In this document: positions 1-64,000 of the stretch, one piece after another
Position numbering within the stretch: position 1 is the stretch's first letter
How the letters are laid out: the number at the start of each line of letters is the position of its first letter
Source of the DNA: Pseudomonas fragi
GTDB lineage: Bacteria; Pseudomonadota; Gammaproteobacteria; Pseudomonadales; Pseudomonadaceae
Direction: 5' to 3'
NCBI RefSeq assembly: GCF_002269505.1
Contig: NZ_NQKQ01000001.1
Span: forward strand, 488,982-552,981
DNA: 64,000 bases
The notes under the pieces: generated by a model
Told to the model about the DNA's origin: nothing
What the model saw: the letters and a program-made list of their open reading frames with translations, nothing else
Databases searched by the model: none
Program-made: the position numbers and the translations under genes

Positions 1-233
1 TCCCGATGCTCTTGCTCTCGGGAGGCAGCACGCCGCTGGACAGCATGCCCGTGTGGCTGCAATGGGTGATGCAGTGCTCGCCGTCGACCCACTTTGTAAG
101 CCTGAGCGCGGCGATACTGTTCCGTGGTGCGGGGGTGAGCGTAGTGTGGCCGGACTTGCTGGCCCTGGCCGGCATCGGCCTGGTGTTCTTCGCCATTGCC
201 CTGGCGCGGTTTCGCAAGAGTCTGGCGTCGTAA
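1..233 (+). CDS. ABC-2 type transporter permease, C-terminal part
   Basis: Only the last ~77 codons are present; the reading frame runs in from the left edge (first full codon at base 3). The visible part contains LSGGSTPLDSMP followed by a conserved QCSPSTHFVSLS stretch, a membrane segment (LLALAGIGLVFFAIALA) and a basic end (RFRKSLAS). This is the typical C-terminus of the YhhJ/ABC-2 membrane subunit of exporters that usually work with an HlyD protein and a double ATPase. The partner genes would lie left of the window. The substrate cannot be inferred. Confidence 0.75.
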   Translation, partial: PMLLLSGGSTPLDSMPVWLQWVMQCSPSTHFVSLSAAILFRGAGVSVVWPDLLALAGIGLVFFAIALARFRKSLAS

Positions 234-238
234 CGTAG

Positions 239-289
239 AGCCCCTCACCCTAGCCCTCTCCCGGAGGGAGAGGGTTGGGGTAAGGGGCT
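239..289. terminator. Bidirectional terminator-like inverted repeat
   Basis: A long imperfect inverted repeat (CCCTCTCCC paired with GGGAGAGGG, extended by AGCCCC at the left end and GGGGCT at the right end) sits between the stop codons of two convergent genes. The same repeat family recurs at 43659–43687. It probably ends transcription from both sides; it lacks a clear T-run. Confidence 0.6.
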
Positions 290-295
290 TTGCCT

Positions 296-700
296 TTACT
301 GAACAATCAAGTTGTTGAACAGCAGATCGTCCACCATCGGCTTGCCGGTTTCGGCTGTCATGACCTGCTGGATTTGTTTCAAGGCTTCCTGGCGCAGTTT
401 TTCCTTGGCCTCGACGCTGCCCAGCGTCTCGCTGGTCTGCTGGGTAAACAGCCCCACCAGTTGATTGCGGATCAAGGCGTCATTGGTTTTAACCGCCTTG
501 GCCGCATCGGCCCCCGTCACGCGCAAGGAAATATCAGCCTTGTACACTTTGAGCCTGGCGCTGCCGTCCAGGCCGTAGTTACCTACAAATGGCGGGCTCA
601 GGCTGATATAGCTGACCTTGTCGCCGCCTTCCTGCGCCTCCTCCCCGACCGCCGCCAACGGTAGGGACAGGGCCAGCATCAACATGATCCACGCTTTCAC
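296..700 (-). CDS. FliL-like flagellar basal-body-associated family protein
   Basis: A 134-residue protein with an N-terminal hydrophobic signal (AWIMLMLALSLPLAAVG) followed by a soluble domain containing YISLSPPFVGNYG and, near the end, KIQQVMTAETG-like helix features of the FliL family (stomatin-like periplasmic domain). The GTG at 700 is chosen because AAGGAG lies about 7 bases upstream. Upstream ATG codons in frame have no such site. The protein is not in a flagellar operon here, as is usual for this stand-alone Pseudomonas paralogue. Its role is probably envelope-associated; a direct flagellar role is not shown. Confidence 0.65.
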   Translation of the reverse strand: MKAWIMLMLALSLPLAAVGEEAQEGGDKVSYISLSPPFVGNYGLDGSARLKVYKADISLRVTGADAAKAVKTNDALIRNQLVGLFTQQTSETLGSVEAKEKLRQEALKQIQQVMTAETGKPMVDDLLFNNLIVQ

Positions 701-790
701 AGTTCGCTCCTTTATTTCAGTTTGGCGGGCAAGCATACCCGGGCCTTCCACCTTTATCGGCCAATCCCGGCAAAGCCGTAGCCTGCTGGC

Positions 791-1150
791 TCAACTGCCC
801 CTCGGCTTCAATAGCGTCTGGACACTCTCGGGCAACATCTCGACAAAGTTGCGGCTGGGCTTGCGTCGGCAGGCTCCAACCACCTTCACGGTGTCCCGCG
901 CCAGTTCGTACAAGGCTGTTGCTAACAAATCGAGAGGATACTGCCCCGCTTCAAAGCCCTCGATCAATCGATAGCGGGTTTGCACGAACAACCTCAGCTC
1001 AACCAGAGGCAAGTCGACGCCACGACCTGTGTGCCAGGTGATTTCCCGGTTCAATTTCAGACAAGTTGCACTGCTGATGTCGAGCGCTGGCTCCTGCGCC
1101 TGCGCAACAGACGCCATCAGCATGACGACTAGACCGCTCCGATGATTCAT
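791..1150 (-). CDS. Small secreted protein of unknown function
   Basis: A 119-residue protein with a clear signal peptide (MLMASVAQAQEP, cleavage probably after AQA). The mature part has two cysteines (in SATCLKL and VGACRRK) that could form a periplasmic disulfide. AAGG lies just before the ATG at 1150. It is transcribed in the same direction as the FliL-like gene but separated from it by about 90 bases. I do not recognise the family. Base composition matches its neighbours. Confidence 0.55.
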   Translation of the reverse strand: MNHRSGLVVMLMASVAQAQEPALDISSATCLKLNREITWHTGRGVDLPLVELRLFVQTRYRLIEGFEAGQYPLDLLATALYELARDTVKVVGACRRKPSRNFVEMLPESVQTLLKPRGS

Positions 1151-1275
1151 CGCCTTCCCCCCCGCGCCGACAAGGGCGCAAAAGGGGAAATACTATTGAT
1201 GTGTTGCCCGATATCTCAGTTCACAGGCTCCGGCCCTGTCGTGGGATGGCTCCGATTCAACGGCCAGTTCGATCT

Positions 1276-1941
1276 CTAGCTCAGCGAGTTGAACGAGCCA
1301 CAGCGCTTGAGCCGCGCCTCCAGATTGCGATCCGGCATGGCGTGGCTGCGCAGGGCGCTTACGGTCTGCTCAACATAATCGCGAGTGGTGCCGTAACGCC
1401 CGCTGGCGTTGGCCAGTACCTGGCTCAATACGCCATCCGGCAGGTTGCCCGCATAGCTGGGCAAATGCCGCTCCAGCACAAACCCCAAAGCTTGTACCTG
1501 GGTACCATCTTCCAGTCGACAGGTGAGCCAGTGCGGCCGATACGAGGGCACCGGCATTTCCCGCAGCCACAGCGCGTGAAGGGAAGCATCTAGATTCTCT
1601 TCCGGTAAGCGGTAAGCAAAGCCGCTGCACGAGCCACCCCGGTCCAGGCCAAATACCAGCCCCGGCCATTGCGGCGTGCCACGATGCTCGTGGGACCACA
1701 GATACAGTCCGCGATGGTAGCCATGCACCCGACCGCGCACACGCTCGACCGCCGTGCACTCGGGGCGCCAGATCAATGAGCCATAAGCAAATAGCCACAC
1801 CGGCCCGCCTTGATGGCGCGCCATGGTGCTGTGCATGGAGTAGAGCAATTGCTCCGGGGTCAACGGTGCTCCGAGATCGAGTCGCGGCGGATAATCCAGA
1901 TTCAGGCAGGCAGGTTCACGAGTTGTCATCGCAGGTGGCAT
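1276..1941 (-). CDS. chaC: Gamma-glutamylcyclotransferase, ChaC family
   Basis: The protein carries the family's substrate-binding loop FAYGSLIW (residues 51–58) and the block ALWLREM, whose Glu (about residue 128) matches the catalytic Glu of ChaC. Enzymes of this family cleave glutathione in the cytosol to 5-oxoproline and Cys-Gly. At 221 residues it is a normal length for bacterial ChaC. The start is uncertain between ATG 1941 and ATG 1929, since neither has a strong ribosome binding site. It stands alone, with a 200-base gap to the next gene. Confidence 0.85.
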   Translation of the reverse strand: MPPAMTTREPACLNLDYPPRLDLGAPLTPEQLLYSMHSTMARHQGGPVWLFAYGSLIWRPECTAVERVRGRVHGYHRGLYLWSHEHRGTPQWPGLVFGLDRGGSCSGFAYRLPEENLDASLHALWLREMPVPSYRPHWLTCRLEDGTQVQALGFVLERHLPSYAGNLPDGVLSQVLANASGRYGTTRDYVEQTVSALRSHAMPDRNLEARLKRCGSFNSLS

Positions 1942-2144
1942 TGGGCCCTACAGGCATTACATGCAGTAAACAAAAATAACGATATTAATCTTATAGCACC
2001 CAATACCCTATAGCCCGTGAGGTAAGACGTATGGCTCGGTGATTTGATGATTGCAACTACACTTAATTGCGCCCTGTTCAGGGAATGTTCAAGCCATCCC
2101 TTTATAGTTGCCGGCCGCAGGCGCACACCCAACGAGGTTGTTAG

Positions 2145-2624
2145 ATGAGAAACATTGGGATTTGCTTCCTGCTGATAATGGCGTATGCCAGTTCAGCATC
2201 GGCACAAGATGGCACGCAGCAAAAAGACGACGGCTTCTGGTATTTGCAAACCAGCGTCTATACACGGCACTTTTCGCCAGACCCTGAGCACAACAATAAT
2301 CAGGATCTGATCGGCATTGAGCGCCATGACGCGTCAAACTGGTTATTTGGCGCCGCGACCTTTCGCAACTCATTCCGCCAGCGTTCGTATTACGCCTACG
2401 CCGGCAAGCGCTTTGATAGCGATACCTACCCTGTGTATTTGAAGCTCACAGGCGGCCTGCTGGAAGGCTATCACGGCGAATATCAGGACAAGATCCCTCT
2501 CAACCGCTTCGGCGTAGCCCCGGTGATCATTCCTTCAGTCGGCGCCTACTACGGTCCGGCAGCCGTCGAACTGGTGTTGCTCGGCTTCAATGCCGCCATG
2601 ATCACCACTGGCCTGCGGTTTTAA
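2145..2624 (+). CDS. Small outer-membrane-type protein, possible acyltransferase barrel
   Basis: A 159-residue protein with a signal peptide ending SSASAQD. The mature chain alternates polar and aromatic residues (YLQTSVYTRHF, QRSYYAYAGKRF, YPVYLKLTGGLLEGY) and ends in Phe (TTGLRF), as expected of a small outer-membrane beta-barrel. I recall relatives annotated as an 'sn-glycerol-3-phosphate transporter' or compared with the lipid A palmitoyltransferase PagP. The conserved His, Asn-Ser and Tyr residues would allow an acyltransferase reading, but this is inference. It is a single gene followed by a long inverted repeat. Confidence 0.5.
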   Translation: MRNIGICFLLIMAYASSASAQDGTQQKDDGFWYLQTSVYTRHFSPDPEHNNNQDLIGIERHDASNWLFGAATFRNSFRQRSYYAYAGKRFDSDTYPVYLKLTGGLLEGYHGEYQDKIPLNRFGVAPVIIPSVGAYYGPAAVELVLLGFNAAMITTGLRF

Positions 2625-2637
2625 GGGCAGAGATCCT

Positions 2638-2716
2638 GTAGTCGCTGCCGAGGCACGAAGGCTGCGAGCTTTTAAAGATCAAGAGCTCGCAGCCTTCTCA
2701 CCTCGGCAGCGACTAC
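2638..2716. repeat. Long two-stem inverted repeat, REP-like
   Basis: Outer arms GTAGTCGCTGCCGAGG (2638–2653) and CCTCGGCAGCGACTAC (2701–2716) match perfectly, as do inner arms GAAGGCTGCGAGCT (2657–2670) and AGCTCGCAGCCTTC (2684–2697). It lies between convergent stop codons. The sequence resembles the common intergenic repeat of fluorescent pseudomonads and may also act as a terminator. Confidence 0.85.
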
Positions 2717-2733
2717 GATGTGTTGCGATATGC

Positions 2734-3702
2734 TCAACCCCGTGGGCAATAGGCGAACACATCGGCGCGCATCTGGTGCGCATCCATACCGGCCGCCACC
2801 AGCGCGTCGAGGGTGCCGTAGATCATCGCCGGCGAGCCGCTGGCATATACATGCACACTGGCCAGATCGCTGATGTCTTCGCACACAGCTTCATGCAGCA
2901 TCCCGCAGCGCCCTTCCCAGCCACACAAATCACTCACTACCTTGTGCAGGAACAGGTTGGGGGTTTTCTCCCATTCAGCCCACTCGTCCAGGGTGTAGAA
3001 GTCTTCCGGACGACGCACGCCCCAGTACAGATGCACCGGGTGTTTGAAGCCCTTGGCCCGGCAATGCTCGATCAGGCTGTGCATTTGTGCCATGCCGGTA
3101 CCCGCAGCGATCAGCACCAGCGGCCCGTCCGGCAGCTCGGACAAGTGCGTGTCACCGAACGGCAGTTCCAGGCGAACCATCCTGTTGCGCTGCAATTGCT
3201 CGATCAGGTTGCGGGCGCTGTCTTCACGCACCAGCACGTGCAACTCAAGGTCGCGCCCCGAGTGTGGTGCACTGGCCAGCGAGAATGCCGACTTGTCACC
3301 GTTTTCACGCTCCAGCATCACGTATTGACCAGCGTGATAACGCGGCGGCTTGCCCGCAGGCGCACGCAAGCGCACCCGCCACACATCGCCACCCATATCG
3401 ACACATTCGGTCAACTGACACGCCAGGCTACGCACCGGTAATTCTCCCAACGCAAGCACGCCATCCCACAACACCACACAGTCTTCAAGCGGGGCCGCCA
3501 GGCAGGTATAGAACTCGCCATGATCACGTACATCACCCGCCTGCTCTACCTGGCCTTCAACCAGCAAGGCCGCACACACGTGGCAATTCCCATTGCGACA
3601 GCTCTGCGGGCATTCATAGCCAAGACGCTGCGCCGCATCCAGAATTCGCTCGCCAGGCAAGGTTTCCAGTACCGCACCTGAAGGCTGCAAGGTTACACGC
3701 AT
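2734..3702 (-). CDS. Ferredoxin–NAD(P)H flavin reductase (CDP-6-deoxy-delta-3,4-glucoseen reductase-like)
   Basis: A 322-residue iron–sulfur flavoprotein. The N-terminal plant-type [2Fe-2S] ferredoxin domain has Cys 35, 40, 43 and 67. It is followed by a FAD-binding barrel (YHAGQYVMLERENGDKSAFSLAS) and an NAD(P)-binding domain (LIAAGTGMAQMHSLIEH). ATG 3702 overlaps the ubiD stop codon by one base (TGATG), so the two are translationally coupled. The same pair occurs in other pseudomonads. Annotation pipelines use the ascD-type name, but no deoxysugar genes are near. A role in reducing flavin or an oxygenase linked to ubiquinone metabolism is only inferred. Confidence 0.85.
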   Translation of the reverse strand: MRVTLQPSGAVLETLPGERILDAAQRLGYECPQSCRNGNCHVCAALLVEGQVEQAGDVRDHGEFYTCLAAPLEDCVVLWDGVLALGELPVRSLACQLTECVDMGGDVWRVRLRAPAGKPPRYHAGQYVMLERENGDKSAFSLASAPHSGRDLELHVLVREDSARNLIEQLQRNRMVRLELPFGDTHLSELPDGPLVLIAAGTGMAQMHSLIEHCRAKGFKHPVHLYWGVRRPEDFYTLDEWAEWEKTPNLFLHKVVSDLCGWEGRCGMLHEAVCEDISDLASVHVYASGSPAMIYGTLDALVAAGMDAHQMRADVFAYCPRG

Positions 3703-5168
3703 CAATCTATTCCTAATTGATTCCAGATGTCATCGACCCGGCGAGTGACCGCCTCATCCTTGACGATAACCCGGCCCCATTCACGGGTGGTTTCACCCGG
3801 CCATTTGTTGGTTGCATCCAGGCCCATCTTCGAACCCAGGCCGGAAACCGGTGAGGCAAAGTCGAGATAGTCGATTGGCGTGTTGTCGATCATTACCGTG
3901 TCGCGCTTGGGGTCCATGCGCGTGGTAATGGCCCAGATCACGTCGTTCCAGTCGCGGGCATTGATGTCATCGTCGGTGACAATAACGAATTTTGTGTACA
4001 TGAACTGGCGCAAAAACGACCACACACCCAGCATTACGCGCTTGGCATGCCCCGGGTACTGCTTTTTCATGGTCACGATGGCCATGCGGTACGAGCAGCC
4101 TTCGGGCGGCAGGTAGAAGTCGGTGATTTCCGGGAACTGCTTTTGCAGGATCGGTACAAACACCTCGTTTAACGCCACCCCCAAAATCGCCGGCTCATCC
4201 GGCGGACGGCCAGTGTAGGTGCTGTGATAGATCGGTTTGACCCGATGGGTGATGCGCTCGACGGTAAACACCGGGAAGCTGTCCACTTCGTTGTAATAAC
4301 CGGTGTGGTCGCCGTACGGGCCTTCGGGGGCCATCTCGCCGGGGTGGATCACACCTTCGAGGATGATTTCTGCCGTGGCAGGCACTTGCAGGTCGTTGCC
4401 GCGGCACTTCACCAGTTCGGTGCGATTGCCACGCAACAGGCCGGCAAAGGCGTACTCGGACAGGCTGTCGGGCACAGGCGTCACGGCGCCGAGAATGGTC
4501 GCCGGGTCTGCGCCCAGGGCCACGGATACCGGGAATGGCTGGCCGGGGTGTTTTTCGCACCAGTCGCGGTAATCCAGCGCACCGCCGCGATGGCTCAACC
4601 AGCGCATGATGACCTTGTTGCGGCCAATCACCTGCTGACGATAAATACCGAGGTTCTGACGGTCCTTGTTAGGACCTTTGGTCACGGTCAGACCCCAGGT
4701 GATCAGGGGCGCCACATCGCCCGGCCAGCAATGCTGTACCGGTAACATAGCGAGGTCGACGTCATCACCCTCAATGACCACTTCCTGGCACACCGCGTCT
4801 TTGACGACTTTCGGCGCCATGGCAATGATCTTGCGGAAGATCGGCAGCTTGGACCACGCGTCTTTCAGACCTTTAGGCGGCTCGGGCTCCTTGAGGAACG
4901 CCAGCAGCTTGCCGATTTCACGCAACTCACTGACAGACTCGGCGCCCATGCCCATTGCCACGCGCTCTGGCGTGCCGAACAAGTTGCCGAGCACCGGGAT
5001 CGTGTGGCCAGTCGGGTTTTCGAACAGCAAAGCCGGGCCTTTGGCACGCAGCGTGCGGTCGCAGATTTCGGTCATCTCCAGGACTGGAGAAACGGGAATC
5101 TGGATGCGTTTCAATTCTCCGCGCTGCTCTAGCTGCTGCACGAAATCCCGAAGATCCTTGAATTTCAT
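3702..5168 (-). CDS. ubiD: 4-hydroxy-3-polyprenylbenzoate decarboxylase UbiD
   Basis: A 488-residue UbiD-family enzyme that decarboxylates 4-hydroxy-3-polyprenylbenzoate in ubiquinone synthesis using prenylated FMN supplied by UbiX. The start [22 protein letters not shown] matches the usual UbiD N-terminus. GTG 5180 is a possible alternative, but ATG 5168 has AGGGG upstream. The middle contains the conserved [16 protein letters not shown] and [13 protein letters not shown] blocks; the Glu in [12 protein letters not shown] lies in the family's E-(D/E)-E catalytic region. It is followed directly by the flavin reductase gene. Confidence 0.95.
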
Positions 5169-5237
5169 TGACGGTGGCACCCCTAAAATAGGCGTACATC
5201 CTACCTGCTATGCCGGCCGCTGGCAGCTTATCGCTGC

Positions 5238-7241
5238 TCAGCGGGCGGTATTGGCCTCGCCCGGCATGGCCTGACCTTGAGCCACCACGTCCTCAAACAG
5301 TGGCGTCAGCACGGGAAGAACCAACTTTGCGCCCATTTGCGACAAGTGATTGTCATCGGTGTACAACGAGTACCCGCCCTGTTCGGCCCGACACAATCCC
5401 GAGGCATCACACAGCTGCGGAGTCGGATCCAGCACCCGCACATCTTGATCAGCTGCGGCGATATCGGCAAATAGCCGGTTGATAAAGGCCTTTTGCCTGA
5501 GATGATCTTCGACCGGCATCCCGACCCCTGCCGTGGGCTGGTGCAGCATCGCCAGGCGGCTCAGGCGATAGGGTGGATTGAACGGTTGCAACGGTGCCTC
5601 TTTCATCAGCCATACGCGGTATCCGGCTTTGCGCAATTGTTCGACACGAGCCCGCAAGCCGTCGGCCAGCCGCTGCTCGGCAACCCCGCGATCATAGTGG
5701 CCATTGCTATCGCGCAACGCATGCCCGTGATCGCCCTTGGCATCGCCATACAAGTACAGGCTCCAGCGGGCCACCAGCAGGATGTCGCGCACGGGCTCGG
5801 TCGCCAGTGTGCGCTCGACACGACGGTTGTAGTCGGCGCACCGCTTACCGTGCTCCAGCCCCTCAAGTGGCAGGCAACCGGCTGAACTGGCCAACAGCAC
5901 ATTGACGCCATGCTGGCGGGCGCTGTCTTCCAGTGCCGGGATCAGGGCCGTGGCGTGGCTGTCGCCCCACACCAGCAGTTGAGCCGGCGCGGCGGGCGAC
6001 TGGCCGTAACGGCAGAACGGCGTGTCGGCCGGGCTTTTGTCATCGGTGATGCAGGCCATCAGCTCTGGCGCCCATTCACTGGCCCGAGCGTATTGCAATG
6101 CCTGTTCGGACAAGCGCGACGGCAGGCCATCGGTCCAGCGCAGCGCCTGGCCGGCCAGACCCAATACCAGAATGCCCAAGCCCGCCGCGACGAGAATCTG
6201 ACGACGGCCAGCCAATATTCGACGCTCACGAAACGGTGTTTCGACAAAGCGCCAGGACAGATAACCAAGGATCAGCGTCAGCGCAATCAACCCGCCTGTC
6301 AGCACCGGGCCAAACTCATCCGCGCCGGCATAACTGCCGAACACGAAAACCGGCCAGTGCCACAAATACCAGGAATAGGAAATCAGCCCGAGCCCGACCA
6401 TTAGTCGCGAACTCAACACACGCCCGACCCAGGTGCTCTGATGCTCATTGGCCCAGATCAGGGCCACTACGCCGAGCACGGGTAGCAATGCAGCGGCGCC
6501 CGGGAACGGTGTGCTGTTGTCATAGCCAAACACGGCGACAAGAATCAGGCCCATGCCCAACAGGCTGATGCCTTGCGCAGCACCCGGGGTCAGACGCGTC
6601 TGGCGAGCCGGAGCAACTGCCAGCATGGCACCGGCCAGTAGTTCCCATGCCCGCATCGGCAACAGGAAAAACGCTTTTTCAGGATGCTGGGCCACAGCCC
6701 AGACGCTGAGCCCAAACGACACCAGCAACAGGCTGAACAAAGCCAGTCGCCAGTGTTTGAACCGGCTGCAGAGCAGAGTCAGGAGCAACGGAAAGACAAA
6801 ATAGAACTGCTCTTCAACTGCCAGCGACCAGGTGTGAAGCAAGGGTTTCAGGTCGCTGGCAGCGTCAAAGTAACCTTCCTGGCGCATAAACAGCAGGTTG
6901 GAAACGAACATCACCTGGTAATGCACCGAGCGCCCCAACTCTTCGTAGTCCTTGGGCGCCATCAGGAACCAGCCCACTGCCAGCACCGCAGCCATCATCA
7001 CGAACAAGGCTGGCAAAATCCGCCGTGCGCGGCGCGCCCAAAACTCGACAAAGCTGAAACGCGAAGCTTCACGCTGACGCCAGATGATTGAAGTAATCAA
7101 ATAACCGGAAATGACGAAGAACACATCAACGCCAACGAACCCGCCTGAAAAACCCGGCACTCCAAAATGGAACAACACCACGGCAATTACGGCAACAGCT
7201 CGCAGGCCATCAATGTCCCTGCGATAAACAAGAGAAGTCAT
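5238..7241 (-). CDS. Membrane O-acyltransferase with SGNH domain (OafA/OatA-like)
   Basis: A 667-residue fusion. Residues ~1–380 form an acyltransferase-3 membrane domain with the family start RRDIDGLRAVAVIAVVLFH and RRARRILPAL. Residues ~400–660 are a periplasmic SGNH-hydrolase-like domain with WGDSHA and a C-terminal DDNHLS carrying the Asp/His pair. Such proteins pass acetyl groups across the inner membrane and place them on O-antigen or other surface glycans. The gene sits between rho and ubiD, where P. aeruginosa has a predicted O-antigen acetylase. The acceptor glycan is unknown. Confidence 0.87.
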   Translation of the reverse strand: MTSLVYRRDIDGLRAVAVIAVVLFHFGVPGFSGGFVGVDVFFVISGYLITSIIWRQREASRFSFVEFWARRARRILPALFVMMAAVLAVGWFLMAPKDYEELGRSVHYQVMFVSNLLFMRQEGYFDAASDLKPLLHTWSLAVEEQFYFVFPLLLTLLCSRFKHWRLALFSLLLVSFGLSVWAVAQHPEKAFFLLPMRAWELLAGAMLAVAPARQTRLTPGAAQGISLLGMGLILVAVFGYDNSTPFPGAAALLPVLGVVALIWANEHQSTWVGRVLSSRLMVGLGLISYSWYLWHWPVFVFGSYAGADEFGPVLTGGLIALTLILGYLSWRFVETPFRERRILAGRRQILVAAGLGILVLGLAGQALRWTDGLPSRLSEQALQYARASEWAPELMACITDDKSPADTPFCRYGQSPAAPAQLLVWGDSHATALIPALEDSARQHGVNVLLASSAGCLPLEGLEHGKRCADYNRRVERTLATEPVRDILLVARWSLYLYGDAKGDHGHALRDSNGHYDRGVAEQRLADGLRARVEQLRKAGYRVWLMKEAPLQPFNPPYRLSRLAMLHQPTAGVGMPVEDHLRQKAFINRLFADIAAADQDVRVLDPTPQLCDASGLCRAEQGGYSLYTDDNHLSQMGAKLVLPVLTPLFEDVVAQGQAMPGEANTAR

Positions 7242-7314
7242 ATACGTTCAAAACCCATCGATACATTATTTTTATTGACCGAAGTTAAACACAAACCTTC
7301 CTTTTATTTTTGGC

Positions 7315-7343
7315 AAAAAAAAGGCGCCCTCGCGGGGCGCCTT
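7315..7343 (-). terminator. Terminator downstream of rho
   Basis: A stem AAGGCGCCC/GGGCGCCTT (7321–7329 with 7335–7343) is followed on the minus strand by eight T (the A-run 7315–7322). It is a strong intrinsic terminator just after the rho stop codon. Confidence 0.9.
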
Positions 7344-7364
7344 ATTTTTGTACGAGAAACCGTG

Positions 7365-8624
<1,260 letters not shown>

Positions 8625-8753
8625 ATAGGAATGACGTAATCATTTATGGGGAGGGAAATTAAGCTTTTGGCTTAATGAGGCCGCGCCGCAGAGAAGGCGA
8701 CAGGATCGCGTACTAATTCGATAAGGAGTGCGTCGGCGACGGCTTGCAGGGGG

Positions 8754-8770
8754 CAGTGGAGAAACCACTG
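8754..8770 (-). promoter_or_regulatory. Hairpin in rho leader
   Basis: A perfect CAGTGG/CCACTG stem with a 5-base loop lies in the 5' region of rho; a second hairpin (ATTAAGC/GCTTAAT) lies at 8658–8676, close to the rho start. These could form part of an untranslated leader. Function is inferred only from position. Confidence 0.35.
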
Positions 8771-8821
8771 CGGGGCCGAATGTACCACTTGAGTTTCATA
8801 GCGTCTAGTCCTTGAGCCATG

Positions 8822-8849
8822 AAAAAGCCCCGCATTTAGCGGGGCTTTT
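8822..8849 (-). terminator. Terminator downstream of trxA
   Basis: Stem AAAAGCCCCGC/GCGGGGCTTTT with a short ATTTA-type loop, immediately after the trxA stop codon; the minus-strand transcript continues into U residues. Confidence 0.92.
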
Positions 8850-8857
8850 ATCGACGC

Positions 8858-9187
8858 TTAGATATTGGCGTCGAGGAATGCAGCCAACTGCGACTTCGAC
8901 AGCGCACCGACCTTGGTGGCTTCAACGTTGCCGTTCTTGAACAGCATCAGCGTAGGAATACCACGTACGCCGTGCTTGGCCGGGGTTTCCTGGTTTTCAT
9001 CAATGTTCAGCTTGGCAACAGTCAGCTTGCCTTTGTAAGTCTCTGCGATCTCGTCCAGAACCGGCGCGATCATTTTGCAAGGGCCACACCATTCAGCCCA
9101 GTAGTCGACCAGTACAGCGCCTTCAGCCTTGAGAACATCGGCCTCAAAGCTAGCGTCGGTGACGTGTTTAATAAGATCGCTGCTCAT
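8858..9187 (-). CDS. trxA: Thioredoxin 1
   Basis: A 109-residue thioredoxin with the redox motif [10 protein letters not shown], the cis-proline segment GIPTLMLFK and the C-terminal [15 protein letters not shown] typical of TrxA. It reduces cytosolic disulfides using electrons from thioredoxin reductase. ATG 9187 is chosen because GGAG lies 6 bases upstream; longer in-frame starts lack a ribosome binding site. It has its own terminator before rho, as in other pseudomonads. Confidence 0.97.
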
Positions 9188-9307
9188 GGAAGTCTCCGTG
9201 GTTGTAAGCAAAAACGTAGCACATCATAGCTGTCATCATCGCGTTCAGGAAGGTGAGGGACGATTGACTCTCACTATAGTGGTGCATGAGTACAGATATC
9301 GCCCGTT

Positions 9308-10015
9308 TCAGGAGCCGTCGGGGGTAACGAAGACAATTCCGGTTCGTGAGGCCGCCTGGCGAATGTGCTCATTCATGGCCTTTTGTGCCGAGCCGCTGGC
9401 GTGGCGGGCCAGGGCCCGGAGGATTTTGCGGTGTTCCTGCCAGGTTTCCATGGCACGTTCCGGGCGGATGAACGGCAGCTTCTGGCTTTCCAGGAAGATA
9501 TCGCCTCGGGTGATCAGCATATTGGCCATTGCCTGATTGCCACTGGCGCGCAGGATCAACTGATGAAACTCGAAGTCCAGTTGCGCAGCGCGCTCGAAAT
9601 CCCCGACGCGTAACTCGTTTCGCATTACCTCGACATTGTCCTGCAACACATCCAGTTCGTCGCGGGTCAGGCGCACCGCCGCCAGCCCCGCAGCGAAACC
9701 TTCCAGTACGTAACGCAGCTGGAAAATATCCTGCGGGCAGGCTTGGGCGGCAAAGGGCCAGTCGGTTGCCGGGGCCATCAGCGCTGGCTCATCCGCGGCT
9801 TGCACATACACACCTTTGCCCGGCTGCACACTGATGACGCCCAGGGCACTGAGCGAAGACAACGCCTCGCGCAGCGATGCCCGGCTGACACCCAGTTGCA
9901 CGGCCAGTTCGCGCTGCGACGGCAAGGCATCGCCGGGTGCAAAGCCGTTTTCAACGATCAATTTACGAATGGCCAGCAAAGCCACTTCGGGTACAGCCCG
10001 TGCGCTTGAATTCAT
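9308..10015 (-). CDS. FadR/GntR-family transcriptional regulator
   Basis: A ~235-residue regulator. The N-terminal winged helix contains LPSQRELAVQLGVSRASLREALSSLSALGVISVQPGKGVYV. The C-terminal all-helical FCD ligand domain contains LRYVLEGFAAGLAA and the metal-type FHQLILRASGN. Such proteins bind small carboxylates or amino acids. It is divergent from the amino-acid ABC transporter starting at 10274, so it likely controls that operon. The start is ATG 10015 or GTG 10018; the protein N-terminus MNSSARAVPEVALLAIRKLI supports either. Confidence 0.85.
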   Translation of the reverse strand: MNSSARAVPEVALLAIRKLIVENGFAPGDALPSQRELAVQLGVSRASLREALSSLSALGVISVQPGKGVYVQAADEPALMAPATDWPFAAQACPQDIFQLRYVLEGFAAGLAAVRLTRDELDVLQDNVEVMRNELRVGDFERAAQLDFEFHQLILRASGNQAMANMLITRGDIFLESQKLPFIRPERAMETWQEHRKILRALARHASGSAQKAMNEHIRQAASRTGIVFVTPDGS

Positions 10016-10273
10016 CACAATTCGGCTTGATCGGCTCAGGAAAGCCGTAGTTGTAAAGCTATTGCCAACGCTCGGCAAGTCACGCCCCAAGCCGGTTCAA
10101 GCCCTGGTCACAACGCCCGATTGAGGTGCAAAAAACCGAGGCACTGTTCAGACCAGTCAGACCGCGCAAAGCCTTCTGAAATCAGCCTTGGCGGACATAA
10201 AAGCCCTGTTGGCATGGCCTGTGCTCTGGCTCAACGGCGCACACCACCGCGCGTCCCTTCCCGGAGAATTGCC

Positions 10274-11059
10274 ATGACCCAGCGTTACAGCGCCTTGATT
10301 TGCGCCTTGTTCGCCAGCCTGATGCTGAGCCAGGCCCCGGCTCAGGCCAATGACCTCGATGAGGTGATCGCCCGCGGCACGCTCAAAGTCGCAGTCCCCC
10401 AGGATTTTCCGCCCTTCGGCTCGGTCGGCCCGGACATGCAACCTCGCGGACTGGATATCGACACCGCCAAATTGCTGGCCGATCAGCTCAAGGTCAAACT
10501 TGAACTGACGCCCGTGAACAGCACCAACCGTGTTCCCTATCTAACCACCGGCAAAGTCGATGTGGTGATTTCCAGCTTGGGCAAAAATCCGGACCGTGAA
10601 AAAGTCATCGATTTTTCCCACGCTTACGCGCCGTTCTACCTGGGCGTATTTGGCCCGCCGGACGCCCAGATCAAAACGCTGGACGACCTCAAGGGTAAAA
10701 CCATCAGCGTCACCCGCGGCGCCATCGAAGACATCGAACTGACCAACGTGGCGCCAGCCGGCGTGACCATCAAACGTTTCGAAGACAACAACTCGACCAT
10801 CGCAGCATATCTGGCAGGCCAGGTGGACCTGATCGCCAGCGGCAACGTGGTGATGGTCACTATCAGCGAGCGCAACCCCAAGCGCATCCCGGCAATGAAA
10901 CTCAAGCTCAAGGATTCGCCGGTCTACGTGGGCGTCAACAAGGGCCAGCCCGAGTTGCTGGATAAGGTGAACCAGATTCTGGCCACGGCCAAGGCTGACG
11001 GCAGTCTGGAAAAAAACGCACTGCAGTGGCTTAAAGAGCCGCTGCCCGCTGACCTCTGA
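10274..11059 (+). CDS. Amino-acid ABC transporter, periplasmic binding protein
   Basis: A 261-residue solute-binding protein with a signal peptide (LICALFASLMLSQAPAQA) and the bacterial SBP family 3 fold. Diagnostic blocks are RGTLKVAVPQDFPPFG, GLDIDTAKLLADQL, LDDLKGKTISVTRG and GNVVMV. GGAG 8 bases before ATG 10274 fixes the start. It is the first gene of a four-gene operon with two permeases and an ATPase, closely spaced or overlapping. The family transports polar amino acids; the exact substrate is not readable from the sequence. Confidence 0.9.
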   Translation: MTQRYSALICALFASLMLSQAPAQANDLDEVIARGTLKVAVPQDFPPFGSVGPDMQPRGLDIDTAKLLADQLKVKLELTPVNSTNRVPYLTTGKVDVVISSLGKNPDREKVIDFSHAYAPFYLGVFGPPDAQIKTLDDLKGKTISVTRGAIEDIELTNVAPAGVTIKRFEDNNSTIAAYLAGQVDLIASGNVVMVTISERNPKRIPAMKLKLKDSPVYVGVNKGQPELLDKVNQILATAKADGSLEKNALQWLKEPLPADL

Positions 11060-11080
11060 CACTTTGCGACGGGGTCAATC

Positions 11081-11746
11081 ATGGCTTATCAGTTCGACTT
11101 TTTACCGGTGCTGCAAAACAGCGACCTGTTATTACGCGGCGCCTTGTTTACCCTTGAACTGACAGCCATAGGCACAGTACTCGGGGTCAGCCTGGGGATT
11201 GTCGGCGCCGTGGTCCGGGCGTGGAATATTCGACCTTTCGCTGCGCTGTTCGGGCTGTATGTCGAACTGATCCGCAACACGCCGTTTCTGGTGCAGCTGT
11301 TTTTTATCTTTTTCGGCTTACCGGGCCTGGGTGTGCATATCAGCGAGTGGCAGGCCGCGGTGCTGGCGATGGTGATCAACCTGGGCGCCTATTCCACGGA
11401 AATTATTCGCGCAGGCATTCAGGCGATCCCCAAAGGCCAGCTGGAAGCCGCATCTGCACTGGCCATGAGTCGATTCGAGGCGTTTCGCTATGTCGTCCTG
11501 CAACCAGCGCTGGCCAAAGTTTGGCCAGCGTTAAGCAGCCAGATCATCATTGTGATGCTCGGCTCGGCGGTCTGCTCGCAAATAGCCACTGAGGAGCTGA
11601 GCTTTTTTGCCAACTTCATTCAATCGCGCAACTTTCGCAGCTTCGAAACCTACGTCCTGACCACCCTGATTTACCTGTGCATGGCCTTGTTGATCCGTCA
11701 GTTACTCAACTGGTTCGGCCGCCACTATCTGAGCAGGAGTCGCTGA
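11081..11746 (+). CDS. Amino-acid ABC transporter permease 1 (HisM/GlnP type)
   Basis: A 221-residue membrane protein with the polar-amino-acid permease signature: LLRGALFTLELTAIG, YVELIRNTPFLVQLFF, and the ATPase-contact EAA loop EIIRAGIQAIPKGQLEAASAL. About five membrane helices can be seen. It pairs with the next permease, whose ATG overlaps this gene's TGA (11744–11748), indicating translational coupling. Confidence 0.92.
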   Translation: MAYQFDFLPVLQNSDLLLRGALFTLELTAIGTVLGVSLGIVGAVVRAWNIRPFAALFGLYVELIRNTPFLVQLFFIFFGLPGLGVHISEWQAAVLAMVINLGAYSTEIIRAGIQAIPKGQLEAASALAMSRFEAFRYVVLQPALAKVWPALSSQIIIVMLGSAVCSQIATEELSFFANFIQSRNFRSFETYVLTTLIYLCMALLIRQLLNWFGRHYLSRSR

Positions 11747-12393
11747 TGGATTTCACGTTCTGGGACATCGTGCGCAACTTGTTGGCGGGTTTACAGTGGA
11801 CAGTCGCCCTGTCGCTTGTGGCGTTTATCGGCGGGGGCCTGATCGGCTTACTGGTGTTGCTGATGCGCATCTCCAAAAGCCGCTTCGCCCGCACTCTGGC
11901 GCGCGGGTATATAGAGCTGTTCCAGGGCACGCCTTTGCTGATGCAGCTGTTTTTGATCTTTTTTGGCATTGCCCTGCTGGGCATCGATATTTCACCGTGG
12001 ATGGCCGCGGCCCTGGCCCTGACTTTGTTCACCAGTGCCTACCTGGCCGAGATCTGGCGCGGCTGCGTCGAGTCGATTGCCCACGGCCAATGGGAGGCCT
12101 CGGCCAGCCTGGCACTCAGCCCGCTGGAGCAATTGCGCTACGTGATCCTGCCGCAAGCCTTACGGGTCGCCATTGCGCCAACCGTAGGCTTTTCGGTGCA
12201 GGTCATCAAAGGTACTGCCGTGACCTCCATCATCGGTTTCACCGAACTGACCAAGACCGGCAGCATGCTGGCCAATGCCACCTTCGAGCCTTTCATGGTC
12301 TATGGCCTGGTGGCTCTGGGTTACTTCCTCTTGTGCTACCCCCTGTCGCTCAGTGCGCGCTATCTGGAAAGGAGACTGCATGCCTCTGCTTAG
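11746..12393 (+). CDS. Amino-acid ABC transporter permease 2 (HisQ/GltK type)
   Basis: A 215-residue permease beginning MDFTFWDIVRNLLAGLQWT, with YIELFQGTPLLMQLFLIFFG and the EAA-type loop EIWRGCVESIAHGQWEASASL. ATG 11746 shares bases with the previous stop codon and GGAG lies upstream at 11736–11739. Its 3' end overlaps the ATPase gene start by 14 bases. It forms a heterodimer with permease 1. Confidence 0.92.
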   Translation: MDFTFWDIVRNLLAGLQWTVALSLVAFIGGGLIGLLVLLMRISKSRFARTLARGYIELFQGTPLLMQLFLIFFGIALLGIDISPWMAAALALTLFTSAYLAEIWRGCVESIAHGQWEASASLALSPLEQLRYVILPQALRVAIAPTVGFSVQVIKGTAVTSIIGFTELTKTGSMLANATFEPFMVYGLVALGYFLLCYPLSLSARYLERRLHASA

Positions 12394-13117
12394 AGTTACC
12401 GCCCTGCATAAATACTACGGCGACCACCACGTGCTCAAAGGCATCGACCTGACGGTTGAACAGGGCCAGGTGGTCGCGATCATTGGCCGCAGCGGCTCGG
12501 GCAAGAGCACTTTGCTCAGAACCCTGAACGGGCTGGAATCCATCAACGACGGGGTGATTGAGGTCGATGACGAATACCTGGACGCCGCCCGGGCCGACTT
12601 GCGCAGTCTGCGCCAGAAGGTCGGCATGGTGTTTCAGCAGTTCAATCTGTTCCCGCACTTGAGCGTGGGCGAAAACGTCATGCTGGCCCCGCAAGTGGTG
12701 CAAAAAGTACCCAAAGCCAAGGCCGCCGAGCTGGCGCGCCAAATGCTGGAACGGGTGGGTCTGGGCGACAAGTTCGACGCCTTCCCCGAGCGCCTGTCGG
12801 GCGGGCAGCAGCAGCGTGTGGCGATTGCCCGGGCGCTGGCCATGTCACCCAAGGTGCTGTTGTGTGACGAAATCACCTCGGCCCTCGACCCGGAGCTGGT
12901 CAATGAAGTACTCAGCGTGGTGCGCCAGCTGGCCCGTGAAGGCATGACGCTGATCATGGTCACCCACGAGATGCGTTTTGCCCGTGAGGTTGGCGACAAA
13001 CTGGTGTTCATGCACCAGGGCAAGGTGCATGAGGTGGGCGATCCAAAAGAGCTGTTCGCCAATCCGAAAACCCCGGAACTGGCGAATTTTATCGGGACGG
13101 TGGAGGTGAACGGTTAA
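12380..13117 (+). CDS. Amino-acid ABC transporter ATP-binding protein
   Basis: A 245-residue ATPase beginning MPLLRVTALHKYYGDHHVLKGI. It has Walker A GRSGSGKST, Q-loop MVFQQFNLFPH, signature LSGGQQQR, Walker B VLLCDEITSALDPE and the H-loop VTHEM. GGAG (12371–12374) precedes ATG 12380. It is the last gene of the transporter operon; an intergenic inverted repeat follows. Confidence 0.95.
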   Translation: MPLLRVTALHKYYGDHHVLKGIDLTVEQGQVVAIIGRSGSGKSTLLRTLNGLESINDGVIEVDDEYLDAARADLRSLRQKVGMVFQQFNLFPHLSVGENVMLAPQVVQKVPKAKAAELARQMLERVGLGDKFDAFPERLSGGQQQRVAIARALAMSPKVLLCDEITSALDPELVNEVLSVVRQLAREGMTLIMVTHEMRFAREVGDKLVFMHQGKVHEVGDPKELFANPKTPELANFIGTVEVNG

Positions 13118-13134
13118 CGCATCTCTGCGTTGGC

Positions 13135-13216
13135 AGCGGGCTTGCTCGTGATAACGGTCACGCGGCGAGTCAGATGCACCGTGTGGATACCATCGCGAGC
13201 AAGCCCGCTCCCACAG
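13135..13216. repeat. REP-like inverted repeat pair
   Basis: Arms AGCGGGCTTGCTCG (13135–13148) and CGAGCAAGCCCGCT (13196–13209) face each other around about 47 bases; the right side continues into CCCACAG. It belongs to the GTGGGAGCGGGCTTGCTCG repeat family seen five times in this window. Confidence 0.85.
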
Positions 13217-13384
13217 AAAAACCTGCCTGACACGACACTTAAATCGCACACAAAAAAACGAATTGTCCCGGAACAACTAACGTCATTGCTTTGATGCTCC
13301 ATATCAATGCATCTGACATCGCGCGTTGGCGCGAGCCTTTGATCGTGGCACGATGTTCAGGTTATCGACCGAGACCCCTCAACC

Positions 13385-14887
13385 ATGCCCCAATCCCAAG
13401 CAAGGAATCCGTCCCTGATCGCCGCCATTGATCTGGGTTCTAACAGCTTTCACATGGTGGTGGCCAAGGCCCAGAACGGCGAAATCCGCATACTTGAGCG
13501 TCTTGGCGACAAGGTGCAGTTAGCCGCCGGGATCGACGAAGAACGCAAACTCAGCGAAGAATCCATGCAGCGCGGGCTCGATTGCCTGAAGCGTTTCGCC
13601 CAGCTGATCAACGGTATGCCGTTGGGTGCCGTACGCATTGTTGGGACCAACGCACTGCGCGAGGCGCGCAACCGCAACGAGTTTATCGTGCGTGCCGAAG
13701 AGATCCTGGGTCACACCGTTGAAGTCATTTCCGGTCGTGAGGAAGCGCGCCTGATCTACCTGGGTGTGTCCCACACCCTCGCCGACACGCCGGGCAAACG
13801 CCTGGTCGCCGACATCGGCGGCGGCAGTACCGAATTCATCATTGGCCAGCGCTTCGAGCCGCTGCTGCGCGAAAGCCTGCAGATGGGCTGCGTCAGTTTC
13901 ACCCAGCGTTACTTTCGCGACGGCAAGATCACCCCGGCGCGCTACGCCCAGGCCTATACGGCTGCGCGTCTCGAAATCATGAGCATCGAACACGCCCTGC
14001 ACCGTTTGACCTGGGATGAGGCCATTGGCTCCTCGGGCACCATTCGGGCCATTGGCCTGGCCCTCAAGGCCGGCGGGCATGGCAACGGCGAAGTGAATGC
14101 CGAAGGCCTGTCCTGGCTCAAGCGCAAACTGTTCAAGCTGGGCGAAGTGGACAAGATCGACTTTGAAGGCATCAAGCCTGACCGTCGCACCATCTTCCCG
14201 GCTGGCCTGGCGATTCTTGAAGCGATTTTCGACGCACTTGAACTGCAGCGCATGGACCACTGTGACGGCGCTCTGCGCGAAGGCGTGCTTTACGACCTGC
14301 TGGGCCGTCATCACCACGAAGACGTGCGTGAGCGCACCCTCAGCTCGCTGATGGACCGTTATCACGTTGATCGCGAACAAGCGGCACGGGTTGAACGCAA
14401 GGCGCTGCGCGCTTTCGATCAAGTGGCCAAGTCGTGGGGCCTCAAGGACGGTATATGGCGTGAACTGCTTGGCTGGGCGGCCAAGGTGCATGAAGTCGGG
14501 CTGGACATTGCCCACTATCACTACCACAAGCACGGCGCCTACTTGATAGAGCACTCCGACCTTGCCGGTTTCTCACGTGAAGACCAGCAAATGCTCGCAC
14601 TGCTGGTGCGCGGTCATCGTCGCAATATTCCCAAAGACAAGTTCGCCGAATTTGGCGAAGACGGCATCAAGCTGATCCGCCTGTGCGTGCTGTTGCGCTT
14701 TGCGATCCTGTTCTACCACATCCGTGGCAACCAGGAAGCCTCGCAGGTCAAGCTGCGCGCCGAGGGCGATCACCTTGACGTGATCTTCCCCGACGGCTGG
14801 CTGGAACAGAACCCGCTGACCCAGGCTGACTTCGAACAAGAAGCGCAATGGCTGACGCGGGTCGGGATTGTGCTGACGGTTTCCTGA
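13385..14887 (+). CDS. ppx: Exopolyphosphatase
   Basis: A 500-residue Ppx/GppA enzyme that releases terminal phosphate from polyphosphate. The N-terminal ASKHA fold has phosphate-binding loops [15 protein letters not shown] and [11 protein letters not shown]. The C-terminal HD-like domain contains [38 protein letters not shown]. The length is normal. It is convergent with ppk, which makes its substrate, and the two share a terminator between them. Confidence 0.96.
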
Positions 14888-14906
14888 CCGGGCACAACTC
14901 AGACCA

Positions 14907-14934
14907 ACTGTGGGAGCAGGCTCGCTCCCACAGT
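14907..14934. terminator. Shared ppx/ppk terminator
   Basis: A near-perfect hairpin (ACTGTGGGAGC/GCTCCCACAGT) lies between the stop codons of the convergent ppx and ppk. Sequence-wise it is a short member of the GTGGGAGC repeat family. Confidence 0.75.
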
Positions 14935-14944
14935 CGTTACAGCG

Positions 14945-17182
14945 CTATACCGATGGCCCGGTGCTGACGGCCAGTACCGGCAGGCTCAGACGCTCAAGCA
15001 GCGTGGCTTGCGCACTGCGCGGGTTCTGGTTGCCGGTTGGCGTGTTACGAATGTAACGACCGTCCGACTGCAGGCTCCAGCTGTGGGTGTTGTCCGTCAA
15101 ATAGCACTCAAGCTCCTTCTTAACCCGCAAAATCAGCTTTTTGCCCTCGACCGGGAAGCATGTTTCAACACGCTTATCGAGGTTGCGCTCCATCCAGTCA
15201 GCACTGGACAGGAACATCTGCTCTTCGCCGCCATTGAGGAAGTAGAACACCCGCGTGTGCTCCAGGAAGCGGCCGATGATCGAACGCACATGAATATTGT
15301 GCGAGACGCCCGCAATCCCCGGACGCAGACAGCACATTCCGCGCACCACCAGATCAATGCGCACCCCGGACTGGCTGGCTTTGTAAAGCGCACGGATGAT
15401 TTTCGGATCGGTCAGCGAGTTGAACTTGGCGATGATATGCGCCGGCTTGCCTTCAACGGCGAACTGGGTCTCGCGGGCAATCATGTCGAGCATGCCCTTT
15501 TTCAAGGTGAACGGCGCATGCAGCAGTTTTTTCATGCGCAGCGTCTTGCCCATGCCGATCAACTGGCTGAACAACTTGCCCACGTCTTCACACAGTGCAT
15601 CGTCGGAGGTCAGCAAGCTGTAGTCGGTGTAGAGCTTGGCGTTGCCGGCATGGTAGTTACCGGTACCCAAGTGGGCGTAACGCACGATCTCCCCCGCCTC
15701 ACGGCGCAGAATCAGCATCATCTTGGCGTGGGTCTTGAAGCCGACCACACCATAGATCACCACCGCACCGGCAGCCTGCAGGCGGCTGGCCAGTTGCAGG
15801 TTGGACTCTTCGTCAAAACGCGCACGCAGCTCGATCACCGCGGTCACTTCCTTACCGTTACGCGCGGCATCAACCAGCGCATCAACGATCTCGGAGTTGG
15901 CACCGCTGCGATACAGGGTCTGGCGCACAGCCAGTACATGCGGATCCTTGGCAGCCTGGCGCAGCAAGTCGACGACTGGGGTAAACGACTCGAACGGGTG
16001 CAGCAGCAGGATGTCCTGTTTGCTGACAACGCTGAAAATATTCTCGCTGTTCTGCAACAGCTTGGGGATCGCCGGAGTAAACGGCGTGTATTGCAGCTCC
16101 GGGTGACTGTCCAGGCTGGTGATGCTGAACAGGCGCGTCAGGTTGACCGGGCCATTGACCTGGTACAGCTCGGTTTCGTGCAGGCTGAACTGCTTGAGCA
16201 GGTAGTCGGACAGGTGCTTGGGGCACGTATCGGCAACTTCCAGGCGCACGGCGTCACCGTAACGACGTGAGAACAACTCGCCACGCAGCGCGCGGGCCAG
16301 GTCTTCAACATCTTCGGTATCGACCGCCAGATCGGCGTTACGGGTCAGGCGGAACTGGTAGCAGCCCTTCACCTTCATGCCTTGAAACAGGTCATCGGCA
16401 TGCGCGTGGATCATCGACGACAGGAACACATAGTTGTCTCCTGCCCCGCCCACGTCTTCAGGCAGTTTGATCACGCGTGGCAACAGGCGCGGTGCCGGGA
16501 TGATCGCCAGGCCCGAATCACGACCAAAGGCATCGATGCCTTCCAGCTCGACGATAAAGTTCAGGCTCTTGTTCACCAGCAACGGAAACGGGTGCGTCGG
16601 GTCCAGGCCAATCGGGGTGATGATCGGCGCGATTTCGTCGCGGAAGAACTTGCGCACCCACGCCTTGATCTTGGTGTTCCAGTGCCGGCGACGGATAAAG
16701 CGCACCTGATGCTTTTCCAGCTCGGGCAGCAGAATGTCGTTGAGGATCGCGTACTGGCGATCTACATGGCCGTGGACCAGTTCGCTGATACGGGCCAGCG
16801 CCTGATGCGGCTGCAAGCCATCGGCACCCGCTTGCTCACGGGCGAAGGTGATTTGCTTCTTCAGGCCCGCGACACGAATTTCGAAAAACTCATCCAGGTT
16901 GCTGGAAAAAATCAGCAGAAACTTCAACCGCTCAAGCAGCGGATAGGACTCATCCAGCGCTTGTTCCAATACGCGAATGTTGAACTGCAATTGCGACAAC
17001 TCACGATGGATATACAGGCTGCTGTCATCAAGGCCAGGAACGGCAATCGCCGGATGCACCGCCGCGTGCGACTCGGCCGCAGCAGGCGCATGGGCTTGCG
17101 GTTCAGGCGGGGTTTCAGGGACTGGCTCAACAATCGGCTGAGCTTCAGTGGCAACGATTTCAGCAAGTCCTTCGGTATTCAT
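14945..17182 (-). CDS. ppk1: Polyphosphate kinase 1
   Basis: A 745-residue enzyme that polymerises the gamma-phosphate of ATP into polyphosphate. It begins with a variable Pro/Ala-rich tail, then the N domain ([23 protein letters not shown]), a head domain and two phospholipase-D-like catalytic domains. The autophosphorylated His lies in the HAKMMLILR block; the second active-site His is expected in the C-terminal domain. It is slightly longer than the enterobacterial enzyme because of the N-terminal extension, which is common in Pseudomonas. CAGGAA lies before ATG 17182. Confidence 0.96.
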
Positions 17183-17544
17183 TGAATGTTCCTGTAAGAG
17201 CGGGTTTGACTCTCGTAACAGTTAAGCGACACCAGCAGTCAAGTTGCCAGAATGCCATCAACGCCAGCGGGTTTAAACCGCTCCAAGGCGCTTTATGCGG
17301 GCCTGAGCTTGGTTAGAGGGCGATTTGACGAATTTGTTTCCAAGGCCTCTGACACGGCTTTGAAGCAATAATCACCTGCGCGCATGGTTATAGCGCCTCG
17401 CCATGAACACTAGATGACAACGCTAATGATGTAGGTCAAATACACATGATTTGTAGGATTTGTTAACGCAAAGTCACATTTCGATACTTTCCCGAACGTC
17501 CCTTAAGGCGTAGGCTGCGCGTTCATTTCGCCAGCATCCAGACA
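17183..17544. other. Intergenic region between divergent ppk and dedA
   Basis: No reading frame, RNA or strong hairpin was found in these 362 bases. It probably carries the promoters of both divergent genes. The right part (17400–17520) is the more AT-rich. Confidence 0.5.
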
Positions 17545-18165
17545 ATGCTCCAACAATTTCTTCAAGAATTCGGCTACTTCGCCCTGTTTCTAGGGACGTT
17601 CTTTGAAGGTGAGACCATTCTGGTTCTCGCAGGCTTCTTGGCGTTCCGCGGATACATGGACCTCAAACTGGTCATGATCGTGGCGTTCCTCGGCAGTTAT
17701 GCCGGAGATCAGCTGTGGTACTTCCTGGGGCGCAAGCACGGCCGCAAACTGTTGGCGCGCAAACCGCGCTGGCAACTTATGGGCGACAAGGCACTGGAGC
17801 ACATTCGCAGGCACCCGGATATCTGGGTCCTGAGTTTTCGCTTCGTCTACGGCCTGCGTACCGTCATGCCTGTGGCAATTGGCCTGTCGGGCTACCCGCC
17901 GGGCCGCTATTTGCTGCTCAACGGTATTGGCGCGGCCATCTGGGCCATTGCCCTGGCCACCGCCGCTTACCACTTTGGTGCCGTGCTCGAAGGCTTGCTG
18001 GGCAACGTCAAGAAGTATGAGCTGTGGGTGCTCGGCGCCTTGCTGCTGCTCGGCCTGTGCCTGTGGGCCCGCCGCCGCTTCAAGAATGCGCGCCTGGCCA
18101 GACAGACCGCCCTTGAAGAGAAGAACAAGAGCAACGCCGAAGTCAGCAACCCGCCAGCCGAGTGA
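17545..18165 (+). CDS. DedA family membrane protein
   Basis: A 206-residue DedA/VTT-domain protein. Hallmarks are the FGYFALFLGTFFEGETILVLAG start, the FLGSYAGDQLWYFLGRKHG re-entrant segment, and the RFVYGLRTVMPVAIGLSGYPPGRYLLLN block with the conserved Arg and Pro. DedA proteins are undecaprenyl-phosphate or phospholipid flippase-like proteins that sustain envelope integrity. Its last 23 bases overlap, in antisense, the end of the convergent hydroxylase gene. Confidence 0.9.
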   Translation: MLQQFLQEFGYFALFLGTFFEGETILVLAGFLAFRGYMDLKLVMIVAFLGSYAGDQLWYFLGRKHGRKLLARKPRWQLMGDKALEHIRRHPDIWVLSFRFVYGLRTVMPVAIGLSGYPPGRYLLLNGIGAAIWAIALATAAYHFGAVLEGLLGNVKKYELWVLGALLLLGLCLWARRRFKNARLARQTALEEKNKSNAEVSNPPAE

Positions 18166-19381
18166 TGCGGTTACGGCACACGTAGAGCCCCATCACGCTC
18201 AACAGGGTGTAACTGGACAGGCCGACCCAGCCCAATGCGCTGGCCGGCCACAGCCCCGCCACAGGGGCCAGCCAGACCAGTGGCACATTGAGCGCCAGGC
18301 GCAACCACTCAAGCTTCAACGCCCAGGGCCGATTCTCCAGGCCTGCCCCCAGCACAAACAACCCCAACGCCATATACCCCCAGCCCAGCATCAGCGCTTG
18401 GGGCGACAGCGTCTCGCCCAGATTCAGCAAATAACTGCCCAGGGCCACATAAACCGCAAATTGCGACGCGATGTACACCTGCTGGCGAAACGGCAAGGGC
18501 ACTTCGAATTTCTCGAACCGGCTTAAATCCGGCTTGCTCATCGGGTACTTCGCCGCCACATCCGCCGGGCGCCAGCCTGTGGGCATAAACCAGATGCGCA
18601 GTTTGTCTTGCCAGCGTGTGGTGCGCCGCGCATCAGCCAGTAACTGGCCATAGAACTGCCAGTTGGCCCACAGCGGGTTCCAGCTTTGCAACGGTGTAGT
18701 CACCCCGAACACCACCGGCTCGGCATCGTCCTCTTCCTGAAAGGTGCCGAACAAACGGTCCCAAACAATGAACACTCCGCCGTAATTGCGATCCATGTAG
18801 AGAGCATTCTGTGCATGGTGAGCACGATGATTGGAAGGCGTCACAAAGAACCACTCGAACCGGCCCAGCTTGGGCACATGGCGGGTATGAACCCAGAACT
18901 GATAGAGCAGGTTGACGGTGGCCACCGTGACAAATACCGACAGCGGCACACCCAGCACCGCCATTGGCAGGTAAAACACCCAGCCGAACACAAACCCGGT
19001 GCTGGTTTGGCGCAGGGCGGTGGACAGGTTGTAGTCTTCACTCTGGTGATGCACCGAATGCGCGGCCCACAGCACGTTGCGCTCATGCCCGAGGCGATGG
19101 TGCCAGTAGTAGCAAAAGTCATAGAACACAAAAGCAAACAACCAGACCCACAGGCTGTCCTCGGGCAGATGCAGCAGCGCCAGATAGTTAAGCGCCAGCG
19201 CATAGGTGACAAGGCCTACGCCCTTGGTCAGCAAACCGGTGGTGGTGGACAGCACGCCGGCGCTCAGGCTGCTGACGGTGGCTGCCAGACGATAAGTGCG
19301 CATCCCGCGCCAGCGGTCCGCCAGCAACTCGACAGCAATCAGCACAAAGAAAAACGGCACGGCATACAAAATCAGCTTCAT
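18143..19381 (-). CDS. Sterol desaturase / fatty acid hydroxylase family protein
   Basis: A 412-residue membrane di-iron protein. The His boxes are HHRLGH, HSVHHQSEDYN and NHRAHHAQN, with membrane helices on both sides. The C-terminal third is a membrane domain often seen in Gram-negative members. The substrate could be a fatty acyl lipid or an ether lipid; there is no evidence for sterols. ATG 19381 is chosen because GGGGTG lies upstream. It is convergent with dedA. Confidence 0.85.
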   Translation of the reverse strand: MKLILYAVPFFFVLIAVELLADRWRGMRTYRLAATVSSLSAGVLSTTTGLLTKGVGLVTYALALNYLALLHLPEDSLWVWLFAFVFYDFCYYWHHRLGHERNVLWAAHSVHHQSEDYNLSTALRQTSTGFVFGWVFYLPMAVLGVPLSVFVTVATVNLLYQFWVHTRHVPKLGRFEWFFVTPSNHRAHHAQNALYMDRNYGGVFIVWDRLFGTFQEEDDAEPVVFGVTTPLQSWNPLWANWQFYGQLLADARRTTRWQDKLRIWFMPTGWRPADVAAKYPMSKPDLSRFEKFEVPLPFRQQVYIASQFAVYVALGSYLLNLGETLSPQALMLGWGYMALGLFVLGAGLENRPWALKLEWLRLALNVPLVWLAPVAGLWPASALGWVGLSSYTLLSVMGLYVCRNRITRLAGC

Positions 19382-19489
19382 GGCACACCCCGAGCGATAT
19401 TCCATCAAGCGTAGGCGTACTTACTGCGAAACCCTATGGCATCAAGCGCCAAATCAGGCGACATTAACGCCATGAACAAGGAGACCGAC

Positions 19490-20155
19490 ATGACCACAAA
19501 AAAAGTTGCCGTCATTCTTTCGGGTTGCGGCGTCTATGACGGCGCCGAGATCCACGAAAGCGTGATCACCCTGCTGCGCCTGGACCAGCGCGGCGCCAAA
19601 GTGCAGTGCTTTGCCCCCGACATTGCGCAACTGCATGTCATCAACCACCTGACCGGCGAGCAAATGCCCGAGACCCGCAACGTGCTGGTGGAATCGGCGC
19701 GCATTGCCCGGGGCGAGATCAAGGATATTCGTGAGGCCAGGGTCGAGGATTTTGATGCCCTGATCATACCGGGCGGGTTTGGCGCAGCCAAAAACCTCTC
19801 CAGCTTTGCCACTCAGGGCGCTGCGTGCACGGTCCAGCCAGAGGTGTTGAGCCTGGCCGAAGCCTTTGCTGAAGCGGGCAAACCCATTGGCCTGATGTGC
19901 ATATCACCCGCCATCGCCGCCAAGATTTATGGCCCGGGCGTGATCTGCACCATCGGCACCGACGCCGACACTGCCGCGGCCGTCACCAAGATGGGCGGTT
20001 CCCACCAAGAGTGCGAAGTATCGGAAATTGTCGAAGACAAGGCGCGCAAGCTGGTGAGCACACCGGCTTACATGCTCGCCAAATCCATCAGCGAGGCAGC
20101 ATCCGGAATCAACAAAATGGTAGACCGGGTACTGGAGCTTACTCAAAAAAGCTGA
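19490..20155 (+). CDS. elbB: Glyoxalase ElbB, DJ-1/PfpI superfamily
   Basis: A 221-residue protein with the ElbB start KKVAVILSGCGVYDGAEIHE, then ALIIPGGFGAAKNLSSFA and IGLMCISPA, where the Cys matches the DJ-1 nucleophile. E. coli ElbB has weak glyoxalase activity; an older name links it to isoprenoid synthesis. AAGGAG 6 bases before ATG 19490 sets the start; two in-frame ATGs upstream lack this. Its stop codon abuts the stop of the convergent DUF188 gene with no spacer. Confidence 0.93.
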   Translation: MTTKKVAVILSGCGVYDGAEIHESVITLLRLDQRGAKVQCFAPDIAQLHVINHLTGEQMPETRNVLVESARIARGEIKDIREARVEDFDALIIPGGFGAAKNLSSFATQGAACTVQPEVLSLAEAFAEAGKPIGLMCISPAIAAKIYGPGVICTIGTDADTAAAVTKMGGSHQECEVSEIVEDKARKLVSTPAYMLAKSISEAASGINKMVDRVLELTQKS

Positions 20156-20608
20156 TCAGCCCCGTGCCAGCCGGGTCAGGATCCGGTCCAGGGCATTGGC
20201 GAACGCCTGCTTGTCGCGCTCGCCATAGGCGCCCTGCCCGCCGCTGACCTGGCCTTGTTCGCGCAGATCGGTAAACAGATTGCGCACCGCAAGGCGTTCG
20301 CCCATGTTTTGCGAGTCAAACTCCTTGCCCCGCGGGTCGAGCGCGGCGACGCCCTTCTTGACCAGCCGGTCGGCCAGCGGCACATCGCTGCAAATTACCA
20401 GCTCGCCGGGCACGGCGTGCTCGACCAGATAGTCATCCGCAGCGTCCGGGCCGCTGGGCACCACAATCAGTTTGACCAGCGCATAGGTTGGCTTGATCTG
20501 GCTCTGCCCTGCCACCAGCACCACTTCAAACTGACGCTTGAGAGCGAACTTGATGACCTGATCCTTCGCCGCCTTGGGACATGCATCTGCGTCGATCCAG
20601 ACACGCAT
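20156..20608 (-). CDS. YaiI/YqxD family protein (DUF188)
   Basis: A 150-residue cytosolic protein with the PIN-like signature MRVWIDADACPKAAKDQVIKFA, ending GERDKQAFANALDRIL. The acidic residues of WIDADACP suggest a metal-dependent nuclease fold, but activity is unproven for the family. GGAGT precedes ATG 20608. It lies 65 bases downstream of the PheRS-like gene on the same strand and could be read through from it, although YaiI is common without such a neighbour. Confidence 0.9.
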   Translation of the reverse strand: MRVWIDADACPKAAKDQVIKFALKRQFEVVLVAGQSQIKPTYALVKLIVVPSGPDAADDYLVEHAVPGELVICSDVPLADRLVKKGVAALDPRGKEFDSQNMGERLAVRNLFTDLREQGQVSGGQGAYGERDKQAFANALDRILTRLARG

Positions 20609-20673
20609 GAGAGTAACTCCTGAAAAATGAGCCAAGGCTATCACCTGCAAGCCAATCAGGACGGAGTACGGGC

Positions 20674-21813
20674 TCAGCCTTTGAGTTTGTAACCGCCACC
20701 TTCAACGCCTTCATGCAACTCAGACTGAATGCGCTCATATAAAGCATTGGCTTGCAGAGTAGTAATGGAGCGCGAGCAGTCGCGCAATACAACCCGCAGC
20801 AAAACGTTTTCTTGCCCCGGTAAAAGCCCGAGCCGATCGATCGCCTGTACCGGCAACTCATCTATAGCCCAACGCCCTATGACTTGCATTTCCTCAATCC
20901 AGACAGAGCGATCACCCGCCGCAAGCAACATTTTTTCGGTCAGCACCTCTTCACTCAAACCCGGCGTCACAGCAAGGGAGATATCTCGCGTAATTGAGGG
21001 CAACCGCGAAACGGTTTTCCAGGGTTGCAAGTCATACATCTGGGCCTGAACACGCTTATCAGGATCGCGTAACAAGCGGATATCGGGTATGCCCTTGCGC
21101 AACATGGTCAAACGGTCCAGACCCATACCCAATGCCAGGCCACCATGCCGGGAAGGATCAATCCCCAGCCTTCGCAAAAGTGAAGGTGCAATACACCCGC
21201 ACTCAAGCACTTCGACGGGCTGCCCCTGGGAGATCAGGTTTACCTCTATTCCTCCCTCGGTGTAATGGTGCGGGCTGGGGCTGTATACCCACTCCATATC
21301 GGGTACTGAACACTCAAGGATGTCGCTTACCAACTTCAGCAAATGTGAGCGTGTGGAAAGCTCTGGATCACCGAGAACCCAAATATCCATTTGATGTGGC
21401 TCAGCACAGTGCCATCTGTCGCGGCTATCCCGCCTGAAAGTAATCCCCGGGGCCGCCAAAAGGATGACCTCTCCTGCTTGGCGGTCCTGAGCAATGCGCT
21501 GCAAAGCCCGCGGGATTTGGCTGGTAGTTTGAGTGCGCAATAGCGAGTGCTCGTCTACCCAGCGCGTATGCTCACTGCCTAATGTAACTTCCGCAGGATC
21601 GTAACCAAGCAATCCATAGTTCTCTTGAGCAGAAACAATGCGCGGGCCTCTCAGGATCTTGCCGGCAGGCCAACCCCGTATCACCAGGCCCTCCAGCACC
21701 TCCCCCAACAAAAGCCCAATGGCATGCGCTGGATGCTCCAGCTCAGTGAGATCACACAGTTCAAGGGCGTCACTGACCGAGCGTGCGCAAAGATACTGTT
21801 TTGATGAAAGCAT
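20674..21813 (-). CDS. Stand-alone PheRS-like ligase (PheS core fused to anticodon-binding-like domain)
   Basis: A 379-residue class II aminoacyl-tRNA-synthetase paralogue. The catalytic core resembles PheS: motif 2 elements LLRTQTT (91–97) and TFRRD (125–129) with PHQMD (139–143), and motif 3 GLALGMGLDRLTMLR (225–239). From ~267 to the end it has an FDX-ACB domain (SITRDISLAV at 273–282; Lys377 near the end), an arrangement seen in monomeric mitochondrial PheRS. It lacks the N-terminal tRNA-binding coiled coil of PheS. The PheS pocket motif FPFTEPS reads HHYTEGG (182–188) here, so the substrate is probably not Phe. GAGGAA precedes ATG 21813. It is divergent from the peptide gene at 22128. 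From memory, NCBI has a 'PheS-related mystery ligase' family that may cover it (unverified). Its acceptor is unknown: tRNA, the peptide or a small molecule. Confidence 0.8.
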   Translation of the reverse strand: MLSSKQYLCARSVSDALELCDLTELEHPAHAIGLLLGEVLEGLVIRGWPAGKILRGPRIVSAQENYGLLGYDPAEVTLGSEHTRWVDEHSLLRTQTTSQIPRALQRIAQDRQAGEVILLAAPGITFRRDSRDRWHCAEPHQMDIWVLGDPELSTRSHLLKLVSDILECSVPDMEWVYSPSPHHYTEGGIEVNLISQGQPVEVLECGCIAPSLLRRLGIDPSRHGGLALGMGLDRLTMLRKGIPDIRLLRDPDKRVQAQMYDLQPWKTVSRLPSITRDISLAVTPGLSEEVLTEKMLLAAGDRSVWIEEMQVIGRWAIDELPVQAIDRLGLLPGQENVLLRVVLRDCSRSITTLQANALYERIQSELHEGVEGGGYKLKG

Positions 21814-22127
21814 AACGATTCCTCATGCAGATCGTGGCAAACACCAGCGCGTACTGGCCAGATAGAAGCGATCAGATAAACATCCAACAACTCACAACGG
21901 CAAATCAACAAAATACTTATGAAATATCAATTATCAGGCAATACCTACATACATTTCCTACGCTAAGAGCTCTCCCGACTTAACAAGAGCCCACAAATTA
22001 AAAAACAATATAACCCCATGATGATTATTGCTTTGAGCTTTTAACAACCCTGCCTAACATGACCACGTCCTGAGTGACTCAGGCGCCTGATAAATAAACT
22101 TTCCATGCATCATAAAGAGGAAGAACC
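21814..22127. promoter_or_regulatory. AT-rich divergent control region of the ligase/peptide cassette
   Basis: These 314 bases separate the divergent ligase and peptide genes and are much richer in A/T than the surrounding core genome. A weak promoter candidate for the peptide is TTGCTT–17 bases–TGCCTA (22028 onward), followed by the palindrome at 22070–22082. No other gene is seen. Promoter placement is inference. Confidence 0.4.
22070..22082. promoter_or_regulatory. Palindrome upstream of peptide gene
   Basis: CTGAGTGACTCAG has perfect 6-base arms around one central base and is adjacent to AGGCGCCT, another palindrome (22081–22088). Its position ~45 bases before the peptide start suits an operator. 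No candidate regulator is encoded in the cassette. Confidence 0.3.
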
Positions 22128-22229
22128 ATGACACATTCTACTTTTTCAAAAGAAGCATTAAACCGGACCACCTCCGACCCGGACAATTTTGGCTGGGCGC
22201 CACTGGCCTGGGCTTATGAACCTGACTGA
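22128..22229 (+). CDS. 33-residue aromatic-rich peptide, candidate modified-peptide precursor
   Basis: ATG 22128 is preceded by AGAGGAAG at ideal distance, a strong ribosome binding site for such a short frame. The peptide has a polar N-terminal half (MTHSTFSKEALNRTTSDPD) and a hydrophobic, aromatic end FGWAPLAWAYEPD with W23, W28, Y30 and a terminal Asp. This two-part layout is like a leader plus core of a ribosomally made, modified peptide. It is followed by a hairpin and then by the metalloenzyme gene 79 bases on, and is divergent from the PheRS-like ligase. Alternatives are an aromatic-codon leader peptide for attenuation, or a small regulatory protein. I recognise no family. Coding status is inferred from the ribosome binding site and context. 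Confidence 0.65.
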   Translation: MTHSTFSKEALNRTTSDPDNFGWAPLAWAYEPD

Positions 22230-22244
22230 GCGGGCAATGTAAAC

Positions 22245-22287
22245 ATGAGTGCCACGTTTATTAATTACACATAAAACTGGCACTCAT
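22245..22287 (+). promoter_or_regulatory. Hairpin between peptide gene and metalloenzyme gene
   Basis: ATGAGTGCCA-c-GTTT (22245–22259) pairs with AAACTGGCACTCAT (22274–22287), a stem of about 14 pairs with one bulge. No T-run follows, so it is more likely an mRNA-stabilising or partial-attenuation structure than a full terminator. It would allow more peptide than enzyme to be made from one transcript. Confidence 0.55.
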
Positions 22288-22308
22288 TACACCCGAGAGG
22301 ACAAGCCC

Positions 22309-23235
22309 ATGACTTATAAAACCCTTCCTTTCAACTTTACAGACATGCGAATTATTTCAGACAGCATCGCCTTCCTTCATCAGTGCAAGGCTGACGGTTT
22401 CACCACGCAGGCACTCAATCAAATAGAGTCTCTTCCAGAGCAAAGTCTTATTTTTTCATTTTGCAATGAGGCCGCCAGGCGAACCTTTGAAATAGCCAAG
22501 CTCACGCCCGCCAAACAGAGCATTTTTTGTGCGGTGCATGTGTTCGAGGCCTCGGTGGAGAGCGCGCGCTACGGTCTCGACTTAATACTTAAAAGTGATT
22601 TTCTCTGTGCACTCAAAAAGCAACGAAGTGTATTAGAGAAACTTGATAAGCATCGGCACTTTAATTTGCACGGCGACTGCTCTGAAGCCAGCGTTATGAT
22701 TTCAGAGCATACGACCCCCTACGCCATGATCGAAGAAGACATTACCAAGAACTTTATTCACTCGGTTGCTGAATTTTTCGAAGTCCATTATGCACATATG
22801 AATGCAAGCGCTCCTTGTCCGTTTCAAGTCAACGGATACTTGAGTGTCTCAGGCATTCTTACCGTACTTAGAAAAGCACCATTGATAAAGGACCACGCAA
22901 TGAAAATCGCCCTTGAGCAATTAACCCAAGCAGTCGCACTCCACACCGCACGCCTCACGGTAAAAAACAACATCATCACCTCATTTGTCGTCAATCATAT
23001 TGACCATGCCGAGTTACTGAAGTGTGCAGCAGGCCCCCGAGGGTTAGCCCTGACAGAGTTTGCAGTTGGCGTTAACGAGTCCATTGCACCTGTTATCGAC
23101 TACCGCATTAACTCTCAAATGAATGAAGGCATTAGCGGGGTGCATGTCGCTATAGGCGATGGGTCTTCGGGCTATCACATTGATTTTCTGAGCCCGGGTG
23201 TGGACTTCAGCCCCACTGAGGCTGAAGGCACATAA
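22309..23235 (+). CDS. M29 aminopeptidase / NicX-like metalloenzyme homologue
   Basis: A 308-residue cytosolic protein; GAGAGG 8 bases before ATG 22309 sets the start. The C-terminal part matches the M29 fold: TEFAVGVN with Glu250, NEGISGVHVAIG with Glu273 and His279, and YHIDF with His290 and Asp292. These correspond to metal ligands of M29 aminopeptidases; the last HxD pair is also used by the Fe(II) 2,5-dihydroxypyridine dioxygenase NicX of the same superfamily. The N-terminal ~200 residues are divergent and not recognised. It could trim the upstream 33-residue peptide or oxidise a product. Low GC (25 of 60 bases in 22441–22500) separates it from the neighbouring genes. Confidence 0.6.
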   Translation: MTYKTLPFNFTDMRIISDSIAFLHQCKADGFTTQALNQIESLPEQSLIFSFCNEAARRTFEIAKLTPAKQSIFCAVHVFEASVESARYGLDLILKSDFLCALKKQRSVLEKLDKHRHFNLHGDCSEASVMISEHTTPYAMIEEDITKNFIHSVAEFFEVHYAHMNASAPCPFQVNGYLSVSGILTVLRKAPLIKDHAMKIALEQLTQAVALHTARLTVKNNIITSFVVNHIDHAELLKCAAGPRGLALTEFAVGVNESIAPVIDYRINSQMNEGISGVHVAIGDGSSGYHIDFLSPGVDFSPTEAEGT

Positions 23236-23248
23236 ACAGACACAGCGG

Positions 23249-23300
23249 GTTGGAGCTGTATTATCGGGCTCTGCGTATCGTCGGCAAGCCAGCTCCCAAC
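23249..23300. repeat. Imperfect inverted repeat after cassette
   Basis: GTTGGAGCTG (23249–23258) faces CAGCTCCCAAC (23290–23300) with a one-base bulge. It sits between the convergent metalloenzyme and FTR1 genes and may be a degenerate REP element or a terminator. Confidence 0.45.
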
Positions 23301-23334
23301 GGGAGCCTCAGGCTTACCGAAAATACATCAAGGC

Positions 23335-25230
23335 TTAAGCCTGCACCCGGCGTTTCTCCGCCATTTTGCTACGGCTGTACAACACGATAATTGCCAAAAT
23401 GGCTACGGCTTGCGCACTCAGCGAGTACGCATCTGCGTGAATACCCAACCAGTCGAAGTCGAAGAACGCTACAGGCCGTGTGCCGAAGATGCCCGCTTCT
23501 TGCAGTGCCTTCACGCCATGCCCCGCGAATACCACCGACAACGCGCAGAGCAAGGCCGCGTTGATGCTGAAAAACAGCGCCAATGGCAATTTTGCCGAGC
23601 CACGCAGAATGATCCACGCCAGGCCCATCAGCAATACCAGTGCCGTGGCGCCGCCCGCCAATACCGCGTTGTGACCCGCAGGGCCGGCTTGCAGCCACAG
23701 GGTTTCGTAGAACAAGATCACTTCGAACAGTTCGCGGTACACCGAAAAGAACGCCAGTATCGCGAAGCCAAAACGACCGCCGCCACTGACCAAACTGCTT
23801 TTGATGTAATCCTGCCACGCGGCGGCGTGACGACGGTCGTGCATCCATACGCCCAGCCACAGCACCATGACGCTGGCGAACAAGGCTGTGCAGCCCTCCA
23901 GCAGCTCGCGCTGGGCACCGCTGACGTCGATGACATAGGCAGCCAGCGCCCAGGTCGCCAGCCCCGCCACCAGGGCCAGGCCCCAGCCGACGTTGACACT
24001 GCGCACCGCCGATTGCTGACCGGTATTGCGCAGGAAAGCCAGGATCGCGGCCAGAACTAGAATCGCTTCCAGGCCTTCACGCAGCAAAATCAACAGCCCG
24101 GAGACATAGCTCAAGGTCCAGCTCAGGCCATCGCTGCCCAGCAGCCCGGCAGATTCCTTGAGCAAGACTTTGGCCGCTTCCAGTCGCTGTTCGACCTGCT
24201 CGATCGGCAAGCCGTCCTGCAGCGATTGCCGATAGGCCATCAGGGCTTTTTCAGTGTTTTTGCGCACATTGGCGTCAACGTTATCCAGCGAACTTTCAAC
24301 GAGTTCAAAACCTTCCAGATAAGCCGCCACCGACAGGTCGTAGGCTTGCTCACGGTCACCGGCGCGGTAAGCCGCCAGGCTTTTATCCAGGGTGGCGCTG
24401 GTGTAGTCGAGCAACTGCGCCGGGCCGCGTTTGACTAGCGGCGGTTGCGCCCGCTGGGCACGGAACGTGGCGGTCGCCTCGGGGCCTTCAGCCGCCAGCA
24501 CTTCATTCGGGGTTTGACGGGCGAGGTCCGCCAGGTTGTAGGTTTTGTCTGCCTTGATGGCACTCGGGTCGGCACTCAGCCCGGCGATGTAGGTGGCCAG
24601 GTCCCAGCGCTGACGCTCGTCCAGCTGATCAGCGAACGAAGGCATGTCGGTGCCTTCAACCCCCAGGCCAAGGGTGTTGTAGATCGCGTAGAGGCTCAGG
24701 CGGTCCAGGCGCTGGCCATCGCGCAAGTTGGCCGGGGGTGGCGTCATGCCCACACTTGCCGGGCCATCACCGGCGCCGGTTTCACCGTGACACACCGAAC
24801 AATGCTGCGCGTACAACGGCGCACCGCGGGTCGGGTCCGGGGTAATTGCCGGAGCCTGGCTGACCTCATAGGCCACGGCCAGTTTGGCCCCCAATTGCCG
24901 GGCTTCACGGGCAACAGCGGTGCCGTCTTCACGCTTTTCGATGGCCGTTTGCAGAGCATTCACGCCCTGCACCAGTTCGTCACGCTCAGGGCGTTGCGGC
25001 AAGTCAGCGATCAGTCCTTTGAGTACAGCCAGAAACTCAAGCTGCTCGCGGTACTCGGTCTCGTCGATGACCTTGCCGTTTTCAACCGTGGGCGGGTAGT
25101 CCGCACCGATATAGTCAATCAGGTGCAGCGCCTGAGAGGCGCCTTCCGGGGAGTTGGCAGAAGCAGCCAGGCTGCAAAACGCAAGCACGGGCAACAGGAG
25201 CCATGCCAAAAAACGCGAGCGGGAGGTCAT
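23335..25230 (-). CDS. Cytochrome c–FTR1 fusion iron permease
   Basis: A 631-residue protein with signal peptide (LLLPVLAFCSLAASANS). A c-type cytochrome domain (~130–220) has the heme motif CSVCH and the likely axial Met in GTDMPSFADQL. A helical linker follows, then a C-terminal FTR1 permease (~375–620) with seven or so membrane helices and both iron-binding REXXE motifs (REGLE, RELFE). FTR1 proteins import ferrous iron coupled to oxidation; here the cytochrome probably accepts the electron in place of a separate EfeO/EfeB or copper oxidase. No Fur box was recognised upstream. Confidence 0.9.
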   Translation of the reverse strand: MTSRSRFLAWLLLPVLAFCSLAASANSPEGASQALHLIDYIGADYPPTVENGKVIDETEYREQLEFLAVLKGLIADLPQRPERDELVQGVNALQTAIEKREDGTAVAREARQLGAKLAVAYEVSQAPAITPDPTRGAPLYAQHCSVCHGETGAGDGPASVGMTPPPANLRDGQRLDRLSLYAIYNTLGLGVEGTDMPSFADQLDERQRWDLATYIAGLSADPSAIKADKTYNLADLARQTPNEVLAAEGPEATATFRAQRAQPPLVKRGPAQLLDYTSATLDKSLAAYRAGDREQAYDLSVAAYLEGFELVESSLDNVDANVRKNTEKALMAYRQSLQDGLPIEQVEQRLEAAKVLLKESAGLLGSDGLSWTLSYVSGLLILLREGLEAILVLAAILAFLRNTGQQSAVRSVNVGWGLALVAGLATWALAAYVIDVSGAQRELLEGCTALFASVMVLWLGVWMHDRRHAAAWQDYIKSSLVSGGGRFGFAILAFFSVYRELFEVILFYETLWLQAGPAGHNAVLAGGATALVLLMGLAWIILRGSAKLPLALFFSINAALLCALSVVFAGHGVKALQEAGIFGTRPVAFFDFDWLGIHADAYSLSAQAVAILAIIVLYSRSKMAEKRRVQA

Positions 25231-25296
25231 CGATCAATCCGGATGGAAATGAGAAGTAACATATTGTTCACTTCCCATCATCCCGACTCAAGGCCT

Positions 25297-25929
25297 TTAG
25301 ACGGTAGCGCGATGCAACGTCGCCAGAAAACCCGCTGCGCCAACAAACAGACCGGCAAAAGTACGGTTCATGCGGCGCTGCTGCTTGGGGGTGCGCAACA
25401 AGCGCAGGACCTTGGACGCCAAACCGGTGTAACCGGCCATGACCACCAGATCGACGCAAATCATCGTCACACCCAACGTCAGGTATTGGGACACCAGTGG
25501 CTCTGCCGGGTTGACGAACTGCGGCAGCACGGCGAGCATGAAAACCAGCGCCTTGGGGTTGCTGACGTTGACCAGAAAGCCGCGAAATACCAGCGCCAGC
25601 GGCTTGCCGATGGGTCGCACAGCAGCGTCATCGCTCAGGTCAGCTGGCAGGGCCCGCCATTGTTTGACGGCGAGGTACACAAGATAGGCCACGCCGAACC
25701 ATTTGATCGCGTAGAAGGCCGTGGATGAGGCCGCGAGTATGGCGCCAACCCCGGCGGCGACAATGGCAATTTGCAGCGCCAGGCCCAGTTGCAGGCCCAG
25801 GGCGTTCCAGTAACCGCGCCAGAAGCCGTACTGCAGACCGCACGACATCGAGGCAATCGCACCGGCGCCGGGGGACAGGCTGATTACCCAACAGGCAGCA
25901 AAAAAGGCCAACCACGTTTCCAACGACAT
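25297..25929 (-). CDS. LysE/RhtB family amino-acid exporter
   Basis: A 210-residue membrane protein with the family start WLAFFAACWVISLSPGAGAIASMSCGLQYG and the second conserved block FLVNVSNPKALVFMLAVLPQFV. About six membrane helices are visible. Members export homoserine, threonine or other amino acids; the substrate is not determined. It is a single gene with REP-like repeat sequence on the far side of its promoter. Confidence 0.9.
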   Translation of the reverse strand: MSLETWLAFFAACWVISLSPGAGAIASMSCGLQYGFWRGYWNALGLQLGLALQIAIVAAGVGAILAASSTAFYAIKWFGVAYLVYLAVKQWRALPADLSDDAAVRPIGKPLALVFRGFLVNVSNPKALVFMLAVLPQFVNPAEPLVSQYLTLGVTMICVDLVVMAGYTGLASKVLRLLRTPKQQRRMNRTFAGLFVGAAGFLATLHRATV

Positions 25930-26018
25930 CGCACACCTCGGACAAGATCTGTAACAAGTCCCTTAAGCTAATGCGTTGGTTGAAAATTGACCACAGTTTT
26001 TTGAGGTTGCAACTGACT

Positions 26019-26104
26019 CTGTGGGAGCGGGCTTGCTCGCGATACAGACGACGCGGTCTGGCTGAATGCCCCCATCGATCCAATTGCGAGCAAGCCTGCC
26101 ACAG
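26019..26104. repeat. REP-like inverted repeat pair
   Basis: CTGTGGGAGCGGGCTTGCTCGC (arm from 26019) faces GCGAGCAAGCCTGCCACAG (26086–26104), with about 45 bases between. The right arm has a small deletion relative to other copies. It lies between the exporter start and the end of the MscS-like gene. Confidence 0.85.
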
Positions 26105-26110
26105 TGACAA

Positions 26111-26668
26111 TCAGAGATCGCTTTCCCGCCAGCGGCGTACCGAGCGCTGGAAGAACAGGCTGTTGGGGACTTGCACCATGCTGCTACCGCTACCCGATTC
26201 AGCGGGCTCGATCAGCGTGGTGTAAAGCAGGTTGATGGCCACCACACGGCCTTTGACGCCGGGCTTGTCCAGCGTGTCGAGTAACTCCACCACGTCGCCA
26301 ATGCGAAACGGCCCCACGGTAAAGATCAACACGGCACAAAGCAGATTGGAAAGCACGCTCCACATGGCGAAGAAGGCAATTGCCGCTACCGCCACAAAGC
26401 CCGACAGCGCCGTCCACAACACGGTGGCCGAAACCCCCAGACGCTCCAGCACAACGATCACTGCGCTGCCCATGATGAACCAGCGCAAGACGCCGCGCAG
26501 CGGCATCATCAGTTGCGGCGGAAACGGGTAGCGCTCGCCCAGACGGGTAAGGAATCGCGCCACAACACGCTGCGAGAAATAGCCCGCCAACAGAATCAGC
26601 AGAATCTGCACACCAATCCACAGCGGTGCGATCAGTTCGGCGGGCACTGGCAAGTGTAGGGCTTCCAT
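26111..26668 (-). CDS. Small MscS-family mechanosensitive channel
   Basis: A 185-residue protein with two N-terminal helices, an MscS pore helix (LSGFVAVAAIAFFAMWSVLSN) and the start of the beta domain (FRIGDVVELLDT and VQVPNSLFFQ). It lacks the usual C-terminal vestibule half of the 286-residue E. coli MscS, but the end RRWRESDL looks natural and the short form is typical in this position in Pseudomonas. ATG 26668 overlaps the ABC-F stop (TGATG), so the two genes are coupled. Confidence 0.85.
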   Translation of the reverse strand: MEALHLPVPAELIAPLWIGVQILLILLAGYFSQRVVARFLTRLGERYPFPPQLMMPLRGVLRWFIMGSAVIVVLERLGVSATVLWTALSGFVAVAAIAFFAMWSVLSNLLCAVLIFTVGPFRIGDVVELLDTLDKPGVKGRVVAINLLYTTLIEPAESGSGSSMVQVPNSLFFQRSVRRWRESDL

Positions 26669-28578
26669 CAGGACAGGGCTTCCAGCTCTGCTTGCATGGA
26701 CTCAAGCAATTCCAGCGCTTCCATCCAGCGCTCTTCCAACTGGCTTTCGAGCACTTTGAGCTTGGCCTGTTCCGCCAGCAGATCACGCAATTCATCTTTG
26801 CGCGCAGCTTCGTAAACGGCACTGTCGCCCAGGCTGGTTTCGATTTTTGCCAGCTTTTCGTTGACCTTGCCCAGCTCGCTTTCAAGCTTGTCGGCTTCGC
26901 GTTTATGCGGCGCCAACTGCTGACGCAACGCTGCAGCGGCCTGACGTTGAGCCTTTTTATCGGTTTTGTCAGGGTTGACCAGCGTGGTGCTGACCGGCGC
27001 ATTGCGTAAACGGTAGTCGGCCAGCCAGCGGGCATAGTCTTCCAGGTCGCCGTCGAACTCCTGAACCTTGCCATCGGCAACCAGCAGGAACTCATCCGTG
27101 GTGCTCTTGAGCAAATGCCGATCGTGAGACACCACCAGCACTGCGCCGCTGAACTCTTGCAAGGCCATGGTCAGCGCCAGACGCATTTCGAGGTCGAGGT
27201 GGTTGGTCGGTTCGTCGAGCAGCAGCAGGTTAGGCCGGCCCCAGGCAATCAGCGCCAGTGCCAGGCGGGCTTTTTCGCCGCCGGAGAAATTAAGTACCGG
27301 CTCGTCAATACGCGCACCACGGAAGTCGAAACCACCCAGGAAGTCGCGCAGGGTCTGCTCACGCTCGGTCGGCGCCAGACGCTGCATATGCAGCAACGGG
27401 CTGGCCTTGGAGTCCAGCGAGTCGAGCTGGTGCTGGGCAAAGTAACCGACGACCAGATTCTCGCCACGGGCCAACCGACCCGACAACGGCTCCAGTTCGC
27501 CTGCGAGGTTTTTGATCAGGGTCGATTTACCCGCGCCATTCGGCCCGAGCAAGCCGATACGGGCGCCCGGAACCAGTTGCAGCTTGACCTTCTCCAGAAT
27601 GGTTTTGTCGCCATAGCCTAGACGGGCATCGGACAAGTCCAGTAGCGGGCTGGAAAGCTTGACCGCCTCGCGGAACACGAAGTCGAACGGCGAATCGACA
27701 TGGGCCGCGCTCAGTTCTTCCATGCGCTCAAGGGCCTTGATCCGGCTTTGCGCCTGACGGGCCTTGGTGGCCTGGGCCTTGAAGCGGGCGATGTAGCTTT
27801 CCATGTGCGCACGTTGCGCCTGCTGCTTCTCGTAGGCCTGCTGTTGCTGGGCCAGACGTTCGGCACGGGCCCGTTCAAATGCGCTGTAACCACCGCGGTA
27901 GAGGGTGATCTTGCGCTGATCAACGTGGGCGATGTTGTCGACCACGGCATCGAGGAAGTCCCGATCGTGAGAGATCAGCAGCAAGGTGCCGGGGTAGTTC
28001 TTGAGGAAGTCTTCAAGCCACAGGATGGCGTCGAGATCCAGGTGGTTGGTCGGCTCATCGAGCAACAACAGATCCGACGGGCACATCAGGGCCTGCGCCA
28101 GGTTGAGGCGCATCCGCCAACCACCGGAAAAGTCGGCAACCGGGCGGTCCATCTGTTCGTTGGTAAAGCCCAGCCCGGCGAGCATTTTGCGTGCCCGCGC
28201 ATCGGCGGTGTAGCCGTCGGCGCTGTCCAGCTCGGCGTGCAGGCGCGCCTGTGCGGCACCGTCTTCGTCGGCCTCGGCCTTGGCCAGATCGGCTTGTACC
28301 TTGCGCAAGCGCTGGTCGCCATCGAGCACGTAGTCGATCGCGATGCGGTCGAGGGTGTCGATTTCCTGGCGCATATGAGCGATCCGCCAGTCAGCCGGGA
28401 GCAGACAATCCCCGGAATCAGGCGTCAACTCACCCAGCAGCAAGGCGAACAAAGTGGATTTACCGGCGCCATTGGCGCCGACCAGACCGGCTTTATGGCC
28501 GGCGTGCAGGGTCAGCTCGGCGTCTTCTAGCAGACGTTGCGGACCACGCTGTAAAGTCAGGTTCTGAAGTCGGATCAT
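26668..28578 (-). CDS. ABC-F family ATPase, YheS-like
   Basis: A 636-residue soluble protein with two ABC cassettes: first Walker A GANGAGKST and signature FSGGWRMRL, second Walker A GPNGAGKST and signature FSGGEKARL. The linker (RAERLAQQQQAYEKQQAQRAHMESYIARFK) is the arm/P-site signature of ABC-F translation factors. A coiled-coil tail occupies the last ~100 residues. ABC-F proteins bind the ribosome E site and rescue stalled complexes; there is no transport role. Length and start MIRLQNLTLQRG match E. coli YheS. It is coupled to the MscS-like gene. Confidence 0.92.
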   Translation of the reverse strand: MIRLQNLTLQRGPQRLLEDAELTLHAGHKAGLVGANGAGKSTLFALLLGELTPDSGDCLLPADWRIAHMRQEIDTLDRIAIDYVLDGDQRLRKVQADLAKAEADEDGAAQARLHAELDSADGYTADARARKMLAGLGFTNEQMDRPVADFSGGWRMRLNLAQALMCPSDLLLLDEPTNHLDLDAILWLEDFLKNYPGTLLLISHDRDFLDAVVDNIAHVDQRKITLYRGGYSAFERARAERLAQQQQAYEKQQAQRAHMESYIARFKAQATKARQAQSRIKALERMEELSAAHVDSPFDFVFREAVKLSSPLLDLSDARLGYGDKTILEKVKLQLVPGARIGLLGPNGAGKSTLIKNLAGELEPLSGRLARGENLVVGYFAQHQLDSLDSKASPLLHMQRLAPTEREQTLRDFLGGFDFRGARIDEPVLNFSGGEKARLALALIAWGRPNLLLLDEPTNHLDLEMRLALTMALQEFSGAVLVVSHDRHLLKSTTDEFLLVADGKVQEFDGDLEDYARWLADYRLRNAPVSTTLVNPDKTDKKAQRQAAAALRQQLAPHKREADKLESELGKVNEKLAKIETSLGDSAVYEAARKDELRDLLAEQAKLKVLESQLEERWMEALELLESMQAELEALS

Positions 28579-28628
28579 AATGGCGGCGGAGTCTACCAGC
28601 TTCCCTCTCAACTGGCGCGAATTGCACT

Positions 28629-29093
28629 ATGCAGACTGACCTGTGGAATTACTGTTTGAGCCTCTATGCCCGCCCTGGAGTGGAGCAGGCCTGCCTGCAC
28701 TTGCAAGACCAGGGCCTGGATGTGTGCGTGCTGCTGTGTGCGGCCTGGCTTGAGGCACGCGGCGTGGCGTGCGATGAGGTGCGCCTTGACCAGCTGAACG
28801 CCTGTGCCGGCCCCTGGCAGCGCGAGGTGGTGCAGCCGTTACGGCGACTGCGCACACATTGGCGCGAAGCGGCCGCCCACGACGATGCGCTGGCAGCGCT
28901 GCGCGTGCAGGTCAAGGCATTGGAGCTGGAAGCAGAGCGGACTTTGTTGCGGCGCCTGGAGTCAGTGACTCAGGGCTGGACGCAAACCCAATCGCAGGAT
29001 ACTTGCGCTTGGCTGCAGAAAGTGGCGGACGATGCCGGTCACCCTGATTGCGACGCGCTGCATACGCTGCGCGTCGCAATCAATCGCGCTTAA
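28629..29093 (+). CDS. TIGR02444/DUF2390 family protein
   Basis: A 154-residue helical protein with the family start LWNYCLSLYARPGVEQACL and block LLCAAWLEARGV. Function is unknown. It is found beside the ABC-F and algP genes in other pseudomonads. Its final four bases overlap the end of the convergent algP gene. Confidence 0.85.
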   Translation: MQTDLWNYCLSLYARPGVEQACLHLQDQGLDVCVLLCAAWLEARGVACDEVRLDQLNACAGPWQREVVQPLRRLRTHWREAAAHDDALAALRVQVKALELEAERTLLRRLESVTQGWTQTQSQDTCAWLQKVADDAGHPDCDALHTLRVAINRA

Positions 29094-29983
29094 GAAGCGC
29101 TGGCCGGGGTCGTAGCCGAGTTTGTAGCGGTAGCCGGGGCCGGCGCAGGGGCTGCAGCAGGTGCCGCGGCTGCGGAGGTCACTGCGGGCTTGGCTGGTGT
29201 CGCGGCTGGCTTGGCGGCTGGCCTTCTCACGGCAGGCTTGGCTGCTGCGGGTTTGGCTGCAGGCTTGGCCGCAACGGGCTTGGCAGCAGGTTTGGCCGCA
29301 GGCTTGGCCGCTGCAGGTTTAGCTGCAGGTTTGGCCGCGACTTTTACCGGGGCTTTCACTGGCGCTTTAGCGGCTACCGGTTTGGTCGCTGCGGGTTTGG
29401 CGGTTGGTTTTGCCGCAGCCGTTTTGGCCGCTGCAGGCTTGGCCGCTGCGGTTTTTGCCACAACTGGTTTGGCCGCAGGTTTAGCCGCTGCCACTGTGGC
29501 GGCGGGCTTGGCAGCTGCTTTGGCCGGGGCCTTGGCAACAGCTTTGGCAGCCGGTTTTTTCGCCGCCGCTGCAGGCTTGGCATCACGGCTCGACAAGGCC
29601 TTGCCAACCGCCTCTTTGACGCGACCGATACCTTGGGCCAACTTCAGGCTTTCTTGCGCATCGCGCTTGAGTTGCAGGATATAAGTGCGAGTTTCGCTTT
29701 GACGGTCTTTGAGCGAGTCGAGCAGTTGCTCAAGCTCTTTGACCCCAGCCTTGGCCTTGGCCTGAGCCTTGGATTTGCCAGCGTTGGCGGCGTCCTGCAA
29801 TTTTGCACGGGACTTGTGCAGTTTTTCCTGCGCTTTACCGCGCTGCTTTTCAAGCTTGGCGAGCAATTTCTCAGCATCAGCCAACGCTTGGGAGCAAGCG
29901 TTTTCCAAATGCTCAAGCAGACTGCCTGAGAGCTGTTGGAGCAAGTGCAACGGCGTATTTACGGGCTTCTTATTGGCCGACAT
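29090..29983 (-). CDS. algP: Histone H1-like regulator AlgP
   Basis: A 297-residue protein. Residues ~1–125 are helical and charged (LEKQRGKAQEKLHKSRAKLQ). From ~125 to the end the chain is almost wholly Lys/Ala/Pro in repeated KPAA-type units, like eukaryotic histone H1 tails. In P. aeruginosa AlgP (AlgR3) binds DNA and affects alginate gene expression. The tail-coding DNA (29104–29590) is a degenerate 12-base repeat. It is upstream of, and divergent from, the FKBP gene. Confidence 0.93.
   Translation of the reverse strand: MSANKKPVNTPLHLLQQLSGSLLEHLENACSQALADAEKLLAKLEKQRGKAQEKLHKSRAKLQDAANAGKSKAQAKAKAGVKELEQLLDSLKDRQSETRTYILQLKRDAQESLKLAQGIGRVKEAVGKALSSRDAKPAAAAKKPAAKAVAKAPAKAAAKPAATVAAAKPAAKPVVAKTAAAKPAAAKTAAAKPTAKPAATKPVAAKAPVKAPVKVAAKPAAKPAAAKPAAKPAAKPVAAKPAAKPAAAKPAVRRPAAKPAATPAKPAVTSAAAAPAAAPAPAPATATNSATTPASAS
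29104..29590. repeat. algP: Degenerate tandem repeat encoding the AlgP KPAA tail
   Basis: The + strand shows many units related to GGCTTGGCCGCT/GGTTTGGCCGCA in 12-base register, matching Lys-Pro-Ala-Ala codons on the minus strand. Such tracts are prone to slippage and recombination, so repeat number may vary between strains. Confidence 0.85.
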
Positions 29984-30231
29984 GGTTTACCTCCTGGCTG
30001 AAGTGAGTGCGGCTCATACTAGACCTCTGTAACTACCGCCGCTAGGGCATGTTGACACTAAGGATAGCTACACGTTGCATGACGGAGAAAAACTTGTGCT
30101 GGATCAACCTTTAACCGCCAATCCAGCTAAATTCAAAGAGCGCCCGAACGTCATTCCGGCGCGCCGAATTAAAACATCGGCGCCGCTCGGGCGCTGGCAT
30201 AATCCCTCGCACATCACGCCGGAGAACCACC

Positions 30232-30897
30232 ATGCCGCGTTACTTGTTTTGGATCTTGTTGTGCCTTGCACCTCTGACTCACGCAGCCTCCGCCCCCTCC
30301 CCCGACAATGCCCAGGATCTGGCCTACAGCATGGGCGCCAGCCTGGGCGAACGCTTGCGCCAGGAAGTCCCCGGGCTGCAGATCCAGGCATTGATCGAGG
30401 GCCTGCACACCGCCTACCAAGGCAAACCTCTGGCCCTGACTGATGAGCGCATCGAACAGATTCTGGCACTGCATCAGGCTCAAACAGATCCCGGGCAGGG
30501 CAAAGCCGGAATCAACGCTGCCCTGAGCGCGGAAGATGTTTTTTTGATGGTCGAAAAACAGCAGCCGCAAGCTCGCGAACTGGCTGACGGTATCATCCTG
30601 ACCGAACTCAAGCCCGGCAAAGGGGCCAAGCCCGGCCCACAGGATTCGGTGTATGTGAGCTATGTGGGTCTACTGCCCGATGGCACCGTGTTCGACCACA
30701 GCACCCAGCCACAATGGTTTCGCCTGGGCAGCGTAATCGCCGGCTGGCGTAGTGCATTGGTACAGATGCCGGTGGGTGCGAAATGGCGGCTGGCGATACC
30801 TTCAAGTCAAGCTTACGGCGCCCAGGGTGCAGGAGATCTGATTGCTCCCAATACGCCACTGGTGTTTGAAATCGAACTGTTCGCGACCCGAAAATAA
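30232..30897 (+). CDS. FKBP-type peptidyl-prolyl cis-trans isomerase
   Basis: A 221-residue protein with a signal peptide (LFWILLCLAPLTHAASA), an N-terminal dimerisation domain (AYSMGASLGERLRQEV) and a C-terminal FKBP domain with VYVSYVGLLPDGTVFDHS, GWRSALVQMPVGAKWRLAIPSSQAYG and LVFEIELF. It probably assists protein folding in the periplasm. The FKBP gene next to algP and algQ is conserved in Pseudomonas. Confidence 0.92.
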   Translation: MPRYLFWILLCLAPLTHAASAPSPDNAQDLAYSMGASLGERLRQEVPGLQIQALIEGLHTAYQGKPLALTDERIEQILALHQAQTDPGQGKAGINAALSAEDVFLMVEKQQPQARELADGIILTELKPGKGAKPGPQDSVYVSYVGLLPDGTVFDHSTQPQWFRLGSVIAGWRSALVQMPVGAKWRLAIPSSQAYGAQGAGDLIAPNTPLVFEIELFATRK

Positions 30898-30912
30898 CCA
30901 CCCAGAAATGAA

Positions 30913-30940
30913 AAAACAGCGCGCCATTGCGCACTGTTTT
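30913..30940 (-). terminator. Terminator downstream of algQ
   Basis: An imperfect stem (AAAACAG and CGCGC paired with GCGCA and CTGTTTT) lies between the convergent FKBP and algQ stops; the minus-strand product ends in a U-run (A-run 30911–30916). Confidence 0.8.
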
Positions 30941-30956
30941 CTAAATGGGTTGCAGC

Positions 30957-31427
30957 TTAAGCCTGAGCGGCTTCTTTCTGTTTGTGCGCGCTGTGCAGCA
31001 CTTCGATCAGGCAGTCTTCAAGTTCAAAACGCTCATCAAGCAAAGCGCCCAAAACCTTGATTTCTTCTGCCAGCTTGTCACAGTCAGGGCGATGGGCCTT
31101 ACCGTCACAGTGATCGTTGAAAGCCAGAGCGGCTTCGGTAATCACGTTGATACGCGGGTAGATGGTCTCTGCCAGGGCAAGCCCGCGCTCGTCATTGAAG
31201 GCCTTGGCCTCCTGATTGAGCTGCTCGTATATCTCGAAATGGCCTGCGGACACGTAGTCGACCAACAGTTGGCAAAACTCTTTTTGAGGCCCGCGCTTAG
31301 GGTTGTTTTGCTGCTCCAGCAGAGCGGCATAAGCCTTCACAAGTTTACGGCGCTCATGCAACCAGCGGTCAACCAGCTGGTGGACGCCGTTGAAACGTTC
31401 CTGAGCACTCTCGCATCTTTCGAGCAT
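30957..31427 (-). CDS. algQ: Anti-sigma-70 factor AlgQ (Rsd-like)
   Basis: A 155-residue Rsd/AlgQ protein: [29 protein letters not shown], then [23 protein letters not shown] and [14 protein letters not shown]. AlgQ binds region 4 of the housekeeping sigma factor and influences alginate and siderophore gene expression in P. aeruginosa. ATG 31427 follows AAGAGAG; the upstream in-frame ATG would add 11 residues not seen in the family. Confidence 0.94.
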
Positions 31428-31618
31428 GATGATCTCTCTTCCCTTGTGGGCCCATGCCACCCGACATCAGCCAGGCCTGTGTGAACCAAAACCTGCACGA
31501 TTGCACGGGCATTGGGGCGGCATAACTCCGTGATACGTGCGGGCCAGATTATGCCCGCTCGCCAACTGCTTCAAGGTACGCACGAGAGAAAATTCATACA
31601 AGCGTTTAATCCTAAGTG

Positions 31619-32146
31619 CTACTTCACGTCGCAGTCACGGGGTAATTTGTCGCTATTAATCGAGCGACTAATCTGAAATATGGCAAGAACAAGGAGGCCG
31701 ATAAAGGCCAGCAAGCTCAACTCGGGAATACTCAAGTCAAATATGGTCCAGTACATATGCGTGCAGTCTTCACTGCCGCGATAAATCATCGAAATGATTT
31801 CACTCGGCGACATGTCGCGCCAAACGCACGCCAGCTCTGGCTGACAAAGCATCAATTGATCTGGCGCCAGCTGTTGCAGCCATACCTGCCTCAAGGCACT
31901 CGTCGCGCCACCCAGCGCGAACAGCATGGAGGCAATGGAGTAGCACCACATGCCTAAACCTTTAGGGCCATGGGCAAAAGCCATCAGGTTGACGAGGCAG
32001 AAATCCAGCAAAAAAAAGCGCTGTACCTGACATAACGAACAAGGCTTGAGCCCAGGCCCGTACTCCAGATAAAAAGTGCTACCCATTACCAAGGCGCCTA
32101 CTACAAAGGCTAAAAAGAAAATGAAACGTGAACCTGCCAAGAACAT
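31619..32146 (-). CDS. Disulfide bond formation protein, DsbB family
   Basis: A 175-residue inner-membrane protein with four predicted helices. The quinone-side pair CSLC (Cys36, Cys39) follows the first helix and PGLKP. A second periplasmic loop has cysteines in LCQPELACVWRD and SEDCTH for exchange with DsbA. P. aeruginosa has a second DsbB (DsbH) at this position between algQ and hemY. It oxidises DsbA and passes electrons to quinone. Confidence 0.9.
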   Translation of the reverse strand: MFLAGSRFIFFLAFVVGALVMGSTFYLEYGPGLKPCSLCQVQRFFLLDFCLVNLMAFAHGPKGLGMWCYSIASMLFALGGATSALRQVWLQQLAPDQLMLCQPELACVWRDMSPSEIISMIYRGSEDCTHMYWTIFDLSIPELSLLAFIGLLVLAIFQISRSINSDKLPRDCDVK

Positions 32147-32366
32147 GGCTTTTCCATGACAAAAGAGACAGTAGGTTACGGTAGATGAAAGCCATTAGCC
32201 CTTTCAAGGTGACCCTAAGCGGATAGTTCTCGAAGGAATCAAGGAAATCCCAACAGGAACACTAGGCCTTGAGAATAAATCATGTAGGAGAAAACAGATT
32301 ACTCCTCCTTTGCTCAAAACTGCAGACAGCCCGACGTGTGCCGAAACACAGGCCAGGCTGACGTCT

Positions 32367-33608
32367 TCACAGGGTCGTGGCAGCTATTGGCAAGGGTGAT
32401 GCGAGCAAACGTTCATCCAGCAGATTCAGCCCTTCCTGAAAAAGTTGATTACTGCGTCCCGTATCCCCCAACTGGGCCAGCAGGCGCGCAAGCTCGGCAC
32501 AGGTTTCGGGGTTGCGCTCCACCTTGAGGCTGCTTTCAAGATAATCCCGCGCTTTACCCCACAGACTGTTTTGCAGGCACAGGCGCCCCAGGGTCAACAG
32601 CAGGCTGGCATCGCCGGGATGGCTCTTGAGCCAGCCTTCGGCGGTCTGCAACTGCTTGATCGGGTCACTACCGCGCAGCAGGCCATAGAGGCGCACAAGG
32701 TGGCTGTCGTAGCTGCGCTTGAGCGCCCCACGCAAGACTTCTTCAGCTTCGGTTTGCGCACCCAGCTGACGTAATTGCTCTGCATAGGCCAGCACCAGCG
32801 CGGGTTCCTGGCGCTGGGCCGAGGTAAGCTGTTGCCAGGCGCGCTGAAGTGACTGCAACCCCGCCTCGCCTTCGCTTTCACGCTGGGCCGCCAGGCTCAG
32901 ATTCTGCCCCCAGGCCCGGCGCTCCAGCTCGGCCAGCTCCCTGGCCGGCAATACCTTGTCCTTGCGCAGCTCTGGCAGCAGGCGAATCAACGCCGTCCAG
33001 TCGCCCCGCTGCTGATACAGGCGCTGCAACTGGCGCAACACCTGAACATTATGCGGATGACGCTCGTGCATGGCTTGCAAGGTCACCAGGGCACCATCGG
33101 TGTCGGCACGATCAACCTGCAACTGGGCATGGCTCAGGGCAATGGCCAGTTCGGCCTGGGGCTGACGCTCCAGCGCACGCTCCAGCAAGTTATCGCTTTC
33201 TTCGTAGTGCCCCAGCTCGTTGGCCGCTCGTGCAGCCCCCAGGTAGTAGAGCAATGGCTGCGGCTCAGCTTCGGCGGCACGGGCCAGATGCTTCTGTGCG
33301 CTGGCCCAACGGCCCTCGGCAAGGTCCATCTGGCCTTGCTCGATGGCGATCTGTACCCGACGGCTGCGGTTGCGCCGCGACCACGGGTTGACCAGCCCGG
33401 TAGATGCCGTCACCAGCTCCACCAGCAGCTTGATTCCCCACACCAGCAGCCAAAGCACAGCCAGCAGCGCGAGCGTTGCCCAGACACTGGATTCGTAGCG
33501 GAAATTTTTATAGGCAATCAGCACATAGCCCGCGTCTTCAGCGATTGCCAGGCCGATGCAGGCCGCCGCTGCAATCAACAAAAACACAATCACATAGAAG
33601 CGCTTCAT
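32367..33608 (-). CDS. hemY: Heme biosynthesis-associated TPR protein HemY
   Basis: A 413-residue protein with two N-terminal membrane helices (YVIVFLLIAAAACIGLAIA; WATLALLAVLWLLVWGIKLL) and a series of TPR-like helical repeats. This is the proteobacterial HemY, not the protoporphyrinogen oxidase of the same name. Its ATG overlaps the hemX stop (ATGA, 33605–33608). It is the last gene of the hemC-hemD-hemX-hemY operon. Confidence 0.92.
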   Translation of the reverse strand: MKRFYVIVFLLIAAAACIGLAIAEDAGYVLIAYKNFRYESSVWATLALLAVLWLLVWGIKLLVELVTASTGLVNPWSRRNRSRRVQIAIEQGQMDLAEGRWASAQKHLARAAEAEPQPLLYYLGAARAANELGHYEESDNLLERALERQPQAELAIALSHAQLQVDRADTDGALVTLQAMHERHPHNVQVLRQLQRLYQQRGDWTALIRLLPELRKDKVLPARELAELERRAWGQNLSLAAQRESEGEAGLQSLQRAWQQLTSAQRQEPALVLAYAEQLRQLGAQTEAEEVLRGALKRSYDSHLVRLYGLLRGSDPIKQLQTAEGWLKSHPGDASLLLTLGRLCLQNSLWGKARDYLESSLKVERNPETCAELARLLAQLGDTGRSNQLFQEGLNLLDERLLASPLPIAATTL

Positions 33609-34732
33609 GGGCGACTCTCCTGCGCCGGGCCGCCAGCCGCTTTACCCGGCTCGTCGGCACTTACATGCCGGCGCTCAAGGTAAGCCTGCACCGCACTCAG
33701 GGCGGCTGCCAGGTCCGGGGTTTTTACCGTGACCGGCTGCTGGCCGAGCTCAACCACTTGTTCGAGGATTTTTTTGCTCTGCGGGTTATCCGCATTGAAG
33801 TTGCCCTTGAGCACATCTTGCGCCTGCTCCAGAGCCCGGGTGTATACGGCCTCCTGACCGTTGAGGGCTGCCCACTGGGCTTGCTCCAGCGCCAGGCTCA
33901 GGGCCAGGCGCACTTGCGTCAGGCTTTGACCCGCCAACAGCGGACGCACATTTTTATCGGCATTGAAGTCGATGCGGATGTAGTGCGAGATCTCATCCCA
34001 CCACTGGGACCAGCGGCTTGCGCCATCGCCATCAGCGGTGAGGCTTGCCAGCGAGTCACCCTGGTTCTGATAGGCCGGGGCCAGGGCGCTAAGTTGAGCC
34101 ACTTGGTCACGCAGGGCGGCCAGTTGCAAAAACAGACCCGTGCGATCCGGCTGCTCCACACTACGCAATGCGGTCAGGCTTTTGGCCAGTTGTTCGCGGG
34201 CGGCATAAGAGCCCGGGTCGTTTTGCTCGCGCAAGATGGCGTCGGCGCCCTGCACCAGTGCCTGGGCGCTGGTAATGTCTTGCAGGGCCGACAAGCGCAG
34301 GGTCGCCAGGCGCAGCAAATGCTCGGCCTCAGCCAGGCGCCAGTCCTTGCGGCTTTCGCCCAGCACGGTTTCCAGGCGCTGGTTCAGGCGTTGCTGATCA
34401 CCTTGCAATTGCACAACCAACTGGCGCTGATTATCCAGCTCGGCGGCAGACGGCAACTGGTTAAGGCGTGTCAGCAGTTGTTGCTCACCTTGCTTGATCG
34501 ACAGGGTTTGCGCGGCCAATGCGGGCACGTCACTCAGTTGCTGCGCGGTGTCAGCTTGCAGTTGACGCACCTGCCACACCCCCCAGCCGCCGACGGCAAT
34601 ACCGGCAGCGCCCAGCAACAGGGCGAAAACGGCCAGGCCATTGCCGCGACCCTGCGGTGCAGGTTCTGGCTTTTTAGCCGGCGCTTCTGGCGCGGGCTGT
34701 ACTTGCTCTTTGGACAAGACTGTTTCGCTCAC
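33605..34732 (-). CDS. hemX: HemX, membrane-anchored partner in the heme operon
   Basis: A 375-residue protein with a Pro/Ala-rich N-terminus, one membrane helix (GLAVFALLLGAAGIAVGGWGVW) and a coiled-coil periplasmic part. It is often misannotated as uroporphyrinogen-III methyltransferase, but no SAM motif is seen. GTG 34732 is chosen because AAGGAT lies 6 bases upstream and it follows the hemD stop by 16 bases. A longer frame reaching 34825 would overlap hemD and lacks a ribosome binding site. Confidence 0.9.
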   Translation of the reverse strand: MSETVLSKEQVQPAPEAPAKKPEPAPQGRGNGLAVFALLLGAAGIAVGGWGVWQVRQLQADTAQQLSDVPALAAQTLSIKQGEQQLLTRLNQLPSAAELDNQRQLVVQLQGDQQRLNQRLETVLGESRKDWRLAEAEHLLRLATLRLSALQDITSAQALVQGADAILREQNDPGSYAAREQLAKSLTALRSVEQPDRTGLFLQLAALRDQVAQLSALAPAYQNQGDSLASLTADGDGASRWSQWWDEISHYIRIDFNADKNVRPLLAGQSLTQVRLALSLALEQAQWAALNGQEAVYTRALEQAQDVLKGNFNADNPQSKKILEQVVELGQQPVTVKTPDLAAALSAVQAYLERRHVSADEPGKAAGGPAQESRP

Positions 34733-34748
34733 GAATCCATCCTTTGCA

Positions 34749-35516
34749 TTAGAAAGCAGGTGCGGGGTGCTCCCGCAGCGCCGCCAGCAAAGCCGCGGCA
34801 CTCGCGCCACGACAATCCACAACATTTTGCGCCCCGGCGCTGCGTGCTATCTCAGCAACCCGAGGGCTTGGAACAAACAACGGCAGGCATCCAAGCGTGG
34901 GCCAGGTATCACCTGCCATCTGGTGTAAATGTTCAAAACCCTGCCCACTGCTGACCACCAGCGCGTTCAGGCGTTCCACTTCGACGCGCCGAGGCAGGGT
35001 TGCCGGCGGGTATGACGGCAGCTCACGGCGGTAGAGTTCAAGGTAGTCGACTTGTGCGCCGATGCTGCGCAGACGATCCGCAAGCATCTCGCGGCCACCC
35101 TCCCCGCGCAGGATCAACACCCGCGAGCGATTACCGCCAACGGCGGACTTGAACTCGGGCATCGCCAGCAGCGCTTCACTGTCATCGCCCTGTTGAGGGT
35201 AGCTAACATCGAGGCCGTAGTCGGCGAGAATCTGCGCCGTCGCGGCGCCGACGCTAAACCACTTCTGTCGGGGCGCCTGCGGCCAGTACTGGCTGACCAG
35301 CTCAAGCCCTAGGCGCGCCGCGGGCTTGCTGACCACAATCACGGCGCAATAACGGTCAAGGCCCGCAATCAGCGCACGCTGAGCGTCAGTCATGGTCACC
35401 GGGCTAATCGCCAGCAACGGCAAGCTGCTGCTATACACCCCGGCAGCCGCCAGCTCAGCGGCCAATGCGGCCGATTCCTCGGCGGGCCGGGTCAGCAGCA
35501 AGCGCCAGCCTGTCAC
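34749..35516 (-). CDS. hemD: Uroporphyrinogen-III synthase
   Basis: A 255-residue protein with start [19 protein letters not shown] and the conserved [25 protein letters not shown] and [11 protein letters not shown] blocks of HemD. It cyclises hydroxymethylbilane with inversion of ring D. Its ATG overlaps the hemC stop by four bases (35513–35516), showing tight coupling. Confidence 0.94.
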
Positions 35517-36454
35517 TCGTGACCTGCCTCACCATAAACGGCTTTGAGGATGTCGCCAGCGCCCTGGGCCAGCAGCGCCTCGGCCACCTGCACACCCAAC
35601 TCGCTGGCGGCCGCACGCGGCGCACGCGCGTCGGCACTGAGCAACACACCACCGCTCGGCTCTCCGACCAGGCCACGCAACCAGAGTTGCTCGCCTTCAA
35701 GCACGGCATAACAGGCAATCGGTACTTGGCAGCCGCCATTGAGATGCTTGTTCAGCGCACGTTCGGCAGTGACACGCACCGCCGTATCGGCGTGATGCAA
35801 CGGCGTCAGCAGGGCATGAATTTCGCTGTCTGCGCTGCGGCACTCGATGCCCACGGCGCCTTGGCCGCCAGCTGGCAGGCTGTCTTCGATACTGATCGGC
35901 GAAGTGATGCGATCTTCAAAGCCCAGGCGGATCAGGCCGGCAGCAGCAAGAATAATGGCGTCATATTCACCGGCATCAAGCTTGGCCAGACGGGTGTTGA
36001 CGTTGCCACGCAGAAAACGGATTTGCAGGTCCGGGCGGCGCGTCAGTAACTGGGCCTGACGGCGCAGGCTCGACGTGCCGACAATGCTGCCCTGAGGCAA
36101 ATCGTCGAGGCTGGCATAGGTGTTGGAAACGAAAGCGTCACGCGGATCTTCGCGTTCGCAAATGCAAAACAGACCCAGGCCTTCAGGGAAGTCCATCGGT
36201 ACGTCTTTCATGGAGTGCACGGCAATATCGGCTTCGTTTTCGAGCAGGGCTGTTTCCAGCTCCTTGACGAACAGACCCTTGCCGCCGATTTTCGACAGTG
36301 GCGAGTCCAGCAGCTTGTCACCGCGGCTGACCATGGGCACCAGCGTCACCAAAATACCGGGGTGAGCCTGCTCTAAACGGGCTTTAACGTATTCGGCCTG
36401 CCAAAGAGCCAGGGCGCTTTTACGGGTAGCGATGCGGATTTCGCGAGAGGACAT
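35513..36454 (-). CDS. hemC: Porphobilinogen deaminase
   Basis: A 313-residue enzyme with [35 protein letters not shown] and [22 protein letters not shown]. The dipyrromethane-binding Cys is in [13 protein letters not shown]. It joins four porphobilinogens to hydroxymethylbilane. It is the first gene of the heme operon, 127 bases after algR. Confidence 0.96.
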
Positions 36455-36581
36455 GGATCAATCCGTACTGAAAAGATACGGCTGATAATAACAGCTCAGC
36501 CAAAACAGCTTTGACTTGTATCAGAAAGTCCTCGGCCTCCCTGGCCCAAAAACGGCGCCCCCGCGCTTTTTTGTGCGCGAA

Positions 36582-37328
36582 TTACAGCTGCTGCATCATC
36601 TTGCGTACGCCCGCCACGTGCCTGCGACTCACGATCAATGCATCACCGTTAAGGCCGCGCAGGAACAACTGAAAATGCCCCAGCGGCGTGCGCTGCAAGC
36701 GTTCGATGCGGTCCCGGGCCACCAGTGCATTACGGTGAATACGCACAAAACGCTCACCAAACTCGTCTTCAAGTGCCTTGAGCGGCTCGTCGAGCAGGAC
36801 TTCACCGCCAGCGTGACGCAATGTCACGTATTTATGGTCAGCGATAAAGTAGATCACCTGGTCAATTGGGATCAGTTCAATGCCTTTTCGGGTTCTGGCA
36901 CTGATATGACTGCGCGGGCCACTGCCAGTTTGCGCAGCAGGTCGGGTGAGTGCGGCCAACTGGACGCGATTGGGCCGGTGCGCCTCTTTGAGCGCGGCAC
37001 TCAGCGCTTCTGCGGTGACCGGTTTGAGTACATAACTGACTCCGCTGTCTTGCAGGGCCTGCACGCAGAACTCGTCAGGCGCCACGCAAAACACCACCGC
37101 AGGCGGTAGCTCGCGTTCGCACAGCTTGGCTGCAACCTGCAAGCCGTCGAGGCCTGGCAGGCGGATATCGAGCAAAACGACATCCGGCTTCAGGTTTTCG
37201 ATCAGGGTAAGTGCCTCTTCGCCATTAGTGGCGCCAGGCTCCAGCAACGTATAACCCCCGAGCGTGCTGAGCAAATGGCTCAAATGCTCGCGGGCCAGGG
37301 TTTCGTCATCAACGATCAGGACATTCAT
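36582..37328 (-). CDS. algR: LytTR response regulator AlgR
   Basis: A 248-residue regulator. The receiver domain starts MNVLIVDDETLAREHLSHLL with phosphoacceptor Asp54 (VVLLDIRLPG). The LytTR DNA-binding domain occupies the C-terminal ~110 residues (GIELIPIDQVIYFIADHKYVTLRH; RFVRIHRNALV). In P. aeruginosa it controls alginate, twitching motility and virulence and is phosphorylated by AlgZ/FimS. ATG 37328 overlaps the stop of an algZ remnant. The kinase itself is not intact here. Confidence 0.95.
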   Translation of the reverse strand: MNVLIVDDETLAREHLSHLLSTLGGYTLLEPGATNGEEALTLIENLKPDVVLLDIRLPGLDGLQVAAKLCERELPPAVVFCVAPDEFCVQALQDSGVSYVLKPVTAEALSAALKEAHRPNRVQLAALTRPAAQTGSGPRSHISARTRKGIELIPIDQVIYFIADHKYVTLRHAGGEVLLDEPLKALEDEFGERFVRIHRNALVARDRIERLQRTPLGHFQLFLRGLNGDALIVSRRHVAGVRKMMQQL

Positions 37329-37477
37329 ATAGCGCTGTATTCCTGCGTGAGTCTCGCACAAGGATAGCGTAGACAGGTGATGTGACGACTGTCACGGCGA
37401 TCCACGCTAAGACTAGCGTGAAGGCCAAAAAGTGCCGCAAACCTCACAGCAATATTCACCTGTCTCGATTGCTCGAT
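37325..37477 (-). pseudogene. algZ: algZ (fimS) remnant, C-terminal ~50 codons
   Basis: Directly upstream of algR and ending in an ATGA overlap with its start codon is an open stretch whose translation includes ALFGLHASLSV and TCLRYPCARLTQE. As I remember it, the C-terminus of the histidine kinase AlgZ/FimS has nearly the same text (a LytS-type ATPase end). An in-frame stop at 37478–37480 closes it, and nothing resembling the membrane, His-box or N-box parts is found between here and argH. I infer a deletion that removed most of algZ. The match is from memory, not a search. Confidence 0.7.
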
Positions 37478-37713
37478 TTAATACCGGATACGTCTGGCAA
37501 TCTACAAAGACCTGCTATGACTGATCCATACGACCAACTGTAGACGGTTGCCAAGGCGAAAGTATTCAAACGATACATTTCGTTTCGGAAATTTATTTAT
37601 ACAGCACTTCATACAAAAACCTGCCGAGCTGCGTCAACGCCATTAATGGCAACCCTGTTATGATCCGCGGTAACTATTTGTGTAACTCCCCTCAGCCGAT
37701 TACGAGCGAATCC
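37478..37713. other. Intergenic region between the algZ remnant and argH
   Basis: Apart from the algZ tail next to it, no gene was found. The right half (37560–37620) is AT-rich and probably holds the argH promoter. The deleted part of algZ would have occupied this place. Confidence 0.5.
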
Positions 37714-39108
37714 ATGAGCACCGACAAGACCAATCAGTCCTGGGGCGGCCGCTTCAGTGAACCCGTCGACGCCTTCGTTGCGCGTTTCACCGCCTCCGTC
37801 ACTTTCGACCAGCGCCTTTATCGCCACGACATCATGGGCTCCGTGGCTCACGCCACGATGCTGGCCAAGGTCGGCGTGCTGACCGATGCCGAGCGCGACA
37901 GCATCATCGACGGCCTCAAAACCATCCAGAGCGAAATCGAAGCCGGTACATTTGACTGGCGCATCGACCTGGAAGACGTGCACATGAACATCGAAGCGCG
38001 TCTGACCGACCGCATCGGCGTGACCGGCAAAAAACTGCACACGGGTCGCAGCCGCAATGACCAGGTCGCGACTGATATCCGCCTGTGGTTGCGTGACGAA
38101 ATCGACGTGATCCTGGCTGAAATCACCCGCCTGCAAAAAGGTTTGCTGGAGCAGGCCGAGCGCGAAGCCGAGACCATCATGCCCGGCTTTACCCACCTGC
38201 AGACCGCACAGCCGGTGACATTTGGTCACCATATGCTGGCCTGGTTCGAGATGCTCAGCCGCGATTACGAACGCCTGGTCGACTGCCGCAAGCGCACCAA
38301 CCGCATGCCACTGGGCAGCGCGGCACTGGCGGGCACCACCTACCCGATCGACCGCGAATACACCGCGCAACTGCTGGGCTTTGACGCCGTGGGCGGCAAC
38401 TCGCTGGATAACGTGTCCGATCGCGACTTCGCCATCGAATTCTGCGCCGCCGCCAGCATCGCGATGATGCATTTGTCGCGCTTCTCCGAAGAACTGGTGC
38501 TGTGGACCAGCGCGCAATTCCAGTTTATCGACTTGCCCGACCGCTTCTGCACCGGCAGCTCGATCATGCCGCAAAAGAAAAACCCCGACGTACCGGAACT
38601 GGTACGTGGCAAAAGCGGCCGTGTATTCGGTGCGCTGATGGGCCTGCTGACCCTGATGAAAGGCCAGCCCCTGGCCTACAACAAGGACAACCAGGAAGAC
38701 AAGGAGCCCCTGTTCGACGCTGCCGACACCCTGCGTGACTCGCTGCGCGCCTTTGCCGACATGATCCCGGCGATCAAGCCAAAGCACGCGATCATGCGTG
38801 AAGCGGCGCTGCGTGGTTTCTCCACCGCGACCGACCTGGCCGACTACCTGGTGCGTCGTGGCCTGCCGTTCCGTGACTGCCACGAAATAGTCGGCCACGC
38901 CGTGAAATATGGCGTTGAGACTGGCAAGGACCTGGCGGAAATGAGCCTCGAAGAACTGCGTCAGTTCAGCGATCAGATCGAAGACGATGTGTTTGCCGTG
39001 CTGACTCTCGAAGGTTCGGTCAATGCCCGTGATCACATCGGCGGCACTGCGCCGGCGCAAGTGAAAGCGGCCGTTGTGTGCGGCAAGGTATTGTTGGCCA
39101 GCCGTTAA
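37714..39108 (+). CDS. argH: Argininosuccinate lyase
   Basis: A 464-residue enzyme that splits argininosuccinate to arginine and fumarate. It has the start [31 protein letters not shown] and the superfamily signature [15 protein letters not shown] carrying the catalytic Ser. ATG 37714 matches the usual N-terminus; frames starting further upstream are not family-like. It is divergent from the algR–heme operon. Confidence 0.96.
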
Positions 39109-39125
39109 ACCTCAAAGCAGCGCCC

Positions 39126-39225
39126 CTGTGGGAGCGAGCCTGCTCGCGAAAGTTATTATGGATACCGCGTTTTGCTGGATAAACGCGATGTTCTTGAGAC
39201 CTTCGCGAGCAGGCTCGCTCCCACA
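39126..39225. repeat. REP-like inverted repeat pair
   Basis: GTGGGAGCGAGCCTGCTCGCGAA (from 39128) and TTCGCGAGCAGGCTCGCTCCCACA (39202–39225) are almost perfect complements around ~50 bases. It lies between the convergent argH and GST genes. Confidence 0.9.
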
Positions 39226-39251
39226 ATAGGGGGCGACACCCTGTGTACTGG

Positions 39252-39911
39252 TTATTTCTTGCTGCTGATCCAGGCCAAAAACTGCGGCATGGCGGCGTCT
39301 TTGTCCGCGGCGATTTTCTGCACGTGCGGATTTTGCTGCAGACGCTCCAGCAATGCCTTGGCCCCTGGCATGTCCGCCAGCAGATCCAGGCCAAACACCT
39401 TGTGTGCCACGGCACAGGCCAGATCAACGCTGAAGGCGAAGTAGATATCCGCCACGCTCAGGGTCTCGCCCGCCACATAAGGCGCGAACTTGCCGTGACG
39501 ACCCAATGAAGTAATACCGTCGAGCAACTCGGTACGCGCCTTTTCCTTGATCGCGTCGGGCACTTGCATGCCGAAAAACGCCTCGGGGTAACAGGCGCGG
39601 GCTGGCAGCTCGATATACAGCTCGATTTCCTTGGCCAGCGCCAGCACCTGGGCGCGCTCAAACGGATCCACAGGCAGCAGCTTGGGGCCCGCTTGGGTTT
39701 GCTCGATATACTCCAGGATCACGCTGGTTTCGTTGATAAAACCTTGCGCAACACCCAGTACCGGGACTTTGCCGCGGGGGCTGATGGCCAGAGCCTCAGG
39801 GGTATTGCCAGCGAAAAACGGCACTTCTTCAAAGGGGACGCCCTTTTCCAGCAGCGCCAGCTTGACCATGTTGTAGTAGTTGCTGACTGCGAATCCATAA
39901 AGCTTGAGCAT
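39252..39911 (-). CDS. Glutathione S-transferase
   Basis: A 219-residue GST. The N-terminal thioredoxin-like domain (MLKLYGFAVSNYYNMVKLALLEKGVPFEE) has the cis-Pro segment PRGKVPVLG and INETSVILEYIE binding glutathione; the C-terminal helical domain contains ETLSVADIYFAFSVDLA. The substrate is unknown. The gene stands alone. Confidence 0.92.
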   Translation of the reverse strand: MLKLYGFAVSNYYNMVKLALLEKGVPFEEVPFFAGNTPEALAISPRGKVPVLGVAQGFINETSVILEYIEQTQAGPKLLPVDPFERAQVLALAKEIELYIELPARACYPEAFFGMQVPDAIKEKARTELLDGITSLGRHGKFAPYVAGETLSVADIYFAFSVDLACAVAHKVFGLDLLADMPGAKALLERLQQNPHVQKIAADKDAAMPQFLAWISSKK

Positions 39912-40036
39912 TACAAAGCCTCCAGGCCGTGTTGGGGTTGGCTGCAGCTGTTATAGAGCTTCGCCGTCAGGCTGGCTAGCAGCATCATCAGGCTGAATAC
40001 CGTTAGACTGGGCGCCTTTACTTGAGGAGCCTGCCC

Positions 40037-40321
40037 ATGAGCGAGCCAACTGATATCGACAACGAAGAAGAAGAGTTCGCCGAATCCACCCTGATTCAGG
40101 CGATTGAAAACCAGATTGAAAGCGACAACCCGCCTGCCGCCAAGGCCACGTTCAACAAACTGACCCTGGTCGGCTACGAGCGCGACGATATTTTGCAGAT
40201 GATGGCCCATGTACTGGCCGTGGAGATTGACGCGATCCTCGAAGAAGACCGCGCCTTTAACACTGAGTGGTACGAAGCCGCCCTGCGCGCGCTGCCAACA
40301 CTGCCGCCAGAGAAGGACTGA
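40037..40321 (+). CDS. Small acidic conserved protein
   Basis: A 94-residue acidic protein (EEEEFAESTLIQAIENQIES) with YERDDILQMMAHVLAVEIDAIL. GAGGAG before ATG 40037 supports the start. No signal or membrane segment is seen. I recall similar short genes in other pseudomonads, without known function. Confidence 0.75.
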   Translation: MSEPTDIDNEEEEFAESTLIQAIENQIESDNPPAAKATFNKLTLVGYERDDILQMMAHVLAVEIDAILEEDRAFNTEWYEAALRALPTLPPEKD

Positions 40322-40329
40322 CCTTCGGC

Positions 40330-42252
40330 TCAGGGGCGAATCGCAGGCGCTCGCTGCCAGTCCAGATCCTTGGCAGGCATCGGGCGTCCGAACCAGTAGC
40401 CCTGACCCAGGTTGCAGTTAAGGTCGAGCAGGAACTGCGCCTGCTCAACCTGCTCTATCCCTTCGGCATGCACCTGCAGGCCCATGCTTTGACCCAGTGC
40501 GATAACCGCACGCACGATCGCCACATCGTCATTGTCCCCGGGCAAGCCAGCGACAAATCCCTGATCGATTTTCAGCTTCTGCACGGGCAAGCGTTTGAGT
40601 CGCAGCAAGGATGAGAAGCCGGTACCGAAATCATCGATGGCCAGGCGCAAACCCAGCGCACGCAGACGATGCATCTGCTCCAGGGCCACTTGCGAGTTGT
40701 CCATGACCGCACTTTCGGTCACTTCAAGCTCCAGCAGGGCTGGATCCATTCCGGTGTCTGCCAGTACCGTTGAAACCAGCGAAAATAGCTCAGGACGGGC
40801 AAACAACCGGCTGGAAATATTCACCGCCACAAACGTCAGTTCCACACCTGCAGCCTGCCACTGAACCATCTGCCAACAGGCTTGCTCCAGCACCCAGGCG
40901 TCAATCTCGGCAATCAACCCGGTACGCTCCGCGATCGGGATGAACTCGCCCGGCGACAACAGCCCCCGCAGCGGATGCTCCCAGCGCACCAGTGCTTCAA
41001 CGCCAATCAGGCGGCTGCTTTTAAGGTCGTGCACCGGCTGGTAGTACACACGCAGCTCGTGCTGCTCCAGGGCACGGCGCAGATCGCTGGCCACTTCAAT
41101 CCGGTACTGGGCATGGGCCGTCAGCTCTTCGGTGTACAAGGCATAGCCCTCGCGCCCCGAGCTTTTGGCCTTGAACAACGCCGAATCGGCATTGCGCAGC
41201 AATTGCTCGGCGTTCAGAGCATCGCTGGGGAACACGCTGATGCCAACGCTGGCACTGATAAACAGTTGATGCTTGTCGACATCGAACGAGCCTTTCATGA
41301 CCTCCAGCACCTGCTGCGCAAGTCCGGCTGCCTGGCTGGTTTGCGCACAGCTGTCGACCAGCACGGCGAACTCATCACCGCCCAGCCGGGCCACGGTAAA
41401 GCCTTTGCCAAACACCCTGAGCAAACGCTCGGCCACCGCCTTGAGCAGCAGGTCTCCGACGTTGTGGCCCAGGCTGTCATTGATAATCTTGAAGTGATCC
41501 AGATCGATCATCAGCAGCGCACAGCCGGTCTGATGGCGTTGCGCAGAAGCCAGCGTCTGCTCGGTGCGGTCGGTAAACAGCAGGCGGTTGGGCAGGTCTG
41601 TCAGGGGATCATGGTGAACCAGGCGCGCCAGTTCGGTCTGGGAGTTCTTGATGGCGGAGATATCTGAAAAGACCGCGACATAGTGGCTGACCTGGCCCTT
41701 GTCATCGGTAATCGAGCGAACTGTCTGCCACTGCGGGTAAATTTCGCCGCTTTTTCGCCGGTTCCAGATTTCGCCGTGCCATTCGCCGCTTTCTTCCAGG
41801 GATTTGAAAATCGCCTGATAGAACTCGGGACCATGACGGCCCGACTTGAACATGTTCGGGCGCTGGCCAAGCACCTCTTCGACCGGGTAGCCGGTGATTT
41901 CAACCAGCGCCCGGTTCACATGCACAATCACCCCGCGGCGGTCGCTGACCAGCACCCCTTCACGGGTGCAGTCAAAGACCACGGCCGCCTGGCGCAAACG
42001 CTCCTGATCCTGACGTTGACGCTTCAAACCGGGGCTCATGCCCAAAAAATCGCACAGCCGGGCACGGGCGAAAAAAATCAATACGGCACTGAACAGGGCG
42101 AAAACATAGGCATTGATGCGCTGCCACTGCGCCAATTGCGCTGAATCATCGAAATAACTGTTCAATAAATGATCAGTTATAAACAGCCAGAAAACCGATA
42201 GCAGCCCGTATAACACGGCCGTACGCAAGGCATCACGAGAAGAAACAGACAT
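40330..42252 (-). CDS. PAS–GGDEF–EAL c-di-GMP protein
   Basis: A 640-residue inner-membrane protein: two N-terminal helices, a PAS domain (~90–210, VSDRRGVIVHVNRALVEITGYPVEEVLG), a GGDEF domain (~215–375) with intact LGGDEFAVLV, and an EAL domain (~395–640) with GVEALVRWEHP and DDFGTGFSSL. Both catalytic signatures are intact, so it could make or degrade c-di-GMP. No RxxD inhibitory site was seen before GGDEF. It is next to and divergent from desA, the order also known from P. aeruginosa. Confidence 0.92.
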   Translation of the reverse strand: MSVSSRDALRTAVLYGLLSVFWLFITDHLLNSYFDDSAQLAQWQRINAYVFALFSAVLIFFARARLCDFLGMSPGLKRQRQDQERLRQAAVVFDCTREGVLVSDRRGVIVHVNRALVEITGYPVEEVLGQRPNMFKSGRHGPEFYQAIFKSLEESGEWHGEIWNRRKSGEIYPQWQTVRSITDDKGQVSHYVAVFSDISAIKNSQTELARLVHHDPLTDLPNRLLFTDRTEQTLASAQRHQTGCALLMIDLDHFKIINDSLGHNVGDLLLKAVAERLLRVFGKGFTVARLGGDEFAVLVDSCAQTSQAAGLAQQVLEVMKGSFDVDKHQLFISASVGISVFPSDALNAEQLLRNADSALFKAKSSGREGYALYTEELTAHAQYRIEVASDLRRALEQHELRVYYQPVHDLKSSRLIGVEALVRWEHPLRGLLSPGEFIPIAERTGLIAEIDAWVLEQACWQMVQWQAAGVELTFVAVNISSRLFARPELFSLVSTVLADTGMDPALLELEVTESAVMDNSQVALEQMHRLRALGLRLAIDDFGTGFSSLLRLKRLPVQKLKIDQGFVAGLPGDNDDVAIVRAVIALGQSMGLQVHAEGIEQVEQAQFLLDLNCNLGQGYWFGRPMPAKDLDWQRAPAIRP

Positions 42253-42401
42253 AAGAAAGTTAATGCACCTACAAAAAAGTGGGAATTATAGTGTAAGAAA
42301 CATCCGGGCACTCTTATCTGAAAGGCCGACTGGTTTTATCTGGCTGCATGGTGATAATGCGTGTTGCAGTTTTTTTCATCTTCCCGAGGGCCAAACAGCC
42401 T

Positions 42402-43586
42402 ATGTGGTACAACGGTTTTCTCGACTTGTCAGCCTGGCAACTGGTGGCAGTCACTCTGTTGATGACCCACGTGACCATTATCGGTGTCACGGTTTATCTA
42501 CACCGCTACTCAGCCCACCGCTCATTGGAGCTCAATGGTGGCCTGAAACACTTTTTCCGCTTCTGGTTGTGGCTCACCACCGCGCAGAACACCCGCGAGT
42601 GGACAGCTATCCACCGCAAGCACCACGCCAAATGCGAAACCGCCGATGACCCGCACAGCCCGGTAATCAAAGGGTTATCGACCGTTTTGCGAAAAGGTGC
42701 AGAGCTGTATCGTGAAGAAGCTCAAAATCCTGAAACACTGCGCATTTACGGCAAAAACTGCCCTGAAGACTGGATTGAGCGAAATCTTTATTCGCGTTAC
42801 AAAATGCTCGGTGTGGCGATCATGCTGGTCATCGACCTGCTGCTGTTCGGCGCCATCGGCCTGACTATCTGGGCCATCCAGATGATGTGGATCCCGGTGT
42901 GGGCTGCAGGCGTAGTCAACGGCTTGGGCCATGCTGTGGGTTATCGCAACTTCGAGTGCCGCGACGCAGCCACCAATCTGGTGCCTTGGGGCATCATCAT
43001 TGGCGGTGAAGAGCTGCACAACAACCACCACACTTACCCCAACTCGGCCAAGCTGTCGGTCAAGAAGTGGGAGTTCGACCTGGGTTGGGCCTGGATCAAG
43101 GTCTTCAGCTTTTTGCGTCTGGCCAAGGTTCAGCGTGTTGCGCCTATCGCCCATCGGGTAGAAGGCAAAGGCAACCTGGACATGGACACCGCCATGGCGA
43201 TCCTCAACAACCGTTTCCAGATCATGGCCCAGTACCGCAAGCTGGTCATTGCGCCGCTGGTACAGCAAGAGCTGGCCAAGGTCGATCACTCGGTGCGTCA
43301 TCAGTTCCGCCGCGCCAAGCGTTTGTTGTCGCGTGAAACCAGCCTGCTCGAAGACCGCCATCACCAGCGGATCGAGAAGATGCTGGAGCACAGCCAGTCG
43401 CTGAAAGTGATTTACGAGAAGCGCCTTGCCCTGCAACAGATCTGGGTCAAGACCAGCACCAATGGCCACGACATGCTCGCGGCGATCAAGGAATGGGTAC
43501 ACGAGGCAGAAGCCAGCGGGATCCAGTCGCTGCGCGACTTTGCCCACCAGCTCAAGACCTACTCGCTGCGGCCTGCGGCGGTTTAA
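42402..43586 (+). CDS. desA: Acyl-lipid delta-9 desaturase DesA
   Basis: A 394-residue membrane di-iron desaturase with His boxes HRYSAHRS, HRKHHAKCE and EELHNNHHTYP. DesA inserts a double bond into acyl chains of membrane phospholipids and helps adapt membranes to cold. ATG 42402 begins MWYNGFLDLSAWQ; upstream ATGs lack a ribosome binding site. The C-terminal ~130 residues are helical and charged, as in Pseudomonas DesA. A strong terminator follows. Confidence 0.93.
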   Translation: MWYNGFLDLSAWQLVAVTLLMTHVTIIGVTVYLHRYSAHRSLELNGGLKHFFRFWLWLTTAQNTREWTAIHRKHHAKCETADDPHSPVIKGLSTVLRKGAELYREEAQNPETLRIYGKNCPEDWIERNLYSRYKMLGVAIMLVIDLLLFGAIGLTIWAIQMMWIPVWAAGVVNGLGHAVGYRNFECRDAATNLVPWGIIIGGEELHNNHHTYPNSAKLSVKKWEFDLGWAWIKVFSFLRLAKVQRVAPIAHRVEGKGNLDMDTAMAILNNRFQIMAQYRKLVIAPLVQQELAKVDHSVRHQFRRAKRLLSRETSLLEDRHHQRIEKMLEHSQSLKVIYEKRLALQQIWVKTSTNGHDMLAAIKEWVHEAEASGIQSLRDFAHQLKTYSLRPAAV

Positions 43587-43591
43587 GAGCA

Positions 43592-43620
43592 AGCCCCCTC
43601 TCTCTGAGGGAGAGGGGGCT
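43592..43620 (+). terminator. Terminator after desA
   Basis: AGCCCCCTCTC/GAGAGGGGGCT hairpin 6 bases after the desA stop. It has no clear T-run and is similar to the repeat at 239–289. Confidence 0.7.
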
Positions 43621-43653
43621 GATCTTCAATGTGACGAAAATCCGCTTCTGCCT

Positions 43654-44895
43654 TTAGTCCCCTCTCCCTCCGGGAGAGGGTAAGGGGCTCTTGATCAACT
43701 GCGAAAGCTGCGACATGCCCACCCGCAACAAGCGCGCCGTCTTTCCGCCCGCCACCTCGGCAATCCCCTCTTGCGACTCCAGATTGGCCACTTGCGCCGC
43801 CAGGTTCATCACCAGCGCTTCACGGGAATACACCCCGCCACCCAAGTGATACATCGCCGCTATCAACTCCCGCAGCTCCAACGGCAAGCGCCAGCGCGTG
43901 CGCAAGGCCGAGCCATAGGCTGCGCCAAACTCGGCCAGAGCAGCATCAATCGCCGGCGTATCCAGTTCACCACCAGCCTGACGCCACGCCTGCAGGCAAC
44001 GCAACAAGGCCAGATCACCCAGGCAGTGCAGTAATCCGGCGCAGTAACAGCGCTCCTGATCCAGATTCAGCATGCCCGCCAGCGTACGGCCATAGTCTGC
44101 CGCCCGCAGCGACAAGGCCCAATAACGCTCGGCGTAGTCCGCCAGACAAGGGTCGCTCAACTGCGCATCCGGCTTGAGGGTAAGTCCCTGCACCAGGTTC
44201 ATGCTTTGCCCGGGGCCCAAGCGCTGCATCGCTTGCGCAAGGGTCTGGGCCGGGCTCACAAGGTGTTGTGCCGCGCTGTTGGCGGCGGCAATCAGCACCG
44301 CAGTAATTTGTGGATCGGTGCGCACTTGCTGTTCCAGCTGTGCGAGGTCCAGCCCCTCAGGCGTGAGGCTGCCCTTAAGCGCCGATTGCGCATCCACCAA
44401 CAGCGGTGCGCCATCTGAAGACACGCGACGCTGCTCCAGAAAACGCTTCAGGGTCATGCCGGGCGCCAGCGTCGGCACATCACACGAAACCTCTTGCCCC
44501 GCTGCGAGCAACAACCCCTTAAGACGCTTGGTCAGGCCGGCGATGTCAAGAGGTGTGGTCAGGTAGGCCGTTGGCGCCAATGGCAAGGCTTCGCGCACAC
44601 TGGCGCTGTCATTGCGTGCGCTCAGCAAAATAAATGGCTGCGCTGGAACCGTACGGCGGTGGCGCATGGTGCGCAACAGATCCAGGCCACCGACACCTGG
44701 CAAATCACGATCAGCAATCACCAGGCCGTAGGTTTTCTTGCCCAACTGTGCAAGCGCCTGCTGGCCGTCGCCACAGACATCCAGTTGAGCGTCGCAACGT
44801 ACTGTCAGCACAACTTGTTTGAGCAAGTCCCTGGTCCAGGGATCTGCCTCGGCAATCAATACAGTGGGTGCTGCGCTTAAATCTACAACCGTCAT
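43654..44895 (-). CDS. Response regulator with HDOD domain
   Basis: A 413-residue protein. The receiver domain (~1–130, TVLIAEADPWTRDLL; phosphoacceptor Asp in LVIADRDLPG) is joined to an HDOD domain (~155–400; LAQLEQQVRTDPQITAVLIAAANSA; CYCAGLLHCLGDLALL). HDOD proteins act in signalling without the HD metal catalysis. The last residues KSPLPSPGGRGD are encoded by an intergenic-type repeat (43659–43687), suggesting that the original stop was replaced when the repeat entered. Confidence 0.85.
   Translation of the reverse strand: MTVVDLSAAPTVLIAEADPWTRDLLKQVVLTVRCDAQLDVCGDGQQALAQLGKKTYGLVIADRDLPGVGGLDLLRTMRHRRTVPAQPFILLSARNDSASVREALPLAPTAYLTTPLDIAGLTKRLKGLLLAAGQEVSCDVPTLAPGMTLKRFLEQRRVSSDGAPLLVDAQSALKGSLTPEGLDLAQLEQQVRTDPQITAVLIAAANSAAQHLVSPAQTLAQAMQRLGPGQSMNLVQGLTLKPDAQLSDPCLADYAERYWALSLRAADYGRTLAGMLNLDQERCYCAGLLHCLGDLALLRCLQAWRQAGGELDTPAIDAALAEFGAAYGSALRTRWRLPLELRELIAAMYHLGGGVYSREALVMNLAAQVANLESQEGIAEVAGGKTARLLRVGMSQLSQLIKSPLPSPGGRGD
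43659..43687. repeat. Inverted repeat inside the 3' end of the REC-HDOD gene
   Basis: CCCCTCTCCC and GGGAGAGGGTAAGGGG form a hairpin of the same family as 239–289. It is part of the coding sequence, specifying SPLPSPGGRG. Confidence 0.8.
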
Positions 44896-44983
44896 CCAAT
44901 TTGCTCCCCGTGCGATACAGGCACCTTAGTCAAAGGGCGCACGCGGATACAGGCAAAAACACCCAAATAGATGGATCAGACGC

Positions 44984-45009
44984 AAAAAAACCGCCGAAGC
45001 GGTTTTTTT
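44984..45009 (-). terminator. Terminator downstream of gabT
   Basis: AAAAAAACCGC/GCGGTTTTTTT stem with a CGAA loop just after the gabT stop; it works in the minus direction and would also work in plus. Confidence 0.93.
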
Positions 45010-45040
45010 GTGTATCAGGTCACAGCGTCAAGCGCGGGGC

Positions 45041-46324
45041 TTACACCAGTTCGGCGAAGCACTCTTCGATGATGGCCAGGCCTTTGTCCAGCTGCTCGTT
45101 TGGCGAGGTCAGCGGTACCAGTACGCGCAGGACGTTGCCGTAAGTGCCGCACGACAACAGGATCAAACCCTTGTCGCGCGCCTTGGCCACCACTTGGGCC
45201 ACTGCCGTCGGGTTTGGCTTATGCGAGTCGCCGCCTTCGAACAGCTCAACCGCGATCATCGCGCCCAGCGCACGCACATCACCGATTACCGGGTGCTTGG
45301 CCTGGATAGCCTTGAGGCCAGTTACCAGGCGCTCGCCGACTTCCTTGCAACGGTCCAGCAGGTGCTCTTCTTCAAACACATCCAGTACCGCCAGCGCTGC
45401 TGCGCAAGCAATAGGGCTACCTGCATAGGTGCCGCCCAGGCCGCCTGGAGCGATGGCGTCCATGTACTCGGCCTTGCCACACACACCGGCCAGCGGGAAG
45501 CCGCCAGCGATGGATTTGGCGAAGGTGGTCAGGTCGGCAGTCACGCCCATCTGTTCCATCGCGAAGAAAGTGCCGGTACGGCCAGCGCCGGTCTGCACTT
45601 CATCAGCGATCAGCAGGATGCCGTGCTTGTCACACAGCTCGCGCAGGCGGGCCATGAACGCTTTCGGCGCCACGTAGAAACCACCTTCGCCCTGTACCGG
45701 CTCGATGATGATCGCAGCGATGTCTTTAGGCTCGGCATCGTTCTTGAAAATGCGTTCGATGCTGGCGATGGAGTCATCCACGCTCACACCATGCAGCTCG
45801 CACGGGTACAGCGCGCGGAAGATACCGCCTGGCATCAGGCCCATGCCTGCCGAGTACGGTACGACTTTGCCGGTCAGGCCCAGGGTCATCATGGTGCGGC
45901 CGTGATACGCGCCGGTGAAGGCAATCACGCCAGCACGGCCAGTTGCAGCACGGGCGATTTTCACGGCGTTTTCTACGGCTTCCGAGCCGGTGGTGACCAG
46001 CAGGGTTTTCTTGTCGAAATTGCCCGGGACCTTGGCGTTGATCTTTTCGCACAGCTCGACGTAAGGCTCGTAGGCCAGTACCTGGAAACAGGTGTGGGTC
46101 AGCTTGGTCAGTTGCTCTTGCACGGCGGCAATGATTTTCGGGTGCAGGTGGCCGGTGTTCAGTACCGCGATACCGCCTGCGAAGTCGATGAACTCGCGGC
46201 CTTCAACGTCAGTAACGGTCGCGTTTTTTGCCGACTCGGCGAAGATCGGGTGGATCTGGCCAACACCGCGTGGAACAGCGGCTTCACGGCGTTTCATCAG
46301 AGATGCGTTGGTCTTGTTGCTCAT
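45041..46324 (-). CDS. gabT: 4-aminobutyrate aminotransferase
   Basis: A 427-residue class III aminotransferase that converts GABA and 2-oxoglutarate to succinate semialdehyde and glutamate. It has DFAGGIAVLNTGHLHP, TTGSEAVENAVKIAR, LLIADEVQTGAGRTG and the PLP Lys in TFAKSIAGGFPLAG. GAGGAA before ATG 46324 sets the start. It follows gabD on the same strand with a 177-base gap. Confidence 0.95.
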   Translation of the reverse strand: MSNKTNASLMKRREAAVPRGVGQIHPIFAESAKNATVTDVEGREFIDFAGGIAVLNTGHLHPKIIAAVQEQLTKLTHTCFQVLAYEPYVELCEKINAKVPGNFDKKTLLVTTGSEAVENAVKIARAATGRAGVIAFTGAYHGRTMMTLGLTGKVVPYSAGMGLMPGGIFRALYPCELHGVSVDDSIASIERIFKNDAEPKDIAAIIIEPVQGEGGFYVAPKAFMARLRELCDKHGILLIADEVQTGAGRTGTFFAMEQMGVTADLTTFAKSIAGGFPLAGVCGKAEYMDAIAPGGLGGTYAGSPIACAAALAVLDVFEEEHLLDRCKEVGERLVTGLKAIQAKHPVIGDVRALGAMIAVELFEGGDSHKPNPTAVAQVVAKARDKGLILLSCGTYGNVLRVLVPLTSPNEQLDKGLAIIEECFAELV

Positions 46325-46501
46325 GGTGTTCCTCATTCGCCGCTGATCAAGCGGCGTGGTTCAAGGCTGACGCGCCAGGCAGACACCCATGCCAGCATGC
46401 GATGATCGACTGGCATGGCGCTCCCGGCCACAAAAATTAACAGTTTGAAACGCAGGGGAAGCATCGCTCTCGTGCCCCCTCTGCTTGAACCACCCGCCGG
46501 G

Positions 46502-47944
46502 TTAGATACCCAGGCAGAGATATTTGATTTCCAGGTAGTCTTCGATGCCGTACTTGGAGCCTTCACGGCCCAGGCCCGACGCCTTGATCCCGCCAAACGG
46601 CGCGACTTCATTGGAGATCAGGCCGGTATTGACGCCCACCATGCCGTACTCCAGCGCTTCAGCCACACGGAATACACGGCTCAGGTCGCGGGCATAGAAG
46701 TACGATGCCAGGCCGAACTCGGTGTCGTTAGCCATCGCGATCACTTCGGCTTCGTCCTTGAAACGGAACAGTGGCGCCAGCGGGCCGAAGGTTTCTTCCT
46801 TCGCCACAGCGGCGTTTTTCGGTACGTTCACCAGAATGGTCGGTTCGAAGAAGCTGCCTTCCAGACTGTTGCCGCCGGCCAGCAGGGTCGCACCCTTGCT
46901 CAGTGCGTCGGCAATGTGTTCCTTGACCTTGGCCACGGCCTTGTCATCGATCAACGGGCCAGTGGTGGTGCCTTCGTCCAGACCGTTACCGATCTTGAGC
47001 TTGGCCACCGCCACTTTCAGTTTTTCTGCGAAAGCGTCGTAGACCGAGTCCTGAATGTACAGGCGGTTGGCACATACGCAGGTCTGACCGTTGTTACGGT
47101 ATTTGGAGATGATCGCGCCTTCGACGGCCTTATCCAGGTCCGCATCGTCGAACACGATGAAAGGTGCGTTGCCACCCAGCTCCAGCGACACTTTCTTGAT
47201 GTCCTTGGCGCACTCAGCCATCAACTGGCGACCGATTTCGGTCGAGCCGGTGAAGGACAGTTTGCGCACGATCGGGTTGCTGGTCAGCTCGCCGCCGATG
47301 TCGCCCGCGCTGCCGGTCACAACGCTCAACACGCCTTTAGGGATACCGGCACGGTGTGCCAGCTCAACCAGGGCCAGGGCCGAGAACGGGGTTTGCGAAG
47401 CTGGCTTGATCACCATGGTGCAACCGGCGGCCAGGGCCGGGCCGGCTTTACGGGTGATCATGGCAGCCGGGAAGTTCCACGGGGTGATGGCAGCGGTCAC
47501 GCCGATCGGCTGCTTGATCACGATCAGGCGCTTGTCCGGCTGATGGCCCGGGATCACGTCGCCGTAGATGCGCTTGGCTTCTTCAGCGAACCACTCGATG
47601 AACGAAGCGGCGTAGACGATTTCGCCCTTGGCTTCGGCCAGCGGCTTGCCCTGTTCCAGGGTCATCAGGCGGCCGAGGTCGTCCTGGTTTTCGATCAGCA
47701 GCTCAAACCAGCGACGTAGCTTGGTTGCACGCTCTTTGGCGGTCAGGGCACGCCAGGCTGGCAACGCTTTGTCAGCGGCTTCAATGGCACGACGGGTTTC
47801 AACCGCGCCCATTTTTGGCACTGTACCGATGATTTCACCGGTAGCCGGGTTGTTGACCTTGATGATCTGGCCACCGTCGGCATCAACCCAGGCACCATCG
47901 ATATAGGCTTGCTGGCGGAACAACTGTGCGTCTTTGAGCTGCAT
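46502..47944 (-). CDS. gabD: NADP-dependent succinate-semialdehyde dehydrogenase
   Basis: A 480-residue aldehyde dehydrogenase with ITPWNFPAAMITRK, the cofactor site FTGSTEIGRQL, catalytic Glu in SLELGGNAPFIVFDDADLD and Cys in NNGQTCVCANRLY. It oxidises succinate semialdehyde to succinate, completing GABA breakdown with GabT. AAGGAAAG before ATG 47944 supports the start. Confidence 0.95.
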   Translation of the reverse strand: MQLKDAQLFRQQAYIDGAWVDADGGQIIKVNNPATGEIIGTVPKMGAVETRRAIEAADKALPAWRALTAKERATKLRRWFELLIENQDDLGRLMTLEQGKPLAEAKGEIVYAASFIEWFAEEAKRIYGDVIPGHQPDKRLIVIKQPIGVTAAITPWNFPAAMITRKAGPALAAGCTMVIKPASQTPFSALALVELAHRAGIPKGVLSVVTGSAGDIGGELTSNPIVRKLSFTGSTEIGRQLMAECAKDIKKVSLELGGNAPFIVFDDADLDKAVEGAIISKYRNNGQTCVCANRLYIQDSVYDAFAEKLKVAVAKLKIGNGLDEGTTTGPLIDDKAVAKVKEHIADALSKGATLLAGGNSLEGSFFEPTILVNVPKNAAVAKEETFGPLAPLFRFKDEAEVIAMANDTEFGLASYFYARDLSRVFRVAEALEYGMVGVNTGLISNEVAPFGGIKASGLGREGSKYGIEDYLEIKYLCLGI

Positions 47945-48291
47945 GTGGGCTTTCCTTAACAGCACCGCGCAGGCGCGGAGCGAATTATTTAAGTAGAAAG
48001 GCGCCGTAGAAGGCTGCCGTCAGGAAGTCATTCACTGCCAAAGTATCTAAATGACGCACAAATAACAGGCCGTGCGATTCAGCACTCAGACAAGAGCGTT
48101 TGAAATCTCAAACGAATCCTAGGGTCAAAGGGGGTAAAGGACAATAGCCTGTTCGAAAAAAAGAACAACCTGCCAGATTCTACCGCTTTATCACCCGGCC
48201 CCCATTAATAGCCCATAATGCGCCAGGAAACACCTGACGAATCAGCGGCATGGACGACTGACACACAGATGAGTATTATGGCGCCGCGTCG
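47945..48291. promoter_or_regulatory. Region upstream of gabD and tRNA-Arg
   Basis: A 347-base gap between gabD and the tRNAs. It contains a perfect palindrome CGTTTGA-AATC-TCAAACG (48097–48114) and the smaller GTTC/GAAC pair near 48153. The first could be an operator for gab genes. The part next to the tRNA likely has its promoter (CATAAT near 48220). No gene is seen. Confidence 0.4.
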
Positions 48292-48367
48292 CACCAGTAG
48301 CTCAGCTGGATAGAGTACTGCCCTCCGAAGGCAGGGGTCGTGGGTTCGAATCCCGCCTGGTGCACCA
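48292..48367 (+). tRNA. tRNA-Arg (anticodon CCG)
   Basis: A complete 76-base cloverleaf: acceptor GCACCAG/CTGGTGC, D-arm with GCTCAGCTGGATAGAG, anticodon stem CTGCC/GGCAG around loop CTCCGAA (anticodon CCG), T-arm with GGTTCGAATCC, and encoded CCA. Confidence 0.97.
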
Positions 48368-48373
48368 TTTTCT

Positions 48374-48391
48374 TTCCCTTGTTCAAGGGAA
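48374..48391. repeat. Palindromic hairpin after tRNA-Arg
   Basis: TTCCCTTGTTCAAGGGAA, arms of 8 bases; an identical copy follows tRNA-Ser at 48667–48684. Possible terminator or processing element, though without a T-run. Confidence 0.6.
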
Positions 48392-48553
48392 TCGCGTCAA
48401 AAGCACAATCCCCCCCAGCACTTATGCCTCTCTCCGAGAACCCGGTGAGCGATCGCACGCCTGTTTTTTGAGCTTTTCTGAGCAAAACGCAGATCAGGTT
48501 AAATTTTCTATGGGCAACTGACGAAAGGCTGGTTACTATACGCGGCGTTTCGC

Positions 48554-48644
48554 GGAGAGCTGGCCGAGTGGCCGAAGGCGCTCCCCTGCTAAGGGAGTAC
48601 ACCTCAAAAGGGTGTCGGGGGTTCGAATCCCCCGTTCTCCGCCA
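48554..48644 (+). tRNA. tRNA-Ser (anticodon GCT)
   Basis: A 91-base type II tRNA: acceptor GGAGAGC/GTTCTCC, anticodon stem CTCCC/GGGAG with loop CTGCTAA (anticodon GCT), long variable arm TACACCTCAAAAGGGTGT, T-arm GGGGGTTCGAATCCCCC and encoded CCA. Confidence 0.97.
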
Positions 48645-48666
48645 TTATTTGTGGCACCCAAATGCG

Positions 48667-48684
48667 TTCCCTTGTTCAAGGGAA
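48667..48684. repeat. Palindromic hairpin after tRNA-Ser
   Basis: Second identical copy of TTCCCTTGTTCAAGGGAA, 23 bases after the tRNA end, extended here by GCG/CGC-type flanks. Confidence 0.6.
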
Positions 48685-48754
48685 CCGCGTTTTCCCCCTT
48701 CCAAATCAAACCCTATACGCATTGCGCAGGGCTTTGTCGCGTCTGCACAAAGCT

Positions 48755-48805
48755 GTGGGAGCGGGCTTGCTCGCGAAGATCGTTCGCGAGCAGGCTCGCT
48801 CCCAC
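48755..48805. repeat. Compact REP-like hairpin
   Basis: GTGGGAGCGGGCTTGCTCGCGAA and TTCGCGAGCAGGCTCGCTCCCAC lie only five bases apart, making a strong hairpin just downstream of the YdgA-like gene stop on the minus strand; it may act as that gene's terminator. Confidence 0.85.
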
Positions 48806-48821
48806 GGTTTAAGTCGCAGCT

Positions 48822-50303
48822 TTACTGGCTCGCCACACCACCAAAACGGGTGGTCATTGCCGTGATGAAGTCTTCAAGGCTCATTTTCTGACCATTGAGA
48901 TCCACCTGGCCGTCAGCGTAATTGAGCGAAGCCAGAATGTTGTTGCCCTCCACTTTGGCCAGCCCGGTTTGCACCGCCATCACGCCTGCCATCTCGCTGT
49001 TCATGCTGGCAATCTTGGCGATAGCTTGCGGATCGGTCTGGCCAACCAGCTGTGCCTGTACCGCTGACAAATCAGTAATCATCGGTTTGGACAGCAACAG
49101 TTTGGCATCCAGTGCGGTCAGCATCTGCTTGGTGACTTCAACTGGCGGCAACTCAAATGAAGTCGGCTTGGCCAACCCCATGGCAATGTTGAGCTGGCTT
49201 TCACCATTGGCGGTCTTGATCGTGAACTTCTCCAGCGCCAGTTGCGGTTTGGCGGCCAGAATTTTTTCAACCTGAACCTGCATCTGCACTTGCTCGACCG
49301 GGGTCAGCGGTGTTTGCGGCAAAGTACCGTCAGCCTGAGGCTGAAACTTGCTCTGGTAGATCTGCAACAACGCCTGCATGGCCGGGATATCCAGGCTGCT
49401 GGCAGTCAGCACCATTTGCGCACTGCCCACTGGCTTGCCGTCCAGGGTGACATCACCGACGTTATAGGCCAGACGCCCGGACATCAGGTTGCCATTGGCG
49501 GAAGCAGAATCCGCGTACTCGAAGTTCTTTAGCTTGATAACCGATTGCTTCACGCCATAAGTCAGCTGACCTTCACTCAGCGCCATCACGTTCTGCCCGA
49601 GATAGAAGCCAAAGTCGGTTTTCTTCAGGTCACTGGCCAGGGTCAGGCCGTTGAGCTCGACCGTTACTGGCGGGTTCTCAATCGTGATCGCATTGAGCTT
49701 GAGGTGGTCCATGTAGCCTTTGGCCTTGAGGTTCTGGCCGTCGGCATCGGTTTGGGCTTGCATGGTCATACCCGAGAAGCTGAAGGTGGAGTGCTCGTCC
49801 AGCTGGGTCTCCAGTGCCGTCAGCTCCATATGGCCGTCAATCGAGCGGTCGTAACCCAGGGTGACCTGGCCTTTGAGCGGGGTCTGATCCTTGGTTGCGG
49901 CAAACCATTTCTCGGTAAATGGGGTTTTTTCCAGCGAGTAATTGCTGACCGCCATCACTGGCATCCACTTGAACGTCTTGATACGCGACCACGGCAACGG
50001 GCCATGTTCGATATTATCGACAAACAGCAACTCCACCGGCTTTGCATCCGGGCCCGCTTTGTCGTCCTGGATTTGCAGGCGATAGTGCGCGGTACTGCTG
50101 TAGAGGTTGCGTTCAATGGAAACCAATTCAATGGTGCCGTGAGTGGTCGTGCCTTGCAGTTGCTTGGCCAGCTCCTGGTTGGTCTGTTCGATCGAGGTCT
50201 GCAACACACCCTCGATTTTGCTGCCGGTGTACCACGCGCCAGCGGTGTTCAGCGCCCCAGCGACAACAACGATCCCTACCAGTACACCTAATGGTTTATT
50301 CAT
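48822..50303 (-). CDS. YdgA family protein (DUF945)
   Basis: A 493-residue protein with an N-terminal signal anchor (MNKPLGVLVGIVVVAGALNTAGAWYTG) and a large periplasmic part typical of DUF945: IEGVLQTSIEQTN, VDNIEHGPLPWSR, LEDFITAMTTRF at the end. Function is unproven; the family resembles AsmA-like envelope proteins. ATG 50303 is the natural start; the codon before it is TTG. The gene stands alone. Confidence 0.85.
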   Translation of the reverse strand: MNKPLGVLVGIVVVAGALNTAGAWYTGSKIEGVLQTSIEQTNQELAKQLQGTTTHGTIELVSIERNLYSSTAHYRLQIQDDKAGPDAKPVELLFVDNIEHGPLPWSRIKTFKWMPVMAVSNYSLEKTPFTEKWFAATKDQTPLKGQVTLGYDRSIDGHMELTALETQLDEHSTFSFSGMTMQAQTDADGQNLKAKGYMDHLKLNAITIENPPVTVELNGLTLASDLKKTDFGFYLGQNVMALSEGQLTYGVKQSVIKLKNFEYADSASANGNLMSGRLAYNVGDVTLDGKPVGSAQMVLTASSLDIPAMQALLQIYQSKFQPQADGTLPQTPLTPVEQVQMQVQVEKILAAKPQLALEKFTIKTANGESQLNIAMGLAKPTSFELPPVEVTKQMLTALDAKLLLSKPMITDLSAVQAQLVGQTDPQAIAKIASMNSEMAGVMAVQTGLAKVEGNNILASLNYADGQVDLNGQKMSLEDFITAMTTRFGGVASQ

Positions 50304-50431
50304 CAATTGACCCGTTCAATGTCCGTTGTGTTGAAAGTAAATCGGTCTTTGCCTGGCCCTTCATGGGCCGAAAAGTACAGGCAGGTTAACACCGCTAGCA
50401 GAACTGACGCTGCTCTCGAGTGACGCCGCCC

Positions 50432-51076
50432 TCATACCGGTTGGGCGTAACGCTGGTCGATTTCGTCGAGCTGATGGTCGAAACTCTTGAGGCTGGCACT
50501 CCAGGTGTACACCAGGACTTCCAGGTCATGATCGATGCAGGTTTCTCCTACAGAATTAAAAGAAACATCCGAGTAATCTAGCTGATAACGCTCACGAGCC
50601 ATCGCTGCCGCGACATCCGAGAGCTCACGCGCAGTGTCGAGCCATTGGCGATCTTCGGAAGGCAGCGCCTTGTCGAGTTTCAGGCATTGGGTTTTGAGGG
50701 CTTCGAGGCTTTTTTCCAGCGGGGTGCCGGTCAATTCGCCCATGAACTCCTGGAAGGTACGCCCCGGTTGCCAATAGCTGCCCCAGAAATAGCGGTCAAA
50801 TACCGTCTCGACCCGACGCAGGGCAACTTTGGTGTCCCAGATCAGAACACGGGTCTGGCCCTGGGTGATCTGGCGTTTTTTGATTTGTCGGGTCTGCACT
50901 GAGGCGCAGGCCACAACCACGATGGCCAATACGGCAATCAGCGCACTGGCGCTGTCGAGGAAGATCATCGCCTTGTCGATCTGGTGCGCCAACATGATGC
51001 CGTAGAAATAGGTCGCCGAAAGCAACACCACTGCTGCCACTGCGCACCAGAAGCCGGGAGCATAAGGGTTTTTCAT
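50432..51076 (-). CDS. Two-helix membrane protein of unknown function
   Basis: A 214-residue protein with two N-terminal membrane segments (FWCAVAAVVLLSATYFYGIML; ASALIAVLAIVVVACASV) and a cytoplasmic helical domain. GGGGA before ATG 51076 favours this start over ATG 51091. I recognise no family. It lies beside the efflux operon but is not overlapped with it. Confidence 0.6.
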   Translation of the reverse strand: MKNPYAPGFWCAVAAVVLLSATYFYGIMLAHQIDKAMIFLDSASALIAVLAIVVVACASVQTRQIKKRQITQGQTRVLIWDTKVALRRVETVFDRYFWGSYWQPGRTFQEFMGELTGTPLEKSLEALKTQCLKLDKALPSEDRQWLDTARELSDVAAAMARERYQLDYSDVSFNSVGETCIDHDLEVLVYTWSASLKSFDHQLDEIDQRYAQPV

Positions 51077-51183
51077 TATTAGTATCCCCATCAGGCAGGG
51101 TCTGCACGATGAGGAGGGCTACAAACCCGCTAACGCCCTGAACCATCGTTCCGATACCGATTATTCAGAGCATAGCAACGCTG

Positions 51184-52629
51184 TCAGGGTTTGGCGTTTG
51201 CCGCAGCTTGCGTTCGTCCACTTTCCCAGCCACCACCCAGGGCCAGAAACAGATCGATCTGACTCATGGCAACCTGGGTGTTGGCCGCCGACAATTGCGC
51301 GCGCATGTCAGTGTAGGTGCGGGTGGCCTGCAGATCGGCCAGGAATGACTCGCGCCCCGCCTGGAAGAACCGATGGGTCTGGTCGGCTGCTGTTTTGGCC
51401 GACAACTCGGCCTCGGCCAGGGCATCACGGCGCTGCAGCAACGCGGTGTATTGCACCAGGCTGGTCTGGGTTTCGCGGATGGCGTTGAGCACCACACCGT
51501 CAAACTTGGCCAACGCCCCTTGAGTCACGGCCTCGGCTTCACGGATCCGCGCTCGCGAACCATTGGTCGGAATGGTCCAGCTCAGCATCGGACCAAAACC
51601 CCAGCGGTTGGTGGGTGCCGTGCCCAGGTTGTCGATAATCCCCACCGTGCCAATGCTGGCACCGATGCTGATGTCCGGGTACAGAGAGCCTGTGGCCACG
51701 CCGATTTCGGCGGTGGCGGCGGCCAGATGGCGTTCGGCCTGACGCACGTCCGGGCGGCGTTTGAGCAGCGCCGCACCATCACCCACAGGCAACAGTTGGG
51801 CGATGTGCGGCAGCTCGGCGCAGGTGGCAACACCGGCAGGCAGTTGATCCAGCGGCCTGGCCAGCAACATCGACAAACGAAACAGGCCGGCCTGGCGCAA
51901 TGCCTCGTAACGGGGCAATTCCGCCCGCAACGATTTGAACTGGGTTTCAGAGCGGGTGACCTGGGTTTCATCACCGCGCCCCGCATCACGCAGGCGCTGG
52001 GTCAGGCTGGTGCTTTGCGCTTGAAGCTTGAGGGACTCTTCAGCGATGTGGTGTTCTTCATTGGCTGCGCAGACCTGGGTGTACGCCCGCACCACATCCG
52101 CCACCAGGGTGATGCGCGCGGTGTCGGCGGCGGCCTGAGTCGCGTCGGCGTTGGCCTGCGCCGCTTCGATCCCGCGCTGCAAGGTGCCCCACAAATCGAA
52201 TTGATACGAGGTGCTGATACCCAGATCGCCGACGTTGGCCACCGGTACCTTATCGGCCAGCAGGAAGGCTTCACCGGACTCTTGCAGGCGCTGGGCGCCC
52301 GCCTTTACCGAGCCACTCCAGCCACCGGCTGACTGCGCCTGCTCAACCTGAGCCCGCGCCCGCGACAGGTTCGCCGCGGCGACCTGCAAATCAGTGTTGG
52401 AGGCCAGCGCCTGGCGCACCAGTTCATTGAGCTTGGGGTCCTCATAGAGCTTCCACCAGTCATTCGGAACCGGGGCGGAGACCACGTTGGCGCCCTCGCC
52501 CGCCAGTTGGCCCTGCAAGTCCGGGCGCTGCATGGCCGCGTCTTTGGGCAACTGGTAATCAGGGCCGAGCAGCTGGCAACCGGACAGCAGCAGACCCAGC
52601 CCTACGGCTGCCAGGCGAACGGCTTTCAT
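51184..52629 (-). CDS. RND/MFS-type efflux outer-membrane lipoprotein (NodT family)
   Basis: A 481-residue TolC-like outer-membrane factor with lipobox LLLSGC, palmitoylated Cys at ~18, and the two OEP repeats with long helices (ANLSRARAQVEQAQSAGGW; ERHLAAATAEIGVATGSLYPDIS). It forms the exit duct of the efflux complex encoded upstream. Its ATG overlaps the HlyD gene's stop by four bases. Confidence 0.92.
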   Translation of the reverse strand: MKAVRLAAVGLGLLLSGCQLLGPDYQLPKDAAMQRPDLQGQLAGEGANVVSAPVPNDWWKLYEDPKLNELVRQALASNTDLQVAAANLSRARAQVEQAQSAGGWSGSVKAGAQRLQESGEAFLLADKVPVANVGDLGISTSYQFDLWGTLQRGIEAAQANADATQAAADTARITLVADVVRAYTQVCAANEEHHIAEESLKLQAQSTSLTQRLRDAGRGDETQVTRSETQFKSLRAELPRYEALRQAGLFRLSMLLARPLDQLPAGVATCAELPHIAQLLPVGDGAALLKRRPDVRQAERHLAAATAEIGVATGSLYPDISIGASIGTVGIIDNLGTAPTNRWGFGPMLSWTIPTNGSRARIREAEAVTQGALAKFDGVVLNAIRETQTSLVQYTALLQRRDALAEAELSAKTAADQTHRFFQAGRESFLADLQATRTYTDMRAQLSAANTQVAMSQIDLFLALGGGWESGRTQAAANAKP

Positions 52630-53528
52630 TGCGCGCGCTCCGGGGCAGGCTGGGTTTTGGCCGAGTCTTCGATGATGGACACGGTCGCGGTGCGCCCGGC
52701 GATCATGCGAAAGTCTTCAGGCACGTCGTCGAACACGATACGCACCGGAATCCGTTGCGCCAGCCGCACCCAGCTGAACGCCGGGTTGACGTTGGGCAGC
52801 AGGTTCTGGCCGCTGGTGCGGTCACGGTCTTCGATGCCCGCCACGATGCTTTCAACATGCCCGCGCAAGCGGGCGTTGTCGCCAATGACGCGGATATCGA
52901 CACTCTGGCCGACATGGATGCCATCGAGTTTGGTTTCTTCGAAATAGCCATCGATATGGAACGAGCTGCTGTCGACAATCGACAAGACCGGCCGCCCTGC
53001 GGTGACGAACTCATTGACCCGGGGGGCCCGGTCGTTGACGTAGCCATCCACCGGGCTGCGCACCACCGTACGATCCAGATTGAGCTGGGCGCTGTCCACA
53101 GCCACTTGGGCCTCAATCAGTGCGGCCTGGGCGCGCATCTCGCGGGACTGGCTTTCTTCGAGCTGTTCGCGGGCAACCAGGTTGCCCAGGCCCTTGTTCC
53201 GGCGACTTTCTCGCTGGGCCTGGGCCAGGGTCTCCTTGCGGTCGGCAACGGTGGCCTCAGCCTGACGCAGCGCCAGCTTGAAGCGCTCCTGGTCAATCAC
53301 GAACAGTACCTGATCACGGCTGACGGGCTGGTTGTCACGCACATCCACCTGCTTGATCAGGCCCGACACGTCGGGGGCGATTTGCACGATGTCAGCGCGG
53401 ATGTGGGCGTCACGTGTCCAGGGAGCAAACATGTAGTACATGGTCATGCGCCAGACCACGACGCAGGCAAACGTCACCACCAATAAGGTGAGAACGACAC
53501 GGCCCAAGGTCAGTAAAGGTTTTTTCAT
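52626..53528 (-). CDS. HlyD-family periplasmic adaptor (AaeA/EmrA-like)
   Basis: A 300-residue adaptor with one N-terminal helix (VVLTLLVVTFACVVVWRMTMYYM), the APWTRDAHIRADIVQIAPDVSGLI lipoyl start, a coiled coil and the VRSPVDGYVNDRAPRVNEFVTAGRPVLSI barrel. It links the inner-membrane FUSC protein to the outer-membrane duct. It overlaps neighbouring genes by four bases on both sides. Confidence 0.92.
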   Translation of the reverse strand: MKKPLLTLGRVVLTLLVVTFACVVVWRMTMYYMFAPWTRDAHIRADIVQIAPDVSGLIKQVDVRDNQPVSRDQVLFVIDQERFKLALRQAEATVADRKETLAQAQRESRRNKGLGNLVAREQLEESQSREMRAQAALIEAQVAVDSAQLNLDRTVVRSPVDGYVNDRAPRVNEFVTAGRPVLSIVDSSSFHIDGYFEETKLDGIHVGQSVDIRVIGDNARLRGHVESIVAGIEDRDRTSGQNLLPNVNPAFSWVRLAQRIPVRIVFDDVPEDFRMIAGRTATVSIIEDSAKTQPAPERAQ

Positions 53529-53734
53529 GTCATCAGATATCGACTGAACGAATCCACAACGCCGAGTAACAGAGCGTAGAGACCGACGTTGAACAAAGCC
53601 CGGTGCCAGACCAGACGGTAAAAGTGCACACGGGTCAGTAACCCGTGAACCACCAGAAACAACAAGTAGGTGATGCCCATCAATACCAGGAGCGTGGGCA
53701 GAAAGACCCCGCTGATATCTACGTCACCGATCAT
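53525..53734 (-). CDS. DUF1656 small membrane protein (AaeX-like)
   Basis: A 69-residue protein with two membrane helices (LVLMGITYLLFLVVHGLL; ALFNVGLYALLLGVVDSF) and start IGDVDISGVFLP typical of DUF1656/AaeX, always placed between FUSC and HlyD genes. It overlaps both neighbours by four bases. Its role in the pump is unknown. Confidence 0.9.
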   Translation of the reverse strand: MIGDVDISGVFLPTLLVLMGITYLLFLVVHGLLTRVHFYRLVWHRALFNVGLYALLLGVVDSFSRYLMT

Positions 53735-55821
53735 AGCGGCGCTCCATCAATGGTTTGGCCCTGGGGATGTGGCAGGTCGTCGTTGTCGACAATGAATTCT
53801 ACGCCGGGCAGCAACGCCAGCCGCAGGCCGCTGAGGGCGTGCAGCAGATGCACCCGGGCCTCGCCTTCGGCTTGCAGGTCATTGGCGTTGAGGGCGCGAC
53901 GCGTGCGGTCCATGGTCATTTGCAGGCCCATTGGCATTGGCAGGCGCTCACCCGCCTTGAGACAGGCACAAAAGTAGTCGCCCACATCACTGACCACTTG
54001 GCGCAGTAACAGTTGCGGCCCCCCCGTGACCCTGGGTGCATAAGCCAGCAGATCGAGCAGGTTGAGCGCCACCCGCAAGTCACGCAGTGCGCTGCCCGTG
54101 TCCTGCCCGGTCAAGGCCAGACGCGGCAAGTGCTGCATCAGGCGATCGAGCATTTGCGCGCCCATTTGCCGGTGCTCGGCCAGGGTGGCGGGCTGGGTCA
54201 GGCTGACGATGTCACGCCAGCTGAAGCGGGTCAGCCGCTTGGCGGCCAGCTCGGCACCGAACGGGCGCGCAATCAGGGTCCAGACGAAGGCAAACAGCAG
54301 GCCGACAGGGCCGGCCAGGTTGGCGTTCATAAACACCATGAAGTCAGCATCGTAGGCGCCCTGAATGCTGATAAACGAGGCGGTGTTGACGATAGTCAGC
54401 AGGGTACCCAGATAAAATCGCGGCTGTACGGTCAGGGTGCCGACGCAAATAAAAGGCACGGCAAACGCCAGCACCAGCATCGGAAAGTCATGCAGGTTGG
54501 GCAGGATCACAAACAGGTAAAGGCTGGCGAACAGTACCGACAGCGAGGTCCAGAAAAAGAACCGGTAGATCTGCGGCGCCGGGTCATCCATTGCGGCAAA
54601 GAAACTGCAGGCCACGGCGGCCAGAATCACCGCACTGGCGCCATCGGTCCAGCCGAGCAGAATCCACAGCACCGAAGCGACGACAATCGCGGTGACGGTA
54701 GAGAACGCGGAATAAAGCATAAGCCCGCGATCCAGAAACGGCGTCAGGCGACCCAGGCGCCAATGTCGGTATACCGCACGCCAGACCTCACGGTTGCCGG
54801 TGGAGATGGCTTCCTGCAGGCTGCGGCAGTCTTGCCACAGGTCGATCCATTCACCCAGCCGGTACAGCACGTTGGAAAGCACCAATTGGCGACGATCATC
54901 CAGGGCGGCAGCGCTGGGCTGCAATGCTTCGAGTTCATGACGCAGGGCTTGCCACTGCTGGACCGGCGCGCCATCACGGGTGCGCTCAAGCCATGCCTGG
55001 GCGTGGTCGAGCAATGGCGTAACCTTGTCGAGCAGCTCCGGAGCGCGACGCTCCAGCGCATAGAGTGCATCGTCCAGGGCATCGACCACCGGCAGCAGGT
55101 GGATCATGCGCCCGCGCAGCTCTTTGGTGTTGCGCACGGTCTGCGGGTGCGCGCCCTCATGGGGCAACTGGCCAATCATCATTTCAAGGCTGTTGAAGGT
55201 CGTGACCATCGACGAGCGCAGGCCGCTGGCTTTGCTCGGTTCGACATCACGGGCCAGAAAGTGCTTGCTGTAATTGCTCGCGTCGGCAAACCACTTGGCC
55301 GCCGAGTCGATAAACACCGGGGTCAGGCGCCGAGGCCAGAACATGCTGCCGACCACCGCCGCGCAGACGATGCCGAGCATGATTTCTTCGGTACGCGAAA
55401 CGGCAATGTCGAACACGTTCAGCGGGTTATCCACAATCGGCAAGGCGATCATTGGCATGGTGTAGCCGGCGAGCATGAACACGTAACTGTTGGCCGTGCG
55501 CAGGTGCAACGACAGAAACAGCAAAATACCGGTCCAGAGGGCGATCACCAGCACCAGCAAAAATGGGGTCTGGACAAACAACGGCACAAAAAACACCGCA
55601 GCCGCAGCACCTATCAGCGTGCCCAGGGCACGGTATACCGCCTTGGAGCTGGTTGGCCCGACAAAGGGGCTGGAGACGATATAAACCGTGGCCATTGCCC
55701 AGTAAGGACGGGGCATTTCCATCAGCAAGGCGATATACAGCGCGATCATCGAGGCGGCGAATGTGCGTACCCCATAGAACCAGTCGCGGGCGGGAGGCAG
55801 GCTGCTGAAAAAACCGTTCAA
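53731..55821 (-). CDS. FUSC-family inner-membrane transporter (AaeB-like)
   Basis: A 696-residue protein with two blocks of membrane helices (~15–165 and ~370–525) and cytoplasmic helical domains, the FUSC/AaeB arrangement. AaeB exports aromatic carboxylic acids; this protein's substrate is not known. It is coupled by four-base overlaps to MarR upstream and DUF1656 downstream, forming one five-gene operon. Confidence 0.9.
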   Translation of the reverse strand: MNGFFSSLPPARDWFYGVRTFAASMIALYIALLMEMPRPYWAMATVYIVSSPFVGPTSSKAVYRALGTLIGAAAAVFFVPLFVQTPFLLVLVIALWTGILLFLSLHLRTANSYVFMLAGYTMPMIALPIVDNPLNVFDIAVSRTEEIMLGIVCAAVVGSMFWPRRLTPVFIDSAAKWFADASNYSKHFLARDVEPSKASGLRSSMVTTFNSLEMMIGQLPHEGAHPQTVRNTKELRGRMIHLLPVVDALDDALYALERRAPELLDKVTPLLDHAQAWLERTRDGAPVQQWQALRHELEALQPSAAALDDRRQLVLSNVLYRLGEWIDLWQDCRSLQEAISTGNREVWRAVYRHWRLGRLTPFLDRGLMLYSAFSTVTAIVVASVLWILLGWTDGASAVILAAVACSFFAAMDDPAPQIYRFFFWTSLSVLFASLYLFVILPNLHDFPMLVLAFAVPFICVGTLTVQPRFYLGTLLTIVNTASFISIQGAYDADFMVFMNANLAGPVGLLFAFVWTLIARPFGAELAAKRLTRFSWRDIVSLTQPATLAEHRQMGAQMLDRLMQHLPRLALTGQDTGSALRDLRVALNLLDLLAYAPRVTGGPQLLLRQVVSDVGDYFCACLKAGERLPMPMGLQMTMDRTRRALNANDLQAEGEARVHLLHALSGLRLALLPGVEFIVDNDDLPHPQGQTIDGAPL

Positions 55822-56276
55822 GAGGCGGCTCCGTCAGGCAGTTGTCCCGCAGCCTCGAAGGCTTTGATCACACGCAACGCAGCTTCCTGGTCAGCCACCG
55901 GGATAGTGGCTAGGGCGGCCCTTCTCAGTTGTACCAGTTGGGCTTCTATCGATTGCACCAAAGCGCGACCGGTGTCAGTCAGGCTCAGGGTTTTGGCGCG
56001 TCTGTCGCTGGCATCTTCACAGCGGCGCACATAGCCAGCCTTGCACAATTGATCGAGCAAGCGCACCAGCGACGGGCTTTCCATCCCGGCAGCGTGGGCC
56101 ACGGTGACTTGCCGCACACCCTCACCCAGGCGGCCGATAATCAGCAACGGCATGGCGCAGGCTTCGGAAATGCCATAGTTGACCAGCGTGGCCTGGCAGA
56201 CGCGACGCCAATGGCGAGTCGCAACCACCATGCCGGTGCTGATGCTCATTTGCAGTGGATCGAGAGTGTCAGGCAA
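55818..56276 (-). CDS. MarR-family transcriptional regulator
   Basis: A ~150-residue MarR protein with winged-helix residues HAAGMESPSLVRLLDQLCKAGYVRRCEDASDRRAKTLSLTD. The frame can start at TTG 56276 (DTLDPLQMSIS looks protein-like) or ATG 56249; neither has a good ribosome binding site. It is the first gene of the efflux operon, so it probably represses it and is released by an aromatic inducer. A palindromic site lies just upstream. Confidence 0.88.
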   Translation of the reverse strand: MPDTLDPLQMSISTGMVVATRHWRRVCQATLVNYGISEACAMPLLIIGRLGEGVRQVTVAHAAGMESPSLVRLLDQLCKAGYVRRCEDASDRRAKTLSLTDTGRALVQSIEAQLVQLRRAALATIPVADQEAALRVIKAFEAAGQLPDGAAS

Positions 56277-56293
56277 GAGGCGTCACATAATGT

Positions 56294-56307
56294 TAGTTTG
56301 CTAACTA
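56294..56307. promoter_or_regulatory. Likely MarR operator
   Basis: TAGTT-TGCT-AACTA is a perfect inverted repeat 18–31 bases upstream of the first possible marR start, within AT-rich DNA (TATTAAT, CATTAT) that would hold the promoter. Form and place fit MarR autoregulation. Confidence 0.55.
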
Positions 56308-56349
56308 TTAATATTGCGCGGCCAGATGATCACAGTCAAGTGTTGCTAT

Positions 56350-56607
56350 TTATTTCTTCCCGCCCACGACCGGTTTTTGCCGCAGCATCAGATTCAATTG
56401 GTCGACGACTTCAGCCCAGTCAGCGTCTTCAAGATGCTCTTCGCGCAAAAAAGCCGCTTGGGCGGGCGTCCAGAAAAAAGCATCTTCAAGCTTGAGGTCA
56501 GGCTTGAGTGGCGAGTGGGTGGTGACAAACTTTTCGATGTCTTCCGGGCTGGACGGCAGGCCCAGCTGCTTGAACAAGGATGGCAGGCTATGGGTTGGCT
56601 TTTGCAT
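56350..56607 (-). CDS. DUF2789 family protein
   Basis: An 85-residue protein with the family pattern LPSLFKQLGLPSSPEDIEKFVTTHSPL, then FFWTPAQAAFLREE. GGAG before ATG 56607 sets the start. Its first 20 bases overlap the end of the glycosyltransferase gene on the same strand. Function is unknown. Confidence 0.85.
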   Translation of the reverse strand: MQKPTHSLPSLFKQLGLPSSPEDIEKFVTTHSPLKPDLKLEDAFFWTPAQAAFLREEHLEDADWAEVVDQLNLMLRQKPVVGGKK

Positions 56608-58204
56608 CGAGTTGACTCCATTCAGGTTCAGGGCCGCATTGGGCGGCAACGCAGGTCAAATATAGACGAGCCTGAGTGTCATCGACGGCCAGGTCCTGTG
56701 CTTTGCGCCAATCAATGGGAATCGCGCTGAAATCATCCGGCTGCACTTTGCTGCTGATCAGCCAGATGCGTCCCGGGCCTGGCGGCAGATCGCTCAGGCG
56801 GTCGACATAAATACTTTTACCGTGGGCATTCACCAACGTGCCAAATCCATAGTCATTCGGACGCCCTGAAGTGCCATCTTCCAGGGGCGGCGTATAGAGC
56901 ATGGGTTGAAACCCGGTTTTGTTGTAATAGACGAAGCTGAAGTACCAGAACAGGTCACTGACGACGATCCGGTCACCGGGTTTGAACTGTTGGTTAACAT
57001 GCTCGACCAGACGGTCAAAGTGGTCGGCATCGCTACTGAAGTTGCTGCGCAAGCCTACCAGCTCGGTGCCCACAAACAGGCTCAACAACGCTATGGCCAG
57101 CGCACGCTTGCGCTTGAACAACTGATCCACTGCGATCGCGACAAGCAGCGGCAACCCCAGCGCGGCAAACATCACGTAACGTTCGATAAACAGAGGCGAG
57201 ATGAAAGATACGGCGTAAATGGCCAGGATCGGCAACAAGGTATAGATCACGATCAACGTGATGAATTTATGCGGGCTTGAATCGCGAACCGCCATCCCTG
57301 TCACACCGCCAAGCAGTGCCAACGGGGCCAGCCAGAACAACGGCCAGGGCAGGTTGTCGCCTTCATCCTGTATCAACAACTGCCACGTCATGGCGGGCAA
57401 GGAACGGGCATCGACTGCCGGCTCCCAGCCTACGTCACCACCGCTTTTGAGTTCATCCATGTGTTGCAGCAAATCCACCAGCCCCGGCAACCAGGGCAGG
57501 AACAACAGCACAATGGCAACGTTTGCCAGCCACCAGGCCGGGCGCCTGATCAACCACCCGGTACTGCGGCCGCCAAGCAGCAGGTACAGCCAATGGGCCA
57601 TTACACAAAAAGCGGTGAAGTAATGTGTGTAAAAAGCGGCCGCCATCAGCAAGGTGTAGAGCACCGGGTAACGATATTTATGCGGAGCCTTGACCCAATA
57701 CACCAGCGCAATCGTGGCGGCAATCAGCCACAGCCCCATCAGTGAGTACATCCGTACTTCCTGGCTGTAGCGCACGGCAGTGGGCAACAACGCCAGCAGC
57801 AGGCCCGCCAGCAACGCAGCCCGCGGGGAGGCCACCAGCCATACCAGCCAGACACCCAAAAATACCGTGGCGATGCCGGGCAGGACACTCAGGGAACGAA
57901 TCGAGTCCAGGTTGTCACCGAACAGCGCTATCCAGCCGTGCAACAGCATGAAGTACAACGGTGGGTGAACATCGTGCGCCGCATGAAACCAGATCCCCGA
58001 CAGCGGATAGCCGCTCAGCATCAGGCTGGAGCCTTCGTCGCACCAGATGGCCGAAGCGGTGAAGCCGTAAAAGCGCACGCCTGCGGCCAGCAGCAAAATG
58101 CACCACAGCCATGGCTGACGGATCAGGCTGGAAAGGACGTTAGAGGGCTGTAACGGGAGTTCAAACCGTTGCTCACCCACATCGTTGTTGCTGAGTACGC
58201 CCAT
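56588..58204 (-). CDS. GT39-like membrane glycosyltransferase
   Basis: A 538-residue polytopic protein. It has FTASAIWCDEGSS with the acidic residues of the GT-C first loop, HDVHPPLYFMLLHGW, and at least ten helices; the C-terminal ~140 residues are periplasmic. It resembles ArnT/PMT-type transferases that use polyprenyl-phosphate sugars. The acceptor is unknown and no lipid A operon is near. The gene overlaps DUF2789. Confidence 0.85.
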   Translation of the reverse strand: MGVLSNNDVGEQRFELPLQPSNVLSSLIRQPWLWCILLLAAGVRFYGFTASAIWCDEGSSLMLSGYPLSGIWFHAAHDVHPPLYFMLLHGWIALFGDNLDSIRSLSVLPGIATVFLGVWLVWLVASPRAALLAGLLLALLPTAVRYSQEVRMYSLMGLWLIAATIALVYWVKAPHKYRYPVLYTLLMAAAFYTHYFTAFCVMAHWLYLLLGGRSTGWLIRRPAWWLANVAIVLLFLPWLPGLVDLLQHMDELKSGGDVGWEPAVDARSLPAMTWQLLIQDEGDNLPWPLFWLAPLALLGGVTGMAVRDSSPHKFITLIVIYTLLPILAIYAVSFISPLFIERYVMFAALGLPLLVAIAVDQLFKRKRALAIALLSLFVGTELVGLRSNFSSDADHFDRLVEHVNQQFKPGDRIVVSDLFWYFSFVYYNKTGFQPMLYTPPLEDGTSGRPNDYGFGTLVNAHGKSIYVDRLSDLPPGPGRIWLISSKVQPDDFSAIPIDWRKAQDLAVDDTQARLYLTCVAAQCGPEPEWSQLDAKANP

Positions 58205-58394
58205 CCTTCACCTGCTGTGCATTGGTGCTGCAAATTGGGCAGCTCTGACTTCGGCGATTGTAGGGCACAGCCCATAAGAAAAGGCAGCGTACCCGCCAAG
58301 AAAGATAGTGGCCTCATGCAATCTCTTGTCCCGCAGTCACGCTAAACTATACGTAACAAGGTTTGACAGCGACCGGGTCAGTACCTAACTTGAA

Positions 58395-58404
58395 TTGGAT
58401 CCAA
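58395..58404. promoter_or_regulatory. Palindrome before GntR gene
   Basis: TTGGATCCAA, a perfect 10-base palindrome 38 bases before the likely GTG start; a plausible autoregulatory operator for a GntR/FCD protein. Confidence 0.3.
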
Positions 58405-58441
58405 ACAAGTGTGCCGTTTCGTCGGCACAGGTAGTCGCTAC

Positions 58442-59140
58442 GTGGCCGTTAAAAACAATCCTTTAAACAGCATAGTTGTCTCGGGGCCCATACCCGCTCA
58501 TTTGGCGCGTTCGGTGATTGAAGAGACCTTGCGCAACGCTATTCTTGATGGCCGCTTGCCCTGCGGCACGGCTATCCGCCAGGAAGCACTGGCCAAGTTG
58601 TTTGGGGTCAGCCGCATGCCTGTACGCGAGGCACTGCGCCAACTGGAAGCTCAAGGTTTGTTGCAGGTTGTGCAATACAAGGGAGCAGTGGTTGCCCCTT
58701 TGATTGAAGACGACTCGCTGCAAACCTATGAATTGCGCCAGTTGCTCGAAGCCCAGGCACTGCGCCTGTCAGTACCGCTGTTGAGCAACGAGGATTTCGA
58801 AGAGGCCGAGGGTTATATCGAAGCGCTGGAAGCAGAAACAGACTTCGGCAAAATCGGCACACTCAATCGGCAATTTCACCAGGCACTTTACTGCAAGGCA
58901 CCGAATAAAAAGCTGCTGGCACTCATTGAGTCCGGGCTTATTGAAGAAGAGCGTTTCCTGCGCTTTAACCTTGAGCAGATGAACCTGGGCAAGTTATGCC
59001 AGGACGATCATCGGGCGTTGCTGCGTTATGCCCGGGCCAGAGATGTGCAGGCTTGTATTGCGGAGCTGGAGTTGCACCTGCAGCGCGGAGTAAAGGCCAT
59101 TACTTACTATTTGAGTACGCTCAAAGCAAAACAGCCCTGA
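58442..59140 (+). CDS. GntR-family regulator (FCD subfamily)
   Basis: A ~232-residue regulator: wHTH with LPCGTAIRQEALAKLFGVSRMPVREALRQLEAQGLLQVV and an FCD domain (YELRQLLEAQALRLS, NRQFHQALYCKAPN, QDDHRALLRYARARD). GTG 58442 follows AGGTAG; an earlier GTG at 58409 is possible. The target is unknown, as the neighbours are not an obvious catabolic operon. Confidence 0.85.
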   Translation: MAVKNNPLNSIVVSGPIPAHLARSVIEETLRNAILDGRLPCGTAIRQEALAKLFGVSRMPVREALRQLEAQGLLQVVQYKGAVVAPLIEDDSLQTYELRQLLEAQALRLSVPLLSNEDFEEAEGYIEALEAETDFGKIGTLNRQFHQALYCKAPNKKLLALIESGLIEEERFLRFNLEQMNLGKLCQDDHRALLRYARARDVQACIAELELHLQRGVKAITYYLSTLKAKQP

Positions 59141-59188
59141 CGCATTAAACGCCAAGGCTGTGGATAACTTGTTACTGAGCTGCCGGCC

Positions 59189-61069
59189 TCAAATTTTGAA
59201 ACTGTCGACCAACTGCTTGAGGCGGCTGGCTTGCTGCGATAGCGCATCGCAGTCTTTGAGGGTTTCGTTGAGGTTCACCACACCTTGCTGGTTGAGCAAG
59301 TTGATCTGGTTGATATCCACATTGAGGGTTTCGACCACTGCTGTTTGCTCTTCGGTGGCGGCAGCAACTGACTGGTTCATCCCGTCAATCTCATCGATGC
59401 GCTGAGTCACGCTGATCAAACGGGCACCGGCCTGGTTGGCCACTTCGACACTCTCCTCGCTGGAGACCTGACTCGCATTCATGGTGCTGACCGCTTCGCG
59501 GGAGCCTACCTGCAGCGAGGTGATCATTTTATGTATCTCCTCTGCCGATTCCTGAGTGCGATGAGCGAGGTTGCGCACCTCATCCGCCACCACGGCAAAG
59601 CCTCGACCCGCTTCGCCCGCACGCGCGGCCTCAATGGCTGCGTTGAGGGCCAGCAGGTTAGTTTGCTGAGAGATACCCTTGATCACATCCAAGATGTGGC
59701 CAATGTTGTCGGTGCTGGCATTGAGGGTTTCGATTTGGGCACACGACAGGCTGATTTTCTGCGACAGCTCGGTCATGGCCTGGATGGTCTGCTCAACCAC
59801 TTTGCGACCGTCATCTGCCTGCTCGCTGGCACCGCTGGCATGCTGCGAAGCATCGGCGGCGTTGCGGGCAATTTCCTGAGTGGCAGCACCCAGCTCGTTG
59901 ATCGCCGCGGCCACGCTGTTGGTTCGCGCACTTTGTTCGTCCGAGCCAACAATGGATGCGTTGGACGAGGCCATGACGCGATGCGACAAGTCATGAACCT
60001 GACGTGTCGCAGAAGACACTTCGCTGATCGACGCGTGAATACGCTCAACAAACTGGTTGAAGGAGCTGGCCAGCTCACCGAATTCGTCCTTGTTCTCAAT
60101 CACCAGACGGCGCGTCAGGTCACCTTCACCCTGGGCGATATCCTGCATTGCACGCCCCATGGTGGTCAGTGGACGCATTAGCACACTGATCAACAAGCTC
60201 AACAACAGCGCAATCGCCGCCACCGCAATAAACATGGCGATCAACGCGGACGTGCGGAATTTAGACAGTGGCGCGTACGCTTTTTCTTTATCTATTGATT
60301 GACCGATATACCAGTCTGCAGACGGCAGACCTGTCACCGGGGTAAACGAAATAATCCGCTCATGACCATTGAGCCTCACCTCCTGAATGCCCTTCTCGAT
60401 GCGCAGAGTGCTGGCCGGGTAAATGTCTTTCAGGTTTTTCATTACCTGATCTTTATCCGGGCTAACGATCACCTGGCCATCACTGCTCACGAGAAACGCA
60501 TAGCCCAGGCCGCCGGAATCAACCGAATTGATGATCTTGACCAGGCTGTCCAGGCTCAGGTCACCTCCCACCACACCCAACAACTCACCGCCTTTTTTGA
60601 CGGGCATGGCGATGGTCACAATCAGGCCACCAACCGCTGCCATATAAGGCGGCGTCAGCATGGTCTGGCCGGCGCTTACCGCTTGCTTGTACCAGGGACG
60701 TTCACGGGGATCATAACCAGCAGGCATCGTGGCATCAGGACGCTGGGTAAACACTCCGTTGGCTTGGCCAACGTAGGTGAACTGGAAGTTGGAGGTGAAT
60801 GCCGGCTGATCGACCAGGCCCGGGAGATCAGCCTGGCTGCCTTGCTGCGCAATGTTCTGTGCAAGGCTCTCCAGCACCAAAATGCGACCACCGAGCCAGT
60901 TTTGCACACTGCTGGCTGTCAGGTTGCCCGCCTGCTGCACTGAGGATTCGATGTTTTGCTTGATGGTGTCGCGCTGCAAGTAGTCGTTGTACAACGTGAA
61001 TAACGCAAACGCCAAAACCACGACGCCTGAAGCGGCCAGAAGGATTTTATGGCTGAACTTGAGATTCAT
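59189..61069 (-). CDS. Methyl-accepting chemotaxis protein, PctA-like
   Basis: A 626-residue chemoreceptor: N-terminal helix ([20 protein letters not shown]), periplasmic dCache domain (~40–275) with [12 protein letters not shown] and a downstream Asp typical of amino-acid binding, a second helix, HAMP, and a C-terminal signalling hairpin with the kinase-contact tip [37 protein letters not shown]. It resembles P. aeruginosa PctA/B/C, which sense amino acids. ATG 61069 begins MNLKFSHK; the longer frame is not family-like. The stop is close to the gntR end (convergent). Confidence 0.92.
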
Positions 61070-61259
61070 AGCATGGGACTTCTTATGCCAAAAGTTGGGA
61101 TGCGTACGGTGTGCATAGCCTTTTGGCAGCTCTGCTCGCACGCATTGCTCAACAGGCTGTCGGCACCAGTCGCGCAATACTTAGCCGTGTTTAGCTGAAA
61201 TATGTTTAATCCGACGAAAGCGCAGGGATGGCTTTTGGCATCGTGCTGGGGGAGGGGCT

Positions 61260-61267
61260 GAAGAATG
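61260..61267. repeat. IS66 target-site duplication, left copy
   Basis: GAAGAATG, identical to 63632–63639. Eight bases is the length expected of IS66-family insertions. Confidence 0.95.
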
Positions 61268-61297
61268 GTAAGCGGTCAGGCATCCCGTCTTGTGCAA

Positions 61298-62845
61298 CTA
61301 AGCCGGTCGCCATCGATGCGGCAATAACTCCCCAATCTCACTCGCCCGCTGCGTCGGCAGGCGAGTAAGAACGTCTTTTAGATAAGCATACGCATCGTGG
61401 CCGTTGAGCTTGGCCGACTGGATCAAACTCATTAGCGCAGCAGCGCGCTGGCCACTGCGTAGCGACCCGGCGAACAGCCAGTTTTTTCTTCCAAGAGCCC
61501 AAGGTCGAATTTGCTGTTCGATATGGTTGTTGTCTATCGGCACCGTGCCGTCGTCCAGGTAACGGCGCAACGCAGCCCAACGTTTGAGGCTGTAATCCAA
61601 GGCTTTGGTAATCCCCAAACCTTCATGCACAAGCTCGCGCTGGGCGATCATCCAGGCATGAAACGCGTCCATCAGGGGCGCTGCTTTTTCCTGACGTATT
61701 CGTCGCCGGACATCCGGTTCCAAATCGCGGACTTCGCGTTCAATTTCATATAGGGCCGCGATGTACCGCAACGCTTGCTCGGCAAGCACGCTTTTATTGG
61801 TGATGTGCAGGTCATAAAACTTGCGGCGGGCGTGGGTCATGCAGCCGATTTCAGTGACACCAAGTGCAAAGCTGGCTTTGTAACCACTGTAATCATCACA
61901 GACCAAGTTGCCTTTCCAGTCGCCGAGGAAGTTGCGGGCATACTCGCCCGAGCGGCCAGGGCTGAAGTCGTACACCACCGCGCTTATCTCGGCGAACGCG
62001 GTCGTAGCGTAGCCCCAAACATAAGCACGGTGGGCTTTCTTCTCGCCCGGCGCGAGCATCTGCACCGGCGTTTCATCGACATGCACCACGTTGTGCTCAA
62101 GCACGACTTCGCGCAGGGCATCGACCAGCGGCTGCAATTGCACGCCACAAGCGCCGACCCAACTGGCCAGTGTTGATCGAGGAATTGCGAGACCGGCTCG
62201 CCCGAAGATTTGCTCCTGGCGGTACAGCGGCAAATGATCGGCGTATTTCGCGATCATCACCTGAGCCAGCAGCCCGGCAGTCGGGATGCCTTTGTCGATC
62301 ACCTGCGCCGGTACTGTCTCTTGAATTAAGGTTTCGCAGTTGTCACAGACCCATTTGCCACGAATATGCCGTTCAACGCGAAACACGCCAGGCGTGTAGT
62401 CGAGCTTTTCGCTGACGTCTTCGCCGATGCGCTTGAGGGCGCAGCCGCATTGGCATTGAGTGTTTTCGGGATCGTGATGAATCAGCGTGCGCGGAAACTC
62501 GGCAGGCAATGCAGTGCGTTTGGGTTGCTGGCGGACTGCTACTTGCGCTGGCTTTGGTGCCAGGATTTCAAGCTCTGCTTCGATGGCGGCCAGGTCGGTC
62601 TCAATCAAGTCGTCGAGCAAGCTGGCCTGATCAGGGCTGAACGACTCGGAGCGTTTGGCGAAGCGGTGGCGTTTGAGCTGGGCTATTTCGTGAATGAGTT
62701 GTTGGTTGCGGGTCTTCTGATGAAGCACCTCTTTGTCGAGGCTCGCCAGCTGCGTATCTAGATGCTCAACGCGTTTGAGCAACTGCGTAGCGAGGCTGCG
62801 CAGTTGTTCGGTGTCGAGCTGATCGAGAGGAGGAGTAGGAATCAT
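61298..62845 (-). CDS. tnpC: IS66 transposase TnpC
   Basis: A 515-residue transposase: an N-terminal coiled coil (LATQLLKRVEHLDTQLASLDKEV), a zinc-binding segment (HDPENTQCQCGCALKR, CDNC), a DDE domain (VVHVDETPVQM; LVCDDYSGYKA; NNHIEQQIRPWALGRKNWLF) and the TnpC tail (YAYLKDVLTRLPT). No stop or frameshift is present. Confidence 0.96.
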   Translation of the reverse strand: MIPTPPLDQLDTEQLRSLATQLLKRVEHLDTQLASLDKEVLHQKTRNQQLIHEIAQLKRHRFAKRSESFSPDQASLLDDLIETDLAAIEAELEILAPKPAQVAVRQQPKRTALPAEFPRTLIHHDPENTQCQCGCALKRIGEDVSEKLDYTPGVFRVERHIRGKWVCDNCETLIQETVPAQVIDKGIPTAGLLAQVMIAKYADHLPLYRQEQIFGRAGLAIPRSTLASWVGACGVQLQPLVDALREVVLEHNVVHVDETPVQMLAPGEKKAHRAYVWGYATTAFAEISAVVYDFSPGRSGEYARNFLGDWKGNLVCDDYSGYKASFALGVTEIGCMTHARRKFYDLHITNKSVLAEQALRYIAALYEIEREVRDLEPDVRRRIRQEKAAPLMDAFHAWMIAQRELVHEGLGITKALDYSLKRWAALRRYLDDGTVPIDNNHIEQQIRPWALGRKNWLFAGSLRSGQRAAALMSLIQSAKLNGHDAYAYLKDVLTRLPTQRASEIGELLPHRWRPA

Positions 62846-62894
62846 GGCGATGACTCTGCCCGATCTGCTGATCGATGTATGTCATCCATGTCTC

Positions 62895-63230
62895 TTAATG
62901 GTTACGGATGGCTCCGTCAGACCCAAGCCATTGCCAGGGAAGACCGACCACCAGTGCCTGAAGCTGCTCAGTATTTAGCTCCATTTGGTCACCATGCCGA
63001 TTGCTCGGCCAGGAAAACTTCCCCTGGTGCAGGCGGCGTGCCGCCAACCAAACGCCCAGTCCGTCGTGCACCAACACCTTCATGCGATTGCCTCGGCGGT
63101 TGGCAAAGAAATAAGCACAATGCGGCTGCGCCGCACCGAAGACAGACACGACTCGTGCGAGGGCTTTCTCAGTACCAGAGCGCATGTCCATCGGTTCGGT
63201 CGCCAGCCAAATTGCGTCGATGCGGATCAC
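62895..63230 (-). CDS. tnpB: IS66 accessory protein TnpB
   Basis: A 111-residue protein with IRIDAIWLATEPMDMRSGTEKALARV, CAYFFANRRGNRMKVLVHDGLGVWLAARRLHQGKF and the usual end LQALVVGLPWQWLG. GTG 63230 overlaps the tnpA stop (GTGA), showing translational coupling; this start matches the family length. It is needed with TnpA and TnpC for IS66 transposition. Confidence 0.95.
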   Translation of the reverse strand: MIRIDAIWLATEPMDMRSGTEKALARVVSVFGAAQPHCAYFFANRRGNRMKVLVHDGLGVWLAARRLHQGKFSWPSNRHGDQMELNTEQLQALVVGLPWQWLGSDGAIRNH

Positions 63231-63544
63231 GAAGTAAGTCCACGGACAAATCGGACGCATCCCTCGGGATCGGAAGCTGGCCATTTCACCGTGATGGTGT
63301 GCTCGCCAAATGGCAGTTCGATGATCACCGATAACCCGGCCTGCTTTTTTGGGGAGATCTCTACCGGAATAAACGCCGGCAGGGTTGCGGGTGGCTGATC
63401 TCGGTAAAGCGGCAGCCACTTACGGATCACGTTGGCATTGATGCCGTGACTGATGGCAACGCTGGAAATGGAGGCGCCAGGTTGCAGGCATTCCTGGACA
63501 ACTTGGGCTTTAAACGACTTGGGGTAAGAGCTTCGTTGGCGCAT
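63227..63544 (-). CDS. tnpA: IS66 accessory protein TnpA
   Basis: A 105-residue protein with a helix-turn-helix of the transposase-8 type: RSSYPKSFKAQVVQECL, ISSVAISHGINANVIRKWL. It ends in the TnpB overlap. It is the first gene of the IS66 operon, with an imperfect hairpin (about 63547–63590) in its leader. Confidence 0.93.
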   Translation of the reverse strand: MRQRSSYPKSFKAQVVQECLQPGASISSVAISHGINANVIRKWLPLYRDQPPATLPAFIPVEISPKKQAGLSVIIELPFGEHTITVKWPASDPEGCVRFVRGLTS

Positions 63545-63631
63545 TTAAGGGCTATCGCGTCCGCTTAAAAATAGGCGGACACCATCGCCCTTAATTTGGG
63601 AGGCCGGTAGGTGTGTTCACTGTTCGCTTAC

Positions 63632-63639
63632 GAAGAATG
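63632..63639. repeat. IS66 target-site duplication, right copy
   Basis: GAAGAATG immediately outside the right end; matches 61260–61267 exactly. Confidence 0.95.
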
Positions 63640-63665
63640 GAATGCGCAGGGGATTTATGGCGCGC

Positions 63666-63704
63666 AAAAACAAAACCCCTGTCTGCGTTAGCAGACAGGG
63701 GTTT
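63666..63704 (-). terminator. Terminator after first 5S rRNA
   Basis: AAACCCCTGTCTGC/GCAGACAGGGGTTT with a GTTA loop, then a U-rich run on the minus strand (A-rich 63666–63675). It ends the rRNA operon. Confidence 0.95.
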
Positions 63705-63715
63705 CGGAATTCAAT

Positions 63716-63830
63716 CTTGACGATGACCTACTCTCACATGGGGAAACCCCACACTACCATCGGCGATGCATCGTTTCACTACTGAGTTCGGGATGGGATC
63801 AGGTGGTTCCAATGCTCTATGGTCGTCAAG
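63716..63830 (-). rRNA. rrf: 5S ribosomal RNA, distal copy
   Basis: The minus strand reads CTTGACGACCATAGAGC..., then the invariant CCTGATCCCATCCCGAACTC and ends GTAGGTCATCGTCAAG, with the terminal helix formed by CTTGACGA and TCGTCAAG. About 115 bases, full length. It is the last gene of an rRNA operon read on the minus strand. Confidence 0.97.
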
Positions 63831-63892
63831 AAATTCTGTGGCAGATCCGTTATCAAAACGTGTCTGCGAAAACTTGGGACTTCTATAAAAAC

Positions 63893-63926
63893 AAAATCCC
63901 CGTCTGCGCGAGCAGACAGGGATTTT
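63893..63926 (-). terminator. Terminator-like hairpin between the two 5S genes
   Basis: AAAATCCC-CGTCTGC / GCAGACA-GGGATTTT with GCGA loop; a diverged copy of the terminator at 63666–63704. It must be partly read through if the distal 5S is made from the same operon. Confidence 0.85.
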
Positions 63927-63936
63927 GGAATTTAAT

Positions 63937-64000
63937 CTTGACGATGACCTACTCTCACATGGGGAAACCCCACACTACCATCGGCGATGCATCGTTTCAC
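63937..64000 (-). rRNA. rrf: 5S ribosomal RNA, second copy (cut by window edge)
   Basis: Bases 63937–64000 repeat 63716–63779 without visible change (3' half of 5S on the minus strand), so a second 5S gene lies in tandem with a spacer of about 106 bases. The 5' half is outside the window. Confidence 0.95.

What the first reader, a model, noticed from the sequence alone, without database searches (positions are those of the whole stretch)
20674..23235. Cassette of PheRS-like ligase, 33-residue peptide and M29-like metalloenzyme
An AT-richer block sits inside conserved core DNA, between a DUF188 gene and an FTR1 gene. It encodes a stand-alone PheS-type ligase with an anticodon-binding-like domain, divergent from a tiny aromatic-rich peptide gene and a metalloenzyme. 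Known precedent: peptide aminoacyl-tRNA ligases (TglB with TglA in Pseudomonas syringae) add amino acids to a small scaffold peptide, which is then modified and released. Here the ligase is from a different fold, so this may be an independent peptide-scaffold pathway. The functional link is inference from gene proximity. Hand counts: 25 of 60 G/C in 22441–22500 against 40 of 60 in 23881–23940.
Basis: partly seen in the sequence, partly recalled or inferred. Interest (0 to 1): 0.93.

Follow-up and report, generated by a model that had tools for sequence, protein, structure and literature searches.

The report
PheRS-like guardian in crocagin-type peptide cassette
A small three-gene insert in this Pseudomonas chromosome encodes a strongly conserved 33-residue peptide, a protein of the crocagin peptide-binding family and a single-chain relative of phenylalanyl-tRNA synthetase; it likely makes a small modified peptide, and the synthetase relative, which strains usually keep when they lose the other two genes, is predicted to protect the cell from it.

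Summary
Between DUF188 and FTR1 genes, adjacent in 7 of 11 relatives, sits a 2.7-kb insert: srmL (NCBIfam "PheS-related mystery ligase"), divergent from a 33-aa peptide gene and a CgnB-type gene (crocagin family, M29-derived, metal ligands kept). The peptide is real: NFGW[AS]PL[AV]WA is constant in 30 loci over 26 DNA spellings, and a covarying hairpin separates it from cgnB.

The ligase as a dedicated TglB-like peptide ligase is not supported. In 298 Pseudomonas genomes the peptide motif never occurs without srmL (14 of 14), but 14 of 30 srmL genomes lack a CgnB-type gene. Of 57 full-length Pseudomonas-type srmL genes, 28 have an intact cgnB, 9 a broken one, 20 none, with at least 12 state changes on the tree, and srmL stays under purifying selection. 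A distant solitary clade exists too. This one-way retention resembles producer/self-protection cassettes. Best guess: a minimal RiPP-type product with SrmL as a resistant stand-in synthetase. Against it: the Phe-stacking residues and an adenine-side Phe are replaced, so SrmL may use another substrate. Activity, product and target are untested.

The parts
20612..23334 (.). inserted block (edges approximate): from the DUF188 start codon side to the FTR1 stop codon side
   Evidence: homology to empty sites of relatives stops at 20607-20611 and resumes at 23337-23389 (sites); GC 50% against 58%
20674..21813 (-). srmL, 379 aa, single-chain PheRS-like ligase
21040..21576 (-). class II PheRS catalytic core (residues 80-258)
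   Evidence: PF01409; R127, H140-Q141 and R234 aligned with motif 2 and motif 3 of the own PheS are kept
20710..21009 (-). FDX-ACB (anticodon-binding-like) domain (residues 269-368)
   Evidence: PF03147, 21.7 bits, below cut-off here; 9 of 11 members match at E 0.001
21202..21270 (-). codons of H182, Y184 and E204, aligned with Phe, Phe and Gly of the genome's own PheS
   Evidence: 66 of 68 SrmL each, exceptions L151 and L152
21814..22127 (.). divergent intergenic region, 237-314 bp in 14 loci, with short conserved blocks
22128..22229 (+). 33-aa likely precursor peptide MTHSTFSKEALNRTTSDPDNFGWAPLAWAYEPD
   Evidence: protein-level conservation in 30 loci, 26 different 30-nt spellings of the core; motif absent from all 268 of 298 genomes without srmL over cut-off
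22185..22214 (+). conserved core NFGWAPLAWA
22245..22287 (+). hairpin between peptide and cgnB-type gene (10-bp perfect stem)
   Evidence: z -5.13 in the window; a hairpin in each of the 27 of 28 intact loci that were folded, z -1.3 to -6.1; 5 of 9 consensus pairs with changes on both sides in 16 hand-picked sequences, the window's not among them
22309..23235 (+). CgnB-type peptide-binding protein, 308 aa, metal ligands kept
   Evidence: 6zsv E 7e-17; E250, E273, H279, H290, D292 align with CgnB ligands; the sixth, CgnB E161, falls at E155 or E158

Best explanation
This is a three-gene cassette, found at many chromosomal sites, in which a conserved 33-residue peptide is likely bound and processed by a CgnB-type protein into a small modified peptide, and in which the divergent single-chain PheRS-like ligase SrmL is predicted to protect the host from that product. 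Shown by sequence: the three genes, their conservation and joint descent, the covarying hairpin, the insertion, and the one-way retention of srmL. Inferred: that the hairpin lets the peptide be made in excess; that CgnB binds the FGWAPLxW core and, through its predicted two-metal site, releases or cyclises it; that the product blocks an aminoacyl-tRNA synthetase, most simply PheRS; and that SrmL, which has the domains of mitochondrial PheRS on one chain but an altered pocket, goes on charging tRNA when the housekeeping enzyme is blocked, as ObaO and AgnB2 do for obafluorin and agrocin 84.
For: One-way dependence in one set of genomes searched separately for each gene: peptide motif in 14 of 298, all 14 with adjacent srmL; srmL over cut-off in 30 of 298, 14 of these without a CgnB-type match. 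Of 61 Pseudomonas-type srmL loci (found through srmL, so loci without it are not in this count), srmL is full length in 28 of 28 with intact cgnB, 9 of 10 with broken cgnB and 20 of 23 with none. At 8 chromosomal sites sisters with and without intact cgnB coexist; srmL is full length in all 12 sisters that lost it. At least 12 state changes forced by starred branches, 18 by parsimony. Median srmL dN/dS 0.077 with intact cgnB (22 pairs), 0.10 without (32 pairs); L103 and L110 share one and the same deletion of peptide and most of cgnB, and their srmL ratio is 0.062. SrmL-CgnB distance correlation 0.962 in 28 loci, 0 of 2000 permutations. srmL at 21-27 sites in 60 loci, 16 of the 27 with an intact cgnB. 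Precedents: ObaO (PMC10619133, passages), AgnB2 (PMC5059758, abstract).
Against: The residues that stack on Phe in PheRS (Phe258 and Phe260 in T. thermophilus, PMC8555319 passages) are His182 and Tyr184 in 66 of 68 SrmL, and a Gly of the EVxGCG strand is Glu204 in 66 of 68. The Phe that seems to correspond to the adenine-stacking Phe216 (matched by position, not tested) is Pro139 in 68 of 68. So Phe may not be the substrate and ATP may be held differently. Solitary SrmL in 11 loci of a distant clade and on two plasmids has no known producer nearby. No toxicity, product or target is shown; retention would also follow if SrmL simply had a job of its own.
Confidence: 0.35

Rival explanations
1. 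SrmL is an enzyme with a cell function of its own (an aminoacyl-tRNA synthetase or amino-acid ligase for something other than Phe); peptide and CgnB were added next to it and share its promoter region for another reason, for example because the product feeds or regulates SrmL.
For: Solitary clade of 11 loci, with low dN/dS in the six Marinomonas pairs that could be measured (0.071-0.118); solitary plasmid copies; non-Phe pocket in both clades and Pro139 throughout; PylRS, a PheRS descendant, also has Tyr at the Phe260 loop (PMC11764691 passages).
Against: Does not explain why the peptide motif is never found without srmL (14 of 14) nor the distance correlation of 0.96. No tRNA gene recurs in 31 loci scanned.
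Confidence: 0.29
2. SrmL is a tailoring enzyme: it activates an amino acid and joins it to the peptide or its processed core (works like a PEARL, or like the aaRS paralogue EpmA, recalled), CgnB presenting the peptide; the reader's reading.
For: Adjacency in all intact cassettes and joint descent; motif-2 and motif-3 Arg and the HQ pair kept; CgnB and CgnE hand the precursor to a partner enzyme (PMC10070186).
Against: srmL is kept in 29 full-length loci without intact cgnB, in a whole solitary clade, and under purifying selection; the four residues after WA vary and two intact loci end right at the core (L135, L143), so there is no fixed acceptor end; CgnB-type genes with a related peptide occur without srmL in 2 genomes (G126, G250).
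Confidence: 0.2
3. The 33-aa frame is a regulatory leader peptide (aromatic attenuator) for the CgnB-type gene, not a precursor.
For: Short, Phe/Trp-containing, followed by a conserved hairpin.
Against: Nearly the whole decapeptide and the R and S before it are conserved, including non-aromatic residues, with a fixed distance to the stop in 30 of 30 motif loci; the hairpin has no regular U-run; the downstream protein is of a precursor-binding family.
Confidence: 0.04

Closest known systems
Crocagin biosynthesis (CgnA/CgnB/CgnE, Chondromyces crocatus; PMC10070186)
   Same: Short aromatic precursor beside a CgnB-type metal-site protein; single-copy homologues with intact metal site are described there, from about 100 genomes, Gammaproteobacteria included.
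   Different: No oxygenase, second copy, protease or methyltransferase gene recurs here; the core is FGWAPLxW, not a C-terminal Ile-Tyr-Trp; a PheRS-like ligase is the constant partner.
NCBIfam NF051887, PheS-related mystery ligase SrmL
   Same: The window ligase is a member (425 bits, cut-off 300).
   Different: The family entry as the tool shows it gives no partner or function; here partner genes, one-way retention, pocket changes and a solitary clade are added.
Self-immunity aaRS: ObaO (obafluorin, P. fluorescens), AgnB2 (agrocin 84)
   Same: A second, divergent aminoacyl-tRNA synthetase next to the genes of a small product.
   Different: SrmL is a single-chain form unlike the two-subunit housekeeping enzyme; resistance is untested.
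PEARL pathways (TglA/TglB, TmoA/TmoB; PMC9303977)
   Same: A ligase and a small peptide in one locus.
   Different: PEARLs phosphorylate the peptide C-terminus and use aminoacyl-tRNA; no such gene recurs here, and SrmL is a class II synthetase fold often found without the peptide.
Human mitochondrial PheRS (3tup, 3cmq)
   Same: One chain with PheRS core and C-terminal FDX-ACB; best whole-length structural match.
   Different: 18% identity; the window protein lacks the Phe-stacking pair of bacterial PheRS.

Membership tests
SrmL (NF051887) | score over the curated equivalog cut-off | tested here: met
   425.3 bits against 300
CgnB/CgnE family (PF26231) | sequence similarity over most of the protein to CgnB or CgnE | tested here: met
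   6zsv E 7e-17 over residues 74-303; PF26231 precomputed on the 97% identical P0001; the Pfam copy searched gave no hit
CgnB/CgnE family (PF26231) | CgnB-type metal ligands kept (single-copy members) | tested here: met
   E250, E273, H279, H290, D292 align with CgnB E252, E274, H280, H291, D293; E161 not placed to one residue; H279 kept in 27 of 28 intact loci
Crocagin-type cluster | CgnC oxygenase, two CgnB/E copies, Tyr-Trp core end | tested here: not met
   besides srmL and cgnB no gene cluster lies near srmL in more than 8 of 31 loci; core is FGWAPLxWA; no direct search for CgnC was made
PEARL / pearlin pathway | a peptide aminoacyl-tRNA ligase (LanB-like, recalled) and C-terminal loading | tested here: not met
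   no such family among the 7 window proteins scanned and no third recurring gene; loading itself not testable
Functional PheRS | Arg of motifs 2 and 3 and the HQ pair of the alpha core | tested here: met
   R127, Q141, R234 in 68 of 68 SrmL; H140 in all rows
Functional PheRS | Phe-stacking and adenine-stacking residues | tested here: not met
   F, F to H182, Y184 in 66 of 68; motif-2 Phe to P139 in 68 of 68; roles from PMC8555319 passages; eukaryotic cytosolic PheRS also departs at the first two (recalled)
Self-immunity aaRS | confers resistance to the co-encoded product | not testable with these tools
   no assay; retention pattern only

The most novel reading that the evidence does not exclude
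SrmL is a new kind of aminoacyl ligase descended from PheRS: a stand-alone, mitochondrial-style chain that activates an amino acid other than Phe (H182/Y184/E204 pocket), and Pseudomonas carries it with a minimal two-gene crocagin-type RiPP whose FGWAPLxW-derived product is either its substrate or the poison it neutralises.
Probability: 0.25. Interest if true: 0.93.

Novelty: new variant of a known kind. Interest (0 to 1): 0.74.

Why it matters
It ties an enzyme family that NCBI itself files as a mystery ligase to a conserved peptide and to a protein family with solved structures, and turns the question of its function into a two-plasmid experiment. If the protection reading holds, it is a very small antimicrobial cassette (peptide, one maturation protein, one guardian) at some 16 chromosomal sites in the loci seen, with orphan guardians at others marking who may meet the product in nature. 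If the other-amino-acid reading holds, it is a new ligase specificity.

Tried and rejected
Dedicated tRNA or known RNA element: no tRNA gene recurs in 31 loci given to the scan; no Rfam match at E 1 in 19000-26000. Plasmid carriage of the cassette: SrmL relatives on 3 plasmid records, all under 60% identity, and CgnB-type matches only on two other records; phages were not searched. Third gene of the cluster: besides srmL (29 of 31 loci in that listing; the other two carry it under a longer overlapping frame) and cgnB (14), the commonest neighbours are two clusters in 8 of 31 loci each, at varying places. Cassettes outside Pseudomonas: in 321 class-level genomes a CgnB-type gene only in the window's own, SrmL at E 1e-50 in the window's own and two more; one MAG titled Paucimonas has a full cassette (L154). 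A 33-aa frame upstream of the srmL-less cgnB genes L089-L092 and L094 was rejected as a peptide: it breaks in L093 and lacks the core. Print: the listings (20 of 23 papers shown) show no paper joining SrmL or a PheS paralogue with CgnB; the supplements of PMC10070186, which list CgnB/E homologues and predicted peptides and may include these, could not be read. Papers seen: PMC10070186 parts 1-4 of 6; PMC5059758 abstract and outline; PMC9303977 abstract and start of the introduction; PMC10619133, PMC8555319 and PMC11764691 passages; others as listings only. Rows dropped: L168 (contig end) from the site count; 4 short srmL from dN/dS and tree; pairs outside dS 0.05-1.0 from the dN/dS medians; L154 not folded because the script did not find its peptide; 16 of 27 hairpins, picked by eye as alignable, used for the covariation count. 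The AF2 model is of middling confidence (pTM 0.61; linker 245-271 under 50), so the whole-length match has a large rmsd (domain orientation); the PheRS core match (rmsd about 3.2-3.9 for bacterial chains) is the firm part.
Full report

It is an insertion. The flanking DUF188 and FTR1 genes are neighbours in 7 of 11 relatives in which the DUF188 stretch was found; one of the seven, G011, carries a cassette elsewhere. GC3 is 0.47-0.57 against 0.72-0.78 for neighbours. Sixty srmL loci occupy 27 sites if both flanks must match, 21 if one suffices; 16 of the 27 hold an intact cgnB. Apart from srmL and cgnB no gene cluster is near srmL in more than 8 of 31 loci.

The peptide is real. With N of NFGW as anchor, N, F, G, W, P, L, W and A of the core, and R and S before it, are invariant in 30 of 30 motif loci; the stop lies 14 residues on in 30 of 30; the ten core codons have 26 DNA spellings. 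Anchoring on NFGW forces N and F; the rest is free. Two further intact loci have a variant core, GF[ST]WPPL[AS]W[AP], and end right there (L135, L143), so 28 of 28 loci with intact cgnB have a peptide of the family. Of the 30 motif loci 26 have intact and 4 broken cgnB; none of the 23 loci without cgnB has the motif. The degenerate DNA motif hits 14 of 298 genomes and its reversed control none. Between peptide and cgnB lies a hairpin in each of 27 loci folded, weak in some (z -1.3 to -6.1, mononucleotide shuffles); in the window z is -5.13 (dinucleotide shuffles), and 5 of 9 consensus pairs covary in the 16 hand-picked sequences. Such a hairpin may favour excess peptide; that is inference.

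The ligase is not tied to the peptide, but the peptide is tied to the ligase. In the same 298 genomes SrmL over cut-off is in 30, a CgnB-type match in 25 (four of them fragments or frameshifted: G058, G213, G269, G271), both in 16 (about 2.5 expected if independent), the peptide motif in 14, all within those 16. The nine CgnB-only genomes carry more distant copies (28-46% identity); two of these have a related 25-aa peptide ending in PLTKW. Among 61 Pseudomonas-type srmL loci (and the window) cgnB is intact in 28, broken in 10, absent in 23; srmL is full length in 28, 9 and 20 of these. These loci were found through srmL, so the one-way test proper rests on the 298 genomes. Eight sites hold both kinds of sister. 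The tree needs 18 changes, at least 12 by starred branches; long branches make some joins unsure, and gains are not told from losses by that count, though broken copies show losses directly. dN/dS of srmL is 0.077 with intact cgnB, 0.066 with broken and 0.117 with none (medians of 22, 3 and 14 usable pairs): slightly relaxed, still constrained. L103 and L110 share one deletion that removed the peptide and most of cgnB; their srmL genes differ by 33 synonymous and 7 non-synonymous changes. A sister clade at 37-41% identity in Marinomonas and other bacteria, 11 loci, has neither partner.

How it likely works. Genes kept one way round, with the product genes lost again and again, is what self-protection genes do, and a resistant second synthetase beside product genes is known in this very genus (ObaO). 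SrmL keeps the motif-2 and motif-3 Arg and the HQ pair on one chain. Against the simplest form, a stand-in PheRS, stand three changes: the Phe-stacking pair is His and Tyr and a nearby Gly is Glu in 66 of 68 (exceptions L151 and L152), and the motif-2 Phe, likely the adenine-stacking one, is Pro in 68 of 68. Tyr at the Phe260 loop is also seen in PylRS and, as I recall, in eukaryotic cytosolic PheRS, so Phe is not excluded. I put 0.35 on protection by a stand-in synthetase, 0.29 on an independent function, 0.20 on peptide tailoring.

What is new. The ligase family is named and the CgnB family is known; their pairing, the peptide family, the one-way retention and the pocket are in no paper that the listings showed, with the caveat that the supplement of PMC10070186 was out of reach.

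Noticed in passing
L089-L094 (unnamed Pseudomonas genomes G141, G079, G070, G169, G044, G006): A CgnB-type gene without srmL sits at one fixed site beside what look, by eye, like prolyl-iminopeptidase (called in 5 of 6) and hut genes, with no recognisable peptide.
   Followed up: partly
L095, L096 (G126, G250): CgnB-type gene without srmL, preceded by a 25-aa peptide (..N[TS]FG[YF]YPLTKW) and followed by what looks, by eye, like a LuxR-type regulator gene on the other strand: a second peptide family of this kind.
   Followed up: partly
L192:6004-7122 (Glutamicibacter nicotianae plasmid pGnB68): A solitary SrmL relative (39% identity) lies next to a Cmx/CmrA chloramphenicol efflux gene on an actinobacterial plasmid, annotated only as hypothetical protein.
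   Followed up: partly
L061, L062, L066, L067, L068, L072, L077, L078: A gene for an unidentified protein of roughly 100-200 aa lies within about 5 kb of srmL in 8 of 31 loci, at varying distance and strand.
   Followed up: no
L165 and L166: Acidithiobacillus marinus and Pseudomonas indoloxydans records carry an identical SrmL protein and an identical neighbouring frame: recent transfer or contamination.
   Followed up: no
L194:3785-4765 (Thermus thermophilus plasmid pAA2-2c): A distant CgnB-type protein (29%) directly followed by ABC transporter genes, a possible further peptide cluster.
   Followed up: no
window 42068-42572: The only other stretch of the window where 500-base GC falls below 47%.
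   Followed up: no
window 21814-22127: The divergent region has short blocks conserved in most of 14 loci (such as TTTCAGA, CTACA, AAATAACC), perhaps a shared regulator site.
   Followed up: no
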